A DNA stretch of 64,000 bases from Alistipes sp. (GTDB lineage Bacteria; Bacteroidota; Bacteroidia; Bacteroidales; Rikenellaceae): contig JAFTWZ010000001.1 of the NCBI GenBank assembly GCA_017465055.1, positions 62,001-126,000 of the forward strand, given 5' to 3'. The position numbers and the translations under genes were made by a program. Positions within the stretch are counted from its first letter, which is position 1. Every line of letters begins with the position of its first letter. Below, piece by piece: positions 1 to 64,000 of this stretch. Below the pieces are notes generated by a model. The model was not told the origin of the DNA and ran no database searches. It saw nothing but the letters and a program-made list of their open reading frames with translations.

Positions 1-1
1 C

Positions 2-799
2 CCTGCAGGGCTGACGGAGCTTACGCTACCCGAGGGCATAACCACTATAGGCGAATACGCAGTAGGCGGATGCAAGCAGCTGCTAAGCATAACCATTCCC
101 GAGGGCGTTGCGAGCATAGGCAACGGTGCTTTTAGCAAGTGTGAGGAGTTAACCGAAATAAGTATACCGACGAGTGTTACCTATATAGGAGCTGAGGCAT
201 TTCAGCTATGCTTCAAGTTAACGGATATCACTATACCAGAGGGTGTTACCACTATCGAGCCAAAGACATTCTTTAACTGCAATAGCCTAAAGCGAGTCTC
301 TATACCCGACAGCGTTACGACCATAAGCGACAACGCCTTTAGCGTATGTCCGTCGCTAACCGATATCACAATACCTGAGAGTGTCACCAAGATAGGACAA
401 GGAGCATTCGGAGGGTGTAAATGGCTAAAGGAGATTACTATACCCGAGGGCGTAACAGCGCTCTACGACTACACCTTCAGCGGTTGCGAAAGGCTAAGTA
501 CATTGTCGCTTCCAAGCACACTCACTTCGATAGGCAGTAGGACATTCTACTCTTGCCGCGTACTAAAGGAGGTGGCCATACCTCAATCCGTATCGACCAT
601 TGGCGACTCAGCCTTTGCACACTGTCAATGGCTCGAGGCAGTACACTGCAAATCTACCACGCCTCCAACAATCAGCGACAACACATTCTCGGAGTGTGCC
701 GAGGGACTTACGATATACGTTCCCAAAGGCTACGGACAAAATTACAAGAGTGCCGAGGGGTGGAGTAGCTACCAAGAGGTAATAGTTGAGCAGGAGTAG
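2..799 (+). CDS. BspA-type leucine-rich-repeat surface protein, 3' part
   Basis: Open from the window edge, so the N-terminus and any signal peptide are missing; 265 residues are visible. It holds nine consecutive 23-residue repeats (69 bp each) of the form LTxITIPEGVTxIGxxAFxxC, which is the LRR_5/BspA pattern. A non-repeat cap follows (about residues 208-265), containing a LTIYVPKGYGQNYKSAEGW-like segment typical of the C-terminal end of this family. Such proteins are usually exported adhesins or binding proteins in Bacteroidales; the ligand cannot be told. No sorting domain is visible at the C-terminus. Family assignment is secure, function is not. Confidence 0.9.
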   Translation, partial: PAGLTELTLPEGITTIGEYAVGGCKQLLSITIPEGVASIGNGAFSKCEELTEISIPTSVTYIGAEAFQLCFKLTDITIPEGVTTIEPKTFFNCNSLKRVSIPDSVTTISDNAFSVCPSLTDITIPESVTKIGQGAFGGCKWLKEITIPEGVTALYDYTFSGCERLSTLSLPSTLTSIGSRTFYSCRVLKEVAIPQSVSTIGDSAFAHCQWLEAVHCKSTTPPTISDNTFSECAEGLTIYVPKGYGQNYKSAEGWSSYQEVIVEQE

Positions 800-852
800 C
801 AAGTCATCTATCAATAAAGGGCGTCAGATTATAGTAAAGGGTGTCGGATAGA

Positions 853-883
853 GTTGATAATTGCCTTTTTTTTGTTACCTTTG
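853..883 (+). promoter_or_regulatory. Bacteroidota-type promoter for rpe operon
   Basis: GTTG at 853-856 and TACCTTTG at 876-883, 19 bp apart, match the TTTG-N19-21-TAnnTTTG consensus with one mismatch in the upstream box. Transcription would begin about 890, some 35 nt before rpe. Confidence 0.7.
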
Positions 884-923
884 CGCAATTATATAAACAA
901 AGCCTAAAACAACCTCAAAAACT

Positions 924-1577
924 ATGAAACGAATCATTGCACCATCGGTACTTTCAGCCGACTTTGGCAACCTAAATCGCGATATGGAGATGCTCAACCG
1001 CTCGCAGGCCGAGTGGGTACACGTAGACGTTATGGATGGCGTCTTCGTGCCAAACATTTCGTTCGGATTTCCACTGATGAAGCCTATGCGCAAGGCCACG
1101 ACTAAGGTACTCGATGTGCACCTTATGATTACCGCACCCGAGAAGTACGTTACTCGCTTTGTCGAGGCGGGCGCGGACTACGTAACCTTCCACTACGAGG
1201 CTACCGAGAACATTCAGCAGTGCATAGACCTTATCCGCAAGGCAGGCGCTAAGGTGGGCATATCTATTAAGCCAGGCACCGAGCCACAGGTTTTAGACGA
1301 GTGGCTAACGCAGCTCGACCTTATCCTTGTGATGAGCGTAGAGCCAGGTTTCGGAGGCCAGAAGTTTATGCCATCGTCGATAGCTAAGTGCGAATACCTT
1401 GCCGCAAAGAAGCAGGAGTTGGGCCTTGACGAGCTAATTATCGAGGTCGACGGCGGTATCTCGGCCGCAAACTCACGCCTACTATTCGACGCTGGCGCCG
1501 AGGCTCTCGTTGCTGGCAGCTCGGTATTTGGTGCCGAGAACCCCGAGCAGGCAATCATCGATATGCTCAACTCGTAG
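924..1577 (+). CDS. rpe: Ribulose-phosphate 3-epimerase
   Basis: Interconverts D-ribulose 5-phosphate and D-xylulose 5-phosphate in the cytosolic pentose phosphate pathway. The 217-residue length is normal for the TIM-barrel family. Visible motifs are the metal/active-site strand HVDVMDGVFVPNISFG near residue 35, a later HLMI strand, VEPGFGGQKF in the phosphate-binding region, and VDGGIS near residue 175. The ATG lies just downstream of a good promoter. It is the first gene of a probable operon with the ABC-F gene, which begins one base after its stop codon, and rlmB. Confidence 0.97.
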   Translation: MKRIIAPSVLSADFGNLNRDMEMLNRSQAEWVHVDVMDGVFVPNISFGFPLMKPMRKATTKVLDVHLMITAPEKYVTRFVEAGADYVTFHYEATENIQQCIDLIRKAGAKVGISIKPGTEPQVLDEWLTQLDLILVMSVEPGFGGQKFMPSSIAKCEYLAAKKQELGLDELIIEVDGGISAANSRLLFDAGAEALVAGSSVFGAENPEQAIIDMLNS

Positions 1578-1578
1578 T

Positions 1579-3516
1579 ATGATTTCGTTAGATAACCTCA
1601 GCATAAGCTACGGAGGCTGGACTCTGTTCGACGGCATATCGTTTATGATTAACCCCAAGGATCGCATAGGCCTTGTGGGTAAGAATGGCGCTGGCAAGAC
1701 CACCCTACTGCGCGTGATAACGGGCGAGCAGCAGCCCACCGAGGGTGCTGTGACCATAAACGGCGAGTGCACGATAGGCTACTTGCCTCAGCAGATGCGT
1801 GTTGCCGATACCACTTCGCTGATTGAGGAGACGGCAAAAGCTTTTGACGTAGTACTTCAAATAGAGGCCGATATCGAACGGTTAACCAACGAGATAGCAT
1901 CGCGCACAGACTACGACAGTGCCGACTACGAGGAGCTTATCCACCGTCTGAACGTAGCCAACGACCGCTACCACATACTCGGAGGCGATACGCGCGAGGC
2001 CGACATCGAGCGCACGCTCCTCGGCTTAGGATTTAAGCGTAGCGACTTCCAACGCCCAACGAAGGAGTTCTCGGGCGGCTGGCGTATGCGCATCGAGCTG
2101 GCCAAGCTACTACTTAAACGCCCCTCGATATTCTTGCTCGACGAGCCTACTAATCACCTCGACATCGAGAGTATACAGTGGCTCGAAGAGTACCTCAAGA
2201 ACTACAACGGCGCAGTACTCCTTATCTCGCACGATAGGGCCTTCCTCGACAACGTAACGACGCGTACCATAGAGTTATCGCTGGGTAAGGTATACGACTA
2301 CAAGGTGCCATACTCCAAGTTCGTGGTACTGCGTGCTGAGCGTCGCCAGCAACAGATGGCGGCCTATGAGAACCAGCAACGACTTATCGAGAAGACCGAA
2401 GAGTTTATCGAGAAGTTCCGCTACAAGCCCACGAAGAGCAACCAGGTGCAGTCGCGCATCAAGCAACTCGAGAAGCTCGAGCGTATAGAGGTCGACGAAG
2501 AGGACTTATCGCGTCTAAACATCAAGTTTCCGCCTGCGCCACGCTCAGGACAGATTGTCGCCGAGATTAAGGGTGTAGGCAAAGCCTTTGGCTCGAAACG
2601 CATATTTTCAGGTGCGGAGTTTACCATCGAGCGCGGACAGAAGATAGCCCTTGTGGGTCGTAATGGCGAGGGCAAGACCACCTTTGCGCGTATGCTACTG
2701 GGCGAGTTAGAGCCTACAGAGGGAGAGATTAAGCTCGGAGCAAACGTCAACATAGGCTACTACGCCCAGAATCAAGACGACCTTATGGATGGCGAGTTCA
2801 CGGTGTTCGACACCTTAGACCGTGTGGCCGTAGGCGACATCCGCACGCGCCTCAGAGATATCCTCGGCGCGTTTCTATTCCGAGGCGAGGATATCGAGAA
2901 AAAGGTTAAGGTGCTCTCGGGCGGCGAGCGCTCGCGATTGGCTATGGCGCGCCTTATGCTCGAGCCATACAACCTGCTTATCCTCGACGAGCCTACCAAC
3001 CATATGGATATGCGCTCGAAGGATATCCTCAAAAATGCTATACAGAAGTATGACGGCACGGTAGTCGTAGTGTCGCACGATAGAGAGTTCCTCGATGGTC
3101 TTGTTGACCGTATCTACGAGTTCCGCGACGGTGGCGTTCGTGAGTACTTAGGCGATATTTGGTACTTCTTGGAGAAGCGCAAGATAGAGTCGCTCAGCGA
3201 GATAGAGCGCCACGACAGACCCGCAACCTCGGAGTCTAAGACTACGGGAGACAACTCCACTGGCAAGCTATCGTACGAGCAGAAGAAGGAGCAGGAGAAG
3301 CTACTACGCAAGCTACGCAAGGCTGTTGAGACCATCGAATCCGAGCTTGCCGACGTAGAGAAGGAGATTGCCCAGTACGACGCGCGCTTTGCCGTAGCTA
3401 CGGAGTATAACGCCGACGAGTATGCTAAGTATAACGCTCTCAAGGAGCGATATGACCACCTGATGCACGAGTGGGAGAAGGCGTCGTACGAGCTGGAGAT
3501 AACCGAACAAAATTAA
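1579..3516 (+). CDS. ABC-F family ATPase (Uup/EttA-like)
   Basis: Soluble tandem ABC ATPase of the ribosome-associated ABC-F class, 645 residues. The first nucleotide-binding domain has Walker A GKNGAGKTT near residue 34, signature SGGWRMRIELAK and Walker B LLDEPTNHLD. The second has GRNGEGKTT near 359, LSGGERSRLAMAR and LILDEPTNHMD. There is no membrane domain. A charged C-terminal coiled coil (about residues 560-640) resembles Uup-type proteins. The start is set at the ATG one base after rpe; an in-frame upstream ATG at 1510 lies inside rpe and is rejected. Which ABC-F subgroup it belongs to (translation factor or antibiotic protection) cannot be decided by eye. Confidence 0.95.
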   Translation: MISLDNLSISYGGWTLFDGISFMINPKDRIGLVGKNGAGKTTLLRVITGEQQPTEGAVTINGECTIGYLPQQMRVADTTSLIEETAKAFDVVLQIEADIERLTNEIASRTDYDSADYEELIHRLNVANDRYHILGGDTREADIERTLLGLGFKRSDFQRPTKEFSGGWRMRIELAKLLLKRPSIFLLDEPTNHLDIESIQWLEEYLKNYNGAVLLISHDRAFLDNVTTRTIELSLGKVYDYKVPYSKFVVLRAERRQQQMAAYENQQRLIEKTEEFIEKFRYKPTKSNQVQSRIKQLEKLERIEVDEEDLSRLNIKFPPAPRSGQIVAEIKGVGKAFGSKRIFSGAEFTIERGQKIALVGRNGEGKTTFARMLLGELEPTEGEIKLGANVNIGYYAQNQDDLMDGEFTVFDTLDRVAVGDIRTRLRDILGAFLFRGEDIEKKVKVLSGGERSRLAMARLMLEPYNLLILDEPTNHMDMRSKDILKNAIQKYDGTVVVVSHDREFLDGLVDRIYEFRDGGVREYLGDIWYFLEKRKIESLSEIERHDRPATSESKTTGDNSTGKLSYEQKKEQEKLLRKLRKAVETIESELADVEKEIAQYDARFAVATEYNADEYAKYNALKERYDHLMHEWEKASYELEITEQN

Positions 3517-3525
3517 TAACTATAT

Positions 3526-4257
3526 ATGGAGAACATCATTTTTGGCATACGCCCAGTTGCCGAGGCTATTGAGGCTCGCAAGCAGATTGAGCGCGTATAT
3601 ATTAAGAAGGGTGCCGAGGGTCAGCTTATGGGCGACCTCAAGGACCTTATGGCGCGCCACCACATACGTTGGCAGGAGGTGCCTATCGAGAAGCTCAACC
3701 GCCTTACGCGCGGTAATCATCAGGGCGTCGTGGCTCAGATTGCCGCTATCGAGTATGTGTCGGTTGAGGATATCCTCGAGCGCGTACCCGAGGACGAGAC
3801 GCCACTCATCGTGGTATTCGATGGCGTCACCGACGTTCGCAACTTCGGTGGCATAGCTCGCTCGGCGGAGTGCGCAGGTGCTCACGGTCTTATCACACCG
3901 CTTAAAAATGCCGCTCCCGTTAATGGCGATGCTATACGCTCTTCGGCAGGTGCTCTGCAGAACATCCCAGTCTGTCGCGTAGGCTCTATACGCAACACTC
4001 TCAAGGCGTTGCAGGCCGAGGGCTTCCAGGTTGTTGCTGCTACGGAGAAGAGCCGCAAGCTACTCTACGACGCCGACCTACGCAAGCCTACGGTGATAGT
4101 TATGGGCGCGGAGGATAAAGGCATATCTAAGGAGGTGCTTAAGCTCTGCGACGAGCAGCTTGCCATTCCGCTTATCGGCCACACCGAATCTCTCAACGTA
4201 TCGGCCGCAGCAGCTATTATGCTCTTCGAGGTCGTTCGCCAGCGCATTGGTGAGTAG
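3526..4257 (+). CDS. rlmB: 23S rRNA (guanosine-2'-O-)-methyltransferase, TrmH/RlmB family
   Basis: SPOUT-fold RNA 2'-O-methyltransferase of 243 residues. An N-terminal substrate-binding domain (residues 1-75, starting IIFGIRPVAEAIEA) is followed by the catalytic domain. The three SPOUT motifs are visible: DVRNFGGIARSAECAGAHG, VIVMGAEDKGIS and SLNVSAAAAIMLFEV. SAM would be bound in the knotted C-terminal region. It begins 9 bp after the ABC-F stop and is the last gene of the rpe operon, ending in a strong terminator. RlmB is the most likely identity; another TrmH-family target is possible. Confidence 0.92.
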   Translation: MENIIFGIRPVAEAIEARKQIERVYIKKGAEGQLMGDLKDLMARHHIRWQEVPIEKLNRLTRGNHQGVVAQIAAIEYVSVEDILERVPEDETPLIVVFDGVTDVRNFGGIARSAECAGAHGLITPLKNAAPVNGDAIRSSAGALQNIPVCRVGSIRNTLKALQAEGFQVVAATEKSRKLLYDADLRKPTVIVMGAEDKGISKEVLKLCDEQLAIPLIGHTESLNVSAAAAIMLFEVVRQRIGE

Positions 4258-4285
4258 ACCATCTTAGTAGCTAATCGCAATTTAT

Positions 4286-4326
4286 AGGGGATGACTAAAA
4301 AGTAAATTAGTCATCCCCTTTTTTTG
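4286..4326 (+). terminator. Intrinsic terminator of rpe-ABC-F-rlmB operon
   Basis: Perfect 12-bp stem AGGGGATGACTA / TAGTCATCCCCT at 4286-4297 and 4308-4319, ten-base loop, followed by a T run. Nearly the same hairpin occurs at 10540-10566 and 62941-62978, so it belongs to a dispersed terminator-like family. Confidence 0.92.
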
Positions 4327-4417
4327 TTTAATATGACGATTTCATCTAAATAGCAAACACACCAAGCGCTCATTGAAAAAAAATTGGGGGCTAATAGTAA
4401 AAAAAGTCCATAAAAAC

Positions 4418-4448
4418 TTTGCTAAATTACTAAATTATAGTATTTTTG
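4418..4448 (+). promoter_or_regulatory. Promoter of the 971-residue lipoprotein gene
   Basis: TTTG at 4418-4421 and TATTTTTG at 4441-4448 with a 19-bp spacer match the Bacteroidota consensus exactly. The predicted start near 4455 leaves a leader of about 280 nt before the ATG at 4735. Confidence 0.82.
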
Positions 4449-4454
4449 TAGGTA

Positions 4455-4734
4455 AGTAGCGGTGACCATCCTTCGGTCGTTTGACATATAACTACCATAG
4501 TCGAGAGTGAGCATATGTAGTCTGCACGCCACGCTTACTGGTCAACACATTGTAAATCAATGTTCTATGACCATATGTATGTTATAACTACAACGATGCA
4601 GGCCACCTACTATTGTTCCATATTTCGACAACTATCTTTACCGTAGTTGTGCCTTTATATAGGCCGTAGAGGAGTATTGGCGCACTTATTGAGGAGATTA
4701 CGAATTTAAGTTATTATTTAAAACATTAACGTTG
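4455..4734 (+). promoter_or_regulatory. Long structured 5' leader
   Basis: No gene lies here. Three local hairpins are visible: TGGTCA...TGACCA with an inner ACATTG/CAATGT (4539-4572), ACAACTA/TAGTTGT (4628-4634 and 4644-4650) and GCCT/AGGC (4651-4664). No terminator-like T run follows any of them, so attenuation is not obvious. The role in regulating the downstream lipoprotein gene is inferred only from position. Confidence 0.45.
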
Positions 4735-7650
4735 ATGAAAGCGAGATTTTTAGCTCTTGCGGCACTGGTGCTTGGATTGGCATCGTGCCAGAACGACTTC
4801 GAGGGTGGCGGTATCGCTACTGGTGGCGAGGTTGGCTTCAAGCTTTCTGTTGCAGCTCCTGAGCTTGCTGGCACGCGTGCTGGCGAGGATGGCAAGGCTG
4901 ACGATCAGAACGCTATGGATAGTGCCTTTGGTGCTATCGACTATTTGCAGGGCGCTGCAACTGGCGACTACCGCCAAGATTGGGGGGATGTCGACATCCG
5001 CTATGTCCTCGAGGTTTACGACAAGGCTGACGACTACACTGGCAAGACTCCAGTTAAGGATCGTCAGGTAATCATCAAGGACTCATACGAGCCTGTAGTA
5101 TTTGAACTTCGCCTGATACCTAAGCGCGAGTATCACTTCGTAGTATTCGCAGACTTTGTTAAGGATGGTAGTGCAGATCTGGATTCCGATGCACAGCTTA
5201 AGGTTGATGGTCTCCGCCACAAGATTGGTAGCACCTTGGCAGAAATTGAGGTGATTGGCGAGAATATCAACGACGAGGCAGGCGATGCTTACTTCGCAAC
5301 TAAGGATATCACTGTCGACAGCTCAGCTACTCAGGATATCGTGTTGAAGCGCCCTTATGGTAAGCTTCGTGTTATCGCCACAGACCTTGCAGAGCTCAAC
5401 CTTAACGTACATCCTGCAAGCGTAAGCGTAGAGTATGAGGAGTTTAATCCCAACTCATTCAACGCCGTAACTGGCACAATCGGTGGCCAGTACACAACAG
5501 CCAAGAGATTCGTCTCTACTTTCGTTAATGAAGTACGAGACAATATGGCGAGCCACTACTACAACACTGGCTACGACGCAAAGAAGGCTACCGCATTGAA
5601 TGGTACTGAGCGCCATACCCATATGACGCTGTTCACTGACTATATCCTTGCCATTCCAGATGGTCAGGGCTCAGTGCACTTCACAATGCGCGTTAACGAT
5701 GGTAAGGGCGGACTCATCAAGGAGACTGAGTTCTTTACCGAGATTCCTATCGAGCGTAATCATCTTACCACCATTATCGGTAACGTATTAACTACTGCCA
5801 CTGAGGTAGAGGTGCGTGTTGACGATAACTTCGCTAACGTTGATGATGATGACACTACCAACGATCACAACTTCACTCTTCTCGAGGTATTGATGAATGG
5901 CGGTAAGTTCACCCTCACTGAGGATATGACCATCACCGAGCCTACAAACCTCAAGGGCAATGCTATTATCGACCTTAATGATCACACTCTCAACTACGTA
6001 GCTTCTAAGGACGACAACAAGCACGCCATTATGACTCGCGTTGAGGATGGCTCATCACTCCGTTTCATTGGCGAGGGCGAGGTTAAGTCTACTGGCTATA
6101 TCGCATCGGCTAACGAGGGTGGTACTATCTACATCACCGAGGGTAAGTTCACAACTACAGGTTGTACCCTCTTCCAGGCTAATGGTGGCGAGGTTTACAT
6201 CTCAGGTGGCGAGTTTAAGGCTGCTGAGTACAATGGCGACTATCGCTTCACTCTTAACCACGTAGATAGTATGAAGAAGGTAGGCCTGATTGAGGTATCG
6301 GGAGGTAAGTTCTATATGTACGATCCATCGAAGAGTGCTTCGGAGAATCCTGCAATGAACTTCGTAAAGGATGGTTTCGGTACTACTAAGGAGGGCGACT
6401 ACTACGTGGTAGCTGCTGCAAACGACTACGTCGACAAGGGCACATATATGGAGGTTTACACAGCTAAGGGTCTTGCTAAGTGGGCATATACAGTAAACAA
6501 TGTTGATGGCAAGAAGGAGTACGGCGTAAAGCTTATGGCCGACATTACCCTTCCACAGTATGCACTCGTAGCAGATGCTGCTAATGAGACATATATGTTC
6601 GATGAGACTCAGCCAATTGATAGCACTAACAGCAACTGGATTCCTGTTTGCGGTGTAATCAATGATTATCCAGACGCCTTCAGCGGTGATGTTATGGGCG
6701 AGGGACATACCATCTCTGGCCTTTGCATCAACAAGATAGGTAACTACACTGGTTTCATCGGCTTTATGTATGATGGCGCATCGATTAAGAATCTTACATT
6801 TGTTGATGCCATTGTAAATGGTATGGATGCAGTAGACACTGAGGAGGGACAGTTTGTTGGTGTAGCCGCTGGCCGTGCTCAGGATGATACTATTATTGAG
6901 CTTGTAAATGTAGTATCTTCAACAGTATCTGGCTACGATAACGTTGGTGCAATAGTTGGCCGTAACTACAGCCGTGTAGGTGGTGCTATGGGTCAGGGAT
7001 ACACTGAGGGTCCTGCGATTGTTAAGAAGTGTGCAACAGATGCATCTACAATGGTTAATTGCCCTAATGGTTATAACATTGGTGGTATCGTTGGTTACAA
7101 CTATGGTGCAACAATTATCGAGTGCGAGAACCACGCTGACGTTACTGGTGTATCATCTGTTGGTGGTATCGTTGGTTACACTCGTGACTACCACCACAAC
7201 AAGGATGGTTACATCGTTGCTTGCTGCTCTTATGACGATGCTACAATCACTGCAACAAATGGTAGTGTTGGTGGTATTGCTGGTCACACGCTTACTGACA
7301 ATAACCATACGAATACCTATATGCACCTTGTTGCCTGCGGAGCTTTCTCAAAGATTGAGGGCAAGAGTAAGGGTTGCATTATCGGCACCATAACTCCTAA
7401 ACAGCACACAGCAGGTTGCGTTGCTGTTAAGAATGGCGCAGAGAAGCTCTACGGCTCTGGCACACCATCTACTGAGGCAGGCGTTACAGATGCAATTCTT
7501 TACGATGCAGCAAATGGCGCTACTCAGGCTGATGTTGATGCTTTGAATGAAGCTATTGCGCACTACAACTCTAACAATCCTCCTCAGGAGGCTATGTGCA
7601 ACTACAAGTGGGTACTTAACAACGATTTCCCTGTACTATTATCTAAATAA
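4735..7650 (+). CDS. Large surface lipoprotein with GLUG-like repeats, fimbrillin-like N-terminus
   Basis: 971 residues. An SPII signal peptide ends in LGLASC near residue 20. Residues about 40-350 form a beta-rich region of the type found in Bacteroidales fimbrillin-like/DUF6562 lipoproteins, including a KRPYGKLRVIATDLAE strand. The middle (about 380-560) looks like a right-handed beta-helix (EGSLRFIGEGEVK-type turns). The C-terminal third carries repeated GGIVGYN / GGIAGHT turns of the GLUG type. The start is ATG 4735; an adjacent in-frame TTG at 4732 is ignored. It is monocistronic, with its own promoter and leader. Probable role is surface adhesion or structure; ligand unknown. Confidence 0.85.
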   Translation: MKARFLALAALVLGLASCQNDFEGGGIATGGEVGFKLSVAAPELAGTRAGEDGKADDQNAMDSAFGAIDYLQGAATGDYRQDWGDVDIRYVLEVYDKADDYTGKTPVKDRQVIIKDSYEPVVFELRLIPKREYHFVVFADFVKDGSADLDSDAQLKVDGLRHKIGSTLAEIEVIGENINDEAGDAYFATKDITVDSSATQDIVLKRPYGKLRVIATDLAELNLNVHPASVSVEYEEFNPNSFNAVTGTIGGQYTTAKRFVSTFVNEVRDNMASHYYNTGYDAKKATALNGTERHTHMTLFTDYILAIPDGQGSVHFTMRVNDGKGGLIKETEFFTEIPIERNHLTTIIGNVLTTATEVEVRVDDNFANVDDDDTTNDHNFTLLEVLMNGGKFTLTEDMTITEPTNLKGNAIIDLNDHTLNYVASKDDNKHAIMTRVEDGSSLRFIGEGEVKSTGYIASANEGGTIYITEGKFTTTGCTLFQANGGEVYISGGEFKAAEYNGDYRFTLNHVDSMKKVGLIEVSGGKFYMYDPSKSASENPAMNFVKDGFGTTKEGDYYVVAAANDYVDKGTYMEVYTAKGLAKWAYTVNNVDGKKEYGVKLMADITLPQYALVADAANETYMFDETQPIDSTNSNWIPVCGVINDYPDAFSGDVMGEGHTISGLCINKIGNYTGFIGFMYDGASIKNLTFVDAIVNGMDAVDTEEGQFVGVAAGRAQDDTIIELVNVVSSTVSGYDNVGAIVGRNYSRVGGAMGQGYTEGPAIVKKCATDASTMVNCPNGYNIGGIVGYNYGATIIECENHADVTGVSSVGGIVGYTRDYHHNKDGYIVACCSYDDATITATNGSVGGIAGHTLTDNNHTNTYMHLVACGAFSKIEGKSKGCIIGTITPKQHTAGCVAVKNGAEKLYGSGTPSTEAGVTDAILYDAANGATQADVDALNEAIAHYNSNNPPQEAMCNYKWVLNNDFPVLLSK

Positions 7651-7676
7651 TTAGAGCTAACAGATAGGTGCAAAAG

Positions 7677-7715
7677 AGAGTGACAGGCTCCGATGGGGTT
7701 TGGCACTCTTATTAT
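7677..7715. terminator. Weak hairpin terminator between convergent genes
   Basis: AGAGTG (7677-7682) pairs with CACTCT (7704-7709), followed by an AT-rich tract. It sits between the convergent lipoprotein and ispE genes and could serve either strand. The stem is short, so confidence is limited. Confidence 0.5.
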
Positions 7716-7740
7716 ATATATAGGTATAGAAGCCTGCGTG

Positions 7741-8553
7741 CTAAAGCTGCTCGACGTGCACAAAGAGGTTATCGCTAAGCGATAGCTGTGGGCGGCTCTC
7801 AAAGAGACCAAATACCGCAGAGCCTGAGCCCGACATCGAGGCGTAGAGAGCGCCACTATCGAGAAGCGACTCCTTGATACTACGAATCGCGGGGTGTGCG
7901 GCAAAGATATGTGGCTCAAAGTCGTTACAAACACTACCCTGCCAGTTAGTTATAGGCCCACGAAGCAACTCCTCGAGACCCACCTCAGGGATACGTGGCA
8001 CCACACCCCTATATGCCTCGGCCGTAGAGACGCCCTCCGCAGGCTTGACAACGGCCAACCATAACCCCTCTAAGCTAAGCTCGATAGGCTGCATCACCTC
8101 GCCACGACCGCGACATATCTCGGCATCGTTATATACAAAGTAGGCGGTGTCGCTACCCAACTCTGCCGCTACCGAGGCAAGCTCGGCCTTGCTAAGCCCC
8201 AAATCGAAGAGCTCGTTGACCCCTACAATGACCGCCGTTGCATCCGACGAGCCACCGCCCAAGCCAGCACCAAAGGGGACACGCTTATCGAGGTGTATGG
8301 CCACACCACCCGTGCCATAGCGCTCCTGCATAAGACGAGCAGCGCGGACACAGAGGTTATCATCCGTAGCGCAGTCGATAGCTAATCCCGAAGCGGTAAA
8401 CACGATACCACCGTTGTCATAATGCTCAACGTCAACGACGTCGTATAGCTCCTTGACGGGTAGCATAACGGTCTCGAGGTCGTGGTAGCCATCGCTACGA
8501 CGACGCAGGACATTAAGTCCGAGGTTTATCTTACAATTCGCCTTAAGCCGCAT
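7741..8553 (-). CDS. ispE: 4-diphosphocytidyl-2-C-methyl-D-erythritol kinase
   Basis: GHMP-family kinase of the MEP isoprenoid pathway, phosphorylating the 2-hydroxyl of CDP-ME with ATP. The 270 residues start KANCKINLGLNVL, which carries the conserved lysine. The glycine-rich ATP loop PFGAGLGGGSSDATA lies near residue 95 with its catalytic aspartate, and a C-terminal SMSGSGSAVFGLF motif is present. Length is normal. Its first 11 bases overlap the end of the zinc-ribbon gene, so the two are probably co-transcribed and translationally coupled. Confidence 0.96.
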   Translation of the reverse strand: MRLKANCKINLGLNVLRRRSDGYHDLETVMLPVKELYDVVDVEHYDNGGIVFTASGLAIDCATDDNLCVRAARLMQERYGTGGVAIHLDKRVPFGAGLGGGSSDATAVIVGVNELFDLGLSKAELASVAAELGSDTAYFVYNDAEICRGRGEVMQPIELSLEGLWLAVVKPAEGVSTAEAYRGVVPRIPEVGLEELLRGPITNWQGSVCNDFEPHIFAAHPAIRSIKESLLDSGALYASMSGSGSAVFGLFESRPQLSLSDNLFVHVEQL

Positions 8554-8902
8554 TACTCAAGCCCATTATAAGGATAAATACCAGGAATATCACGATAAAT
8601 GCGATGAATACCAAAATTGGAATCTTAACAAATTGTATAGACCAACGACCATACTTCTCGGCCTCTGCAGCATCGCCCGCACTCCAGCGACCGTCGGACA
8701 TAAGGTAGAAGATTATGGATATCAATCCAAATAGAGGTACGAAGATAAGGCCTACGACAGACCACACAAGGCTGTTATAGGGGTTTACGCCACGCCTCTG
8801 CGTAGACTTTGGCTCGGCACCAAAGCGATAGCCACAATGTGGGCAAATGTCAATAGTAGAGGCCACAAGGCCATTACACTCAGGGCAATTACGTGCTGTC
8901 AT
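8543..8902 (-). CDS. Zinc-ribbon membrane protein
   Basis: 119 residues. The N-terminus has two CxxC knuckles (CPEC at 6-9 and CPHC at 20-23) forming a zinc ribbon. Two hydrophobic segments follow (about residues 45-68 and 95-116), the second ending the protein. Such short zinc-ribbon plus transmembrane proteins are common in Bacteroidales and have no assigned function. It overlaps ispE by 11 bp. On the minus strand a TATCTTTG -7 box lies at 8936-8929, just upstream of the ATG. A similar protein lies at 49805-50230. Confidence 0.82.
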   Translation of the reverse strand: MTARNCPECNGLVASTIDICPHCGYRFGAEPKSTQRRGVNPYNSLVWSVVGLIFVPLFGLISIIFYLMSDGRWSAGDAAEAEKYGRWSIQFVKIPILVFIAFIVIFLVFILIMGLSNAA

Positions 8903-8994
8903 AATGATAGTGTTATTGTTACTTACTACAAAGATACTAATAATTACGTGATTCTATCACTTTAGAGGTAAAGATTTTAATAGTAGTAACACCC

Positions 8995-9040
8995 CCTAAA
9001 TTCATTAAATTCTCTAAATTCCCTAAATTCATTAAATCCC
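8995..9040. repeat. Nonamer array TAAATTCNN
   Basis: Five nearly tandem 9-bp units (taaattcat, taaattctc, taaattccc, taaattcat, taaatcccc) lie in the divergent region upstream of the OmpA-like gene. A related three- to four-unit run is at 11334-11362. Function unknown. Confidence 0.7.
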
Positions 9041-9114
9041 CAATTTATTTAACCTACACGCCCTATCGGTATAGTTATTGGTTATAACGGTTGTGAACAC
9101 TAAATTTTACGACT

Positions 9115-9999
9115 ATGAAAGGACAATCAACACTCCGAGCAACGATGCTCCTATGGGCAATGTTAGCCCTTATCACCTCGGCCACAGCGCAGCATAGCAA
9201 GAGAGAGTTAGTACGCCAATGGCGCGAGGGAGACTACGTAGTAACGCAGTATGTCGTCGCCGACAACACACAACACAAGAGCGACTACGAGATTCACTAC
9301 GCCATAAACTCGTCGACGGCATCGCCCGAGATGGAACAGAATGGCACCGAATTAGCGCGCCTCGACAACTTCTTCGACGAGCTTAAGCAGGACACTCTGC
9401 GCCACGTGACGAGCATAGCCATAACGGGTTACGCCTCGCCCGATGGCACAACAGCCTACAACACCGAGCTGGCACGCAAGCGTGCACAGCAACTAAGCAC
9501 CTGGCTATGCAAGCGCTACGGCATAAAGGGTACGGATATAACCATCACGTCGCACGTGGTACCCTGGAGCGCAACGACCGAGGCTATAGAACACTCGTCG
9601 TTAAAGGATAGCGACAAGTTAGTTAAGTTAGTAAACTCGGGCCAAGCGCCTATGGTCATCGACAACGAGCTTAAGGGCGAGGCTAACGCCTGGGCGTGGC
9701 TCAAGAGCGATATCCTACCCGATATGCGCCGCGCCGTGGTCACCGTGGCCTACACCGAGGATAGGATGGAGTCGAACCGCGAATATAGTCCCCATCAGCA
9801 GCCTAAGGAGGTTGTCATCATCGAGGAGTGGAGCGAGACACCTAAGCACGAGGATAAGCACCATAAGCACGATAAGCACCACAAGGAGCATAAAGAGCAT
9901 AAGCGTGGTAAGCATCACCGCAACGTAGTGGTGTTAGACCAGTGGGAGGGTGTAGTTATCGACCTCGGTGGCGCGACAGAGGGATACTCAGCCCAGTAG
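9115..9999 (+). CDS. Periplasmic OmpA-like domain protein with His/Lys-rich tail
   Basis: 294 residues. A signal peptide ends near residue 25 (SATAQ). Residues about 95-165 match an OmpA C-terminal-like fold: SIAITGYASPDGTTAYNTELARKRAQ contains the alpha-helical peptidoglycan-binding signature in relaxed form. Residues about 245-270 are an extraordinary run of His, Lys and Glu (HEDKHHKHDKHHKEHKEHK), likely able to bind divalent metals. The OmpA-like region resembles that of Bacteroidales DUF3868-type envelope proteins. No partner gene is adjacent. Function is not known beyond probable envelope association. Confidence 0.75.
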   Translation: MKGQSTLRATMLLWAMLALITSATAQHSKRELVRQWREGDYVVTQYVVADNTQHKSDYEIHYAINSSTASPEMEQNGTELARLDNFFDELKQDTLRHVTSIAITGYASPDGTTAYNTELARKRAQQLSTWLCKRYGIKGTDITITSHVVPWSATTEAIEHSSLKDSDKLVKLVNSGQAPMVIDNELKGEANAWAWLKSDILPDMRRAVVTVAYTEDRMESNREYSPHQQPKEVVIIEEWSETPKHEDKHHKHDKHHKEHKEHKRGKHHRNVVVLDQWEGVVIDLGGATEGYSAQ

Positions 10000-10021
10000 C
10001 CGCGATAAAATAGGCGAAAAA

Positions 10022-10053
10022 TTTGCATAAATAAATTGGATTTGCTACCTTTG
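10022..10053 (+). promoter_or_regulatory. Promoter for the 93-residue conserved protein
   Basis: TTTG at 10022-10025, 20-bp spacer, TACCTTTG at 10046-10053. This is an exact match to the Bacteroidota consensus and lies about 30 bp before the ATG. Confidence 0.85.
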
Positions 10054-10084
10054 CGTAATTGCAAATTTTAAACCTGATATAATT

Positions 10085-10366
10085 ATGGCAAATCTTAGAT
10101 TCTTAAAGAAGGAGATAGACTACCGTTTGGAGGAGTTCGTATTTGACTGTCAGATGACAATCTTCGTTCAGCCTAACAAGGAGGAGCAGATCGTAGAGCT
10201 TATGCAGCGCGGCGTAGAGCTTCGCAACGCTCTATACAAGAAGGCTATGAACCCTGCTGAGCCTAAGAACCCATCGTTGGTAAGAAAGCACTACGCTGCT
10301 TTGCGCCGCGATATGGTTTCGAGCTTTGAGTCGCTCTTTGCTGACCTTAGCGAGACCTGCAAGTAG
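10085..10366 (+). CDS. Small conserved hypothetical protein
   Basis: 93 residues, predicted almost entirely helical, with many charged residues and no signal peptide, cysteine motif or membrane segment. It starts MANLRFLKKEIDYRLEEF. It has a strong promoter of its own and is not obviously part of an operon. The pattern (short, abundant-looking, well-started) suggests a real cytosolic protein of the Bacteroidales hypothetical class; I do not recognise a function. Confidence 0.72.
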   Translation: MANLRFLKKEIDYRLEEFVFDCQMTIFVQPNKEEQIVELMQRGVELRNALYKKAMNPAEPKNPSLVRKHYAALRRDMVSSFESLFADLSETCK

Positions 10367-10469
10367 TCCTCCACGACTTACGATAGCATTTCGTAGCGAC
10401 CATCTCCATTGGGGGTGGTCGTTTTCGTTGCAGAGGAGAGCCCATAAGCATCAATAATTGGCTCAGTCT

Positions 10470-10885
10470 GAAATTCTGGTGGAGTAATTAATAACATAGT
10501 ACGTCATCGCGAAGAATTGCATCTAATAGCGGTAGTGGTGGATGACTAAAAGTAAATTTGTCATCCCCGTTTCGTCAGGAGGTTGAATAAAAAGATGTAG
10601 TTTTAGGCTTGCGAAGCCTGAAAAAGCGGAGTTTACTTTGCGTAAATGAGCATTTTGAAGGCGAGCATAACGACAAAATACACTTTTTATTCAGCCTCAT
10701 GCAATTCTGTGGCGATCTTCCTTTGTTAATACTTCCACACTGATACGCACAACTATCAATCACACTCCGCACGGCTCTATAAACAGTGGAAGCCCCCCAC
10801 GTCGGAGCATAGTGGCTTTATCACTCTCCACAAACTCATACTTGCTCCTCCTCGGGGTGACGATATTTATTATTTATCTCGGGTC
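10470..10885 (+). repeat. 310-bp element, copy 1 (interrupted)
   Basis: Starts GAAATTCTGGTGGAGTAAT and continues with the blocks cgtcatcgcgaagaattgca, gcaattctgtggcgatcttc and cctcctcggggtgacgatat that recur in copies 2 and 3. A 159-bp composite (10540-10698) sits where copy 2 has only 16 bases (atacccacttgggtct). The right end is degenerate. No credible coding sequence. Confidence 0.88.
10540..10698 (+). repeat. Composite: terminator hairpin plus 120-bp inverted-end element, copy A
   Basis: The hairpin GGATGAC...GTCATCC (10540-10566) is followed by a 120-bp element (10579-10698) with ends GAGGTTGAATAAAAAG and CTTTTTATTCAGCCTC, inverted repeats of 16 bp with one mismatch. The same composite is at 62941-63105, where the inner element is also exactly 120 bp. 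It interrupts copy 1 of the 310-bp element. Confidence 0.9.
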
Positions 10886-10889
10886 AGTC

Positions 10890-11200
10890 GGTAATTCTTG
10901 CGGAGTAATCAATAACATTAATACGTCATCGCGAAGAATTGCATCTAATAGCGGTAGTGATACCCACTTGGGTCTATGCAATTCTGTGGCGATCTTCCTT
11001 TGTTTATACTTCCGCACTGATACGTAAGAGTTGCATTAGTGCTCCGCACGTCACACACGACTATCAATATCACTCCGCACGGCTCTATAAACAGCGGAAG
11101 ACCCCCACGTCGGAGCATATTGGCGGTATCTCACTCCGCAAACTCATACTTGCTCCTCCTCGGGGTGACGATATTATATTCTCCCCACCAGAAATTTACC
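10890..11200 (+). repeat. 310-bp element, copy 2
   Basis: The most complete copy in this orientation. The left end (GGTAATTCTTGCGGAGTAAT) and right end (ATTCTCCCCACCAGAAATTTACC) are imperfect inverted repeats. Internal dyads pair gaagaattgcat with atgcaattctgtgg, and ctccgcacg with cgtcggag. It directly follows copy 1. The reading frames inside are not shared consistently, so it is treated as non-coding. Confidence 0.88.
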
Positions 11201-11538
11201 GTGAGCAGAAATAGTAGCTCGCGCCTACGGTGCTAAAGGGGGAGGTAGAGAGGTTAGAGAGGTTAGAGAGGTTAGAGAGGTTAGGGAATTTAGTGGCAAC
11301 GCTTTAACGTACTAACCAGCCTGCTCCCTAAATTCTCTAATTTCACTAAATTCCTTAAAACTATTTCACGCGCAAGCCGTACCGACCAGCCTGCTCTCTA
11401 AACTACCCTTTAGCAGGCTTTGCCTGCGAACTTTTCAGTGAGCCATAATTACCGAAAATAACGGCGCTCGAGAGTGGAAATAACAAGAGCTACCCGAGTA
11501 TGCACCCGAGTAGCTCGAAACTTTATGACGAGGCGACC
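11201..11538. repeat. Gene-free stretch with low-complexity inverted arms
   Basis: Contains a 10-bp-period GGTTAGAGAG array (about 11243-11283), a 9-bp TAAATTCNN run (11334-11362) and a short hairpin GCAGGCTTTGCCTGC near 11413-11427. The array end ttagggaatttagtg can pair with cactaaattccttaa downstream. No gene is visible. Confidence 0.6.
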
Positions 11539-12843
11539 CTACTTCGTAACAGGGACAACCTTAATAGTATTAGCATTAGCTGGCTTCTCAGCCTTATTAG
11601 CCGCCTTGTCGCTGTTAACCTCTATCTGGGGTTTCGCCAGAGCGCCCTTCATCATCGATGGATGGAGAATCTTGGCCTTACTTGGTACTGGAGTAATGCT
11701 CTCAGCCTCGGCAGCAAGCTCCTCATCGCTCTTGCCATACTTAACCGACTTAAGTTTTATGGTCATAACCACACCCTCGTTAGGGGCTACTGCCCTATTG
11801 CCCTTATCTCCATAGGCCAACGATGCTGGAAGCCACAGTGTAATCTGGCCACCCTCACCGATATTCTTAACACCATACTGCGAGCCCTTGATAATCGCAC
11901 GGTCGAGAACAACCTCCAAGTTCTCGATATCAGCGAGCTGCTTCTCGAGACGACTCACTCGCATCTCCTTAGTCTGTGCCTTTGCAGCTGTAGTGTCGGC
12001 AAGCTCCTTATCCAAAGCCTCGCGGAGCGCAGCAACACGTTTCTCGTGAGACTCCACAAGCATACCTCGCTGAGTGTAGACATCATAGCTAAAGCCGATA
12101 GTATCGCGCTCAGTGCGAGGACGTACGCCATTACCAGCTACATCGACACGGTAGTAGAGCGTATCACCCTCGACAACCATCATATGGACATCACGCTGCG
12201 TAGCAACATCACTGAGCCAAGTGCGGCTCTTAGCAAGCATATAGTCTTTCAACTCAGTAGTAAAGTAGTCGTTAACGCATCGGCGCATATCCGTCTGGCT
12301 TATAGCAAGCTGGCTGTCATCGATGGCATCGCCCTCAATAGCAAGCGCCTCATTAAACGACTTAGCAACCCAGTACATATTTATAGGCATACCCATACGG
12401 CGGAAATAGTCAGCGATGTCGTAGCCATAGCAACGAGAGATATCCTCCTTAGTAAATTTCTCATCAAAGAGCTCTGGAAGGTCGGTAGTCTGCTGGCCGA
12501 ACATAGCCATACGCTTAGCCATAATGTGAGGACGCAAGCGCTCCTCAGAGAATTGATTTAGTATCTCACGATTTGCCTGTAGGAAGTCGACGTCGACAAC
12601 CTCCTTCTGCACCTCCTCGAGCATAGCACCGACAAGCAGGTCGGCATCGATATCGTTACCCATAGGCTGGAAGCGTATACCGAGTGCAACGTTCATAGCC
12701 ATAGAGTAGGACAAGGTATCCATCTCTACAGTCGCGTCGTAGTAGGCCCTACCAGTAGATGTATCGAAGTGCATACCCGTAGGGCGGCTGCAACACGACA
12801 CTGCCACAACTGCTGTAGCAACAATTAATAGTAATTTCTTCAT
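11539..12843 (-). CDS. FKBP-type peptidyl-prolyl isomerase lipoprotein (large)
   Basis: 434 residues. The SPII signal peptide ends VVAVSC near residue 17. An FKBP-N dimerisation-like region (LSYSMAMNVALGIRF at about 44) is followed by a long helical section and an FKBP domain (about residues 300-355) with GEGGQITLWLPASLAYGDKG. The C-terminal 75 residues are a charged, low-complexity tail unlike the family. It should act on proline isomers in periplasmic or outer-membrane clients. A second, smaller FKBP lipoprotein lies 52 bp upstream in the same direction, so the two are likely a pair arising by duplication and co-expressed. Confidence 0.9.
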   Translation of the reverse strand: MKKLLLIVATAVVAVSCCSRPTGMHFDTSTGRAYYDATVEMDTLSYSMAMNVALGIRFQPMGNDIDADLLVGAMLEEVQKEVVDVDFLQANREILNQFSEERLRPHIMAKRMAMFGQQTTDLPELFDEKFTKEDISRCYGYDIADYFRRMGMPINMYWVAKSFNEALAIEGDAIDDSQLAISQTDMRRCVNDYFTTELKDYMLAKSRTWLSDVATQRDVHMMVVEGDTLYYRVDVAGNGVRPRTERDTIGFSYDVYTQRGMLVESHEKRVAALREALDKELADTTAAKAQTKEMRVSRLEKQLADIENLEVVLDRAIIKGSQYGVKNIGEGGQITLWLPASLAYGDKGNRAVAPNEGVVMTIKLKSVKYGKSDEELAAEAESITPVPSKAKILHPSMMKGALAKPQIEVNSDKAANKAEKPANANTIKVVPVTK

Positions 12844-12895
12844 AGAGTTTGATTGAATTTATTTATATTATGAATCTTAAATCTTACATATCAGC

Positions 12896-13588
12896 CTATC
12901 GATTCTCGACATCGATGAGCCACAGCTCGTAGTAAAGCATCGTATTAGGCTTAACACCGAGCGAGTCGCAGCCCGCTGAGCCGAAGGCCAGCGTCGAGGG
13001 TATCCACGCCTCGATATGGCCGCCCTCGCCAATGAGCTTCGTAGCCTCGATGACACCGCGCGACATCTGACCTACGGCCAAACGTGCCGTGTCGGACTTA
13101 TAGTAGGTGGTGTCGACAACACCGCCTGCAACATCCAGCACACGGTAGCGCACAAGCACCGTATCGCGATTGTTACGCGCAGTCTTCTTAGTATCACCCA
13201 GCTGGTGCACCTTGTATGTCAGGCCCGAAGATGTGGCAACGAACTTTCTATCTGCCTTGCGAAGCTCCTCTAAGAACTGAGTCTCGTAGTGCTTAACACG
13301 CTCGTAGATGTCGTAGTTCATATACTTTAGATATGCCGCACGAGCCACCTCGTCGTTGAGCAGCGCCCTATCGAAATAGGCATCGCGCAGGCCCTCGCAC
13401 ACAGCATCGACGTTGAGCAACGAATCGATACCCATAAGATTACGGCCGAGGTTCATACCCAAGACATAGGACATAGAGTCGGCGCTGGTCTGCATAACTG
13501 GCGTCACTTCGATAGGCTCGCTACGACGGCCACAAGAGAGCGCCAAGAACATAAAGACAACAACTGCAAGCGAGAGTATCTTCTTCAT
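12896..13588 (-). CDS. FKBP-type peptidyl-prolyl isomerase lipoprotein (small)
   Basis: 230 residues with lipobox LALSC at about residue 19. An FKBP-N region (SYVLGMNLGRNLMGID) is followed by a C-terminal FKBP domain from about 110 with GLTYKVHQLGD, LVRYRVLD and IGEGGHIEAWIPSTLAFGS. Length and layout match FkpA/Mip-like periplasmic isomerases. Several hydrophobic active-site positions of FKBP12 are substituted, so catalysis is plausible but unproven. It is encoded immediately upstream of the large FKBP gene. Confidence 0.9.
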   Translation of the reverse strand: MKKILSLAVVVFMFLALSCGRRSEPIEVTPVMQTSADSMSYVLGMNLGRNLMGIDSLLNVDAVCEGLRDAYFDRALLNDEVARAAYLKYMNYDIYERVKHYETQFLEELRKADRKFVATSSGLTYKVHQLGDTKKTARNNRDTVLVRYRVLDVAGGVVDTTYYKSDTARLAVGQMSRGVIEATKLIGEGGHIEAWIPSTLAFGSAGCDSLGVKPNTMLYYELWLIDVENR

Positions 13589-13648
13589 AAAACTGATTTT
13601 GCGTTTATTACGGTTAACGTAGACTACATTGAAATATTATACCTAAGT

Positions 13649-15037
13649 CTAATTCTTAGCTTTACGGCTCTCGCTACGTGCCTCGAGCATAATGATTATA
13701 GAGCCTAACACTGCAGCTGTGGCCGAGGCCATAAGTATGGCAATCTTACCCATATCGATGAAGTCTTGGTGTGTAGCCTTATCGAAAGCGAGGTTATCGA
13801 CAAAGATAGACATCGTGAAACCTATACCTCCGAGGCAAGCAACTGCCAAGAGCATCATCCACGTAGCACCAGCAGGCTTTTCTGCTATACCGAACTTCAC
13901 GGCCAAGTAGCTAAAGAGCGAGATACCCAAAGGTTTACCAAGCACAAGGCCAAAGAAGATACCCATACCTATAGAGCCGACCTCGGGAGCATACTGAAAG
14001 ATGTTGAAGTACTCGGCCGAAGGGATATGCACACCAGCGTTACCGAGAGCAAAGATAGGCATAATGATAAAGTTGACATATGGCATAAGGAGGTGCTCCA
14101 TACGGTGGCTCATACCCTGCGCGCCGTCCGAGATCTGTTTCATACGACGCAGGTAGTAGAGACGCGACTCCTCGGCCTCGTTAGCATCCTCAATCTGATC
14201 GGCATCCTTGATACCCTGCTCGATAATATCTGCCTTATGGAGATAGTACGAGCGGCTATAACGTGGCTTGGTAGGGATGAGCATAGCCATAGCCACACCC
14301 GAGATGGTGGCGTGTACACCCGAGTAGTAGAAGAGAATCCACACAACACAGGCAGGGACTAAGTAGGCCATCATACGGAACTCTCCGAGGCGGCGCATAA
14401 AGTAGATGCCCACCATTATAAGGAGTGCTATGCCCAAGAGTAGCATATCGGGGGTCTCTCCATAGAAGAGCGCGATGACAAAGATAGCACCCAAATCGTC
14501 GGCTACGGCCAGTGCCGTAAGGAATACCTTAAGCGAGATAGGCACGCGGTCGCCCAAAAGCGACATAATACCGATGGCAAAGGCGATATCTGTAGCCGTA
14601 GGGATACCCCAGCCATTCGACACCTCAGTACCAGCATTAAACGAGGCGTATATGAGCGCTGGCACGAGCATACCACCCAGCGCCGCCACAACTGGCAGGA
14701 TAGCCTTCTTTGGCGTCGATAGCTGTCCGTGCGAAATCTCGCGACGTATCTCGAGGCCCACGGTGAAGAAGAATATCACCATAAGACCATCGTTGATAAA
14801 CTTCTCGAGATTCATACCCTCGGGGAAGAACTTACCGTCGATGGTAAGACCCAGCTCCATATGCAGCATATGGTGATAGAGATCTGCCGTAGCTGGAAGG
14901 TTTGCCAATAACATAGCAATAATCACACACACAATAAGCACTATACCACCTGCCCAGGGCGCTTGCAGAAAACTCTTTCCGCGCTGTGAAAGAATGTGGC
15001 TGCGCTTCACTCGACCAAATTTTGTAAATACTGACAT
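13649..15037 (-). CDS. nhaA: Na+/H+ antiporter NhaA
   Basis: 462 residues, about 70 longer than the E. coli protein. Twelve hydrophobic segments are expected. The ion-binding pair is visible in ALAVADDLGAIFVI near residue 180, and the family motif YASFNAGTEVSNGWGIPTATDIAFAIG precedes it in recognisable form. A hydrophilic insertion (about residues 260-310, rich in Asp, Glu and Arg) between membrane segments accounts for the extra length. It exports Na+ in exchange for protons at the inner membrane. Monocistronic on the minus strand. Confidence 0.96.
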   Translation of the reverse strand: MSVFTKFGRVKRSHILSQRGKSFLQAPWAGGIVLIVCVIIAMLLANLPATADLYHHMLHMELGLTIDGKFFPEGMNLEKFINDGLMVIFFFTVGLEIRREISHGQLSTPKKAILPVVAALGGMLVPALIYASFNAGTEVSNGWGIPTATDIAFAIGIMSLLGDRVPISLKVFLTALAVADDLGAIFVIALFYGETPDMLLLGIALLIMVGIYFMRRLGEFRMMAYLVPACVVWILFYYSGVHATISGVAMAMLIPTKPRYSRSYYLHKADIIEQGIKDADQIEDANEAEESRLYYLRRMKQISDGAQGMSHRMEHLLMPYVNFIIMPIFALGNAGVHIPSAEYFNIFQYAPEVGSIGMGIFFGLVLGKPLGISLFSYLAVKFGIAEKPAGATWMMLLAVACLGGIGFTMSIFVDNLAFDKATHQDFIDMGKIAILMASATAAVLGSIIIMLEARSESRKAKN

Positions 15038-15142
15038 TGTTTTTATTAATTGGGGAATTAAGTTCGCTTATTTAGTAAACTCACTTAATCGTAGTTTATA
15101 AGTAGTTTATAATATTATTATCTTCTATTTCTGTCTAAGCAC

Positions 15143-15200
15143 CTCTATCTCCTAACTCATATCTCCTAACTCCTATCTCCTATCTCCTATCTCACAACTC
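15143..15200. repeat. Heptamer-like array CTCCTAT
   Basis: Runs of atctcct and aactcct with 7-bp spacing (ctcctatctcctatctcct) fill the space between nhaA and the arginase-fold gene. It is simple-sequence DNA, and no gene or clear terminator is seen. Confidence 0.65.
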
Positions 15201-15210
15201 CTCACTTACT

Positions 15211-16296
15211 CTACAACACATCCTCCGCAGGGTGATTCTTAAGTGCCATACAGCACATATTGTACAGCAGGCGCGAGGCGATAGCCGCATCGGTCTTATC
15301 CTCCATATCGGGCACTACCTCCGTAAGGTCGAAGCCAACAATCCTGCGGCCCGAATCTACTACCCTGCCCAAGAGGTAGACAACCTCGGGGAAGCGCAGA
15401 CCACCAGCCACCTGAGTACCCGTGTGTGGCGAGCACTCTATGGTCAGTCCGTCGATATCGAGCGATACGTACACCTCCTGTGGTAGCTCGGCGATAATGT
15501 CGTCGCAGAGCGTGGCCCAGTTGACACCCTCGAAGTGTTTTGACCAGATGGTCTGACCAGTAAATAGCGTAATCCTATCGTCAGCCATAGCCCTCTCCCA
15601 CTCCTGGGGCGAGAAGGCACGGACACCGACACCCACGATGCGCTCGATGCCCTCGATGTCGCGAAGCACGTTGTGCATAATCGAGGCGTGCGAATGGTCA
15701 AAGCCATAGTGCTGCTCGCGCAGGTCGCAGCTCGAGTCGATATGCAAGATACCTATCTTCTTATGCTGCTCAGCCACAGCACGTATATGTCCGTATGCTG
15801 CCGACTGGTCGCCACCGACAAGACCTACGATCTTTCCCATCTCGAGCCAGTGTTTCGACTGCTCGTATATCTTCTCGTTGACAATTACCGATGCCTCGTT
15901 GACACGCTTAAGGCGACGCTCAAGCGACAAGGCATCGAGGGTGCTGAGTTTTGCCTGATGACTGAGATTGATGACACGCTCGGCATCGGAGCGTAGGCGG
16001 TGTGCCATATCCTGAATCGTGTAATCGACAGGCGCTGTTGCGATACCCTTGCGATAGCTGTATGGCGCCATAGGCTCGAAGAAGTCGACACTACGCGAAG
16101 CCTCAATGATGGCATCGGGAGCGAAGGAGCTACCGCTACGCTGAGCAACGGTGGTATCCCAGGGTGCCGAGATAAGCACTAAGGCAGCCTCTTCGGGCGA
16201 GAGTGGAATACCGAAATAGTTACCATTGTCGGGTATTGCACCATTGGGGTCGAACTTCTTATCTATCATACTCTTAAATCGTAAATCTTCACTCAT
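15211..16296 (-). CDS. Arginase/agmatinase-fold protein with lost metal ligands
   Basis: 361 residues from ATG 16296 (a GTG at 16305 and an ATG at 16269 are alternatives). The ureohydrolase fold is clear: SAPWDTT, GLVGGDQSAAYG, HIDSSCDLREQHYGFDHSHA and VSLDIDGLTIECSPHTGTQVAGGL. In active enzymes these read GGDHS, DAHxD and SxDxDxxDP. Here the first histidine is Gln (about residue 164) and the second is Ser (about 189), and the DP after SxDxD is replaced; the four aspartates remain. It could bind one metal or none, or be a regulatory pseudoenzyme. Substrate cannot be named, so no speB or hutG symbol is given. Confidence 0.88.
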   Translation of the reverse strand: MSEDLRFKSMIDKKFDPNGAIPDNGNYFGIPLSPEEAALVLISAPWDTTVAQRSGSSFAPDAIIEASRSVDFFEPMAPYSYRKGIATAPVDYTIQDMAHRLRSDAERVINLSHQAKLSTLDALSLERRLKRVNEASVIVNEKIYEQSKHWLEMGKIVGLVGGDQSAAYGHIRAVAEQHKKIGILHIDSSCDLREQHYGFDHSHASIMHNVLRDIEGIERIVGVGVRAFSPQEWERAMADDRITLFTGQTIWSKHFEGVNWATLCDDIIAELPQEVYVSLDIDGLTIECSPHTGTQVAGGLRFPEVVYLLGRVVDSGRRIVGFDLTEVVPDMEDKTDAAIASRLLYNMCCMALKNHPAEDVL

Positions 16297-16444
16297 CAAT
16301 ACCACTCTGCATCGAGCCTCAAATTGGGCTTATTAGCGAAATGGCTCTACACGCAAAAATAACACGCAAAAATAGTATTTTTTTTGGAGATAATCGCTAT
16401 ATTTGCTAAAAATTTAATAATATTTACCCCCACAGCACTCTATT

Positions 16445-17443
16445 ATGAAGGTCATAATCGATAGCGCCATACCCTACGTAGACACAGCCCTCGCCCCCTA
16501 TGCCGAGGTGGTACGCATTGCAGGCCGCGAGATAACACCCGAGTCGGTGCGCGATGCCGATGCGCTCATCGTACGAACACGCACGCGCGTCGATGCCAAG
16601 CTATTGGAGGGTAGCAGTGTAGAGTTTGTAGCTACGGCAACCATAGGCCGCGACCACATAGACGAGGCGTACTGCCACAGTCGTGGCATCGAGATATGCT
16701 CAGCACCTGGATGCAACGCACGTGGCGTACTACAGTGGGTAGCTGCAGTACTACGACACATCTCGCGTGTTGATGGGAAGCGCCCCAAGGATTATACACT
16801 GGGTGTCGTAGGCGTGGGCAACGTAGGCTCGTTGGTATCGCACTATGCCCGTCTCTGGGGATTTAGAGTTATGGAGTGCGACCCTCCGCGACAGCTGCGC
16901 GAAGGCGGCGAGTACTACACCATCGAGGAGATAGCTCGCAGGGCAGATATCATCACCCTCCACACCCCTTTAGACTCTACTACGCATCACTACGTTGATG
17001 CCACGCTTATCGAGGCTATGCGCCCCGAGACCACAATAATAAATGCCTCGCGCGGTGGTGTTGTCGACAACCGCGCAGTAGCTCAATCTGCGCACCGCTA
17101 CATATTCGATGTATGGGAGGATGAGCCAGATATCCCGATTGACATCCTATCAGGCGCTACACTGGCCACAGCCCACATCGCTGGCTACACCACGCAGGGC
17201 AAGGCAAACGCTACAGCTATGAGTATTAGATCGTTGGCCCGACATTTCGGATTACCGCTTACGGATTGGTATCCTGCAAGTCTTAGGCCTACCCTGCCAC
17301 GCGACATTAGCTGGGAGGAGCTGTGTGCGACCATAGACAGATATACCGACATCGAGGCACTGACAGCCTACCTAAAGTGCCACCCATCAGACTTCGAGGC
17401 TATACGCAACAACCCCACCTCGCTACGCGAGGAGTACTTCTAA
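16445..17443 (+). CDS. pdxB: Erythronate-4-phosphate dehydrogenase
   Basis: 332 residues; second step of DXP-independent pyridoxal 5'-phosphate synthesis, oxidising 4-phosphoerythronate. A D-2-hydroxyacid dehydrogenase fold is seen: N-terminal FVATATIGRDHID, the dinucleotide loop LGVVGVGNVGSLVSHY near 120, catalytic NASRGGVVDN near 200 and HIAGYTTQGK near 240 with the acid-base histidine. The C-terminal dimerisation domain is shorter than in E. coli (378 residues), as in other Bacteroidales versions. A TATATTTG -7 box lies at 16398-16405. It converges on mscL over a shared terminator. Confidence 0.95.
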   Translation: MKVIIDSAIPYVDTALAPYAEVVRIAGREITPESVRDADALIVRTRTRVDAKLLEGSSVEFVATATIGRDHIDEAYCHSRGIEICSAPGCNARGVLQWVAAVLRHISRVDGKRPKDYTLGVVGVGNVGSLVSHYARLWGFRVMECDPPRQLREGGEYYTIEEIARRADIITLHTPLDSTTHHYVDATLIEAMRPETTIINASRGGVVDNRAVAQSAHRYIFDVWEDEPDIPIDILSGATLATAHIAGYTTQGKANATAMSIRSLARHFGLPLTDWYPASLRPTLPRDISWEELCATIDRYTDIEALTAYLKCHPSDFEAIRNNPTSLREEYF

Positions 17444-17564
17444 GAGTGAAGAGGGAGACAAATGGCTTGTGCGTGTTTTTTTTTAAAAGACGAAAGGGAC
17501 GAAGAAACGAACAAGACCACAGGAAGCAGGGAAGTTTGTGCGGTTGTGGCGTTGGCGTAGGCGT

Positions 17565-17603
17565 TAACGTAAAACGCATAGCAACTCATCGAAACTCATA
17601 GTA
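17565..17603. repeat. Decanucleotide palindrome family, half element
   Basis: After a GTTTGTGCGG core-like stretch (17533-17543), the sequence cgcatagcaactcatcgaaactcatagta contains 10-bp-spaced AACTCAT units, the same as the right arms at 50350 and 58901. It abuts the terminator. Confidence 0.65.
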
Positions 17604-17636
17604 GGGGCTGAATAAAAGTGTATTTTATTCAGCCCC
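17604..17636. terminator. Bidirectional terminator, pdxB/mscL
   Basis: Perfect 14-bp stem GGGGCTGAATAAAA / TTTTATTCAGCCCC with a 5-base loop between convergent genes. Its sequence matches the inverted ends of the 120-bp element, as though both ends were joined without the body. Confidence 0.9.
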
Positions 17637-17661
17637 TATAAATTGTTACTGCGTCACTTGA

Positions 17662-18111
17662 CTACTTATCCTTCTTAAGCAAGTCGCGAATCTCGGTCAG
17701 GAGAAGCTCCTCCTTAGTAGGCTCGGGCTCGGGAGCTGGCACTGGCTCAGCAGCGGCAGCCTCTTCCTCCTTCTTGCGCAACGACATCAGCTTGTTGACA
17801 ACCTTAATCATCACAAATACGCTGATAGCTACAATTAGGAAGTCGATGCACACCTGGATAAACGAACCATACTTCCACAACACCTCAGGAATCTCGGGCG
17901 ACGTCTCCGTAGCAGCTACACCCTTCTGGATAACTACCGAGAGATCCTTGAAGTCCACGCCACCCATAAGCACACCGATAGGAGGCATAATGATATCGTT
18001 GACGAGCGATGTTACAATCTTACCGAAAGCACCACCGATGATAACACCGACAGCCATATCGATAACGTTACCCTTGAGAGCAAATGTCTTAAATTCTTGA
18101 AGTAAACCCAT
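17662..18111 (-). CDS. mscL: Large-conductance mechanosensitive channel MscL
   Basis: 149 residues. The N-terminal amphipathic helix and TM1 ([23 protein letters not shown]) and TM2 (about residues 78-100) are typical. The pore-lining glycines in [18 protein letters not shown] are present. A C-terminal cytoplasmic bundle of Lys and Glu residues preceded by a Pro/Ala/Glu linker ends the protein. It releases solutes on hypo-osmotic shock from the inner membrane as a homopentamer. It has no partner in an operon and converges with pdxB. Confidence 0.97.
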
Positions 18112-18196
18112 AGTAATGTATTGTTAAGTTAGTTAATTGTTTCGTTGCCAATAATGCAAAGTTACGCATAATTTTTTAAATATGCAACACAACGCA

Positions 18197-18239
18197 CAGA
18201 AGGGGCGTACAGCAAACACACTGTACTCACCCCCTTCTG
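18197..18239. terminator. Hairpin terminator
   Basis: CAGAAGGGG (18197-18205) pairs with CCCCTTCTG (18231-18239), with an inner GTACAG/CTGTAC stem. It lies downstream of the minus-strand lipoprotein gene and upstream of mscL. No T run is prominent, so it may instead be a structural element. Confidence 0.55.
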
Positions 18240-18291
18240 GCCCGAGCAGGCTCGGATAAACTTTATACTTAACTATGCAATGGGTATCTGA

Positions 18292-18864
18292 CTACTGCTC
18301 GACTACTATCGTCTCGTCGACCTCAACACCCCAGTCGAAGAGGCCTGCGGCACACTCCTGTTGCATCTCGAGGATAGGTTGTGGCGTATCGCTACTCTCG
18401 ACTATAGCATCGAAGAAGGCAGCTACTGAGGGGTAATAACGCCTAACATTATGCGATAGGCAGTCGTAGAAGGCACGCTGCGCCTGATGGTTTAGGCCCG
18501 AGGGTAGCACACCCTGCTCCACAAGGTAGGGATAGGGGTATATGTTTCGCATATTGTGCGGATTGGCTTTCAGCTCCTCGACAATAGTCGACACCACATA
18601 CACCTCGACGGTATCGCCACGCCCAGGCAGCTCGACAAAGGTGGTATAGACCGGATAGTCTATCTCTATGGCCTCGACAACATCGCCAGAGAAGAGGTCG
18701 AACTCAGCCTCGGCGAGGTTATCCAAATAGACCATATCGCGGTATGCACGCAGCTCCTGGCGAAGCTCCTCACGCTCCTTAGCACCCCACTTACGCTCCT
18801 TAGAGCATCCCGTGGCCACGACCATCGCAGCCATCGTAACTAATAGTAGACTCTTTTTCATCAT
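18292..18864 (-). CDS. Lipoprotein of unknown function
   Basis: 190 residues from the ATG at 18864; the longer frame to 18927 would put 21 hydrophilic residues before the signal peptide and is rejected. The signal peptide MMKKSLLLVTMAAMVVATGC ends with a good lipobox. The mature protein starts with a charged helix (ERKWGAKEREELRQELRAY) and is otherwise mixed alpha/beta, ending in acidic residues. I do not recognise a family. It lies between mscL and an ion-channel gene on the same strand, with about 150 bp to the latter. Confidence 0.75.
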   Translation of the reverse strand: MMKKSLLLVTMAAMVVATGCSKERKWGAKEREELRQELRAYRDMVYLDNLAEAEFDLFSGDVVEAIEIDYPVYTTFVELPGRGDTVEVYVVSTIVEELKANPHNMRNIYPYPYLVEQGVLPSGLNHQAQRAFYDCLSHNVRRYYPSVAAFFDAIVESSDTPQPILEMQQECAAGLFDWGVEVDETIVVEQ

Positions 18865-19013
18865 ATCTGTTTGATTTTTGGTTTCGAGGCTATACTCTGC
18901 AACTCTTGTGCCACAGCCAAACGACATCGCTAACCAGATAAGCCGCGCAAGTAGAGTAACGGCCTGGCGTGCTCTTCGATGACTGGCGCTTGTGTTTTTC
19001 GCAATTCATAACC

Positions 19014-19760
19014 TCAGCGTTTGTCGTAAAGCTGCGTGACATAGACGGTAAAGACTGGAAACATAGCCATACCGATAATCGGCAAGAGAACGCAAATAAC
19101 CTTGCCGATAGCCGTTACTGGGAATATCTCGGCACCCACCGTGGTCATATTCATAGCGGCCCACCACAGAGCATCGCCAAAGCCCTTGACTGCGCTATTT
19201 ACAGGCGCCTCGTACTCGTAGAAGAATAGCGCAGCAAAGTAGGTACAAACCACCACCGTAGCAATATATGCCCACAGCAGGCGTGTCGAGGGGCGCGCTA
19301 TGAGCCATCGTAGCGTGATATACATAGCCATAACGCCACGAAGCATAACGATAGCACTCATAGCCATCTGCATCGTATGCGTTAGCTCTACGCCATAGAG
19401 CTGTGCAATGGTGTGATATGGTACCGAGAGTAGCAGTACCACGAAGTTACGCGCTAAGAAGTTGAGAGGACGCGAGCTATGGGCCATAAGCACGAAGAAG
19501 TCTACGATAAATATGAGACATACGGCGAGCATCGCCCAGCTGTAGGCTACATCGAGCGAGGCAAGCTGGCGCGAGTATATAATCTCGACCGAGAGCGAGG
19601 CCAAGAGCATAATGCTGGCCACAAGCGTGAGTATGTTTATCGTTTTAAGCCACACGTTGGACAATGTGACAATAAACGTACCAGAGGAACGATGGCTATG
19701 AAGCGACAAGGATGATTGCGACCACTTCTGACGCCCGACTTCGCAATATCGCAATGTCAT
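19014..19760 (-). CDS. Voltage-gated-like ion channel with atypical selectivity filter
   Basis: 248 residues with about six hydrophobic segments (near 38-62, 72-92, 102-118, 128-150, 160-182 and 217-242) and a re-entrant pore loop WWAAMNMTTVGA near 199-210. The fold matches the 6TM ion-channel superfamily (KvAP-like), but the canonical TVGYG filter reads TVGAE. An arginine-bearing segment before the pore (LRGVMAMYITLRWLIAR) resembles a weak S4. Conduction of K+ cannot be assumed. Cytoplasmic ends are short, with no RCK domain, although trkA lies elsewhere in the window. Confidence 0.82.
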   Translation of the reverse strand: MTLRYCEVGRQKWSQSSLSLHSHRSSGTFIVTLSNVWLKTINILTLVASIMLLASLSVEIIYSRQLASLDVAYSWAMLAVCLIFIVDFFVLMAHSSRPLNFLARNFVVLLLSVPYHTIAQLYGVELTHTMQMAMSAIVMLRGVMAMYITLRWLIARPSTRLLWAYIATVVVCTYFAALFFYEYEAPVNSAVKGFGDALWWAAMNMTTVGAEIFPVTAIGKVICVLLPIIGMAMFPVFTVYVTQLYDKR

Positions 19761-19846
19761 ATATCTTACAATTTTAACAACCTCAACAGATATAACTATC
19801 TATCAATCGACGACTTGCTACCCTCCCCTAAAAATCACATCATATG

Positions 19847-19878
19847 ATTGATTATTTAAATATAATATAGTATATTTG
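19847..19878 (+). promoter_or_regulatory. Promoter of the BACON lipoprotein pair
   Basis: ATTG at 19847-19850, 20-bp AT-rich spacer, TATATTTG at 19871-19878. One mismatch in the upstream box. The start codon follows about 55 bp later. Confidence 0.75.
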
Positions 19879-19933
19879 CGCCCGAAAATATTCATATTGA
19901 ATCGAAACATCTAAACAATATTAACAACACACT

Positions 19934-21427
19934 ATGAAGCGATTATTTACTATTATGTTCGCTCTTGTTAGCCTACTTACGTTTGTAGGTTGCGAGACTG
20001 ACGAGGGCGTTGGTGGCAATCTTACCATCACCACGCCTACGGAGGTGACTATCGGTAAGTATGCTACCGAGTTTCAGATTAACTACACCGCCAATACCGA
20101 GGCCGAGGTAACACTATCGTCGGAGTGGCTACGTATGAGCAACCACACATCTGGAGCGATTACCATCCAGGTCGAGGACAATGAGACTGGTGGCACGCGT
20201 ATGGCTGCAGTAACTCTTACCGTGGGTTCGGCACGCGCTACGGTTGTTGTCAATCAGCTGGGCACAGCTGCCGAGGCGACCATAACAATCACATCGGGCG
20301 AGAGCATCGACGTAAAGCGTACTGGTTGCAAGGTGATCATCGACTACACCCTCGAGGGCGAGAACACCGAGGACTATGTCTTCGTTAAGAGCGATGCTGA
20401 TTGGATCTACTCTATGAATACAAACACCGAGGGCGAGGTAGAGCTTGGCGTGGCTACCAACACCACAGGCAAGGCTCGCGAGACCGTCGTAACCATAGGC
20501 TACGGCACAGCCTCTGCAACAACCATACTCCGTCAGGCTGGCGATGGCGAGATTGTGTTCGAGGCACCTATCCTCACAGGTGAATACCTCGGCGACGCAC
20601 TCACTCCAGGCATTGGCAACTACTGGTTCTTCATCACCGATCGTGGTTTCGACTCTGAGGGCAACTCACTGCCTAACACAACGTACTACCGTATCGACGC
20701 CTACGGCCCAGTATCTACCGACGTAGAATACATCAAGATTCCGAAGGGCACATACACTTTCGACCCAGAGAACACCTATGCCGAGTGGACATTCACGGCA
20801 GAGTACAGCGGTTTCTGGGTAACTGACAAAGATGCACGTCGCGATAAGATTAACCCATTCGAGGAGGGTACACTCGTCGTAGAGGATGACAAGATGACGC
20901 TTACTGTAAAGGTCGGTGGCGAGACACACACTGCTGTATTCGAGGGCAACGCAACGCTCCGTGATAGCCGTGGCGAGGTTACGGTATACTCTACGCTCGA
21001 TGGCGACTACCAGACAGACCTCTCGGATCACTACCTCCTATACGACTGCTATGGCGACTACTACGACTTCGGCGCCTACAACTGGATGATTCTCATCGCG
21101 CCTAACTCAGGCGAGGGCGACTGCATACAGCTCGACTTCATCACTGGCTACAACGATGAGCAGAGTGGCTTCTATGGCGACTATACCGCTTCAGACTACT
21201 TGGCTAAATGGTCATTCATCCCAGGTTGGTCAAACATGTCGCAGCTAATGTGTAGCTGGTACTTTACCGCAGACCAGGAGGAGGTTGCCCCATTCCGCGA
21301 TGGCACGATGTCTATAAAGGATAATGGCGACGGCACTATCACCGTAGAGTTCAAGGTCGAGGATGACCGCCGAAACACTATCTCGGGCAGCTGGACAGGC
21401 GAGCCTGAGCGGTACGTTGAGCAATAA
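19934..21427 (+). CDS. BACON-domain surface lipoprotein
   Basis: 497 residues. Signal peptide with lipobox TFVGC at about residue 20. Two tandem BACON-like Ig domains follow (about 30-115 and 116-205), each ending in a RATVVVNQLG or ATTILRQAG strand. The C-terminal part holds two copies of a beta-barrel-like unit: one ending FEEGTLVVEDDKMTLTVKV and one ending FRDGTMSIKDNGDGTITVEF, so it arose by internal duplication. BACON modules in Bacteroidales are often linked to glycan or mucin binding; here no enzyme domain is present. The next gene begins 27 bp downstream and is likely co-transcribed. Confidence 0.87.
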   Translation: MKRLFTIMFALVSLLTFVGCETDEGVGGNLTITTPTEVTIGKYATEFQINYTANTEAEVTLSSEWLRMSNHTSGAITIQVEDNETGGTRMAAVTLTVGSARATVVVNQLGTAAEATITITSGESIDVKRTGCKVIIDYTLEGENTEDYVFVKSDADWIYSMNTNTEGEVELGVATNTTGKARETVVTIGYGTASATTILRQAGDGEIVFEAPILTGEYLGDALTPGIGNYWFFITDRGFDSEGNSLPNTTYYRIDAYGPVSTDVEYIKIPKGTYTFDPENTYAEWTFTAEYSGFWVTDKDARRDKINPFEEGTLVVEDDKMTLTVKVGGETHTAVFEGNATLRDSRGEVTVYSTLDGDYQTDLSDHYLLYDCYGDYYDFGAYNWMILIAPNSGEGDCIQLDFITGYNDEQSGFYGDYTASDYLAKWSFIPGWSNMSQLMCSWYFTADQEEVAPFRDGTMSIKDNGDGTITVEFKVEDDRRNTISGSWTGEPERYVEQ

Positions 21428-21454
21428 TTACAAACAACATAAAAACAAACATCT

Positions 21455-23320
21455 ATGACACTTAAAAGATTATTTAGCGCTCTTGCAGTCGTAGCTCTTG
21501 TAGCTTTCGTTGGTTGCGAGAAGAACCCCGAGGAGGGAAAGGGTGGCCCAGCGAGCTTCAAGCTCAACACCACAGAACTATCAGTAGATGCCAACGGTGG
21601 CGCTCAGGAGGTGAAGTACACCATCGAGAACCACGCTGCTGGCGCTGTAGTACTCACCAACTGCACCGAGAACTGGATTACAGACCTCAGCACAGCAACA
21701 TTCGGTTCTATCACCTTTAGCGTAGCTCCTAACTACAAGCAGGAGGCTCGCGAGGCAAAGATTGCCGTTGCCTACACTGGCGTAGAGGAGAAGTACGAGA
21801 TTGTTGTTAAGCAGGCAGCTTCAGATAAGGCTCCATTTACCTTCGAGGTGGCTACAAACAACCCTACCGAGCTTGTATTCAACATCGACCCTGCAGACCT
21901 CGCTACAGCCTACATCTGCCAGATTCACACTAAGGAGTATATCGACACCTTTGGTCTTAACGACGACTTCACATTGGTGCAGAACGATATGAAGGTATTT
22001 GAGAATATCGCTTACAACCTCGGTCAGACCACGTTGAACTACCTTCAGAATATCTCGTACAAGGGTAAGGCTTTCGACGTTTCGTTCCCAGGTCTTACAC
22101 CTGATACCGACTACGTTGTATACAGCTACCATATCGACCTATCTAACGGTTCGGCTATTGGCGATGTATACCGCGAGGTAGTACGCACAGCTAAGCCTGA
22201 AGCTCTCAACGTAACATTCGAGATGTCTTTCGATGTAAACGGTGCACAGATTGCTCAGACCGTAACCCCAAGCGACCAGGAGGTATACTACTACATCGGC
22301 TATATGGGCGTTAACGACTTCAAGGCATACTATGGTAATGTGGATATGGCCACTACATTTGTAGCTAAGTGGAACGAGAGCGTAGCCATCAAGCAGAACC
22401 AGGGTTACTTCGCTTCACAGATTTTGGAGGAGTACGGTAAGAAGGGTACACAGACATTCAACTACACCGAGCTTAAGGCCGAGACCGAGTATGTATTCTA
22501 CGTATTCGCCCTCAGCGCCGATAGCGCCTTCGCAGCATCGGAGATTCATATCGAGACCGTATCTACCGAGGCAGCACAGGCTTCGGGTATGACCATCGAC
22601 ATCGAGGTTAAGGATATCTACGCTACTACAGCCAACGTATATTGGACTGCAAGCGATGCTAACGGTAAGTTCGCTCGTTCGGTATTCACTAAGGCAGATT
22701 ACAACGCACTCGGCTCTACCGACGAGGAGCGTTTCGCCTCTATCGCTGCTAACTACTCGTTCTATGTAGCTACAGGTTATACAGACATGAACCTTGCTAA
22801 CCTTACGCCTAACACCACCTACGTAGCCTTTGCCTACGGTCTCGATGGCGAGACTCCTAACACCAAGATTTTCACTAAGGAGTTCGTAACTAAGGAGAAC
22901 GTTGCCGGTAGCTCTAACATTCAGATGACCCTCGGCCAGCACTTCAACATCGACGAGGCTGCTGAGGTAGACTCTGAGCACTGGGGCAACTTCTCAGGAT
23001 GGGATGACTACGCACTTGTGCCTGTAACAATCTCGGGCGTAGAGTCAACAGACGAGATTTACTGGACACTCACCACATTCCCAACCGACTACTACAACTA
23101 CGACGATGAGTGGATTCGCGATATCACGTCAAACGAGTTCTACCACCACTACGAGTACTCGAACTGCTACTTCCAGCTCCCATACGAGAAGGAGTACAGC
23201 CTTATCGCAGTAGCCAAGGATGCTAACGGCAATATCGGCAAGTTATTCAAGATGGAGATTTATCTCTATAAGAGCGACGCAGCAGACATCTCAACATACA
23301 AATACGTTGAGCAGAAGTAG
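21455..23320 (+). CDS. BACON/FN3-like surface lipoprotein
   Basis: 621 residues with lipobox AFVGC at about residue 22. An N-terminal BACON-like domain (about 32-120, SFKLNTTELSVDANGGAQEV to YEIVVKQA) is followed by three or more FN3-like units containing the recurrent LTPDTDYVVYSY / LKAETEYVFYVFAL / LTPNTTYVAFAYG strand, and a final aromatic-rich domain. It ends TYKYVEQK, echoing the RYVEQ end of the upstream protein. Second gene of the pair and closed by a strong terminator. Related in architecture to the lipoprotein on the opposite strand at 23449. Confidence 0.85.
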   Translation: MTLKRLFSALAVVALVAFVGCEKNPEEGKGGPASFKLNTTELSVDANGGAQEVKYTIENHAAGAVVLTNCTENWITDLSTATFGSITFSVAPNYKQEAREAKIAVAYTGVEEKYEIVVKQAASDKAPFTFEVATNNPTELVFNIDPADLATAYICQIHTKEYIDTFGLNDDFTLVQNDMKVFENIAYNLGQTTLNYLQNISYKGKAFDVSFPGLTPDTDYVVYSYHIDLSNGSAIGDVYREVVRTAKPEALNVTFEMSFDVNGAQIAQTVTPSDQEVYYYIGYMGVNDFKAYYGNVDMATTFVAKWNESVAIKQNQGYFASQILEEYGKKGTQTFNYTELKAETEYVFYVFALSADSAFAASEIHIETVSTEAAQASGMTIDIEVKDIYATTANVYWTASDANGKFARSVFTKADYNALGSTDEERFASIAANYSFYVATGYTDMNLANLTPNTTYVAFAYGLDGETPNTKIFTKEFVTKENVAGSSNIQMTLGQHFNIDEAAEVDSEHWGNFSGWDDYALVPVTISGVESTDEIYWTLTTFPTDYYNYDDEWIRDITSNEFYHHYEYSNCYFQLPYEKEYSLIAVAKDANGNIGKLFKMEIYLYKSDAADISTYKYVEQK

Positions 23321-23350
23321 TTCGCAACTACGGCTTTCGTAGCTTAAAAA

Positions 23351-23390
23351 AAATACTTCCAGAGCAGACAACCTCTGGAAGTATTTTTTT
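23351..23390. terminator. Strong bidirectional terminator
   Basis: Perfect 14-bp stem AAATACTTCCAGAG / CTCTGGAAGTATTT, 8-base loop, A and T runs on both sides. It separates convergent lipoprotein genes and should work for both. Confidence 0.96.
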
Positions 23391-23448
23391 TAAACGCTAC
23401 CGTATAATCACAAAGCGATTAAATTAATATGATAGTACTCTCTTCTCA

Positions 23449-25416
23449 TTAGTTAGCATACTCTATCGGAAGCCACTCGTTACACGTATCAACGACCACA
23501 GACGTGTTAATATAATCAATTATATCGCTACCTGCGCGCGTTCCTTCAGCTATACGGTCAAGCACCGCAGCAAGCTCACTTGGGTCACGATTATCCTCCA
23601 TACGCATCAGCACTGTCTCGCTACGGTATATCTCCGATGTGTTACCACGCTGGTCCATTAGGCAGCAGAGTACAACCATCTCCTGATCGTAGCTAACAAA
23701 GTAGGTCTCGAGAGTGGTCGATGGGCGATACATAAGCATAGCATAGATATCCTCCTCGTAGAAGTTTTCAAACTGGCGCGTCTCGATTAGACCGCTATAT
23801 ATCTTATATGGCTCACCCTGTGTCTCTATCTCGTACCAACATACGCCTGCCATAAATTCTGGCTCGTCCAAGTATGATGGGTGCACATACGAGCTATCAT
23901 ACTCATATAGGTCGTGAAGCGAATATGGGCCACCGATAGTGATACTCTCCACTGCCACAGCACAAGGCTCTTCAGCACCCGTTGTAAACTCGAAACACAT
24001 CAAATCGGTTGTAATCATATTGCCGTGAGTACCAACAACACATACCACATACTCGGTATAGGGCTGGAGAAAACAGACCTCGGCACTCTGCTTACCGTAG
24101 CGAACACCGTTTATAGGGTCGATGCTCGATGTTAACGAGCCGATGATAGTTGACTCCGGAACGACATCTACCTCCTCCTTAGTCCTTACGCCCGCCACGT
24201 AGCTATCCTCGTCGTTCGAGGGCAGAATATCGAAACGCGCCATACGGCCATACACCTCTTTAAACTCCACCTCTACCTCAAGGTCGCTTCGTTCCACCTC
24301 TTCGGTCGTAAAGTGCTTGTAGTGGAGTGGCGAGACTACCTGCGGCGCCCCCTCGACCATATCAATGGCATAGGCCACAAAGAGGTAATCCTCGAGAGCA
24401 TATAGCGTTGTATCGAACGTCGCACGTCCCTTTAAGCAGTAGAGATTGAGAAACTCCTCGAGCTCCATACCATTGTTTACGACGTTGTGCTGAAATTCTG
24501 CATACCACATTTTTGACCACTCCAGATGCAGTTCATCATCGATGGTTGTCGAGGGCGGGAAGTAGCTATCCGAGCGCACCTTCGACACGATATTGTATGC
24601 GTAGTATCCCTCCCAGCTACCTGGGTCTATGGCTATCGCAACGTCAGCGCCATCGACGTTAAGATCGCTACTAAACGTGATATCACGCCTATCGGGAACT
24701 TCGCAGTAGAACGATTTATAGTATATAGGTGTCAGAAGCTCAAAGTCGCCACTTGCCTCATCGTAGGAGATGCCAAATGCGCCAAAGTTCATCATATGGC
24801 CAGGCAAGAGGTCGTCGAAATGAGACTCTAAGCTACCATAGCCACCTAAGTTATTCTCAACAAGATAGTCTACAAATGGCATATCCTGTTTTGCAGCCGC
24901 CGATTTGTGCGTATGGACTATTGAGCTTACTATTAACTCCCAAAACTCAATATCCTCGTCGATATACTCATTATCGTCCATAAAGCTCACAAGTAGCATA
25001 TCCTTGTTTGTAGCCTTAGCCCTGGCAGTGCAACATCGAGTAGTGATGTCGCTTACCGAGACATCTATCATCTTCTTGCCACCATATGCCCCCTGACGAA
25101 TGACGATATCAGCCTCAGAGCCATTTCTGGGGTTAACGAATTTCAGTTCCGCCTCGCGACTCTTGCCAAAGTTCTTATCCACCGCTATCGTCACAGTCGA
25201 TGTAGCTACGCTCTGCAGCGACACCCATTCACTATAGCATCGAAGTTCGGGAATCACTCTCTGCCCCTCCATCGAAAAGTGTATCGTTACAGTGCCACCC
25301 TCGTAGCCCACCTCGTATATCTGGCGGTCGAAGGTAAAACCATTGGAAGTATATTCATCTTTCGAGCAAGAGAGCACCACAAGCGATAAAGCCAGTAGAA
25401 TAAATAGTCGTCTCAT
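23449..25416 (-). CDS. BACON/FN3-like surface lipoprotein
   Basis: 655 residues. Lipobox LVVLSC at about residue 17. A BACON-like domain (residues 28-110, GFTFDRQIYEVGYEGGTVTI to EADIVIRQG) is followed by FN3-like units with LQPYTEYVVCVVG and a C-terminal aromatic domain. The layout parallels the plus-strand protein at 21455, so the two are probably diverged paralogues placed tail to tail. It is the second gene on the minus strand, 26 bp after the smaller lipoprotein. Unlike the plus-strand paralogue it has many cysteines (for example a CC pair near 128). Confidence 0.83.
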   Translation of the reverse strand: MRRLFILLALSLVVLSCSKDEYTSNGFTFDRQIYEVGYEGGTVTIHFSMEGQRVIPELRCYSEWVSLQSVATSTVTIAVDKNFGKSREAELKFVNPRNGSEADIVIRQGAYGGKKMIDVSVSDITTRCCTARAKATNKDMLLVSFMDDNEYIDEDIEFWELIVSSIVHTHKSAAAKQDMPFVDYLVENNLGGYGSLESHFDDLLPGHMMNFGAFGISYDEASGDFELLTPIYYKSFYCEVPDRRDITFSSDLNVDGADVAIAIDPGSWEGYYAYNIVSKVRSDSYFPPSTTIDDELHLEWSKMWYAEFQHNVVNNGMELEEFLNLYCLKGRATFDTTLYALEDYLFVAYAIDMVEGAPQVVSPLHYKHFTTEEVERSDLEVEVEFKEVYGRMARFDILPSNDEDSYVAGVRTKEEVDVVPESTIIGSLTSSIDPINGVRYGKQSAEVCFLQPYTEYVVCVVGTHGNMITTDLMCFEFTTGAEEPCAVAVESITIGGPYSLHDLYEYDSSYVHPSYLDEPEFMAGVCWYEIETQGEPYKIYSGLIETRQFENFYEEDIYAMLMYRPSTTLETYFVSYDQEMVVLCCLMDQRGNTSEIYRSETVLMRMEDNRDPSELAAVLDRIAEGTRAGSDIIDYINTSVVVDTCNEWLPIEYAN

Positions 25417-25442
25417 ATTTTCACAATTATTTGATTGTAAGT

Positions 25443-26357
25443 CTAATATGCGTACTCTTCGTTATAGGCGCTTAAGGCGTACTCGCCAAAGTCTAAATAC
25501 CTGTCAGGCGCGGGAAGAGTGATTGTTGTTAGTAAATCGTTATCTATCATAGCAACGATGTTTTTATACCTGACGATCTCTTCGCCATTGGCATCCTTGA
25601 GCGTTATCACGAAGTTGCGCTCTAACGATAGATTTATATTTCTGAATTCCATCATAGTATAGGCCGTCGCTAAACAACGAGGCTCGTCGACGTACGTAGC
25701 CTTGTTGTCGTGAGCAACAAACTCTTTATACAAGTTATTGTCCATCGTATAAAGGTCGATTCCTGCAGTGGCATAATTACCCCACTCGCGCAACTCGATT
25801 GTAGCAACCCTTGCCGCCAGCTCCTCATCCTCGGTTACAATGCGATATTTCGTTGTTGCGCGTTGTAACCTACCGTCGCCCTCGACAAATTTACCATTCT
25901 TGATGCGCGTAGATATCATATAGGCAGCATAGCTATCATCGTTAATAGTAAAATCTAACTGCTCAACACTTGGCATCGCCAATGGTGCATAGTGCGCATC
26001 TTCGCCATCTGGTCGAGTGTAGTCTGCCCAGCCGTATAATACGTACTCACCCTCTGCATCGATGTAATCGACATTGATTATTGGCGAATCGCTATATACT
26101 ACCCTACTACTAAACTGATACCCCGACTTGATCTTCTTACCCCACCAAACCTTAAGACGCAGAACACGATTTTTGGGATCTATCTCTGGCGCATAGTTGC
26201 AAGATGTCATTGCGCACGGCTCTAACTCATCGATGTAGAACTGAAGGGTAGTTGTCCTCGGGGCCTTATATTCGTATTTATCACACGACGCAGCCACAAC
26301 AGAAATACTCAGTAGTGCAAACATTAACTTTAAATAGTTCCTTAGAATCGTCGGCAT
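25443..26357 (-). CDS. Lipoprotein, fimbrillin-like
   Basis: 304 residues with lipobox VVAASC at about residue 25. The mature part is beta-rich. Its order of strands (RVLRLKVWWG, a YVLYGWADYT strand, RATTKYRIVTEDEELA, then long beta hairpins) parallels the N-terminal region of the lipoprotein at 4735, suggesting the same fimbrillin/DUF6562-like fold. That similarity was judged by eye and is an inference. First gene after a good minus-strand promoter and upstream of the BACON protein, so the two likely form a two-gene surface operon. Confidence 0.72.
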   Translation of the reverse strand: MPTILRNYLKLMFALLSISVVAASCDKYEYKAPRTTTLQFYIDELEPCAMTSCNYAPEIDPKNRVLRLKVWWGKKIKSGYQFSSRVVYSDSPIINVDYIDAEGEYVLYGWADYTRPDGEDAHYAPLAMPSVEQLDFTINDDSYAAYMISTRIKNGKFVEGDGRLQRATTKYRIVTEDEELAARVATIELREWGNYATAGIDLYTMDNNLYKEFVAHDNKATYVDEPRCLATAYTMMEFRNINLSLERNFVITLKDANGEEIVRYKNIVAMIDNDLLTTITLPAPDRYLDFGEYALSAYNEEYAY

Positions 26358-26421
26358 AGTATATTAATTTTAGATATTGATAATAGAATTTTAATACTTT
26401 TCGGGGCATAATGCCTTATCA

Positions 26422-26453
26422 CAAAAGTACCACTAAATGGCGCACTATCCAAA
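26422..26453 (-). promoter_or_regulatory. Promoter of the minus-strand lipoprotein operon
   Basis: On the minus strand TTTG (26453-26450), a 20-bp spacer and TACTTTTG (26429-26422) match the consensus exactly, about 65 bp before the start codon. Confidence 0.85.
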
Positions 26454-26495
26454 TTTTATTGTAAAAAGTTTTTCCAGACTCCACCTTATAACACA

Positions 26496-26556
26496 CTGAT
26501 TATCAGCGCAATAAATAGTGGCCAAAATACGATTTTTTCATAGTATTGATAATCAG
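26496..26556. promoter_or_regulatory. Paired dyad sites, possible operator
   Basis: CTGATTATCAG (26496-26506) and TTGATAATCAG (26546-26556) are each near-palindromic and together form a 10/11-bp inverted repeat about 50 bp apart. They lie upstream of the lipoprotein promoter. The regulator is unknown. Confidence 0.35.
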
Positions 26557-26654
26557 CAAGTTAGATACAAACACTTAATACTCTGCAAATTAGCTTATTT
26601 TCAGAGTGTGCAACTTGCTTTAAAGTCTGCGACATTAGAGTAGGTGCGCAAGAT

Positions 26655-26757
26655 CGGTTAATATGAGTTAAAATGGGTTAATATGAAACGGTATTAACGA
26701 TTACTCGTCGTGTGATAGCAGCTCATATTAACATATATTAACCCATCGTAACTCATC
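26655..26757. repeat. Decanucleotide palindrome family element
   Basis: The left arm has 10-bp-spaced ATGRGTTAAW units (26655-26685); the right arm has complementary TTAACCCAT / GTAACTCAT units (26722-26757). The two arms can form a long hairpin. The rest of the 26358-26866 intergenic region holds no gene; a TATCTTTG -7 box at 26821-26828 precedes yicC. Confidence 0.75.
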
Positions 26758-26866
26758 AGATAAGAGAAGCCATTATAGACTATTTTTTCGTACGGCATAT
26801 CTCCATTTGGAAAATTTTTGTATCTTTGTAGATTGAAGTTAACCTATGTAAGCTATTCGCAAAGAT

Positions 26867-27739
26867 ATGATAAAGTCAATGACTGGCTTCGGTAAGGGCG
26901 AGGCCGTATGTGGAGATAAGAAGTTTCGTGTAGAGCTACGCTCGCTAAACTCTAAACAGCTCGATCTAAGCATTAAGATTCCGAGTAAATATCGTGCTGC
27001 CGAGGCCGAGGTGCGCGCTATCGTAGCACGAGAGCTTCAGCGCGGAAAGGTAGACTGCTTCGTCTCGTTCGAGACATCCGTAGCCGAGACCTCGGCACAT
27101 ATAAACGCTGCAGCATTCAAGGCCTATACCGATGAGCTACGCAGGGTGTGCGACGACAATATGATTGCTACAGATGGCGACGCTCTACTAATGACCGTTA
27201 TGCGTATGCCCGATGTTATAACCTCCGAGGAGCAGGAGGTTTCTGACGAGGAGATTCGCGCCATAGTTGCAGCTACCGAGGAGGCAGCACGCCAGCTCGA
27301 CGCCTTCCGCGTGCAGGAGGGCGCTATACTCATTGCCGACCTACTTAAGCGCATAGAGCTTATCGAGGAGTATCGTCGTGCCGTAGAACCATACGAGAGT
27401 GCGCGCGTCGAGACTATCAAGAACCGTATCCGCGAGAATATCCAGAAGATGGCTATCGACGTCGACAGCGCTCGCCTCGAGCAGGAGATGATATTCTATA
27501 TCGAGAAGCTCGACATCACCGAAGAGAAGGTGCGCCTCGACAACCACTGCAACTACTTCCGCGAGGTGGCCGCAACGGAGGATGCTCCAGGCCGCAAGCT
27601 CGGCTTTATTGCCCAGGAGCTCGGCCGCGAGATCAACACTATGGGCTCGAAGTCTAACGAGGCTACGATGCAGCGTTTAGTAGTTCAGATGAAAGATGAG
27701 TTAGAGAAGATTAAAGAGCAGGTGCTCAATATTTTGTAA
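26867..27739 (+). CDS. YicC family endoribonuclease
   Basis: 290 residues. N-terminal YicC domain starts MIKSMTGFGKGEA, the hallmark of the family, and the C-terminal DUF1732 region ends GSKSNEATMQRLVVQMKDELEKIKEQVLNIL in recognisable form. E. coli YicC is an RNase acting on sRNA or mRNA; the same is inferred here. It is the first gene of a six-gene operon and is followed after 2 bp by gmk, a linkage seen in many bacteria. Confidence 0.94.
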   Translation: MIKSMTGFGKGEAVCGDKKFRVELRSLNSKQLDLSIKIPSKYRAAEAEVRAIVARELQRGKVDCFVSFETSVAETSAHINAAAFKAYTDELRRVCDDNMIATDGDALLMTVMRMPDVITSEEQEVSDEEIRAIVAATEEAARQLDAFRVQEGAILIADLLKRIELIEEYRRAVEPYESARVETIKNRIRENIQKMAIDVDSARLEQEMIFYIEKLDITEEKVRLDNHCNYFREVAATEDAPGRKLGFIAQELGREINTMGSKSNEATMQRLVVQMKDELEKIKEQVLNIL

Positions 27740-27741
27740 CT

Positions 27742-28311
27742 ATGGGTAATACACGAAAACTGATTATATTTTCAGCCCCCAGCGGCTCGGGCAAGACCAC
27801 TATCGTACGTGAGCTTTTGAAGCGATTCGATTGCTTCGAGTTCTCAATATCGGCGACATCGCGCCAGCCACGAGGCCAGGAGCAGAATGGCATAGACTAC
27901 TACTTTATGTCCAACGACGAGTTCCGCAGTCGTGTCGAGCGAGACGAGTTTGTAGAGTGGGAGGAGGTATATGCTGGCACCTGCTATGGCACGCTCAAGA
28001 GCGAGATGGAGCGCATATGGAACAATGGCAACGTAATCATCTTCGATGTCGACGTTATGGGTGGCATCAACCTTAAGCAGCTCTTTGGCGATAATGCCTG
28101 CTCGATATTCATTATGCCCCCATCAGTCGAGGAGCTCGAGCGCAGACTGCGTGGTCGAGGGACAGACGCCGAGGAGGTCATTGCCAAGCGCATAGCCAAA
28201 GCCGAGTTCGAGCTATCGAAGGCTACGGAGTTTGACTTTAAGGTCGTAAACGACGACCTGCAGACGGCTGTAGACGAGACTGCGGCCATAATTACAAATT
28301 TCTTAAAGTAA
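27742..28311 (+). CDS. gmk: Guanylate kinase
   Basis: 189 residues. Phosphorylates GMP to GDP with ATP. The P-loop SAPSGSGKTT is at residues 10-19, the GMP-binding segment SATSRQPRGQEQNGIDY follows near residue 37, and the FDVDVMGGINLK strand lies near 100. Normal length. It lies between yicC and nadD with spacings of 2 and 8 bp, so it is co-transcribed. Confidence 0.97.
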   Translation: MGNTRKLIIFSAPSGSGKTTIVRELLKRFDCFEFSISATSRQPRGQEQNGIDYYFMSNDEFRSRVERDEFVEWEEVYAGTCYGTLKSEMERIWNNGNVIIFDVDVMGGINLKQLFGDNACSIFIMPPSVEELERRLRGRGTDAEEVIAKRIAKAEFELSKATEFDFKVVNDDLQTAVDETAAIITNFLK

Positions 28312-28319
28312 AGGAATAT

Positions 28320-29135
28320 ATGAAAAAACGTATGTTGCTATATTTCGGCTCGTTTGACCCAGTGCACAACGGCCATATAGCTCTCGCAGAATATGCCATT
28401 GAGAAGAACCTTGCAGACGAGGTGGCGTTGGTAATATCGCCACAAAACCCCTTCAAGGCCGACATCCTGCAGACGCCAGAGTATACACGCTACGAGATGA
28501 CCGATATGGCCTGTAAGGCATCGAAATACCCCGAAAGGATAAAGCCTTCGGTTGTAGAGTTTGTACTCGAAAAACCTTCGTACACAATCAATACTCTCGA
28601 TTATCTCAAGGAGAATCACGGTGACGAGATGGAGTTTGCGATTATCACTGGAAGCGACATATGGTCGCGCTTCGACGAGTGGCGAGAGTATGAGCGTATC
28701 TTGGCCGAGTATAAGATATATGTCTACCCACGCAAGGATTTCGAGGTAGAGAAGTTTGCCGACCGTGTGACCATCCTGAGCGATGCGCCATTTGTGGAGT
28801 ACTCATCTACGGAGGTACGTGGTCGTGCTGAGCGTGGCGAAGATATCTCGACAATGGTAGCACCAGAGGTTGCCGACTACATAGTAAAAAACCAGCTTTG
28901 GACCTCGGCTGGCCGTATCGTACGCCTCACGGCTATGATTGACGGTGGCGATGAGCGTGCAGAGCTATTTATCGAGCGCGGCAAGAGCTACTTCCAGCAT
29001 AACGAGTGGGGCAAGGCCATTAACGACTTTAAGCGCGCGATGACTATAGACCCCGAGAACGAGGAGGCTAAGCAGTTGCACGATATGGTCTACGAGATAC
29101 TATCATTTAGATACAAAGATATTTACAATCCATAA
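28320..29135 (+). CDS. nadD: Nicotinate-nucleotide adenylyltransferase with C-terminal TPR
   Basis: 271 residues. The first ~195 are the NadD Rossmann domain: FGSFDPVHNGHIAL with the HxGH motif at 17-20 and the late motif VEYSSTEVRGRAERGEDI. It transfers AMP to nicotinate mononucleotide in NAD synthesis. The last ~70 residues are not part of the standard enzyme: they contain one clear tetratricopeptide unit (FIERGKSYFQHNEWGKAIND). The fusion is unusual and may mediate protein contacts. Third gene of the yicC operon. Confidence 0.93.
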   Translation: MKKRMLLYFGSFDPVHNGHIALAEYAIEKNLADEVALVISPQNPFKADILQTPEYTRYEMTDMACKASKYPERIKPSVVEFVLEKPSYTINTLDYLKENHGDEMEFAIITGSDIWSRFDEWREYERILAEYKIYVYPRKDFEVEKFADRVTILSDAPFVEYSSTEVRGRAERGEDISTMVAPEVADYIVKNQLWTSAGRIVRLTAMIDGGDERAELFIERGKSYFQHNEWGKAINDFKRAMTIDPENEEAKQLHDMVYEILSFRYKDIYNP

Positions 29136-29146
29136 TAGCTGAGGCA

Positions 29147-29722
29147 ATGATTGAGATTGATGATAAGATTGTTAGCTTAGATATACTTAAGGAGTGCTTT
29201 AGCTGCGATTTAGGTCACTGCAAGGGCATCTGCTGCGTAGAGGGCGACGCAGGAGCTCCGCTCGGCATCGACGAGGTAGACATCCTCGAGCAGGAGTGGG
29301 AGAACTACGCCCCCTATATGACCGAGGAGGGCAGAGCGGCTATCGAGGAGCAGGGATTTATGGTTGTCGACATCGACGGCGACTACACCACGCCATTGGT
29401 TGATGGAGGAGCGTGCGCCTATGCATTCGAGGAGAATGGAATCACGTTCTGCGCCATTGAGCGCGCCTACCGCGAGGGTAAGTGTTCATTCCTTAAGCCT
29501 ATATCGTGTCACCTCTACCCTATCAGAGTTATGCGTTTCCGCAATGGCACGGTAGGACTTAACTACCATCGCTGGGCAGTCTGCAGCTCGGCACGCGAGT
29601 GTGGCAAGGGTCTTGGAATTGCCGTATATCAGGGTCTTAAAGAGCCTATAACGCGCGCCTTTGGCGAGGAGTTCTACAAACAGTTAGAGCTTGCCGATGA
29701 GATGCTAAAAGAGTCTAAGTAA
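29147..29722 (+). CDS. DUF3109 family cysteine-rich protein
   Basis: 191 residues, cytosolic. Cysteines are clustered near the N-terminus (CFSCDLGHCKGICC) and again in CSFLKPISCHLYP and AVCSSARECGKG, a pattern typical of DUF3109/YkgJ-like metal-binding proteins that probably hold zinc or an Fe-S cluster. Function not established. It is the fourth gene of the operon, 11 bp after nadD. I see no missing ligand relative to the family pattern. Confidence 0.9.
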   Translation: MIEIDDKIVSLDILKECFSCDLGHCKGICCVEGDAGAPLGIDEVDILEQEWENYAPYMTEEGRAAIEEQGFMVVDIDGDYTTPLVDGGACAYAFEENGITFCAIERAYREGKCSFLKPISCHLYPIRVMRFRNGTVGLNYHRWAVCSSARECGKGLGIAVYQGLKEPITRAFGEEFYKQLELADEMLKESK

Positions 29723-29753
29723 CAAGACTTAAACGAGTAACAACTAAAGATTT

Positions 29754-30791
29754 ATGAGATATTTATTTTTGTGCTTAGCACTATGTTTTGCTCTAAGTGC
29801 ATCAGCCCAAGAGACTGAGATTACGGCGGCAGATAGCCTTATGCGCGACAGCATTAAGGTGGAGGCTACGGATACAGCCAAGAGAGATGATATGGTAGCA
29901 CCCGTACGCCCCGTAAGGACCTTAGGCAAGGTGGCAGTTATCGACACTTTAGCAACTGAGAGCAAGCACATAAGCATCGTACTCTTTAACGACAACACCT
30001 GGCGTTACGTACTTTCTGAGGAGTACAAGAGAGACTCGGAGGTATTCAGCGACCACTGGGATACATCGGCAACGCACGCATACAAGGATGTGGAGCTAAA
30101 TTCGCTACCCGAGGCTATACCTATCGCGCTTGTCGACTCATTGGAGGGTTATCACTACCCCTATATTGGCCGTATCACCTCGCGCTACGGGCCACGTCGT
30201 GGCCGCGCACACCAGGGTCTCGATATAGCACTTAAGACTGGCGACCCTGTATACGCTACGTTCGATGGCAAGGTACGCTTCTCGAAGGCGGCAGGCAACT
30301 ACGGCAACCTTATCGTCATACGTCATAACAATGGCTTGGAGACCTACTACGCCCACCTCTCACAGCGCGACGTGGAGGCTGGCGACTGGGTGGTCGCAGG
30401 GCAGCAGATAGGCCTCGGTGGTAGCACTGGTAGAAGCACTGGCCCGCACCTCCATTTCGAGGTGAGATACCGCGGACAGTCGTTTGACCCAGAGCGTATT
30501 ATTGACTTCAAAACTGGAGACCTACGCCGCGACGAGTTGCTGCTTAAGCGTCGCCATTTCAGCATATACGCCAAGTATGAGCAGGACTTCGACGAGGAGG
30601 TGGAGATAGCTAAGCAGGACGAGGCGGAGCGTAAGGCTGCCGCCGCTGTTCAGTACCACACCATCCGCTCGGGCGACACCCTCGGAGCACTGGCCCGTAA
30701 GTATGGCACTACGGTGACACGCCTATGCCAGCTCAACGGCATCAAGTCGACAACCATTCTCCGTATTGGTCAGCGACTTAGGGTAAGATAA
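29754..30791 (+). CDS. M23 peptidase with LysM domain
   Basis: 345 residues; signal peptide ending SASAQ near residue 19. The M23 (lysostaphin-type) domain spans about 140-245 with zinc ligands in HQGLD (near 155) and HLHFE (near 230). A LysM domain (about 300-345, YHTIRSGDTLGALARKYGTT) binds peptidoglycan. The order M23 then LysM is reversed relative to many NlpD/EnvC proteins. Since zinc ligands are intact it is probably an active endopeptidase, or a septal amidase activator. It precedes the GH20 gene in the operon. Confidence 0.93.
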   Translation: MRYLFLCLALCFALSASAQETEITAADSLMRDSIKVEATDTAKRDDMVAPVRPVRTLGKVAVIDTLATESKHISIVLFNDNTWRYVLSEEYKRDSEVFSDHWDTSATHAYKDVELNSLPEAIPIALVDSLEGYHYPYIGRITSRYGPRRGRAHQGLDIALKTGDPVYATFDGKVRFSKAAGNYGNLIVIRHNNGLETYYAHLSQRDVEAGDWVVAGQQIGLGGSTGRSTGPHLHFEVRYRGQSFDPERIIDFKTGDLRRDELLLKRRHFSIYAKYEQDFDEEVEIAKQDEAERKAAAAVQYHTIRSGDTLGALARKYGTTVTRLCQLNGIKSTTILRIGQRLRVR

Positions 30792-30813
30792 TAAAACCAT
30801 AAGTTTACATCTA

Positions 30814-33072
30814 ATGCGCATAGCAAAGCATATATTCGTGGTAGTGGTCATCGTAGCAACGATGGCCATTACTGCTACGTTGGCCCTATCGTCGGAGCGC
30901 AGTGCGGAGGCCTCAAACGAAACAGTGTTAGAGCTCCAGTACACCACACACCCCGAAGATAGTGTCGCAATACCTGCGCTTATACCCCACCCTCGAAGTG
31001 TAGTCGCTCACGAGGGTAGCTGTCAGATAGAGCATAGCGCAAGGATAGGATACGGCGCCGAGGAGCTACTCCCTGCAGCCAAATACTTAGCTAACCACCT
31101 CGGACTGCAGGTGTCGGACAAGCGCAGTGCCATAATGCTCACCTACGACCCTGCTATGCAGGGCGAAGAGTATCGCATATCGATTGGTCAGAGTGGCGTA
31201 TGGGTGGTTGGAGGCTGCTACGCTGGCCTATTTAACGGTATCACGACACTTCTGCAACTACTACCCAACGAAGTATATAATGGAACGCTGAGCTACCCTA
31301 TAAGCCTACCAAACTGCGATATATACGACTCTCCGCGCTGGGAGTATCGAGGCTTTATGCTCGACGTATGTCGCACGTGGATGGATAAGGAGGCAGTGAT
31401 GGCATTTATCGACCTGTTGGCCTACCACAAGATTAATACCCTACGCCTGCACCTAACCGACGACGAGGCGTGGCGCATAGAGATTAAGTCGCACCCAGAG
31501 CTTGCGCTCGAGGGTGGCTTTCGTGGTGGCGATAGTCCCATATGGCCTCGCTACGGCAAGTGGAACGAGCGTTGGGGTGGATACTATACGCAGGAGGATA
31601 TGCGCCAAATTATAGCGTATGCTCGCCAGCGCAACATAACCATCATCCCCGAGATAGACCTACCAGGACACAGCCTCTGCATAGCTACGCTACACCCCGA
31701 GATATTGTGCGACTACAAGGCAAACACCTCGCGAGCCTTCGGTTACGACACGCGCACGGCATTCTGTGCATCGAGCGAGGAGAACTACGCCCTGCTCGAC
31801 GATATCCTTCGAGAGGTATGCGCGCTCTTCGAGTCGGAGTACATACACATCGGTGGCGACGAGGTAGACGTGTCGCAGTGGCGCCGCTGTCCAAATTGCC
31901 AGTCGCTGATGCGCCAGAGGGCGATGGAGACTACCGAGGAGCTGCAACACTACTTCGTTTCGAGGGTCTCGGAGATAGTATCGTCATACGGCAAGCGTGC
32001 GGCGGTGTGGAACGAGGCTATCGAGGGAGGACGACTCTTGGGCGATACGCGCGTATATTGCTGGGAGGGTATCAAGGAGTCACGCCAGTCGGCAGCGGCC
32101 GCTTACCGCACCATAGTGATGCCTGGCCAGTACTTCTACTTCGATATGAAGCAGAGCCAGCGCGAGCCTGGCCACGACTGGGCAGCGATATTCGACTGGA
32201 CTAAAGTCTACAATTTTTCGCTCGAGGGCGTAGGCTTTACCTCGGAGGAGATTGCAAATGTCGAGGGCTTGGAGGCGTCGTTCTTTAGCGAGCTATACGC
32301 CTCGCACAACCCCGAGAGTGCCGACTACCTCCATTACCAAACCTTCCCACGTATGGTCGCCTTTAGCGAGATAGCGTGGATAGATGCCAGCGAGTGCGAT
32401 ACCGATACATTCTACCAGCGCATAGTGGCTCACTATGACAGGTTGGATGCTATGGGTGTGGCCTACAGACTTATGCCGCCTAAGGTAGAGTATGCTGGGG
32501 GTAAGCTAAGCGCCTCAACCGATGATGGAAGTAAATTATACTACTACGTTGAGCCTGAGAATATAGAGACTGAATATCGTGAGCCAATAGTTACCTCAAC
32601 ACCAGCACGCTACTCGTTTATCTCGCGCAGGGGCAAGGCCTCGTCGCCTAAGGCCGCAGTGGAGGCGCACTTTAGGACTATTACGCCCAAATTCGACATA
32701 ACATCGTCGATGTCAGATAGCGAAAAATTCTCGTTCGACAAGGCCGAGGGCTATGGCCGTTTGGCACGCACCACGCGTGCGGCAGATGTTGGCGACTGGG
32801 TGATGTTCACCTTCGCGGAGCCTGTCGAGTGCCGCCGTATGAAGGTATCAACGGGCAACTTCCAGCTTCCGCGCTACACCTTCGAGAATGGCTTTGTAGA
32901 GGTGAGCTACGACGGCCACACATTTGAGCGCGTGGGCGATATAGAGTGTGGTGGCTTAGTCATAGAGTCGCCAAAGCGCGCTATAAAGTGCGTGAGGATT
33001 ACCTCAACGTCGCGTGGCAATGGCGCCGAGTGGGTATCGATACAGCCACCTACGATATGGCCCAAATTGTAG
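30814..33072 (+). CDS. Beta-N-acetylhexosaminidase, GH20
   Basis: 752 residues. An N-terminal hydrophobic segment (about 8-30) serves as signal or anchor. The GH20b domain starts LIPHPRSVVAHEG, then the catalytic barrel YRGFMLDVCRTW near 185. The active-site pair lies in HIGGDEVD near residue 346 and the motif TLHPEIL precedes it. The C-terminal ~100 residues form a discoidin-like beta domain (VEVSYDGHTFERVGDIECGG). It removes terminal GlcNAc or GalNAc from glycans or muropeptides. Last gene of the operon; combined with the M23 enzyme a peptidoglycan or glycan role is likely. Confidence 0.95.
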   Translation: MRIAKHIFVVVVIVATMAITATLALSSERSAEASNETVLELQYTTHPEDSVAIPALIPHPRSVVAHEGSCQIEHSARIGYGAEELLPAAKYLANHLGLQVSDKRSAIMLTYDPAMQGEEYRISIGQSGVWVVGGCYAGLFNGITTLLQLLPNEVYNGTLSYPISLPNCDIYDSPRWEYRGFMLDVCRTWMDKEAVMAFIDLLAYHKINTLRLHLTDDEAWRIEIKSHPELALEGGFRGGDSPIWPRYGKWNERWGGYYTQEDMRQIIAYARQRNITIIPEIDLPGHSLCIATLHPEILCDYKANTSRAFGYDTRTAFCASSEENYALLDDILREVCALFESEYIHIGGDEVDVSQWRRCPNCQSLMRQRAMETTEELQHYFVSRVSEIVSSYGKRAAVWNEAIEGGRLLGDTRVYCWEGIKESRQSAAAAYRTIVMPGQYFYFDMKQSQREPGHDWAAIFDWTKVYNFSLEGVGFTSEEIANVEGLEASFFSELYASHNPESADYLHYQTFPRMVAFSEIAWIDASECDTDTFYQRIVAHYDRLDAMGVAYRLMPPKVEYAGGKLSASTDDGSKLYYYVEPENIETEYREPIVTSTPARYSFISRRGKASSPKAAVEAHFRTITPKFDITSSMSDSEKFSFDKAEGYGRLARTTRAADVGDWVMFTFAEPVECRRMKVSTGNFQLPRYTFENGFVEVSYDGHTFERVGDIECGGLVIESPKRAIKCVRITSTSRGNGAEWVSIQPPTIWPKL

Positions 33073-33073
33073 G

Positions 33074-33583
33074 CTACTCCTCGTTGGCCTCACTCGCCAT
33101 AATCATCAGCGCACGTGGTATATGACAGTAGCCTGCTGGATTCTTAGTCAAATAGTCCTGGTGATACTCCTCGGCAGGATAGTAACACCTAAGTCGCTCG
33201 ACCTCGACAGCCAAAGGCTCGCCTACGAATCGCTCAATATGGGCATAGACCTCCATAATTAGTGGCAGGTCATCTGCCGCAGTATAGTATATGCCCGTGC
33301 GGTAGCGCGTACCGAAGTCGCCACCCTGATGATTCAACGCCGTAGGGTCTATAGAGCGGAAGTATAACTCAAGGAGCAATCCGAGGCCCACGACATCGGG
33401 GTCGTAGACAACCTTTACGGTCTCTGCATAACCCGTTCTATCGGTATAAACCTCCTCGTACGAGGGCGATGGCGTATCGCCATTAGCATATCCAGCCTCG
33501 CTTGATATGACACCGCGTATCTGCTTGAAGTAGTGCTGCGTACCCCAGAAGCACCCTCCTGCAAAGTATATCTCTTTAGTCAT
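33074..33583 (-). CDS. msrA: Peptide-methionine (S)-S-oxide reductase
   Basis: 169 residues. The catalytic motif GGCFWGTQHYF is at residues 9-19 with its active cysteine, followed by the family motifs SEAGYANGD and PTALNHQGGDFGTRYR. It reduces the S epimer of methionine sulfoxide. No MsrB domain is fused and no C-terminal recycling cysteine pair is seen beyond CHIPRALM. It converges on the GH20 gene with only one base between the stop codons, so transcripts overlap. Confidence 0.95.
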   Translation of the reverse strand: MTKEIYFAGGCFWGTQHYFKQIRGVISSEAGYANGDTPSPSYEEVYTDRTGYAETVKVVYDPDVVGLGLLLELYFRSIDPTALNHQGGDFGTRYRTGIYYTAADDLPLIMEVYAHIERFVGEPLAVEVERLRCYYPAEEYHQDYLTKNPAGYCHIPRALMIMASEANEE

Positions 33584-33633
33584 CGTCGTATTCGTTTATA
33601 TCGCGTAAAGTACAATTATTGCGCCTCAATGGT

Positions 33634-33930
33634 TTATCGTCCGAAGATATGGCGCAGGGCGGCGATGGGGTCGTAGATTATCATACGTGGCCCTGCCCAG
33701 CGCATTATCTGGCGTATCCTATCGCGCATATCGGGCTTATAGCAGTGTATCTTACACCGCTTACACTGAGGCTTACCATCGCCAAACTTACACCCATCGA
33801 GCCTGCGATGTGCATAGCTCTCCAGAGCACGATACTCCTCCGAGGGACTCGCCATACCAAGCCGATGACGGCAATATAGTTCAATCATACGGCTGACAAC
33901 CTGTTTCTCTCGATCTATTCTACGTCCCAT
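33634..33930 (-). CDS. YgbA-like (nitrous-oxide-stimulated promoter family) protein
   Basis: 98 residues, cytosolic and basic. It carries the YgbA_NO pattern: an N-terminal helix REKQVVSRMIELYCRHRLG, a cysteine cluster CKFGDGKPQCKRCKIHCYKP and a C-terminal RQIMRWAGPRMIIYDPIAALRH motif. In E. coli, ygbA is controlled by the NO sensor NsrR, and the cysteines probably bind metal. Here it lies close to msrA and a flavodiiron gene, consistent with a stress role, though linkage is not an operon. Confidence 0.85.
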   Translation of the reverse strand: MGRRIDREKQVVSRMIELYCRHRLGMASPSEEYRALESYAHRRLDGCKFGDGKPQCKRCKIHCYKPDMRDRIRQIMRWAGPRMIIYDPIAALRHIFGR

Positions 33931-34030
33931 TCACATTAATTCTTTGAGCAAATATAGAAAATTATATTCATTTACACAAATATTAGCTCGTGGCCTAAAA
34001 AATGATTACCTTTGCTATAACATAACTAAA

Positions 34031-34106
34031 AAGCTGTTTTGAATTTTATTGAAAGAGTTTGTTCGTTGCTGCAAAAGATAATCTTGAAATAAAATTCAAA
34101 CAGCTT
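34031..34106 (+). promoter_or_regulatory. Long hairpin in the DUF1295 gene leader
   Basis: AAGCTGTTTTGAATTTTATT (34031-34050) pairs with AATAAAATTCAAACAGCTT (34088-34106) with one bulged base, loop of about 37 nt. A TACCTTTG -7 box at 34007-34014 is just upstream, so the hairpin lies in the 5' leader. No T run follows. Confidence 0.6.
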
Positions 34107-34122
34107 CTAAAAACATAGTACT

Positions 34123-34926
34123 ATGAGCTACTTATTACTACTATTGGCCATCTCGTTTGCAGTGTCGGCAGTGGGATGGATATACTTTATCTACTTCTTT
34201 AGCATCGGCTACGGATTCTCAATCTCGGCCCTGGCGGTAGCCTCGGCCATACTCTTCTACGACCAGCTAACGCTCCCTGCCGTAATTCTCCTCGGCACGC
34301 TATTTATCTACGGCATACGCCTGGCGATGTATCTACTGCTGCGCGAGCGACGCTCGGCATCGTACAAGAAGATTCTCTACCAGCCAGCCAATACCACGCG
34401 CAAACCACTGATTGCAATGCTGATGATATGGATATCGTGCGCGCTGCTCTACGTAGGTCAGATAAGCCCCATAACCTTCTACCTGAGCAATGCTGCCGCA
34501 GGCCTCGACGTATGCCCACTATGGGCGTGGATAGGCGCCGTAGTAGCAGCCATAGGTGTCATCATAGAGATTATCGCCGACGCGCAGAAGAGCGCGGCCA
34601 AGCGTATCAACGCCTCGCGCTTTGTCGATAGCGGACTTTACCGCATAGTGCGCTGCCCCAACTACTTTGGTGAGGTGCTGATGTGGACGGGTAGCTACAT
34701 AATAACCATAGGCGCTGCAGCTTCGGCCTGGCAGTGGGTAATCGCCTCGCTGGGCTACGCAGGCATAGTATACGTTATGTTCAGCGGAGCACGCCGCCTC
34801 GAGCTGCGACAGGAGGAGAACTACGGCGCCGACCCCGAATTCAGAGCATACATCAAGCGCACGCCTCTTATCCTCCCACTGATACCCATATACACCCTCG
34901 CTAAGCATAGCTGGCTCAAGGGATAG
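34123..34926 (+). CDS. DUF1295 integral membrane protein (steroid 5-alpha-reductase-like)
   Basis: 267 residues with six or seven hydrophobic segments. The C-terminal half carries the signature of isoprenylcysteine methyltransferase / 5-alpha-reductase relatives: SRFVDSGLYRIVRCPNYFGEVLMW, then a GARRLELRQEENYG motif and a C-terminal YIKRTPLILPLIP. The nicotinamide- or SAM-binding residues of true enzymes cannot be assigned by eye. Substrate unknown; probably an NADPH-dependent lipid or polyprenyl reductase. It stands alone, with a long leader hairpin upstream and a terminator after it. Confidence 0.9.
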   Translation: MSYLLLLLAISFAVSAVGWIYFIYFFSIGYGFSISALAVASAILFYDQLTLPAVILLGTLFIYGIRLAMYLLLRERRSASYKKILYQPANTTRKPLIAMLMIWISCALLYVGQISPITFYLSNAAAGLDVCPLWAWIGAVVAAIGVIIEIIADAQKSAAKRINASRFVDSGLYRIVRCPNYFGEVLMWTGSYIITIGAAASAWQWVIASLGYAGIVYVMFSGARRLELRQEENYGADPEFRAYIKRTPLILPLIPIYTLAKHSWLKG

Positions 34927-34955
34927 GGGGCAATACCCAAGCATCGAGAGACAGA

Positions 34956-34986
34956 CAAGGCTCGTTCCACCACAGAACGAGCCTTG
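34956..34986. terminator. Bidirectional terminator
   Basis: Perfect stem CAAGGCTCGTTC / GAACGAGCCTTG at 34956-34967 and 34975-34986, 7-base loop, between convergent genes. The short T tracts are modest. Confidence 0.9.
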
Positions 34987-35010
34987 CTATTTACATATCG
35001 CGCGGTATTA

Positions 35011-36174
35011 CTACTCGAGCATCTTATCGGCCAAAGCCTCCAAAGCAGCCATATCCGATGGTTTCATACGCGACATAATAGTCACCTGGCTATCTACCAC
35101 CGTAACATCCTTGAATTTATCGATTATGGCACGCATAGCGCGAGCTGCTGTAGGTGCCCACGAGCCATTCTCAATAATACCGATACGGCGCTTGCTGAAG
35201 CCCTTGATAGAGAGGTGGTACAAGAAGTCGTGCATAGGAGGGAATACATCGCCATCGTAAGAGGCAGCAGCCACAACAAGACGGCTATATCTGTATGAAT
35301 CCTCAATAGCCTTAGCCATATCCGAGCGCGAGAGGTCATAGACAACAACCTTCATATCGCTCTTAGCACGAAGCATATCGGCAAACGTGCGAGCCACCTC
35401 GGCAGTGTTGCCGTGGATAGAGGCATAGGCAACAACTACGCCCTCCTCCTCTGGCTCATACTTGCTCCAGGTATCGTAGAGGCCGATATAGTAGCCCAAA
35501 TTCTCGGTGAGCACTGGGCCGTGCAGTGGGCAGATGATGGCGATATCGAGCTGCGACGCCTTCTTGAGCAGCGCCTGAACAGGTGCGCCATACTTACCAC
35601 AGATGTTGATATAGTAGCGACGAGCCTCGTCGGTCCACTCCTCGTTGCAAGACAACGCTCCGAACTTACCGAAGCCATCGGCCGAGAAGAGCACCTTCTC
35701 CGAGCTCTCGTAAGTAACCATAACCTCGGGCCAGTGCACCATAGGAGCCATAGCGAAATGGAGCGTGTGGCTACCAAGTGCAAGAGTATCGCCCTCCTTA
35801 ACTCCCGAGATGCGGCCCTCGAGCTCAACGTCGAAGAAGAACTGAGGCATCATCTTCACAGCCTTATCCGAGGCTACGACCTGCACCTGTGGATAGCGCG
35901 CCAAGAACTTAGCGATAGAGCCTGCGTGATCAGGCTCGAGGTGCTGAACTACAAGGTAGTCTGGAGTACGACCATCAAGAGCCTTCTCGAGGTTATCGAG
36001 CCACTCGTCACACTTGCGAAGGTCAACGGTATCCATCACCGCCACCTTTTCGTCGAGGATAAGATATGAATTATACGACACGCCATTGGGCACCAAATAC
36101 TGGCTCTCGAAGAGATCTATATCGGTATCGTCAACACCAATATAGACTATGGAATTGGTTACATTCTTAATCAT
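35011..36174 (-). CDS. Flavodiiron protein (A-type flavoprotein)
   Basis: 387 residues. A beta-lactamase-like diiron domain (1-250) has ligands in HLEPDHAG (near 77), VHWPE, SADGFG and LHGP, all present. A C-terminal flavodoxin domain (about 252-387) begins VVVAYASIHGNTAEV. It should reduce O2 or NO using electrons from a rubredoxin or reductase; no rubredoxin domain is fused, but a free rubredoxin gene is at 63671. All expected ligands are intact, so it is probably active. Minus-strand, divergent from the zinc uptake genes. Confidence 0.95.
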   Translation of the reverse strand: MIKNVTNSIVYIGVDDTDIDLFESQYLVPNGVSYNSYLILDEKVAVMDTVDLRKCDEWLDNLEKALDGRTPDYLVVQHLEPDHAGSIAKFLARYPQVQVVASDKAVKMMPQFFFDVELEGRISGVKEGDTLALGSHTLHFAMAPMVHWPEVMVTYESSEKVLFSADGFGKFGALSCNEEWTDEARRYYINICGKYGAPVQALLKKASQLDIAIICPLHGPVLTENLGYYIGLYDTWSKYEPEEEGVVVAYASIHGNTAEVARTFADMLRAKSDMKVVVYDLSRSDMAKAIEDSYRYSRLVVAAASYDGDVFPPMHDFLYHLSIKGFSKRRIGIIENGSWAPTAARAMRAIIDKFKDVTVVDSQVTIMSRMKPSDMAALEALADKMLE

Positions 36175-36253
36175 TTTGCATAAGTTTTACAGTTCTTGGC
36201 ACAAATATCTTAATTTTTTGTAGATAAAACAAAATTTACGAGCACTTTTTTTT

Positions 36254-36261
36254 TACCTTTG
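36254..36261 (+). promoter_or_regulatory. -7 box before zinc transport genes
   Basis: TACCTTTG matches the -7 consensus; no good TTTG is found at the proper distance. The 36 bases to the ATG include no obvious Zur palindrome. Confidence 0.5.
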
Positions 36262-36297
36262 CACGACAAATGTTGGTAACGACTAAAAACATAAGGT

Positions 36298-37170
36298 ATG
36301 AAGAGACGTTTAGCTATATTTATATCTATAATCACGCTTCTGTGTAGCTGCAAAGGGGATAATAACCACACAGCAGAAAAGACCATATTCGTAAGCATTT
36401 CCCCTCTAAAGATGTTGGCAGAGGAGATTACCTGCGGCGACTTCCCCGTCGAGGTGCTTGTACCAGAGGGAGCCAGTCCCGAGACATATGACCCTACGGC
36501 TCGCCAGCTTACCGAGGCAAGCCAAGCACAACTACTCCTATCGACAGGCCTCATTACCTTCGAGCAAAGCCTCGTAGACCGCATAGCCAACAAGGAGCGT
36601 ATCGTAGACCTATCATCGGGTATAACCTTGCTGGCTGGCAGCTGCACACACAACCACTCGCACAGCCATATGCACCACACCCACGGCATAGACCCACATA
36701 TATGGACTTCGCCACGTGCATTGACCACGATGGTACGCACGATGCATAAGCGAGTGATGGCACTATATCCCGACTCTACGAAGTACGACGTGGCAGCCGG
36801 CAGACTCCTTGAGCGCATAGAGCAGCTCGATACTCGTTGCCAGGAGTCCATAGAAGCGTCCGAGACCGAGGCCTTTATGATATACCACCCAGCCTACACA
36901 TACTATGCCCACGACTACGGCATCAGACAGATATCCGTTGAGCAGGATGGCAAGGAGCCCTCGCCACGCCAGCTCGCCCTGCTTGTCGAGGAGGTAAAGC
37001 GCCACAACATCAAGGCCATACTTCTGCAACCGCAGTATAGCATCGACAAGGTTATGTCACTGGCCGAGGAGTGCGGCATCGAGGTTATCGTGACCGACCC
37101 ATTGGCCACAGATATCCTTAGCGAGATTGAGCGAGTAACGACGATAATATGCGGCGTAGATGAGCAGTAG
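36298..37170 (+). CDS. Zinc/manganese ABC transporter substrate-binding lipoprotein (ZnuA-like)
   Basis: 290 residues, lipobox LLCSC near residue 18. Cluster A-I family: VLVPEGASPETYDPTARQ, a His-rich loop THNHSHSHMHHTHGIDPH near 117-134 typical of zinc transporters, then MIYHPAYTYYAHDYG and VIVTDPLA. In most homologues the first metal ligand is a histidine (SPHTY); here it is Glu, as often in this phylum. It delivers zinc to a membrane permease. The ATPase gene overlaps its end by 11 bp, but no permease gene is nearby. Confidence 0.92.
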   Translation: MKRRLAIFISIITLLCSCKGDNNHTAEKTIFVSISPLKMLAEEITCGDFPVEVLVPEGASPETYDPTARQLTEASQAQLLLSTGLITFEQSLVDRIANKERIVDLSSGITLLAGSCTHNHSHSHMHHTHGIDPHIWTSPRALTTMVRTMHKRVMALYPDSTKYDVAAGRLLERIEQLDTRCQESIEASETEAFMIYHPAYTYYAHDYGIRQISVEQDGKEPSPRQLALLVEEVKRHNIKAILLQPQYSIDKVMSLAEECGIEVIVTDPLATDILSEIERVTTIICGVDEQ

Positions 37171-37942
37171 AGAGAGCATCATAACCCTCCGCGATGTGGG
37201 TGTGCGCTACGATGGCGTCGTGGCATTAGAGCACGTTAACATAGATATATACCGTGACGATTTTATAGGAATCATAGGCCCTAACGGAGGTGGCAAAAGC
37301 TCGTTGGTAAAGGCCATTACGGGCGTAGTCAGTCATAGCGGCACGATAACATATAGCCCACAGATTATGCGCGGACATAAGCCACATATCGGCTACCTCC
37401 CACAGATATCGACCTTCGATAAAGTATTTCCCATCTCGGTGCTCGAGGTGGTTATGTCGGGACTACAGGCCGAGCAGGGCTTGCTTCGCGGCTATGGACG
37501 CAAGGAGCGCGAACGTGCTATAGCACTTCTCGAGAAGGCAAACCTTAAGGAGCTATCATCAAGGCCTATAGGCGAGCTATCGGGAGGCCAGCTGCAACGC
37601 GTTATGCTCTGCCGAGCTATAATATCTCGCCCGAAGGTCTTGGTGCTCGACGAGCCTACGAACTTTGTTGACAACCGCTTCGAGAACGAGCTATACAACC
37701 TTCTGCACCACCTTGCCGACGATATGGCCATTATTATGGTGTCGCACGACATAGGCACGGTGTCGAGTGTGGTTAAGAGCATTATGTGTGTCAACCGCCA
37801 CGTTCACCGCCACGAGTCGAACATCATCACCGAGGAGCAGCTACGTGGCTACGACTGCCCGATACAGATCATCTCGCACGGCCACATCCCCCACACAGTA
37901 CTTGGCGAGCATCACGAGTGTCCACATTGCAAGTCGCACTAA
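37160..37942 (+). CDS. Metal ABC transporter ATP-binding protein (ZnuC-like)
   Basis: 260 residues. Walker A GPNGGGKSS near residue 39, signature LSGGQLQRV near 137, Walker B KVLVLDEPTNFVD and a switch histidine in VSHDIG. The C-terminal tail contains HGHIPHTVLGEHHECPHC, rich in His and Cys and able to bind zinc; this resembles ZnuC sensing tails. It overlaps znuA by 11 bp and is translationally coupled. The membrane subunit that should complete the transporter is not in the window; the next gene is panD on the other strand. Confidence 0.93.
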   Translation: MSSRESIITLRDVGVRYDGVVALEHVNIDIYRDDFIGIIGPNGGGKSSLVKAITGVVSHSGTITYSPQIMRGHKPHIGYLPQISTFDKVFPISVLEVVMSGLQAEQGLLRGYGRKERERAIALLEKANLKELSSRPIGELSGGQLQRVMLCRAIISRPKVLVLDEPTNFVDNRFENELYNLLHHLADDMAIIMVSHDIGTVSSVVKSIMCVNRHVHRHESNIITEEQLRGYDCPIQIISHGHIPHTVLGEHHECPHCKSH

Positions 37943-38052
37943 CACTTAACCCTTCACGCTCCAGCCCTCACGCGCAAGCAAAAAACTAAGACAGCCCACC
38001 GCAAAAGTGGACTGTCCATACCTTAATATATAATATAATAATATCGCAGCGT

Positions 38053-38403
38053 CTACAACAGACGGTTGGTGCGCTCATCGGGGAAGATGACCTTAGGCTC
38101 GAAGGTCTTAGCCTCCTCGAAATCCATAAAGCCGTAGCCCATAATGATGACGATATCGCCAACAGCGGTCTTGCGTGCTGCAGCACCATTGAGGCATATA
38201 CAGCCACTGCCACGCTCACCCTTGATGACATAGGTCTCAATGCGCTCGCCATTGTTGTTGTTGACAATCTGCACCTTCTCACCCTCGATAAGGCCTGCTG
38301 CATCCATAAGGTCCTCGTCGATGGTGATGCTACCAACGTAATTTAGATTCGCCTCAGTGACACGCACACGGTGAATCTTAGATTTCATTCTCTCGATAAA
38401 CAT
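38053..38403 (-). CDS. panD: Aspartate 1-decarboxylase
   Basis: 116 residues. Makes beta-alanine for pantothenate. The self-cleavage site Gly-Ser is seen in [14 protein letters not shown] near residue 24, which generates the pyruvoyl group; [11 protein letters not shown] and [20 protein letters not shown] follow. Length normal. It is downstream of panC on the same strand with 18 bp between the genes, forming a compact pantothenate operon. Confidence 0.97.
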
Positions 38404-38421
38404 AGTTTGGGGTTCTTGCTC

Positions 38422-39258
38422 TTACTTAATCTTGATGTTATCTATGAGGCGGATATCGCCGGCCTGCACAGCGCAGCAGCCCTGAATACGCTCCGAGTCG
38501 CTCCAACGCTCAACACGCTGCATACTTCTTGCATCGACAGCCTCGAAGTAGATGGTCTTAAGTAGTGGATTAGAATCAATACTCTTAACCACCCACTCGG
38601 TAAGCTCCTCGGGACTCATCGTAGCCATCTTCTCGCTACACTGACTTATGGTGGCGTAGATGTGTGGCGCCGCCTTGCGATGCTCAGGCGTGAGTAGCTC
38701 GTTGCGCGACGATAGCGCGAGGCCATCCTCACCACGCACAATGGCACACTCGACAATCTCGATATCGATACCGAGCTGAGCAACCATAGCCTTGATTACA
38801 GCAATCTGCTGGAAGTCCTTCTCGCCGAAGTAGGCGCGACGTGGCTTAACGAGGTCGAAGAGACGACTTACCACCTGTGCCACACCATTGAAGTGACCGG
38901 GGCGAGTAGCACCCTCCATAACCTTATCTATCTGGCCAAAGTCGAAGACGCGAGTATCGGGCTCGGGGTACACCTCCTCAACCGATGGCATAAATACTAT
39001 ATCGGCACCTGCGGCCTCCAATACGGCACAATCGGCCTCGGGGGTACGAGGATAGTTCCTTAGGTCGTTCTTATCGTTAAACTGAGTTGGGTTAACAAAG
39101 ACGCTGACAACAACTGTGTCATTCTCCCTACGTGCACGCTCAACGAGCGAGCGGTGGCCAGCGTGAAGTGCTCCCATCGTAGGTACAAAGCCTATGCCCT
39201 CCTTAGGGCACTCGGCCAAAGCTGCGTGCAAGGCAGCTACATTATTTACTACTTTCAT
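38422..39258 (-). CDS. panC: Pantothenate synthetase
   Basis: 278 residues. Joins pantoate and beta-alanine using ATP. The HIGH-like motif PTMGALHAGHRSL is near residue 25, FVNPTQFNDKNDLRNYPRT near 55, YFGEKDFQQIAVI near 148 and GLALSSRN near 180. All catalytic segments are present. First gene of panC-panD; panB is not in the window. Confidence 0.97.
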   Translation of the reverse strand: MKVVNNVAALHAALAECPKEGIGFVPTMGALHAGHRSLVERARRENDTVVVSVFVNPTQFNDKNDLRNYPRTPEADCAVLEAAGADIVFMPSVEEVYPEPDTRVFDFGQIDKVMEGATRPGHFNGVAQVVSRLFDLVKPRRAYFGEKDFQQIAVIKAMVAQLGIDIEIVECAIVRGEDGLALSSRNELLTPEHRKAAPHIYATISQCSEKMATMSPEELTEWVVKSIDSNPLLKTIYFEAVDARSMQRVERWSDSERIQGCCAVQAGDIRLIDNIKIK

Positions 39259-39369
39259 ATCCTTCTGTTAGAATGATGGGGCAAAGTTACAAAATAGAAT
39301 GAAGATAGCAAGCAAACGGCCCGAAAAAGTGACTATACGACACTTTTGTTGTGCTCAGCAGCGTCGTTT

Positions 39370-39819
39370 TTAGCCTCGATTACTCGGTAGCGCATCTATA
39401 GGTGTGTATCGTTGACCATCGTACTGATAGCAGAAAGTATCGAGGCCATTGGTTATGGCCACATAGCGACAGCCGAGGATGGAGTTGTAGCGCACCACCT
39501 GAGCCAGTGTCTCTTGACTGAGCCTTATGCCTGGCTCCTTACACTCGACGACAAGCAGAGGCTTAGCATCTGCCGTTAGCACCACGATGTCGGCACGCTG
39601 CGCCATACCATTTATATTTATAGGATACTCCTGGACTATCTGCTCGGGTTGGTAGCCGCACTCCGCAGTAAGGTAGGCCACCACGTGGCGGCGCACCCAC
39701 TCCTCGGGGGTGAGCACAAGCCATCGCTGGCGCACGCGATCGAAGACCTCGGTGCGACCTCCCTCGCCACGCCGTGCACGAAGGCGAATAGGTGGATAGT
39801 TGAGTTTCGGGTAGTCCAT
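39370..39819 (-). CDS. HsdR N-terminal domain-like protein (PD-(D/E)XK fold)
   Basis: 149 residues. It resembles the stand-alone HSDR_N_2 family: an N-terminal EEWVRRHVVAYLT helix, the nuclease core RADIVVLTADAKPLLVVECK with the D...ExK triad, then a QVVRYNSILGCRYVAITNG segment. No helicase, methylase or specificity gene is adjacent, so it is not a type I restriction system here. Possibly a DNA-end-processing or repair nuclease; activity unknown. It diverges from the C_GCAxxG_C_C gene. Confidence 0.88.
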   Translation of the reverse strand: MDYPKLNYPPIRLRARRGEGGRTEVFDRVRQRWLVLTPEEWVRRHVVAYLTAECGYQPEQIVQEYPININGMAQRADIVVLTADAKPLLVVECKEPGIRLSQETLAQVVRYNSILGCRYVAITNGLDTFCYQYDGQRYTPIDALPSNRG

Positions 39820-39911
39820 CTTACATTAACCAACGCCTCGGGTGGCGAAGATAAAATAGTTTTCGTATCTTTGCGCAAAGGTAAGAAAAAAAAGAGTAAA
39901 ACTAACGTACT

Positions 39912-40400
39912 ATGGATAGACAAAAGATAGATATCGACATAGAGGAGCGCGTAGCACGTGCCGTAGGATATTTCAAGTCGGGCTACAACTGCGCGCAAGC
40001 TGTTGTTATGGCCTACGACGATGTTATGGGCATAAGTGTCGAGGCTTTGGCCAAGATCGCAGCTCCGTTTGGTGGCGGTATGGGCCGTATGCGCGAAGTG
40101 TGTGGCACGGTAAGCGGTATGACCTTCGTTGCAGGCGCTATACTTCCTGCCATCAACCCCCAAAACCTCGAGGAGCGTAAGGCTAACTACGCCTTAGTAC
40201 AGCACTTTGCACAGCGTTTTCGCCAAGAGAATGGCGACATCATCTGCCGCCGCCTGCTGGGTCTCGAGCCTATGGCCGAACGTAGCGAGACTCCTATGCC
40301 CTCGCAGCGAACCGAGGAGTACTACCGCAAACGCCCCTGCGTAGAGTATGTCGCTACGGCAACACGTATCGTCGCAGAGTATCTCGCCGCAGAACAGTAG
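39912..40400 (+). CDS. C_GCAxxG_C_C family protein
   Basis: 162 residues, cytosolic. The family pattern is visible: YFKSGYNCAQAV near residue 25, FGGGMGRMREVCGTVSGM near 55, IICRRLLG near 110 and RPCVEYVATATRIV near 140. The conserved cysteines probably bind metal or form a redox pair. Often found alone or next to redox genes; function not established. A TATCTTTG -7 box lies at 39866-39873. The gene is followed by an inverted repeat and the Ca2+-ATPase. Confidence 0.93.
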   Translation: MDRQKIDIDIEERVARAVGYFKSGYNCAQAVVMAYDDVMGISVEALAKIAAPFGGGMGRMREVCGTVSGMTFVAGAILPAINPQNLEERKANYALVQHFAQRFRQENGDIICRRLLGLEPMAERSETPMPSQRTEEYYRKRPCVEYVATATRIVAEYLAAEQ

Positions 40401-40423
40401 CCATACGAGCGCAGAATAATTCC

Positions 40424-40489
40424 AATAGGCCTATTGTGGGGTAAAATATATCAATGCGATTAATATTTTATCCCAATAATAGGCTTATT
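40424..40489. repeat. Imperfect long hairpin between genes
   Basis: Arm 40424-40449 (AATAGGCCTATTGTGGGGTA and following AAATAT) pairs with 40462-40489, about 26 bp with a few mismatches and a 12-base loop. It lies between the C_GCAxxG_C_C gene and the Ca2+-ATPase, near a TATTTTTG -7 box at 40505-40512. It could be terminator, operator or both. Confidence 0.6.
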
Positions 40490-40573
40490 CTACTATTTTA
40501 TTCGTATTTTTGCAGTGTGTAGTGGCATATATAAATATGTATGCCTTGAGTTTTTGGTAGATACCGTACAAAA

Positions 40574-43333
40574 ATGTATAAAAAGAGTAATAAGAGCTTT
40601 GCTCCATCGTGTCTCAATGCCACCTCTGCAGAGGTACTCAACGGTCGTGGCAAAAATATAATCCCACCCCCAGAGCGCGAGTCTCTATGGCTTGCCTATC
40701 TCGAGAAGTTCAAGGACCCCATCATCATAGTACTCATCGTAGTATTCTTCTTCTCGGTGATGCTATCGGTGTATGAGATTGTCGTTATGGACTACGCGTG
40801 GTCGGTGATGTTCGAGCCTATAGGCGTGCTTGTGGCTCTACTGTTGGCTACGGGCGTAGGCTTTATCTTCGAGGTTAAGGCTGGCCGCGAGTTCGACATA
40901 TTGAACAAGGTCAAGGATTCACGTCCAGTAAAGGTGATACGTAAGTCCGAGAATGGCCACGTACGTATGTACCTCATCGAGAAGCAGGATGTGGTCGTCG
41001 GCGACGTTGTGCGCCTCGAGGCTGGCGACGAAGTGCCTGCCGATGGAGTGCTATTGGATGCTACAGACCTGCGTGTCGACGAGTCGAACTTCACGGGCGA
41101 GCCATACGTAAACAAATATACCGACGAGGCCCACTTCGACGCAGAGGCTACCTATGCCTCGAACTTTATGCTTCGCGGCGCTACAATAATCGAGGGCAGC
41201 TGCGTTATGCAGGCCACGGCTACGGGTATGGCGACAGAGGAGGGTCGTGGCGTGGCACGCGCCAGCGAGGGAAGCGACGTCAAGACACCACTAAACAAGC
41301 AGCTCGAGCAGCTCGGAGGCTGGATGTCGCGCGCCAGCTTTATCATCGCCACGCTTATCGTCGTAGGACGCATCATCTACGCCTGGGCTATGGGCGACTT
41401 TGCCAATGGAGCTATGTCGTGGGTCGAGATTCTGCAGTACGTGTTAGCCTCGGTAATGATTGCCGTTACGCTTATCGTTGTTGCCGTGCCCGAGGGTCTA
41501 CCAATGAGCGTCACGGTGAGCTTAGCGATGAGTATGCGCCGTATGCTCAAGGAGAACAGCCTTGTACGTAAACTCCACGCCTGCGAGACTATGGGCGCTG
41601 CCACGGTGATATGTACCGACAAGACTGGCACGCTTACCAAGAACCGTATGTCGGTGCTCGAGGTAGAGGCGGGCGACGAAGAGGCACTACAGGCTATGAT
41701 GGAGTGTATGGCAGTAAACTCTACGGCCGAGCTCTCGGTAGATGACGCTGGAGGACTAACGCCTATAGGTAACCCTACGGAGGGCGCGCTGCTTATGTGG
41801 CTACACGGCCAGGGCATAGACTATATCAAGCTACGCGACAGCTTCAACACTGTCAGCACTACCCCATTCTCTACCGAGATTAAGTATATGGCCACCGAGC
41901 TACACTCCGTAGACGGGGCTCGCCACATACGCTATATCAAGGGTGCTCCCGAGGTCGTTATGGCTATGAGCCAGGAGATGGCAGGCAGTCGCGATGCGGC
42001 ATACTACGAGGGTCTCCTTGCAGCGTACCAGGCACGCGCTATGCGCACCTTAGGCTTCGCCGTAGAGTATCTCTCGGAGAGTAGTCGCAAGGTGGTATTC
42101 CTCGGAATCGTGGGCATCGCCGATCCTGTGCGCGACGACGTTGCTGAGGCTATCGAGGTGGTGACTAAATCGGCAGGCGTGCGCGTGATAATCGTCACGG
42201 GCGATACCTCGGGCACAGCTATGGAGATAGGTCGCCAGATAGGACTTATAACCTCAGATGAGCCAGGGCAGATAATCACAGGCCCAGAGTTCGAGGCCCT
42301 CTCCGATGAGCAGGCTCAAGAGCTACTGCGTAACCCTCAGCTCAAGATTATCTCGCGCGCTCGTCCCGACGATAAGGCGCGCTTGGTAATGCTTCTACAG
42401 AAGAATGATGAGGTTGTAGCCGTCACGGGCGATGGCACCAATGATGCCCCGGCACTTAGCAAGGCACAGGTGGGATTATCGATGGGCGACGGCACTTCGC
42501 GAGCAAAGGAGGCCAGCGACATCACCATCATCGACAACTCGTTTGCCAGCATCAACAAGGCTATTATGTGGGGCAGGTCGCTATATCTCAATATCCGCCG
42601 CTTTATCATCTTCCAGATGACCATCAACCTATGTGCCTGCCTTATCGTGCTATTTGGCGCTTTCGTGGGCTACGACTCGCCACTTACGGTGACGCAGATG
42701 CTTTGGGTAAACCTCATTATGGACACCTTTGCAGCTATGGCACTCTCGTCGCTACCACCCGATAGGAGTGTGCTATCGGAGCCTCCTCGCGACCCCAATA
42801 GCCACATAGTCGACCGACGTATGATGCGCCGCATCGTAGCTACGGGTCTGCTATTCTTCGTATTCTTGGCAGCGCTGTGGCAGTATATGTTCCACACAAC
42901 AATAGACTCTGTCAGCGAGATGTTTACAGCCGAGTCTGCAAGGGTCTTCTTTGCCGATGTATTTAAGCCTAAGACTATACTACACTTGTCGGGCTACGAG
43001 ATGGGCATCTACTTCTCTATCTTCGTGCTAATGCAGTTCTGGAATCTATTTAATGTTAAGTACTTCCGTACGCAGCACAGCCTCATCGGCGACATTATAG
43101 ACCTCTTCCGCAACCCTGAGAGGGTCAAGGCGTCGTATAATAAGTACTTCCTGCTTATCGCCGCGGTTATCATCGTTGGACAGGTCATTATCGTGACGTT
43201 CGCAGGCTCGCTCTTTAACGTTGAGCCTATCTCGGCCGAGGACTGGGGACTTATCATACTGCTTACCTCACCCGTGCTTATCATCCCCGACCTCTATCGC
43301 TTCATTAGTGGTCTTAGGAGTAAGCAGCGATAG
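40574..43333 (+). CDS. Calcium-translocating P-type ATPase (PMCA-type)
   Basis: 919 residues, P2 ATPase. Actuator motif FTGEP near 178, phosphorylation site DKTGTLTKN near 349, nucleotide domain KGAPE near 456, hinge TGDGTNDAPAL near 621, and ten predicted membrane segments including PEGLPM in M4. The N-terminal region is normal for the PMCA-type. It exports Ca2+ from the cytoplasm using ATP. There is no calmodulin-binding tail. It is monocistronic, with an inverted repeat upstream and a terminator after it. Confidence 0.95.
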   Translation: MYKKSNKSFAPSCLNATSAEVLNGRGKNIIPPPERESLWLAYLEKFKDPIIIVLIVVFFFSVMLSVYEIVVMDYAWSVMFEPIGVLVALLLATGVGFIFEVKAGREFDILNKVKDSRPVKVIRKSENGHVRMYLIEKQDVVVGDVVRLEAGDEVPADGVLLDATDLRVDESNFTGEPYVNKYTDEAHFDAEATYASNFMLRGATIIEGSCVMQATATGMATEEGRGVARASEGSDVKTPLNKQLEQLGGWMSRASFIIATLIVVGRIIYAWAMGDFANGAMSWVEILQYVLASVMIAVTLIVVAVPEGLPMSVTVSLAMSMRRMLKENSLVRKLHACETMGAATVICTDKTGTLTKNRMSVLEVEAGDEEALQAMMECMAVNSTAELSVDDAGGLTPIGNPTEGALLMWLHGQGIDYIKLRDSFNTVSTTPFSTEIKYMATELHSVDGARHIRYIKGAPEVVMAMSQEMAGSRDAAYYEGLLAAYQARAMRTLGFAVEYLSESSRKVVFLGIVGIADPVRDDVAEAIEVVTKSAGVRVIIVTGDTSGTAMEIGRQIGLITSDEPGQIITGPEFEALSDEQAQELLRNPQLKIISRARPDDKARLVMLLQKNDEVVAVTGDGTNDAPALSKAQVGLSMGDGTSRAKEASDITIIDNSFASINKAIMWGRSLYLNIRRFIIFQMTINLCACLIVLFGAFVGYDSPLTVTQMLWVNLIMDTFAAMALSSLPPDRSVLSEPPRDPNSHIVDRRMMRRIVATGLLFFVFLAALWQYMFHTTIDSVSEMFTAESARVFFADVFKPKTILHLSGYEMGIYFSIFVLMQFWNLFNVKYFRTQHSLIGDIIDLFRNPERVKASYNKYFLLIAAVIIVGQVIIVTFAGSLFNVEPISAEDWGLIILLTSPVLIIPDLYRFISGLRSKQR

Positions 43334-43405
43334 GGTTTCGGCTCAGCATATCGCAAAAGAGGGAACAGGTAGTTTGTGCGGCTGTGGGGTTGTTGCTGGC
43401 GTGAG

Positions 43406-43640
43406 AGTGAGTTACTATGAGTTTCGATGGGTTATAATGAGTCTCTATGACGGAGAGGTTTGTGCGGCTAAAGCGTTGTCGCTAAACTCACTAAATCCCC
43501 TTTAGCGCCGCAGGCCGAACTACCCTTCTACTACCCTTTCTACTACCCTTTAGCACCGCAGGTGCGCTCTACCCTTTAGCTCGCGCCAGCGAGCGAACTA
43601 CTCTGTCAATCCCCACCGGAATTTACGACTGAGCCCAAAA
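43406..43640. repeat. Gene-free low-complexity region
   Basis: Begins with a half decanucleotide element (10-bp-spaced GAGTTACTAT / GGGTTATAAT units, 43406-43452), then a TTTGTGCGGC core-like stretch (43460-43469). CTACCCTTT repeats with the small hairpins ACCGCAGGTGCG and CTCGCGCCAGCGAG follow, and a TCCCCACCGGAATTTACGA block resembles the right end of the 310-bp element. No gene. Confidence 0.6.
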
Positions 43641-43644
43641 GAGA

Positions 43645-43690
43645 ACTACCGCAGGAAGTACTATAATGTACAACCTGCGGTAGTCTACTT
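43645..43690. terminator. Terminator of Ca2+-ATPase gene
   Basis: ACTACCGCAGG (43645-43655) pairs perfectly with CCTGCGGTAGT (43674-43684), then CTACTTTTTTG. It also serves as a border to the minus-strand operon. Confidence 0.9.
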
Positions 43691-43732
43691 TTTTGAGGAT
43701 AGGCCAACAATGCCCACCCTTTTCAGAACTAA

Positions 43733-44473
43733 TTACTCGCTAACGAGAATACGACCACAATACTCACAAACAATCAACTTCTTACCCTGACGGATATCGA
43801 CCTGGCGCTGGGGAGGGATGCGGTTGAAGCAGCCACCACAAGCATCACGTGTTACGGTAACTACCGCGAGGCCGTTGCGTACGTTGCTGCGAATACGGTT
43901 ATAGGCTGCAAGGAGACGCTCGTCGATAGGTTCCTTTGCCTTCTCGGCCTTAGCCATAAGCTCAGCAACCTGCTGCGCTGTCTCCGCCTCGATAGAGTCG
44001 AGCTCCTCGCGCTTAGCCTTATAGTCGATGGTGCGCTCCTCAACGAGGGCCATAGTCTCCTCGATGATAGCCTTCTTAGCCTTGATCTGTGCGGCATACT
44101 CCTTGAGACGCTTCTCGGCAAGCTCAATCTCGAGCTCCTGATACTCAATCTCCTTAGTGAGGGCATCGTACTCGCGGTTGTTGCGCACATTGTTCTGTTG
44201 CTCCTTATAGTTAGCAATCAAGATCTTGGCCTGGTCTACCTCGCGCTTACGCTGGCGAGTGAGCGAGTTGAGCTCCTCAATCTCGGCATTGATATTCTCG
44301 ATGCGGGTGTTGAGACCTGCAAGCTCATCCTCGAGATCCTGAACCTCGAGAGGTAGTTCACCCTTCACCTTGTTAATCTCGTCGATGGCAGAGTCAATCT
44401 TCTGAAGCTCGTAGAGAGCCATAATCTTCTCCTGCATCGAGTAGTCAACATCGTTTGTCTTCTTCTGTGCCAT
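43733..44473 (-). CDS. C4 zinc-ribbon coiled-coil protein
   Basis: 246 residues. Long coiled coil from about 20 to 195 (heptads of Leu, Ile, Glu and Lys), then a zinc ribbon with CGGC near 211 and CEYC near 238. It belongs to the zf-RING_7/CdsZ-like family, widespread and usually next to Nif3, exactly as here (34 bp). Function in this family is unclear: secretion chaperone or ribosome-linked protein have been proposed. It ends the operon that runs from trkA to this gene. Confidence 0.9.
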   Translation of the reverse strand: MAQKKTNDVDYSMQEKIMALYELQKIDSAIDEINKVKGELPLEVQDLEDELAGLNTRIENINAEIEELNSLTRQRKREVDQAKILIANYKEQQNNVRNNREYDALTKEIEYQELEIELAEKRLKEYAAQIKAKKAIIEETMALVEERTIDYKAKREELDSIEAETAQQVAELMAKAEKAKEPIDERLLAAYNRIRSNVRNGLAVVTVTRDACGGCFNRIPPQRQVDIRQGKKLIVCEYCGRILVSE

Positions 44474-44507
44474 ATATTAATATTTTTGTGTTATTTCTAT
44501 ACTATGC

Positions 44508-45299
44508 TTATAGTAAGTAGTGTATAGGGTTACGCGAGCATTGGCTCTTGCGAACCGCAAAGTTACACATTTTTTTTGATAATATATCATTTAGCAAGCG
44601 AATTGCGCAAAATTCGCTCTCAAAATGGCCAATATCAGCCAATACCATACGCTTTTCGCCAAGCATAAAGTCGTTATACCTAAGGTCGGCAGTGATATAT
44701 AGGTCGGCATCGGCCGCCAAAGCGTCGGCGATATTCGAGCGTCCCGCGCCTGTACATATCGCCACGCGACGCACCATCATACCCTCCTCGGGGAGGTCGC
44801 TATAGCGTATAGCTCCAACATCGAAGATGCGCTTGATACGAGCCAAAAGCGACATAATCTCCTCGGGACGAGGCAGGATACCCACTACACCATAGCCAAC
44901 TGTTGGGTCGCACTTGCGAGGCTCGAGCACAGTCATAGCATCGAGGCCTATCATCGAGCCTACCTGCCAGCTCATACCATTCGCCGCACTATCCAAGTTC
45001 GTATGGCAGGCATAGAGCGCTATGCCCTTGCGTATGGCGCGCTCGACACATCGCTCCACGTAGTTAGCCGAATTGAGGCGCTTGAGCGGCGTGAAGATTA
45101 TGGGGTGGTGTGTGATGATTATATCGCACCCCTCGCGCTCGGCCTCGTCGAGCACCTCCTCGGTGACGTCTACGGCCAAAAGCGCAGCGTGCACCTCGTC
45201 GTCCATACGCCCTACGATAAGGCCCGAGTTGTCGAAGTCGGCCTGGAGACTCAGTGGTGCAAACTCCTCGATGGCAGCAGCAATATCTCTAATCTTCAT
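44508..45299 (-). CDS. Nif3-like dinuclear metal centre protein
   Basis: 263 residues. Nif3/YbgI fold: N-terminal LQADFDNSGLIVG, the metal-ligand strand TTHHPIIF (as IITHHPIIFTPLKRL near 58), YACHTNLDSAANG near 95 and C-terminal GHFESEF near 225. Histidines and aspartates for two metals are present. Some homologues have GTP cyclohydrolase-like or structural roles; no activity is certain. It lies between MerR and the zinc-ribbon gene in the minus-strand operon. Confidence 0.94.
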   Translation of the reverse strand: MKIRDIAAAIEEFAPLSLQADFDNSGLIVGRMDDEVHAALLAVDVTEEVLDEAEREGCDIIITHHPIIFTPLKRLNSANYVERCVERAIRKGIALYACHTNLDSAANGMSWQVGSMIGLDAMTVLEPRKCDPTVGYGVVGILPRPEEIMSLLARIKRIFDVGAIRYSDLPEEGMMVRRVAICTGAGRSNIADALAADADLYITADLRYNDFMLGEKRMVLADIGHFESEFCAIRLLNDILSKKMCNFAVRKSQCSRNPIHYLL

Positions 45300-45311
45300 A
45301 GTTGCGGAGTG

Positions 45312-45962
45312 TTAGAATAGCGATTGTTCGTAGAATGGGAATAGCTCCTTGCTCTCCTCGTCTCTCTTAGCCTTACGGCGGCGTGTTACGCTTGTGGTAG
45401 TCTCGTCGCCCTCAGCACCCTCGACGACAGCCTTGCGAGGACGACCACGACGACGTGGCTGTGGGGCCTCCGCAGAAGTCTCCACAGGGGTCTCTGCTGG
45501 CTGCTCAGCATCGGTCTTTGGCGCTTCGGTCTCGTCATCTTGTTTCGTCACAGCAGCGACAGCCTCAGCCTTAACCTCGTTCTCGACATCGGCAATAAGC
45601 TCCGACACAGCCTCAACAGGAGCCTCGTAGGCTACGGGAGTGTTGTCGCCGAGCGACTCGCGCACCTCGAGAAGCATCGCACGGATATTCTGCAGGCGCT
45701 CGAGGATAGAGACCTCGCGCAGCACGCTCTTACCGCGACGCTTCATTGCCATATTAGCGCCCTCGAGTGTCATACCACGCTCCTTGACAAGGTGGTAGAT
45801 AATCTTGAAGTTCTCGATATCCGAGGGGGTAAACATTCTATTGCCCTTCTTATTTTTGTGAGGTCGTATGCAGTCGAACTTCGACTCCCAATAACGTATG
45901 AGCGATGCATTGACATCGAACATCTCGGTAACCTCACCCATCGAATAAAGTAGCTTTTCCAT
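45312..45962 (-). CDS. MerR-family regulator with AT-hook-like tail
   Basis: 216 residues. The N-terminal MerR winged helix (LLYSMGEVTEMFDVNASLIRYWE, then a KNKKGNRMFTPSDIE wing) is complete to about residue 75. The rest lacks a ligand domain: a short coiled coil, then a low-complexity acidic Glu/Ala/Pro stretch ending in RRRGRPRKA (near 170-178), an AT-hook-like motif that should contact the DNA minor groove. The tail is probably disordered. Target unknown; no divergent promoter is adjacent. Confidence 0.88.
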   Translation of the reverse strand: MEKLLYSMGEVTEMFDVNASLIRYWESKFDCIRPHKNKKGNRMFTPSDIENFKIIYHLVKERGMTLEGANMAMKRRGKSVLREVSILERLQNIRAMLLEVRESLGDNTPVAYEAPVEAVSELIADVENEVKAEAVAAVTKQDDETEAPKTDAEQPAETPVETSAEAPQPRRRGRPRKAVVEGAEGDETTTSVTRRRKAKRDEESKELFPFYEQSLF

Positions 45963-45987
45963 ATATATTGATAGTTACTATTTTACA

Positions 45988-47346
45988 CTATAACTTTTGT
46001 ATTCTTAACGCCTTTGGGTACATATTATTGCACCGCGACCCTATACGCTTCACGAAGCCTAAAGCCTGACCTCGGTAGCTTACGATATTTATACCCTCGG
46101 CAAACTCTCCTGCGGCGATATCCTGACGACGTAGGTAGTCGAGAGCATCTTCGAGCGACACCTCAACCTCGGGAACGACCTCGCGACTACGACCTACGAA
46201 GAGTGCTAAGGCGTGCTCAGGCTTTAGCCTACCCTTAAATATCTGTCCACACGCCACACCCGAGTACACCACCGAGAGCGATGACGACAGGCTTGTGACA
46301 TCATCAACAACTGCAGCATCGTAGGCGTATATCATATCGCCCACAAGCCTATAGGCCATATCTCTGTCGCCAGCCATCCAACGCGACACCTCGGCAGCAT
46401 CCTTAGCCGCTATTGCCATCATCGGCTTACGTCGCGCCTTAGGTGTTAGGCGTCTTACAGCACCACCTCGCTTGACTGCCACGGCTGCGAAGAAACCCTC
46501 GCCACGCACTAAGTGTGGGTAGAAGTGAAAACACTGAAACGACCCTATATCACTGCGACGAATGCCCCACGCTTCATCTATCTCGACACGCTCGGCAGCC
46601 TCCAGCTCATCGCCATACTCCTCCGCAAGCCACCTAACCACACCCTCATCCTCCTCGGAATTAAAGGTGCAGGTGCTATATATCAGCTTACCCCCAGGAC
46701 GCAGAGCTCGCCACGCCTCCGCAAGGATATCTCTCTGGCGCGCAGCACACTGCACAACCGAGGCCTCACTCCACTCTTCGCGCGCCTCCTCCATCTTACG
46801 AAACATACCCTCGCCCGAGCAGGGAGCGTCGACAGCAACAACATCGAACCACTCTTCGAAGGCTGCGATATGCGATGGCTCGTTACAAGTAACCACGACG
46901 TTACCCATACCCCAGCGTTGTACGTTGTCGGAGAGTGCCAAAGCGCGGTTATGGCTGATATCGTTGGCGACAACCAAGCCTCCACGTCCCACGAGCGACG
47001 AGTATATCGTCGTCTTACCCCCAGGTGCGGCACACATATCGAGCACGCGACACCCCTCGAGGTTATCGCCACGCAGGAGGTGACCAACGAACTGCGACGA
47101 GGCCTCCTGAACGTAGTAGGCGCCAGCGTGCATCAGTGGGTCGAGCGTAAACTGCGGTCTTGAGTCGAGGTATAGGCCCATAGGCGACCACCCCACGCTC
47201 TGACCCTCGAACGAGGCAGCGCGTTTGGCAGGGTTATGCCTTATGGTCACCGAGGCAGGCGTATCGAGCGCCGCAAAGAGGCTCTCGGCCTCGTCGCCCA
47301 ACGACCGACGCATACTCTCGACAAAGGCTTCGGGAAGTGGTATCAT
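45988..47346 (-). CDS. rRNA cytosine-C5 methyltransferase (RsmF-like)
   Basis: 452 residues from ATG 47346; an upstream TTG at 47355 is less likely. SAM-binding domain: VLDMCAAPGGKTTIYSSLVG near 105, VVAVDAPCSGEGMFRK near 175 with the catalytic PC motif, and IYSTCTFNSEEDEGVV near 225 with the second cysteine. The C-terminal part (about 300-452) matches the NOL1/NOP2 RNA-binding extension with a PUA-like domain. It methylates a cytosine in 16S or tRNA; the site cannot be told. Confidence 0.93.
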   Translation of the reverse strand: MIPLPEAFVESMRRSLGDEAESLFAALDTPASVTIRHNPAKRAASFEGQSVGWSPMGLYLDSRPQFTLDPLMHAGAYYVQEASSQFVGHLLRGDNLEGCRVLDMCAAPGGKTTIYSSLVGRGGLVVANDISHNRALALSDNVQRWGMGNVVVTCNEPSHIAAFEEWFDVVAVDAPCSGEGMFRKMEEAREEWSEASVVQCAARQRDILAEAWRALRPGGKLIYSTCTFNSEEDEGVVRWLAEEYGDELEAAERVEIDEAWGIRRSDIGSFQCFHFYPHLVRGEGFFAAVAVKRGGAVRRLTPKARRKPMMAIAAKDAAEVSRWMAGDRDMAYRLVGDMIYAYDAAVVDDVTSLSSSLSVVYSGVACGQIFKGRLKPEHALALFVGRSREVVPEVEVSLEDALDYLRRQDIAAGEFAEGINIVSYRGQALGFVKRIGSRCNNMYPKALRIQKL

Positions 47347-47368
47347 CGTACGCAATACTTAAAGTCGG

Positions 47369-48001
47369 TTACCTACTCTCGCTAAGCTGGCGCTTACCAG
47401 TACACATCTCCTCAACCGAGGCACAGATGCGGTCGATAATCGAGGGGTCGGCAACGAAGTCATCGACATCCTTATCTACGACCAGCACTCTACCCTCGTA
47501 GATATTCTCTATCCAGTTGTTATACTTCTCATTGAGGCGACTTAGGTACTCCTCGTCGATATTCTGCTCATACTCCCTGCCACGCATCTTAATCTGCGAG
47601 ATAAGCGTAGGCACGCTGGCCTTGAGGTAGATGAGCACATCGGGCTTAGGCAACAGCGTCTGCTCGATGTTGAACATCTTCATATAGGTAGCAAAATCGC
47701 GACTCGCCATAAGTCCCATACTATGCAGATTCTCGGCAAAGATATAGGCATCTTCGTAGATTGTCCTATCCTGCACCACGTTGTCCGACTCGTCCGACAG
47801 CATCGTCAGCGTCTGCTGTATGCGGCTACCGAGAAACCAGAGCTGTAAGTGGAACGACCAGCGGCCCATATCCTCGTAGAAGTCGTTGATATAGGGATTT
47901 GCCACATCCTCATAGTAGGCCTTAGCGCCGTAACGCTTAGTTAGTATTTCGGTGAGCGTGGTTTTGCCGCTACCGATATTTCCAGCTATTGCTATGTACA
48001 T
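47369..48001 (-). CDS. Deoxynucleoside kinase
   Basis: 210 residues of the dNK/dCK family. P-loop GNIGSGKTT at 7-15, substrate motif YYEDVANPYINDFYEDM near 34, the DRTIYEDA motif near 83 with its DR pair, and the lid KMRGREYEQNI near 137. It phosphorylates deoxynucleosides for salvage, but which base is preferred is not evident. Between the rRNA methylase and trkA, with gaps of 22 and 36 bp. Confidence 0.94.
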   Translation of the reverse strand: MYIAIAGNIGSGKTTLTEILTKRYGAKAYYEDVANPYINDFYEDMGRWSFHLQLWFLGSRIQQTLTMLSDESDNVVQDRTIYEDAYIFAENLHSMGLMASRDFATYMKMFNIEQTLLPKPDVLIYLKASVPTLISQIKMRGREYEQNIDEEYLSRLNEKYNNWIENIYEGRVLVVDKDVDDFVADPSIIDRICASVEEMCTGKRQLSESR

Positions 48002-48037
48002 ATGTGTAGGTTTTATCTATCTCTTCGAATTATTGTG

Positions 48038-49378
48038 TTAGTTGAAGAACTCGGCTACGCTCATCACCGCCTCGGGCATAGCAAAGACTACCACCCTATC
48101 GTAGGCATTTATCTGAGTATCGTCAACAGCAATGAAGACCCTATCGCCACGCACTACACCACCAATAATCGACCCCTCGGGAAGTCCGAGGTCGCGGATA
48201 CGCTCCTTAGTGGCTGGCGAGTTTGGCTTAACGATAAACTCCATAACCTCGGCTTGGCTACCCGTAAGGCACTTGATGGTCTGCACCTCGGTGGTCATCG
48301 TGAAGCGGAAGATGTTCGACGCCGTAACCAACTTCTTGTTGATGATTGTGTCGACACCGATACTCTCGGCCAACGATATATAGTTTATGTTCTCGACCTC
48401 GGCGATAACCTTCTTTACGCCCATACGCTTGGCAAGCATCGCTGCCAAGATATTTGTCTCGCTACGTCCCGTAACTGCCACAAAGGCATCCATACCCGAC
48501 AGATCCTCCTCCATCATAGCCTCGGTATCGCGGCCATCCTCGTTGATGATAAGCGTCTTATCGAGCATCTCGGCAAGGCGGAAGGCCTTATCGGCATCGT
48601 AGTCCACCAGCTTGATATTTACGTCATCCTGCAGCTCGTTGGCTATACGTACGCCTATGCGCGAGCCTCCGAGAATCATCATATTGCGAATCTCGACCTC
48701 GCGGCGTCCCGAGAGCTCCACCACTCGATGCGTAGCGTTGTGGCGCGTGATGGCGTAGACCATATCCTCCTCCTCGAAGCGTTCATCGCGACTGGGGATT
48801 ATAGTCTTCGAGCCACGCACGATGGCAACAATGCGGTACTCCAAATCCTCGTCGTTGTACTCGGGGTCGATGACCGTGCGGCCCAAGAGTGGCGAGGTAA
48901 GCTCGAGACGAAAGGCCACCATCGAGAGCTTGCCAGCGGCAAAGTCGACATACTCCGTAGAGGAGGTGTGACCCAAGAGGTTGATAACCTCACGTGCGGC
49001 AATCTGCTCGGGGTAGAAGAGGTAGTCGATACCCATATCGATAAAGACCTCCTTGCTATTAGGCTCGAGATACTCACTACTATCGACACGCGCAATAGCC
49101 TTCTTAGCTCCGAGCTGCTTGGCCATAACTGCCGAGAGGATATTATCGTTCTCGACCGAGCGCACGGCGATAAAGAGGTCGCAGCGGCGCACGCCCGACT
49201 TACGCAGCACCGAGAACTGCGTGGTGTCGCCCTCGACCGTAACCACATCTACAAGATTGCCCACCTCGACCAACGCCTTGGGGTCTACGTCGACAACAGT
49301 CAGGTCGTGGCCATTACCACTAAGCATCTTGGCAAGGTGCGTACCCATATCGCCTGCACCAGCAATGACTATCTTCAT
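48038..49378 (-). CDS. trkA: Potassium transporter regulatory protein TrkA
   Basis: 446 residues. Two RCK_N Rossmann domains, the first with GAGDMGTHLAKML near residue 6 and the second with MILGGSRIGVRIANEL near 230, each followed by an RCK_C domain (about 145-220 and 365-446). It is a cytosolic NAD(H)-binding gate of TrkH-type K+ channels. No trkH is in the window, but the ion-channel gene at 19014 is a possible though unproven partner. First gene of the minus-strand operon. Confidence 0.95.
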   Translation of the reverse strand: MKIVIAGAGDMGTHLAKMLSGNGHDLTVVDVDPKALVEVGNLVDVVTVEGDTTQFSVLRKSGVRRCDLFIAVRSVENDNILSAVMAKQLGAKKAIARVDSSEYLEPNSKEVFIDMGIDYLFYPEQIAAREVINLLGHTSSTEYVDFAAGKLSMVAFRLELTSPLLGRTVIDPEYNDEDLEYRIVAIVRGSKTIIPSRDERFEEEDMVYAITRHNATHRVVELSGRREVEIRNMMILGGSRIGVRIANELQDDVNIKLVDYDADKAFRLAEMLDKTLIINEDGRDTEAMMEEDLSGMDAFVAVTGRSETNILAAMLAKRMGVKKVIAEVENINYISLAESIGVDTIINKKLVTASNIFRFTMTTEVQTIKCLTGSQAEVMEFIVKPNSPATKERIRDLGLPEGSIIGGVVRGDRVFIAVDDTQINAYDRVVVFAMPEAVMSVAEFFN

Positions 49379-49533
49379 ACACTAATCAAGTGAATATAAA
49401 ACAATTATATACGGCCGCCATCTAACGACGAGCTATAACATTTGCAAATTACTCTGCAAATATATAAATTTGCACTGAAAAACACAATAATAACGCGTGT
49501 TTTTACATTGTTAACGTAAAAGTATAGTAACGT

Positions 49534-49800
49534 ATGTCAACAATATTGGTTACAGTCATAGCAGCAATCGTGGTTGTGGGCTTCTTCGCTTTGGCGATGT
49601 CGCTGACCTACATCTTCAAAGGCCACCACATTCAGTCGGAGATTTCGACCAACCCCAATATGCAGAAGATGGGCATTAAGTGCGCTGTGCAGGAGACGCG
49701 CGAGGATATGGGTCTAAACGACTGCGACGACGACAACATCTGCTCGGGCAACTGCGCTGGTTGCGATATAGACCATTCGGAGAGTGCTAAAAAGAGGTAA
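49534..49800 (+). CDS. Small membrane protein with Cys-rich tail
   Basis: 88 residues. One N-terminal transmembrane helix (about 5-30) without a lipobox, a polar linker, and a C-terminal CDDDNICSGNCAGCDID segment with four cysteines able to bind metal. A single cysteine also lies near 51. Such short membrane-anchored Cys-rich proteins occur near redox genes in Bacteroidales; function unknown. The next gene begins 4 bp after its stop, so the pair is probably co-expressed. Confidence 0.8.
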   Translation: MSTILVTVIAAIVVVGFFALAMSLTYIFKGHHIQSEISTNPNMQKMGIKCAVQETREDMGLNDCDDDNICSGNCAGCDIDHSESAKKR

Positions 49801-49804
49801 TGCT

Positions 49805-50230
49805 ATGAGTGAGATAGAGAAGGATAAATGGCTGTGCCGCAACTGCAATACATTAGTTAGTGGAGAGACAAACGTCTGTCCTAAGTGTCGTGCCGAGCGC
49901 CCAGAGGAGGCAACAGAATCTACGCCTGAAGAGATAGCCGACGTGGTACATAAGGAGGGGTATGCCAATGCGGATAAGAGTCGTTCGAAGTATATCTTCC
50001 GCGAGGCTGTGCTGATTAACTCTGCTGATATAATATTGGTATTGGGACTATTCTGCACCTTCGGAGCATTGATAGCCCCCATAGTCGTAGACTTCGGCGT
50101 CGAGGCGCCTATGATGTGGGCGATATGTGCGGCAGTGATAATCTTTGCCACGACGATTATATCGTGGGCCATACTGCGCACCTTAGGCGAATTGTCGCGA
50201 ATGTTACGAGAGAGGGAAGAGAAGGCTTAG
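49805..50230 (+). CDS. Zinc-ribbon membrane protein
   Basis: 141 residues from ATG 49805; an upstream in-frame ATG at 49784 would overlap the previous gene and adds only seven residues. N-terminal zinc ribbon CRNC / CPKC (near 11-31), an acidic linker, then two transmembrane helices (about 72-96 and 102-124) and a charged end. Similar in layout to the protein at 8543. Function unknown; likely co-transcribed with the Cys-rich protein. Confidence 0.8.
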   Translation: MSEIEKDKWLCRNCNTLVSGETNVCPKCRAERPEEATESTPEEIADVVHKEGYANADKSRSKYIFREAVLINSADIILVLGLFCTFGALIAPIVVDFGVEAPMMWAICAAVIIFATTIISWAILRTLGELSRMLREREEKA

Positions 50231-50425
50231 CGATGGTGAGATACGATGAGTTATGATGGGGTAAAATGAGTTACGATGGGTTAAGATGAGTTACGATGAG
50301 TTACGATGGGTTAATATAAAGAGCCGGTTAACGCATATACCTCCCCGTCATAGAAACCCATAGTAACCCATTATAACCCATAGAAACCCATAGAAACCCA
50401 CAAGACCCATAGTAACCCACAAGCC
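50231..50425. repeat. Decanucleotide palindrome element with conserved core
   Basis: Left arm of 10-bp-spaced GAGTTACGAT / GGGTTAAGAT units (50231-50316), core ATAAAGAGCCGGTTAACGCA TATACCTCCCC (50316-50345) and right arm of ATAGAAACCC / ATAGTAACCC units (50346-50420). The same core is at 63890-63919. Confidence 0.85.
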
Positions 50426-50456
50426 GCAACAATGGGTCTTGCCGCGAGCACACGAG

Positions 50457-50909
50457 CTACTCGATAGCTATCTGGCGCATCTCGGGCTGGCGGTCAGCGC
50501 CATCTCTCTTAGGCAACTTAATGTGCAGCACGCCGTGCTTCATCTTGGCCGTAATCTTATCGCGATCGACACTCTCGGGGAGGTTGAAAATCTGGCGGAA
50601 CGAGGTGTAGCTAAACTCACGACGCAGGTAGTGATGCTTCTCATCCTTGCAGTCGCCCTCGCCACAACACTCCTTATCGCCATCCTCCTTCTCCAAGCAG
50701 ACGACGAGCTGATTCTCGGCATTTAGCTCAATCTTGAAGTCATCCTTAGTCATACCAGGTGCGGCAATCTGAATCTTGAACTTCTTATCCGTCTCGATAA
50801 CGTTAATCTGAGGCGTCGTACCACGCTTGGTGTAGAGCTCGGGCCACTGATCATAGAAGAGGTCACCAAAGACTCCTGGGAGTCGATTCATTTTCTTTAC
50901 AGGCATCAT
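50457..50909 (-). CDS. Small heat-shock protein (Hsp20/alpha-crystallin)
   Basis: 150 residues. Alpha-crystallin domain from about 38 to 135: KFKIQIAAPGMTKDDFKIEL at its start and GVLHIKLPKRD near its end. A short cysteine-containing loop (DKECCGEGDCKDEK) interrupts the domain, which is unusual. ATP-independent holdase of unfolded proteins. Two start codons are adjacent (50909 and 50906). No HrcA or CIRCE-like site was found upstream. Confidence 0.94.
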   Translation of the reverse strand: MMPVKKMNRLPGVFGDLFYDQWPELYTKRGTTPQINVIETDKKFKIQIAAPGMTKDDFKIELNAENQLVVCLEKEDGDKECCGEGDCKDEKHHYLRREFSYTSFRQIFNLPESVDRDKITAKMKHGVLHIKLPKRDGADRQPEMRQIAIE

Positions 50910-51009
50910 AACATAAATATTTTATGGTTAAACACACCCTATCACAAGCAAATCGTAGGCCAAAAGTAGCTGGCCGAATCGCCTGCCGAAGAGAAAATTT
51001 AGCGAATTG

Positions 51010-51041
51010 TTTGGCAGTTTGAAAAATTGTCCGTACATTTG
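51010..51041 (+). promoter_or_regulatory. Promoter of rpsP-rimM
   Basis: TTTG at 51010-51013, 20-bp spacer, TACATTTG at 51034-51041: exact match to the consensus, about 65 bp before rpsP. Confidence 0.88.
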
Positions 51042-51104
51042 CGCGCTAAAAAACCCGAATGGGTTATGCGTAATTAATTTTTAACCAATAAATTTTTATA
51101 GCAA

Positions 51105-51638
51105 ATGGCTGTTAAAATTCGTTTGGCACGTCACGGTAAGAAGGGTTATGCTTTCTACCACATCGTTGCCGCAGATAGCAGAGCGCCACGTGATGGTAAG
51201 TTCATCGAGAAGTTGGGTACTTACAACCCTAACACGAATCCTGCTACAATCGATCTTAAGTTCGACCGAGCTTTGGATTGGTTACTTAAGGGCGCACAAC
51301 CTACGGATACTTGTCGAGCAATCCTCTCGTACAAGGGCGTATTGTATATGAAGCACCTCTTGGGTGGTGTAGCTAAGGGCGCATTCACCGAGGCTGAGGC
51401 TGAGGCACGCTTTAACAAGTGGCTCCAGGAGAAGCAGGCGAAGATCGAGGCTAAGAGCAATAAGCTCGCTTCTGATGCTACTGCTGCTAAGAAGGCACAG
51501 CTCGCTGCCGAGGTTAAGGTTAAGGAGGAGCGCGCTGCTGCAATCGCTGAGAAGAAGGCTGCTGAGGCTGCCGCTGCTGCTGAGGCCGCTGCAGAGGAGG
51601 CTGCTGAGACTCCAGCTGAGGAGACCGCAGAGGCTTAA
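51105..51638 (+). CDS. rpsP: 30S ribosomal protein S16
   Basis: 177 residues. The S16 domain is in the first 80: [20 protein letters not shown] and [20 protein letters not shown]. The remaining ~95 residues are a Lys-, then Ala- and Glu-rich helix and tail, roughly doubling the usual length; long tails like this occur in Bacteroidota S16. It belongs to the small subunit head. rimM follows 13 bp after its stop, as in the rpsP-rimM arrangement of many bacteria. Confidence 0.97.
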
Positions 51639-51651
51639 TCTCACAGGTGCG

Positions 51652-52143
51652 ATGATCGCCGTGGGACGCATAGGCCGTGTATTCGGCAATGAGGGTGGCG
51701 TGATGGTAACTCTTTATGCCAACTTCCCCGACGATTTCCAAACTAAGGAACCGCTGTTTGTCGTTATCGACAAGCTCGCGGTTCCTCTTTTTTGTACCTC
51801 ACTCGAGCGTCGCGGACAAGCAGGTGCTGTCATACACTTCGACGACATAGACACGGTGCGCCGCGCCGAGGAGTACCTCGTAGGTCGCGAGCTGCTCATC
51901 GAGGAGGGAGAGGATGATGACGACGAGTTCTATATGGAGGACCTTATAGGCTTTACGGTGATAATCGGCAAGCGCAGGGGCGAGATTAGCGACTTCTACG
52001 ACAACCCTGGCAACCCACTATTCGAGATTGTGCTCGATGGCAAGGAGTGCCTTATACCCGCTGCCGAGGAGTTTATCGCAGGTATCGACTTCGACAAGCA
52101 GACTATCAAGTTTATCCTGCCCGAAGGTCTTCTCGAACTATAA
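51652..52143 (+). CDS. rimM: 16S rRNA processing protein RimM
   Basis: 163 residues. N-terminal barrel begins IAVGRIGRVFGNEGGVMV, followed by a PRC-like domain from about 85 (EEFYMEDLIGFTVI-type, with GEISDFYDNPGNPLFEIVLDG). It assists maturation of the 30S head near S19. The ATG at 51652 is chosen because it starts the family's first strand. It has an acidic loop EGEDDDDEF near 90. Second gene of the rpsP operon. Confidence 0.93.
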   Translation: MIAVGRIGRVFGNEGGVMVTLYANFPDDFQTKEPLFVVIDKLAVPLFCTSLERRGQAGAVIHFDDIDTVRRAEEYLVGRELLIEEGEDDDDEFYMEDLIGFTVIIGKRRGEISDFYDNPGNPLFEIVLDGKECLIPAAEEFIAGIDFDKQTIKFILPEGLLEL

Positions 52144-52268
52144 TATATATTATCAGAACAACAATCTCAAGGTTAGCACGTCGATCAATGATAGTAAAGA
52201 CCTCGATATTATTTGCTATGCTTAATATGTCAGCAAGTAAGGAAGATTGCTAATTGCTAATTGTTTTT

Positions 52269-52871
52269 ATGGAGGATTTCACAGCAAACTACAAGCGCGA
52301 AGATATATACAACCAGGAGCGCATCGACGAACTTATGATGCACTACCGCGAGATACTACGCCTGCTTGGCGAGGACCCCGAGCGCGAGGGACTCATCAAG
52401 ACCCCAGAGCGTGTGGCTAAGGCGATGTCGTTCATTACCAAAGGCTATGCTCAAGACCCTATTGCCATACTTCGCTCGGCAATGTTCAAGGAGGAGTATC
52501 AGCAGATGGTCTTGGTTAAGGATATAGAGCTATTCTCGGTATGCGAGCACCATATGCTACCATTCATAGGCAAGGCCCACGTGGCCTATATTCCCAACGG
52601 CCATATCACAGGTCTCTCGAAGATTGCTCGCGTCGTAGAGTGCTTTGCTCGACGTCTTCAGGTGCAGGAGCGCCTCACAGTGCAGATTCGCGACAGCATA
52701 CAGCAGGCTCTCAACCCTCTGGGCGTTGCCGTGGTTATCGAGGCCAGCCATACCTGTATGCAGATGCGCGGCGTAGAGAAACAGCGTTCGGTAACAACGA
52801 CATCGGCATTCACGGGCGTATTCCTCTCAGACCCCCGCACTCGCGACGAGTTTATGCAGCTCATCAAGTAA
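52269..52871 (+). CDS. folE: GTP cyclohydrolase I
   Basis: 200 residues from ATG 52269 (a TTG at 52254 is possible). Converts GTP to dihydroneopterin triphosphate, first step of folate synthesis. Zinc ligands in [10 protein letters not shown] near 90 and HTCMQMRG near 162; substrate strand [20 protein letters not shown] near 118. Normal length. mnmA begins 22 bp after its stop. Confidence 0.96.
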
Positions 52872-52893
52872 CATAGACTAACTATTTATCGCT

Positions 52894-54069
52894 ATGCGCA
52901 TTGTCGTCGGACTATCGGGTGGCGTTGACTCGTCGGTTGCAGCCTATCTCCTCAAGGAGCAGGGCCACGATGTCGTGGGTCTATTTATGCGCAACTGGCA
53001 CGACACTACGGGTACGCTCGAGGGCGACTGCCCCTGGTATGACGACCAGGTATTTGCCGAGTTGGTGGCCAAGCGCCTCGACATAGAGTTTCACTATGTC
53101 GACCTCTCGGCCGAGTACAGAGAGCGTGTAGTCGAGTATATGTTCGCGGAGTATGAGGCTGGGCGAACCCCCAACCCCGATGTACTATGCAATCGCGAGA
53201 TAAAGTTCGATGTATTCCTCAAGGAGGCACTTAAACTGGGTGCTGAGCGCGTGGCCACAGGACACTACTGCAGGCGCGAGGAGTGGACCGACAGCGAGGG
53301 CGTTACCCACTACCGACTACTCGCCGGCTGCGATCCGAACAAGGATCAGAGTTACTTTCTCTGTCAGCTCAGCCAGGAGCAGCTATCCTACGCAATGTTC
53401 CCCATCGGCGAGCTGCTCAAGCCAGAGGTTAGGCGCATAGCCGAAGAGCAGCGCTTAGCTACGGCAAAGCGAAAGGATTCGCAGGGCATATGCTTTGTCG
53501 GCAAGGTTGACCTACCCGTATTCCTACAACAGAGGCTTGCAGCCAAAGAGGGCAACGTACACGAGATAGTTGCCCACTCTCCTCGTTTCGTGCGCAATTG
53601 CGCGGAGGATGACTATAAAACACTCGTAGAGCCATATCGTATGACCGTGCGCGATGGCAAGAAGATAGGCGTGCATCAAGGTGCCCACTTCTACACTATA
53701 GGTCAGCGCAAAGGTCTCGGCATCGGAGGCCGCAAGGAGTCGCTCTTCGTCATAGGCATTGACGTTAGGGAGAATGTTGTATACGTAGGCGAGGGAGATA
53801 ACCACCCTGGTCTATATCGTAAGGCGTTATTTATAAGCACAGAAGAGGTGCACTGGATAGACCCCGTGGAGCGTATGGGGGTAGGCGAGCGCCGTCGCTA
53901 TATGGTACGCATACGCTACCGCCAGCCACTGCAGCAGGCCGAGCTAATAATGGAATCGGAGGGGCTATACATACTCTTCGACGAGCCACAGCGCGGCATC
54001 ACCCAGGGGCAGTTTGCTGCGTGGTACGATGGCGCGAGGCTTATCGGTAGCGGTGTGATAGCTAAGTAG
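52894..54069 (+). CDS. mnmA: tRNA-specific 2-thiouridylase MnmA
   Basis: 391 residues. Adds sulphur to U34 of tRNA for Lys, Glu and Gln. PP-loop motif GLSGGVDSSVAAYLL at residues 6-20, catalytic cysteines in PNPDVLCNREIKF (near 97) and SQGICFVGK (near 200), and the C-terminal GQRKGLGIGG and RIRYRQPLQQA beta domains. All key residues are present. Follows folE closely. Confidence 0.96.
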   Translation: MRIVVGLSGGVDSSVAAYLLKEQGHDVVGLFMRNWHDTTGTLEGDCPWYDDQVFAELVAKRLDIEFHYVDLSAEYRERVVEYMFAEYEAGRTPNPDVLCNREIKFDVFLKEALKLGAERVATGHYCRREEWTDSEGVTHYRLLAGCDPNKDQSYFLCQLSQEQLSYAMFPIGELLKPEVRRIAEEQRLATAKRKDSQGICFVGKVDLPVFLQQRLAAKEGNVHEIVAHSPRFVRNCAEDDYKTLVEPYRMTVRDGKKIGVHQGAHFYTIGQRKGLGIGGRKESLFVIGIDVRENVVYVGEGDNHPGLYRKALFISTEEVHWIDPVERMGVGERRRYMVRIRYRQPLQQAELIMESEGLYILFDEPQRGITQGQFAAWYDGARLIGSGVIAK

Positions 54070-54136
54070 TTTGAGAACTCGTATCGCACAAGATTAGCGA
54101 AATTTCTCAACTAAGGCCGATATTTCCCACATAATT

Positions 54137-54168
54137 ATTGCAAATCCCAAATATTTTACTTACTTTTG
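54137..54168 (+). promoter_or_regulatory. Promoter of ppdK
   Basis: ATTG at 54137-54140, 20-bp spacer, TACTTTTG at 54161-54168: one mismatch from consensus. Leaves a leader of about 90 nt before the ATG. Confidence 0.78.
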
Positions 54169-54262
54169 TAAGCTACTTGAGGCTTGATGGCTACAAGTAG
54201 CCACTATGACTGTGGATTTACAGCAGACTAAATACTTTTAACTAATTATAAAATAGACAATT

Positions 54263-56989
54263 ATGGCAGATGTAAAACGTGTCTACACCTTCGGCAACAA
54301 AGAGGCTGAGGGTAATGGCAAGATGCGAGAGTTGCTCGGTGGTAAGGGTGCCAACCTCGCCGAGATGAACCTGATTGGTATTCCTGTTCCTCCAGGATTC
54401 ACTATTACCACTGAGGTATGTGCTGAGTACTACAAGGAGGGTAAGGAGCGTGTTATCGAGTTGTTGCGCCCAGAGGTTGAGGCAGCAATCAAGAATATCG
54501 AGAACCTTACAGGTCGTAAGTTTGGTGATTCAAACCTTCCACTATTGGTTTCAGTGCGTTCAGGTGCTCGTGCATCGATGCCTGGTATGATGGATACTAT
54601 CCTCAACCTCGGTATGAACGACGAGGCTGTGGAGGCTATCGCTAAGCTCTCTGGCAACCCACGTTTTGCTTGGGATTCATACCGTCGTTTCGTACAGATG
54701 TACGGCGACGTAGTACTCGATATGAAGCCTCAGTCAAAGGAGGACCACGATCCATTCGAGGTTATCATCGAGGCTCAAAAGGAGAAGCGCGGAGTTAAGG
54801 CCGACACCGACCTTACTACCGACGACCTTAAGGAGCTTGTAGTAGCATTCAAGCAGGCAGTTAAGGAGCAGACCGGTAAGGAGTTCCCAACAAGCGCTTG
54901 GGAGCAGCTCTGGGGTGCTATCTGCGCAGTATTCGGTTCGTGGATGAACGAGCGCGCCATCCTCTACCGTAAGCTAAACAATATACCTGAGGCTTGGGGT
55001 ACAGCAGTATCTGTTCAGGCAATGGTATTCGGTAATATGGGCGAGAACTCAGCTACGGGTGTTGCATTCTCGCGTGACGCAGCTACTGGCGAGAACATCT
55101 TCAACGGCGAGTATCTTATCAATGCTCAGGGCGAGGACGTTGTTGCAGGTATCCGCACACCACAGCAGATTACTATCGAGGGCTCGAAGCGTTGGGCTGC
55201 TGCTCAGAATATCTCAGAGGAGGAGCGCGCATCGAAGTACCCATCATTGGAGGAGGTTATGCCAGAGGTATACGCCGAGCTTAACGGCATTCAGCACCAC
55301 CTCGAGGAGTACTTCACAGATATGCAGGATATCGAGTTCACAATCCAGGATGGTAAGCTCTGGATGTTGCAGTGCCGCAACGGTAAGCGTACAGGTGCTG
55401 CGATGGTGAAGATTGCTATGGATATGCTCCGCGAGGGTCTTATCGACGAGAAGACAGCAGTATTGCGTTGCGAGCCAGAGAAGCTCGACGAGCTCCTTCA
55501 CCCAGTATTCGACAAGAAGGCTATCAAGAATGCTAAGGTTATTGTTAAGGGTCTTCCAGCATCTCCAGGTGCAGCTACTGGCCCTGTAGTATTCTTCGCT
55601 GACGACGCCGAGAAGGTACTCAACGAGACTGGCCAGAAGGCTATCTTGGTACGTATCGAGACATCGCCCGAGGATTTGAAGGGTATGTTGGATGCTGCAG
55701 GTATCCTCACAGCACGTGGCGGTATGACCTCACACGCTGCCGTTGTGGCACGTGGTATGGGTAAGTGCTGCGTATCGGGTGCTGGCGAGCTTGAGATTGA
55801 CTACAAGGCTCGTACAATCAAGGTTAACGGCTACGAGATTAAGGAGGGCGATTGGATTTCGCTCAACGGCTCTACTGGTGAGGTTTACCTCGGCCAGGTA
55901 GCTACTCAGGCAGCTAACCTCGATGGCGACTTCGGTAAGCTTATGGAGCTTGCTGGCAAGTACTCAAAGATGAACGTTCGCGCTAACGCAGATACTCCAC
56001 GTGACGCTGAGCAGGCATTTGCCTTCGGTGCTCAGGGTATCGGTCTCTGCCGCACGGAGCATATGTTCTTCGAGGGTGACCGTATCAAGGCTATCCGCGA
56101 GATGATCCTCTCTGACGACGAGGCAGGCCGCCGTGTGGCTCTTGCTAAGCTGCTTCCTATGCAGCGTGGCGACTTCGAGGGTCTCTTCAAGGTAATGAAC
56201 GGCTACCCAGTTATCGTACGTCTCCTCGACCCACCATTGCACGAGTTCGCTCCTAACACCGAGAAGGACCAGCGCGATATGGCCGAGGCTATGGGTATTC
56301 CATACGAGAAGGTAGTAGCTAAGGTTGAGGCTCTTCACGAGGTTAACCCAATGCTCGGTCACCGTGGTTGCCGCTTGGGTAACACATATCCCGAGATCAC
56401 AGAGATGCAGGCACGTGCTATCATCGAGGCCGCTATGAATGTTAAGGCTACGGGTACACCTGTGAAGGTAGAGATTATGGTTCCATTGGTAGGTAACCAC
56501 AAGGAGCTCCGCTACCAGAAGAATATCATCGATAAGACTGCTGAGGCAGTATTCGCTGAGCGCAACGACCGCATCGACTATCTCGTAGGTACTATGATTG
56601 AGGTTCCACGTGCCGCTGTCACTGCCAACCAGATTGCAGAGGTTGCCGAGTTCTTCTCGTTCGGTACTAACGACCTTACTCAGATGACTCTTGGCTTCTC
56701 GCGTGACGATATCGCTAAGTTCTTGCCTATCTACCTCGAGAAGAACATCCTCAAGAACGACCCATTCAAGATTTTGGATCGCAATGGCGTAGGCCAGCTT
56801 ATCCGCGAGGCTGTATTCAAGGGCCGCACCACTCGTCCCGACTTGAAGTGCGGTATCTGTGGTGAGCACGGTGGCGAGCCATCATCAGTAGAGTTCTGCC
56901 ACTACGCAGGTCTTAACTACGTAAGCTGCTCTCCATTCCGCGTGCCTATCGCACGTCTTGCAGCAGCTCACGCAGCACTCAACGAGTAA
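54263..56989 (+). CDS. ppdK: Pyruvate, phosphate dikinase
   Basis: 908 residues. Interconverts pyruvate, ATP and Pi with PEP, AMP and PPi. N-terminal ATP-grasp domain ([20 protein letters not shown] near 25), the central phosphohistidine site [16 protein letters not shown] near 488, and the C-terminal TIM barrel with [16 protein letters not shown] near 805 and CGICGEHGG near 865. Complete and normal in length. It stands alone with its own promoter and terminator; codon use is strongly biased, as in highly expressed genes. Confidence 0.98.
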
Positions 56990-57003
56990 CATCGTAATTC
57001 AAG

Positions 57004-57041
57004 CAAAGCGAGGCTGCTTCAACAGAGGTTGCCTCGCTTTG
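57004..57041 (+). terminator. Terminator of ppdK
   Basis: CAAAGCGAGGC (57004-57014) pairs perfectly with GCCTCGCTTTG (57031-57041), 16-base loop, then TTCTACTTTGTTT. Confidence 0.93.
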
Positions 57042-57194
57042 TTCTACTTTGTTTCGTAGTGCTTGTGCTCTCCACCACGGGAGCTATTATATATATAGGT
57101 ACAAAGATTTTTGGCCATATCTATAGCGATGCATAACGGCAGGGGAATATAATTGATCAGAAAGTAATATTTTTTCAAAATTAATTGTAAATAG

Positions 57195-57226
57195 TTTGGC
57201 CGTTTAAAAAAAAAGCATTAATTTAG
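57195..57226 (+). promoter_or_regulatory. Promoter of the small HTH gene
   Basis: TTTG at 57195-57198, 20-bp spacer, TAATTTAG at 57219-57226, one mismatch from TAnnTTTG. About 45 bp before the ATG. Confidence 0.7.
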
Positions 57227-57271
57227 TAGTGCGAAACGAAATTTATATTTAATCTTAATATTCGACAAGTT

Positions 57272-57517
57272 ATGATTATTACATTTAACGAATTGCGTCG
57301 CATCAAGGATAAGTTGCCCAGTGGCAGCTCGCAGCGCATAGCAGACGAATTGGGAATCGATGTTGACACCGTACGTAACTATTTTGGCGGTAAGCACTTT
57401 GAGGCTAAGGACGGTATCGGTATTCATATTGAGCAGGGCCCCGATGGTGGCGTTGTTACATTGGATGACACTACGATTTTCGACGCTGCAATGCGTATTC
57501 TTAACGAGCAGAAATAA
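57272..57517 (+). CDS. Small helix-turn-helix DNA-binding protein
   Basis: 81 residues. An N-terminal helix (NELRRIKDKLP), then a helix-turn-helix SSQRIADELGIDVDTVRNYF near residues 18-37, a short beta part, and a C-terminal DTTIFDAAMRILNEQK helix. The class is conserved in Bacteroidales, but no target is known. The last 19 bases, including the stop codon, recur perfectly at 58707-58725, so an insertion appears to have duplicated the gene end and left the protein intact. Confidence 0.85.
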   Translation: MIITFNELRRIKDKLPSGSSQRIADELGIDVDTVRNYFGGKHFEAKDGIGIHIEQGPDGGVVTLDDTTIFDAAMRILNEQK

Positions 57518-57538
57518 TATTTGTGCTGAGGCACGAAT

Positions 57539-57567
57539 TTAGGGCTGGCTGAATTAGTCAGCCCTAA
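57539..57567 (+). terminator. Terminator after HTH gene
   Basis: TTAGGGCTG (57539-57547) pairs with CAGCCCTAA (57559-57567), followed by TTATTTAT. A second terminator at 58759 follows the other copy of the direct repeat. Confidence 0.85.
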
Positions 57568-57623
57568 TTATTTATACGAATGGAGTTCTTTGCCAGAAGC
57601 CCATTGGTTATTTTGATTCAGTC

Positions 57624-57931
57624 GTAAGTTCCAGTAGAGAGAATATAAATATCGTCACCCCGAGGAGGAGCAAGTATTAGTTTGCAGAGAGTGATAACTC
57701 AACTATGCTCCGACGTGGGGGTCTTCCGCTTTTTATAGAGCCGTGCGGAGTGTGATTGATAGTCGTGCGTGACGTGCGGAGACTATTATAACTCTTACGT
57801 ATCAGTGCGGAAGTATAAACAAAGGAAGATCGCCACAGAATTGCATAGACCCAAGTAGGTATCACCACCGCTATTAGATGCAATTCTTCGCGATGACGTA
57901 TTAATGTTATTTATTACTCCACCAGAATTTC
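57624..57931 (-). repeat. 310-bp element, copy 3 (inverted)
   Basis: Reads as the reverse complement of copies 1 and 2 through the blocks atatcgtcaccccgaggagg, gaagatcgccacagaattgc and gcaattcttcgcgatgacgt, ending CTCCACCAGAATTTC. Ends are imperfect inverted repeats; length 308 bp, close to copy 2 (311 bp). No target duplication was recognised. Confidence 0.88.
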
Positions 57932-57969
57932 ATACTAATCCGTTATTTTACAAGTAATACTCCTGGAGT

Positions 57970-58001
57970 ATTGTTTGTTTTCAAAATTCTTAGTATATTT
58001 G
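57970..58001 (+). promoter_or_regulatory. Promoter of the leader RNA and lipoprotein
   Basis: ATTG at 57970-57973, 20-bp spacer, TATATTTG at 57994-58001. The start would be near 58008, leaving a leader of about 297 nt. Confidence 0.6.
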
Positions 58002-58054
58002 TAACGCTATTCTTGCAGATTAGCAGACATATTGAAAGTGTTTTTCGCAGTCCT

Positions 58055-58280
58055 TGTTAGAAAATGTGGAAGTTTTCAAGGAAGAGGACAGACGAACAGC
58101 ACTCATTCCTTGTATAGCTATGTGGCTATGCACGTTTCTTGTGCATACACCCCATACTATTCAGGTGTGGGGCATTGTATCGTTTATTCTTCCTTAGGTC
58201 TTTCCACAACCTTCTAACAGATAAACGGAAATCGACTCCACACTTTCTTATTTGTTATAATCTACCGCATAGGAGTTGAT
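58055..58280 (+). ncRNA. Candidate structured leader RNA or ncRNA
   Basis: Long-range stem: TGTTAGAA (58055-58062) with TTCTAACA (58212-58219), then TGTGGAAG (58065-58072) with CTTTCCACA (58200-58208). Inside lie two hairpins with 7-base loops: TATGCAC/GTGCATA (58127-58147) and CCCCATAC/GTGTGGGG (58150-58172). A third follows: ATCGACTCC/GGAGTTGAT (58231-58280). It lies between a promoter and the lipoprotein start. The pairing looks deliberate, but no family is recognised. Confidence 0.5.
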
Positions 58281-58304
58281 ACGGTACACAAATAGTTTAA
58301 TAGT

Positions 58305-58706
58305 ATGAGAAAGAGTTTATCTGTAATTGGTTCATTCTGTTTGGGCATCGGCCTAAGCATTGCAGCTCTTGCGTGCGCAGATGACAACCAACATTCAACG
58401 TCATCGCCAGAAATTCACATTAGCGATTGTATACCAACAATTTTAAGTTGTAGTAATGATAGTGGCCGTAATGATTCATTTTATTATGATGATAATGGAA
58501 GATTAATTAGGTTAGAAAGATATATTCCTTACGTTGATGTTGTGGAGACAGACTACGATATCAGCTATAGCGGAACAACTATAAACATTTTGAGTCATAA
58601 TAGCATTGGTCTCACATACACAACAACAATAACCGTGTCAGAAGAGGATATAGATAATGTTCATGCATACAACTTAGCTGTTCTATTACTATTACAGTTA
58701 TCATAA
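58305..58706 (+). CDS. AT-rich small lipoprotein (possible fragment)
   Basis: 133 residues. Signal peptide with lipobox AALAC at about residue 24. The mature part has FYYDDNGRLIRLERYIPY, reminiscent of the YDxNGRL strand of DUF4595/YD-repeat-like Bacteroidales lipoproteins, then TDYDISYSGTTINI. Known members of that type are longer, so this looks like a truncated copy. Base composition is clearly more AT-rich than its neighbours, suggesting transfer. Its stop codon abuts the direct repeat. Function unknown. Confidence 0.7.
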   Translation: MRKSLSVIGSFCLGIGLSIAALACADDNQHSTSSPEIHISDCIPTILSCSNDSGRNDSFYYDDNGRLIRLERYIPYVDVVETDYDISYSGTTINILSHNSIGLTYTTTITVSEEDIDNVHAYNLAVLLLLQLS

Positions 58707-58758
58707 TCTTAACGAGCAGAAATAAGGACACACATATTTTTGACGACTATAGAGAGTC

Positions 58759-58785
58759 AGAGCCGCACCAAAAAGGTGCGGCTCT
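58759..58785 (+). terminator. Strong intrinsic terminator
   Basis: Perfect 11-bp stem AGAGCCGCACC / GGTGCGGCTCT with an AAAAA loop, followed by TATTG. A run of nine G residues (58797-58805) lies just beyond. Confidence 0.92.
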
Positions 58786-58806
58786 TATTGTGTATAGGGG
58801 GGGGGT

Positions 58807-59013
58807 ACTATGTGTTATAATGGGATTCTATGGGTTACTATGGGTTACAATGAGTTACTATGGCAGGAAGGTTTGTGCGTTAACTTCGTAGTCGCTTACA
58901 TAGCAACTCATCTTAACTCATCTTAACTCATCTTAACTCATCTTGACTCATCTTGACTCATCTTGACTCATCTTAACCCATCTTGACCCATCTTAACCCA
59001 TCTTAACTCATTT
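58807..59013. repeat. Decanucleotide palindrome element (largest)
   Basis: Left arm of 10-bp units ATGGGTTACT (58807-58863), a core with GGTTTGTGCGTTAACTTCGT, and a right arm of about ten AACTCATCTT / AACCCATCTT units (58901-59013). Arms are inverted relative to each other. The remaining bases to 59180 are CTACCCT-type low-complexity DNA without a gene. Confidence 0.88.
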
Positions 59014-59185
59014 GCTCACGCGTAGAAATTAAGGGTAGTTAAGCGTGCAAGCCAGACGGTGAGTCTCGATCGTTGCTACTCGCTCCCCTTTAGGCGCGAG
59101 CTACACTTTCTACTACCCTATAACTACCCTCTCCGCCTCAGCGATGGCCGCAAGGTAAAACAAAATGGCTAATTGCTCACAGTTA

Positions 59186-59216
59186 ATTGATAATTGAAAA
59201 CTTTTTACTACCTTTG
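59186..59216 (+). promoter_or_regulatory. Promoter of the HU-CCDC81 operon
   Basis: ATTG at 59186-59189, 19-bp spacer, TACCTTTG at 59209-59216. Start would be about 59222, with a very short leader to the GTG at 59237. Confidence 0.72.
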
Positions 59217-59236
59217 TACGTTATATACACAAACAA

Positions 59237-60121
59237 GTGGAGCTGATTACAAACATACTCATAGAGTACCTCAAGCACAACAAGCGTATTGTTGTGCCTA
59301 AGCTCGGAGCATTCATCGTAAAGCAACCATCGGGCATTATACGATTCTCCGAACTTATGCGCAACGACGATGGTGTGCTCAAGGCCCTGCTTATGGCCTA
59401 CGGTGTGCAGGAGCTTGAGGCCTCGGGGATGATTAGCCGCTTCGTGTTCGAGATACGACACGCCATTACCAGCGGCAAGAGCTTCACCGTAGATCGCCTC
59501 GGAGAGTTTATCCCCGGGGAGAACAACACGATAACGTTTAGGTATCAGCACGAGCCCGTGGTCTTCGGCGGCAACATCAAGCCCCCAGTTATCACGCTCG
59601 ACATCGAGAAGGAGCGACTACAGCGTGAGCAGGGACGGCGCACCGTAGCGCCACAGCCTGAGGAGAGTAGCTCGACTGATGAGCAACGTAGCAGGCGAAA
59701 CAAGAAACGCGGTAGGCGTGGCGACGTAGACCAGACTACGGTGTCATCGGGGCGTCCCGAGGCATACCTGCGCGGGCTGAAGTACGACAAGGAGAAGAAG
59801 AAGCGTGGCGACGACCGCACGGATGGCCGTAGGCAGCGCGGGCTACACCCTCTGTTTATCATTATGCTTATAATGCTTGCCACTGGAGGAGCAATGTGGC
59901 TACTGTGGTTATGGTTAGATGGCACAGTAATAGGTAGTGCCGAGAGACAGACTCCTGCGATTAAGACAACAGAGTTTACTGAGCAGGCAAGGGCAATAAA
60001 CGAGGCCGACACCACCCTACTTATCGGCAGAGACACCTCGCTTATAGTGACGCCAACGCCGGTGGAGAGTATGGCGATACCAGCAGACGATGCCGCAGAG
60101 GTGCATATACCACAAAACTAA
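59237..60121 (+). CDS. HU-CCDC81-type membrane-associated protein
   Basis: 294 residues with a GTG start. The N-terminal 125 residues form the HU-like pair of the Bacteroidota HU-CCDC81 family (ILIEYLKHNKRIVVPKLGAF and FTVDRLGEFIPGENNTITF). A long basic linker (about 140-210, many Arg and Lys) is followed by one transmembrane helix (about 213-232) and a periplasmic tail. Related proteins usually end in a SPOR domain, which is not seen here. It may link the envelope to a nucleoprotein. First gene of the operon. Confidence 0.87.
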   Translation: MELITNILIEYLKHNKRIVVPKLGAFIVKQPSGIIRFSELMRNDDGVLKALLMAYGVQELEASGMISRFVFEIRHAITSGKSFTVDRLGEFIPGENNTITFRYQHEPVVFGGNIKPPVITLDIEKERLQREQGRRTVAPQPEESSSTDEQRSRRNKKRGRRGDVDQTTVSSGRPEAYLRGLKYDKEKKKRGDDRTDGRRQRGLHPLFIIMLIMLATGGAMWLLWLWLDGTVIGSAERQTPAIKTTEFTEQARAINEADTTLLIGRDTSLIVTPTPVESMAIPADDAAEVHIPQN

Positions 60122-60150
60122 CGTTTACAATTTCGTAACTGTAGTTAACT

Positions 60151-61380
60151 ATGACAACAAACGAACTTCTTGCAGTAAAGCAGCGTTTCGGTATTATAGG
60201 CAATACCGATGCGCTAAACACAGCCATAGAGGTGGCTATGCGAGTTGCACCAACCGACCTCTCTGTACTTGTTACGGGAGAGAGCGGCGTGGGTAAGGAG
60301 TTTTTTCCACAGATAATACACGCCTACTCGGCACGTAAGCACAATAAATATATAGCCGTAAACTGCGGTGCTATACCCGAGGGCACTATCGACTCGGAGC
60401 TCTTCGGACACGAGAAGGGCTCGTTTACAGGGGCAATAGATAGCCGTAAGGGCTACTTCGAGGAGGCCGACGGTGGCACCATTTTCCTCGACGAGGTGGG
60501 CGAATTGCCTATCTCCACTCAGGTGCGCCTACTCAGAGTATTGCAGACAGGAGAGTTTATGCGCGTAGGCTCGGCGAAGGTGCAGAAGACCAACGTACGC
60601 GTGGTGGCAGCAACAAACAACGACCTAATGAAGTCCATCGCCGAGGGTCGTTTCCGCGAAGACCTATACTACCGACTAAATACCGTACCTGTGAGCGTGC
60701 CACCCCTGCGTGAACGTAAGGGCGACATATATCTACTCTTCCGCAAGTTTGCCAGCGACGTAGCAACGCAGTACAATATGCCAGCCATAGCCTTAGACGA
60801 GGGTGCTCGCTTAGTGCTCGAGAACTACCACTGGCGCGGAAACATACGACAACTGAAGAACGTAGCCGAGCAGATATCTGCCGTAGAGCAGAGCCGTAAT
60901 ATCACCGCCGAGATACTACGTCGCTACCTGCCCAACGAGGAGTACTCGGTGCGCACGATAGGCTCAGGCGGTCGCGATAGCTACGAGGATATGACCACCG
61001 AGCGCGAGCTACTATACAAGATACTCTTCGATATGCGTAGCGACATAAACGAACTGAAGCGTATGATGAGCGAGGCGTTGCGTGGCAATATGGGCGACCA
61101 GAGGCCCCCTGTACACACGCCTCACGAGGTAGTAGGGCTACTTCCCGAGGCGAGCAGCTCGACACATAGCCATTACGACGATGACGACACCGTAGAGGTG
61201 GTGGCCGACATCCCGGAGCGCGAGGTGACCAAGAGCGATGTGCAGCGCGAGCAGATACTCCAGGCACTGCAGCGCCACAACTTCCGCCGTAAGGATGCGG
61301 CTAAGGAACTATTCATCTCGGAGCGCACACTATATCGGCGAATGAAGGCTTTAGGCATTGACGATAACGACATAAAATAG
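60151..61380 (+). CDS. Sigma-54-dependent transcriptional activator without receiver domain
   Basis: 409 residues. AAA+ domain from about 12 to 250: GESGVGKE at 43-50, GSFTGA near 89 (the sigma-54-contact loop), a Walker B GGTIFLDEVGEL and the ENYHWRGNIRQLKN arginine-finger region. A Fis-type HTH is at the C-terminus (KDAAKELFISERTLYRRMKAL). There is no N-terminal sensor domain, so it is likely constitutive or regulated by expression. It lies in an operon with envelope genes. Confidence 0.95.
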   Translation: MTTNELLAVKQRFGIIGNTDALNTAIEVAMRVAPTDLSVLVTGESGVGKEFFPQIIHAYSARKHNKYIAVNCGAIPEGTIDSELFGHEKGSFTGAIDSRKGYFEEADGGTIFLDEVGELPISTQVRLLRVLQTGEFMRVGSAKVQKTNVRVVAATNNDLMKSIAEGRFREDLYYRLNTVPVSVPPLRERKGDIYLLFRKFASDVATQYNMPAIALDEGARLVLENYHWRGNIRQLKNVAEQISAVEQSRNITAEILRRYLPNEEYSVRTIGSGGRDSYEDMTTERELLYKILFDMRSDINELKRMMSEALRGNMGDQRPPVHTPHEVVGLLPEASSSTHSHYDDDDTVEVVADIPEREVTKSDVQREQILQALQRHNFRRKDAAKELFISERTLYRRMKALGIDDNDIK

Positions 61381-61385
61381 TGATT

Positions 61386-61916
61386 ATGAAATATATACAA
61401 AAACGCATATGGTCTATCATAGCGATGGCCACGGTTATGATTGCGGCCTGTGGCTGTGGCTACAAGGTAACATACAACCTATCGGGAGGCTCTATACCCC
61501 CAGAAGCCAAGACCTTCTCGGTGGCATACTTCCCCAATAACGCACCTATGGTTGCACCTACGCTGAGCAACGTACTTACAGAAGCCCTTCGCGACAAGTT
61601 CTCGCGACAGACGCGTCTCGAGCAGGTCGAGGAGGGTGGCGACTTCGCCTTCGAGGGAGAGATTACGAACTACACCTCTACCACATCGTCGGTATCGAGT
61701 GGTGACTACGCCTTGCAGAACCGACTGACAATAACAGTAAAGGTGAACTTCCAAAATGCTGTAGACCAGACACTATCGTTCAACAACAAAACCTTCTCGT
61801 CGTATGCCGACTACGATGCTGCGCAGCTTCTTGTCGACGTGCAAGATCAACTTATCGAAGAGATTGTCGACGCACTGGTCAACGATATATATATGTCGGC
61901 AGCGGGTAACTGGTAA
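61386..61916 (+). CDS. lptE: LPS assembly lipoprotein LptE
   Basis: 176 residues from ATG 61386; the GTG at 61380 overlaps the previous stop and is rejected. Signal peptide with lipobox at IAACGC near residue 22-24. The LptE-like pattern is visible: YNLSGGSIPPEAKTFSVAYF, then LTEALRDKFSRQTRLEQVEEGGDFAFEGEITNY in recognisable strands. It would pair with LptD in outer-membrane LPS insertion. Co-transcribed 5 bp after the activator gene. Confidence 0.9.
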   Translation: MKYIQKRIWSIIAMATVMIAACGCGYKVTYNLSGGSIPPEAKTFSVAYFPNNAPMVAPTLSNVLTEALRDKFSRQTRLEQVEEGGDFAFEGEITNYTSTTSSVSSGDYALQNRLTITVKVNFQNAVDQTLSFNNKTFSSYADYDAAQLLVDVQDQLIEEIVDALVNDIYMSAAGNW

Positions 61917-61930
61917 TAACGACTACATCA

Positions 61931-62398
61931 ATGACCACACCTAAGAGATATAGCCACGAGGAGCTTAGCAAGGCCATAGAGCAATACCCCTGGTGGGGCG
62001 GTGCGCGTATGGCATTACTCAGAGAGGATGGCAGCGCCGAGATAAAAGACCATATTACGCTGCTGCACGCTACCCTACGACCACTTGCAACAATAGCCAC
62101 AACGAATGTCGATATCGAGCGCCTCACACACCTCTCGACCGACGACCTCATTGCGCGCTTCCTCAAACGCGATGACTACCGCATCGTAGCCGAGGAGGGT
62201 GCCGCCGAGGACCTTTCAGAGCACGATATGGGCGATGAGGAGGATATGGTGAGTGAGGAATTGGCAGAAATTTACCTCAATCAAGGATTATATGACGCTG
62301 CAATCGATACTTATCGCAAATTAAGTTTGCTAAATTCAGAAAAAAGTGTTTACTTTGCAGGACTTATCGCAGAAATTGAAGATAAGAAAAAGAAATAA
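61931..62398 (+). CDS. Small TPR-like cytosolic protein
   Basis: 155 residues. N-terminal helical part (EELSKAIEQYPWWGGARMAL), a central acidic stretch, and a C-terminal single TPR-like unit LAEIYLNQGLYDAAIDTYRK (about 113-132). No signal peptide or membrane segment. Always found in this operon position between lptE and secG in relatives is plausible but not checked. Function unknown. Confidence 0.78.
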   Translation: MTTPKRYSHEELSKAIEQYPWWGGARMALLREDGSAEIKDHITLLHATLRPLATIATTNVDIERLTHLSTDDLIARFLKRDDYRIVAEEGAAEDLSEHDMGDEEDMVSEELAEIYLNQGLYDAAIDTYRKLSLLNSEKSVYFAGLIAEIEDKKKK

Positions 62399-62431
62399 CG
62401 ATAAGAAATAATTAAATTTATAATAAGTTCT

Positions 62432-62839
62432 ATGTATACATTTTGTATTATTATGATTGTTATCGCAAGTATCCTTTTGATACTTGCAGTGTTGGTTCAG
62501 AGCCCAAAGAGCGGTATGGCTGCTAACTTCGGCGCTGCAAACCAGACTATGGGTGTTCGCCAGACTACCGACTTCCTCGAGAAGTTCACGTGGGCAATGG
62601 TTGCAGGCATCGTATTCTTCAGCCTTCTCTCAGTAATCTCAATGCCTAAGGCTGATCAGCAGCAGGCAATCATCGGTACTGAGGAGATCTCAGCAGCCCT
62701 TGAGGAGGGCAACAAGGTTGTTGACGAGACTATCACCGTAGGTGAGGAGGATATCGTTATCAACGCTGATGCTGAGGGTGCTACCGTAGCAACTGAGGAG
62801 GCTGCAGCAGAGACTACTACCGAGGAGCAGGCAGAGTAA
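62432..62839 (+). CDS. secG: Protein translocase subunit SecG
   Basis: 135 residues. Two transmembrane helices (about 3-23 and 50-70) with the family linker VLVQSPKSGMAANFGAANQT between them. A C-terminal acidic tail of about 60 residues (Glu, Ala and Thr-rich) extends beyond the usual SecG. It assists SecYE in export. Last gene of the operon; followed by the terminator hairpin family at 62941. Confidence 0.93.
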   Translation: MYTFCIIMIVIASILLILAVLVQSPKSGMAANFGAANQTMGVRQTTDFLEKFTWAMVAGIVFFSLLSVISMPKADQQQAIIGTEEISAALEEGNKVVDETITVGEEDIVINADAEGATVATEEAAAETTTEEQAE

Positions 62840-62940
62840 TCTGAGCCGCACCACCAGAGAGGGTGGGTAAAAAATTGAGCATTCGAGGGCCACGAATAGA
62901 GTGGAGTTGCTCAAGTAACCCGAGTCCCGAAAACACAGAT

Positions 62941-62978
62941 AAAGGGGATGACTAAAAAGTAAATTTGTCATCCCCTTT
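62941..62978 (+). terminator. Terminator hairpin after secG
   Basis: AAAGGGGATGAC (62941-62952) pairs with GTCATCCCCTTT (62967-62978), same family as 4286 and 10540. It also begins the composite with the 120-bp element. Confidence 0.88.
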
Positions 62979-62985
62979 ATGTTAT

Positions 62986-63105
62986 GAGGTTGAATAAAAA
63001 GATGTAGTTTTAGGCTTGCGATGCCCGAAAAAGCGGAGTTTACTGAGCGTAAATGAGCATTTTGAGGGCGAGCATAACGACAAAATACACTTTTTATTCA
63101 GCCTC
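62986..63105 (+). repeat. 120-bp inverted-end element, copy B
   Basis: Exactly 120 bp, as in copy A, with ends GAGGTTGAATAAAAAG and CTTTTTATTCAGCCTC. Body differs from copy A at only a handful of bases by eye. It lies directly upstream of tspO, so it may influence that gene. Confidence 0.9.
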
Positions 63106-63171
63106 TTTGTACATATATATGGTACACTCTTTGCGAGACGTGGTAGGAGTAAACTAATAAACAACACTCTT

Positions 63172-63627
63172 ATGAAACGATTTTTACGCTACCTGCTGCC
63201 TATAGTACTCTGCTTCGTCGTTGGGTGGATATCGTCGATATTCCAGCGCGATGCACTCATCGAGTGGTATCCATACCTCAATAAGCCAAGCATCACACCG
63301 CCTAATACTCTATTCCCAATAGCTTGGTCAATCCTATATATCTGCTCTGGACTATCGTTCGGCCGACTATGGGATTTGGGCGAGAAACGTTATACGGGCC
63401 TGTGGTTCTTGATACTGGCTCTCAACTTCCTCTGGAGCCCTATGTTCTTCTTCGTCGAGTCGCCAATATCAGGATTGGCCATAATACTTATGCTCGACAT
63501 CGCTGTGCTTAGCTATGTGCTACTAACGTGGCGCTCAAGTGCCCTTGCATCGATACTGATGATACCCTACTTAGCTTGGGTATGCTTCGCCTCATATATC
63601 AACTTTTACGTATGGCTATTTAACTAA
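63172..63627 (+). CDS. TspO/MBR family protein
   Basis: 151 residues from ATG 63172; an upstream in-frame ATG at 63016 lies inside the repeat and is rejected. Five transmembrane helices are predicted. The family pattern is visible: WYPYLNKPSITPPNTLFPIAW, then LNFLWSPMFF and the late MIPYLAWVCFASYINFYVW. It binds tetrapyrroles and related ligands in homologues; role in this organism not known. Stands between the repeat element and the rubredoxin gene. Confidence 0.94.
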   Translation: MKRFLRYLLPIVLCFVVGWISSIFQRDALIEWYPYLNKPSITPPNTLFPIAWSILYICSGLSFGRLWDLGEKRYTGLWFLILALNFLWSPMFFFVESPISGLAIILMLDIAVLSYVLLTWRSSALASILMIPYLAWVCFASYINFYVWLFN

Positions 63628-63670
63628 TTAACAATATCGTGGCAATAATCACATAAACCGTTAATTGAAT

Positions 63671-63829
63671 ATGAAAAAGTATGTTTGTACCGCCTGTGAC
63701 TACGTCTATGACCCCGAGAAGGGCGATCCAGAGAATGGTATCGCAGCAGGCACCCCATTTGAGAAACTTCCAGACGATTGGGCCTGCCCTCTGTGCGGTC
63801 TTGGCAAGGAGGTATTCGTAGAGATGTAG
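63671..63829 (+). CDS. Rubredoxin
   Basis: 52 residues, read directly from the sequence. Iron site of four cysteines in [11 protein letters not shown] (Cys6 and Cys9) and [11 protein letters not shown] (Cys39 and Cys42). The glycines and the [12 protein letters not shown] segment are typical. It is a small electron carrier; likely partner in the window is the flavodiiron protein at 35011, which lacks its own rubredoxin domain. Start is the ATG at 63671, 43 bp after tspO. Confidence 0.97.
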
Positions 63830-63837
63830 AGACTCAC

Positions 63838-63960
63838 GCAATGCCGTTAATGGGCCTACAATGAGTCTTGATAAGTTTAAATGAGTTACTATAAAGAGAA
63901 GGTTAACGCATATACCTCTCCTTCGTAGTAACTCATTTTAACTCATAGTAACACATATAA
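63838..63960. repeat. Decanucleotide palindrome element with conserved core
   Basis: Left arm of loosely 10-bp-spaced ATGAGTYTT / ATGAGTTACT units, core ATAAAGAGAAGGTTAACGCA TATACCTC (63890-63917) and right arm AGTAACTCAT / TTAACTCATA. It matches the element at 50231 in order and core sequence. Confidence 0.82.
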
Positions 63961-64000
63961 TATACATAGATGGAAATTAACGAAAAATAATTTGTCGGAA

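Follow-up and report, generated by a model that had tools for sequence, protein, structure and literature searches.

Riboswitches and other cis-regulatory leaders with pseudoknot expression platforms are the described systems closest to the RNA reported here, which shares with them a promoter-proximal position on the strand of the following gene, conserved loops, variable helices that covary and a strand whose possible partners would compete. In contrast to them, the Alistipes leader type precedes many unrelated genes per genome, mostly encoding surface proteins, and has neither an Rfam match nor an assigned ligand. The insert in which we found it resembles 3'-end-targeting integrative elements, as the gene end is duplicated and the gene preserved, but differs from them in that it contains no integrase, that no second case was seen and that it carries a host-type gene module. 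Four Rfam motifs of Bacteroidetes, Bacteroidales-1, Bacteroides-1, Bacteroid-trp and 6S-flavo, are likewise structured RNAs from this group of bacteria according to the part of PMC2864571 consulted, but the leader loci match none of them. Mobile or repeat-type RNA candidates, a category described in the consulted part of PMC11109978, also occur in multiple copies per genome; unlike them, the leader shows a uniform orientation, and no transposase was noticed. No such RNA appears in the consulted parts of the literature searched, which included PMC8040213, PMC11109978 and PMC2864571 and stopped short of a 2017 survey of 224 motifs. The leader of the window (the whole stretch of 64,000 nucleotides from an Alistipes sp. 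contig that was analysed) matches no Rfam family at E values up to 1, and six other leader loci, five of which lie in other genomes, match none at E values up to 0.5. One listed Rfam match, Thr_leader, lies at 58674-58792, outside the leader, and was attributed to chance, its 25.6 bits falling far below the cut-off of 55. The RNA thus appears to be a cis-acting structured leader that matches no Rfam family and is unusual as a shared module before many unrelated genes.

The leader is located within a segment of 1,208 bp (57518-58725) directly downstream of a small, genus-conserved HTH gene encoding 81 aa (57272-57517, forward strand). From left to right, this segment contains a terminator-like hairpin, T1, just past the HTH stop (57539-57567, forward strand), a copy of a dispersed repeat of about 290 bp (57642-57936), an operator-like palindrome at the left boundary of the shared module (57950-57978, forward strand), a promoter box (57994-58001, forward strand), the strong fold of the leader (58006-58285, forward strand) and a gene encoding a lipoprotein of 133 aa (58305-58706, forward strand). 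The explanation that we favour, and consider probable as a whole, is a one-off insertion which brought the lipoprotein gene behind a promoter and a cis-acting RNA switch module. An Alistipes lineage gained the 1,208 bp right behind the conserved HTH gene, with duplication of the last 19 bp of that gene, and with them a small, apparently intact lipoprotein gene already placed behind an operator-like palindrome, a promoter and a leader of about 280 nt. The dispersed repeat and the genus-wide structured RNA module had both been overlooked in an earlier, sequence-only reading, which described the segment as a foreign-looking, non-autonomous cassette. The dispersed repeat has 53 further full or partial matches in its own genome, several of them close together on one contig (C12, C25, C35 and C47, for example), and by eye it shows imperfect inverted ends.

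The promoter box, TAnnTTTG, stands before the first leader hairpin and is found in 67 of 69 leader copies, against 4.7% of random 60-nt windows; we take it to be the -7 promoter motif of Bacteroidetes type, so that transcription would start just before this hairpin. Conservation among the copies is clear from about 40 bp upstream of the -7 box and faint to about 60 bp, beyond which it averages 0.08 bits per position. The leader RNA itself extends for about 280 nt, its ends being judged from the alignment, and shows a fold z of -6.4 for 58010-58260 and a covariance-model match of 191 bits at 58053-58227. The structure alignment was derived from 90 model matches, which gave 76 non-identical copies, then 73 after removal of two truncated copies and one lacking the core motif, and finally 69 after removal of four near-identical ones. 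These 69 non-redundant copies share a structure whose 11 helices comprise 71 pairs: 93.8% of the cells are paired, against 41-51% when the partners are slid by 1-3 columns. Changes on both sides of a pair occur in 403 cells, whereas shuffles, which do not keep relatedness, give 121.5 (sd 9.7); the structure was drawn from the same alignment as was counted. The closing helix (helix 2), with its 5' strand GAAAGUG at 58034-58040 (forward strand), is paired in 99.6% of cells, and helices 4 and 6 are hypervariable yet paired (95.9% and 94.7%, respectively). The 3' pseudoknot CAACUCC/GGAGUUG (helix 10), whose GGAGUUG strand is at 58272-58278 (forward strand), is paired in 93.4% of cells and shows changes on both sides in five of its seven pairs. 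This covariation shows the leader to be a genuine RNA structure under selection, with a closing helix and a 3' pseudoknot. A 3' hairpin around GGAG is weak, with 63.0% of cells paired; 62% of 65 copies, compared with 31% of shuffles, have stems of at least 5 bp, and no GGAG was found in four of the 69 copies.

The hub strand CGACUCCACACUUUC (58233-58247, forward strand) has three possible partners, at 58272-58278, 58165-58172 and 58034-58040. The second of them, GUGUGGGG (helix 9, forward strand), could either form its own hairpin or pair with 58236-58243. Within the CNNCUCCACACUUUC strand, the CUCCACAC part can pair with GUGUGGGG and the CACUUUC part with GAAAGUG, and the pairings overlap one another, as a switch would require. 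The GUGUGGGG:CUCCACAC alternative would cross helices 3-7. All of its 552 cells are paired, yet the shuffles also reach 99.7%, because these columns hardly vary: four of the eight pairs never vary and only one shows changes on both sides, so that this alternative represents a pairing potential with almost no covariation. A single conserved strand has three possible pairing partners, and for this reason we consider the leader most probably a cis-acting conformational switch governing expression of the surface lipoprotein behind it. Once the leader is folded, competition for the hub strand would decide the expression of the downstream gene.

The features that mark a cis-acting leader are a promoter upstream, here recognised by its motif only, a gene of the same strand downstream, and a conserved secondary structure with compensatory changes, and all of them were found. 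An independent small RNA or ribozyme acting in trans, whose position before genes would be a by-product, would account for the long and highly conserved loops and for the promoter box of its own, and the U-run directly after the closing helix could end such a free RNA. It is nevertheless unlikely: conservation includes the pseudoknot partner past the U-run and hence concerns the read-through RNA, and the longest downstream ORF is on the leader strand in all 62 testable copies (those of the 69 with at least 500 nt downstream). Downstream proteins were obtained for 63 of the 69 copies, no ORF being found in the other six, and their division by similarity into 25 groups also speaks against a trans-acting RNA. 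Shared repeats chain part of the 32-member group together, and it does not represent a single true family. A crude lipobox pattern is present in 43 of the 63 proteins, against 36 of 300 background ORFs. Among ten chosen downstream proteins, Pfam identified BspA-type leucine-rich repeats (three proteins), collagen-like, BACON, DUF4988 and WG repeat families, and also a protein kinase, DUF805, GIY-YIG and a sub-threshold nuclease match, with one protein lacking any family. The downstream genes are therefore not all genes of surface proteins, as kinase, GIY-YIG and DUF805 occur among them. With several copies per genome, the cis-acting leader would place unrelated surface proteins under one signal.

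Leaders of the same genome are no more alike (similarity 0.758, 11 pairs) than those of different genomes (0.755), and leaders that precede the same protein group are only slightly more so (0.769 against 0.755). As the genome makes no difference and the protein group explains little, exchange of whole or partial leader modules is probable; the helix alleles occur in 42 combinations in the 69 copies. The same figures would suit a repeat that is selfish or driven by recombination, spreads promoters and has a structure serving movement and not gene control. We regard this reading as improbable, given that the orientation to the genes is uniform, lipoproteins are preferred, and no transposase or integrase was noticed downstream, either in the first 55 residues or by Pfam on the ten chosen proteins. 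Extending the reading of the leader as a cis-acting switch, we tentatively propose that an undescribed class of RNA switch of about 280 nt, with a three-partner hub and a 3' pseudoknot, controls an interchangeable surface lipoprotein regulon in Alistipes and in scattered other Bacteroidales, and moves together with its promoter as an expression unit before newly gained surface genes. If this is true, a single RNA leader matching no Rfam family would control part of the variable surface of gut Alistipes, which would explain both the joint switching of unrelated surface proteins and the entry of a newly captured gene; with its well-defined helices, the leader is a directly testable RNA.

A BLASTN search with 57938-58310 gave matches at E values of 0.001 or less, some of them weak, in 154 of the 180 genomes of the genus, that of the window (G000) included, with scoring confined to the three best candidates per genome. 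In the 14 genus genomes chosen for the inner-domain model R1, G000 among them, the leader was found in every one, with 84 matches above 40 bits distributed as 2-11 per genome and two in G000. Matches below 40 bits, some of which are antisense to strong ones, were not counted as leader copies; this applies to the third, fourth and fifth matches of G000 (26-33 bits). Across the order, R1 matches eight of 295 genomes including G000, or seven of 294 others, which is a lower bound, as stricter filters were used and nine candidates were scored per genome. In another genus of the same family, neither of two genomes was matched. Four genomes, each assigned to another family (G387, G314, G044 and G388), show a match of at least 68 bits, although the best copy of G387 lies, by length, on the same contig as L173, which was already in the alignment, and is not independent. 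The match of G345 (44 bits) is doubtful, and the weak matches of G204 and G468 contain none of the motif and are probably due to chance. Six of eight further copies checked keep the closing-helix strand and the GUGUGG(A/G)G and GG(A/G)G partners; all six belong to the four genomes of other families, which also retain the hub strand, and show compensating changes by eye. A strict pattern scan of public genomes gave 67 stretches: 62 are labelled Alistipes or Rikenellaceae and five are labelled Muribaculaceae, Bacteroidales, Bacteroidaceae or Tidjanibacter, and the titles of 53 of the 67 name a ruminant hindgut sample. Outside the genus Alistipes, the distribution of the leader RNA as judged by these searches is patchy. 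The exact pattern is absent from the viral_contigs and plasmids sets. A leader of 78 bits is present on an unverified faecal scaffold of 5.2 kb labelled 'Bacteriophage sp.' (MT838511.1; L228:1879-2035), which is perhaps a bacterial fragment; with this one unverified scaffold in the phage set, carriage by phages or plasmids was treated as uninformative.

Regarding the insertion, the 19-bp sequence TCTTAACGAGCAGAAATAA is present at 57499-57517, where it forms the last 19 bp of the HTH gene, stop codon included, and again at 58707-58725 (both forward strand), directly after the stop of the lipoprotein ORF, the copies being 1,208 bp apart. The sequence-only reading had reported this arrangement and judged it improbable by chance, and both points are borne out: matches with up to three mismatches number two in the window against 0.02 expected. 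To the left, the match extends to 21 identical bases of 22. A further copy with two mismatches lies unlinked on another contig of G000. Since the six exact copies found in other genomes (180 scanned) are all at HTH gene ends, the 19-mer is the conserved 3' end of the HTH gene. The insert has a G+C content of 35-44% in 500-bp windows, against about 51-57% in the neighbouring genes.

The best match to the locus among the 180 genus genomes, the window itself aside, is G079, whose HTH protein is 100% identical to that of the window. In G079, GACACATCAATTTTTGACGACTATAGAGAGTCAG comes immediately after the HTH stop, with an HU-like gene behind it, and the sequence after the HTH gene is a homolog of 58727-58797 (alignment score 76, whereas none of 100 shuffles exceeded 36). 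The region at 58726-58797 (forward strand), which includes a terminator, T2, is homologous to this empty site and represents the original region downstream of the HTH gene. Because G079 has the empty site, with the gene end in a single copy, the 1,208 bp are a gain and the right repeat copy is the remaining end of the ancestral gene. The comparison thus shows that 57518-58725 was gained with duplication of the last 19 bp of the HTH gene, and it supports the earlier claim of an insertion at a gene 3' end with the gene preserved.

The rest of that claim, a site-specific and recurrent cassette, fared less well. In this reading a non-autonomous cassette enters gene 3' ends and restores the gene, with the integrase supplied elsewhere. 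The targeting of gene 3' ends is a known habit of integrases, the gene end is exactly restored (19 of 19 bases identical) and an empty site exists. As had been stated, the insert contains no integrase or recombinase: its largest ORF is the lipoprotein of 133 aa, which leaves no room for one. A second copy of the own gene end was found only in the two records of this locus among 61 records, which represent 54 genomes (with two entries each for G109 and for six genomes that include G000); most of the records reach about 1.5 kb downstream of the HTH gene; in the other 53 genomes there is none within a median of 1.5 kb. A pattern scan of the 180 genomes gave no linked pair of the 19-mer elsewhere, and neither the gene-end repeats nor the relatives of the lipoprotein provided a second case. 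Across the 180 genomes these relatives are only distant: seven matches outside G000, in six other genomes, are 23-41% identical over partial stretches. At the six places examined (L046 was left out), the open frames are of 138-158 aa in five and of 287 aa in one, against 136 in the window, and since five of six are of similar size the lipoprotein gene appears intact. The covariance model places a leader upstream of three of the six relatives (L040, L041 and L042), and L044 is too near a contig start to show one. In G109 (L097:1171-3550), the same leader family precedes a different lipoprotein, of 613 aa, in the same gap between the HTH and HU-like genes, and no gene-end repeat of this kind accompanies it. 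Site specificity and recurrence thus found no support, which makes the cassette quite improbable; the absence of a second gene-end repeat from the other records covered, the distant lipoprotein relatives and the G109 module without repeat lead us to prefer a single recombination event. Either one crossover with a circle that contained a short fragment of the HTH 3' end or homology-anchored illegitimate recombination could account for such an event. Given the same leader family and a different lipoprotein in G109, the gap has received leader-lipoprotein modules at least twice, the G109 case being independent. A chimeric assembly join at the insert, formally still conceivable in a genome that is incomplete and partly contaminated (49 contigs, 84% complete, 4.5% contamination) and with a short repeat at both joins, is very unlikely, as the left and right flanks both match G079 in order and a 19-bp word is shorter than usual assembler k-mers.

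The HTH protein is present in 43 of 61 genomes searched and the DNA of its gene in 164 of the 180 genus genomes; Pfam gives only weak HTH matches, below the cut-off. An HU-like gene starts 139-455 bp past the HTH end in 22 of 30 locus records, G079 included. In G142 and G086 (L100 and L102) the HTH gene has other neighbours and no HU-like gene was found in the 8 kb examined, so this gap has been rearranged in both genomes. The hairpin T1 resembles the HTH terminator of G117 (score 42 against a shuffle maximum of 23, the best of 29 loci), but in a genus-wide search G117 is not among the matches listed and short terminator matches in G003, G036 and G010 appear instead; T1 was accordingly not relied on as proof of a foreign HTH neighbourhood. 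Between T2 and the HU-like gene of the window, 58802-59035 contains runs of repeats of about 10 bp, first of GGGTTACTAT type and then of ACTCATCTTA type, which are partly complementary to one another.
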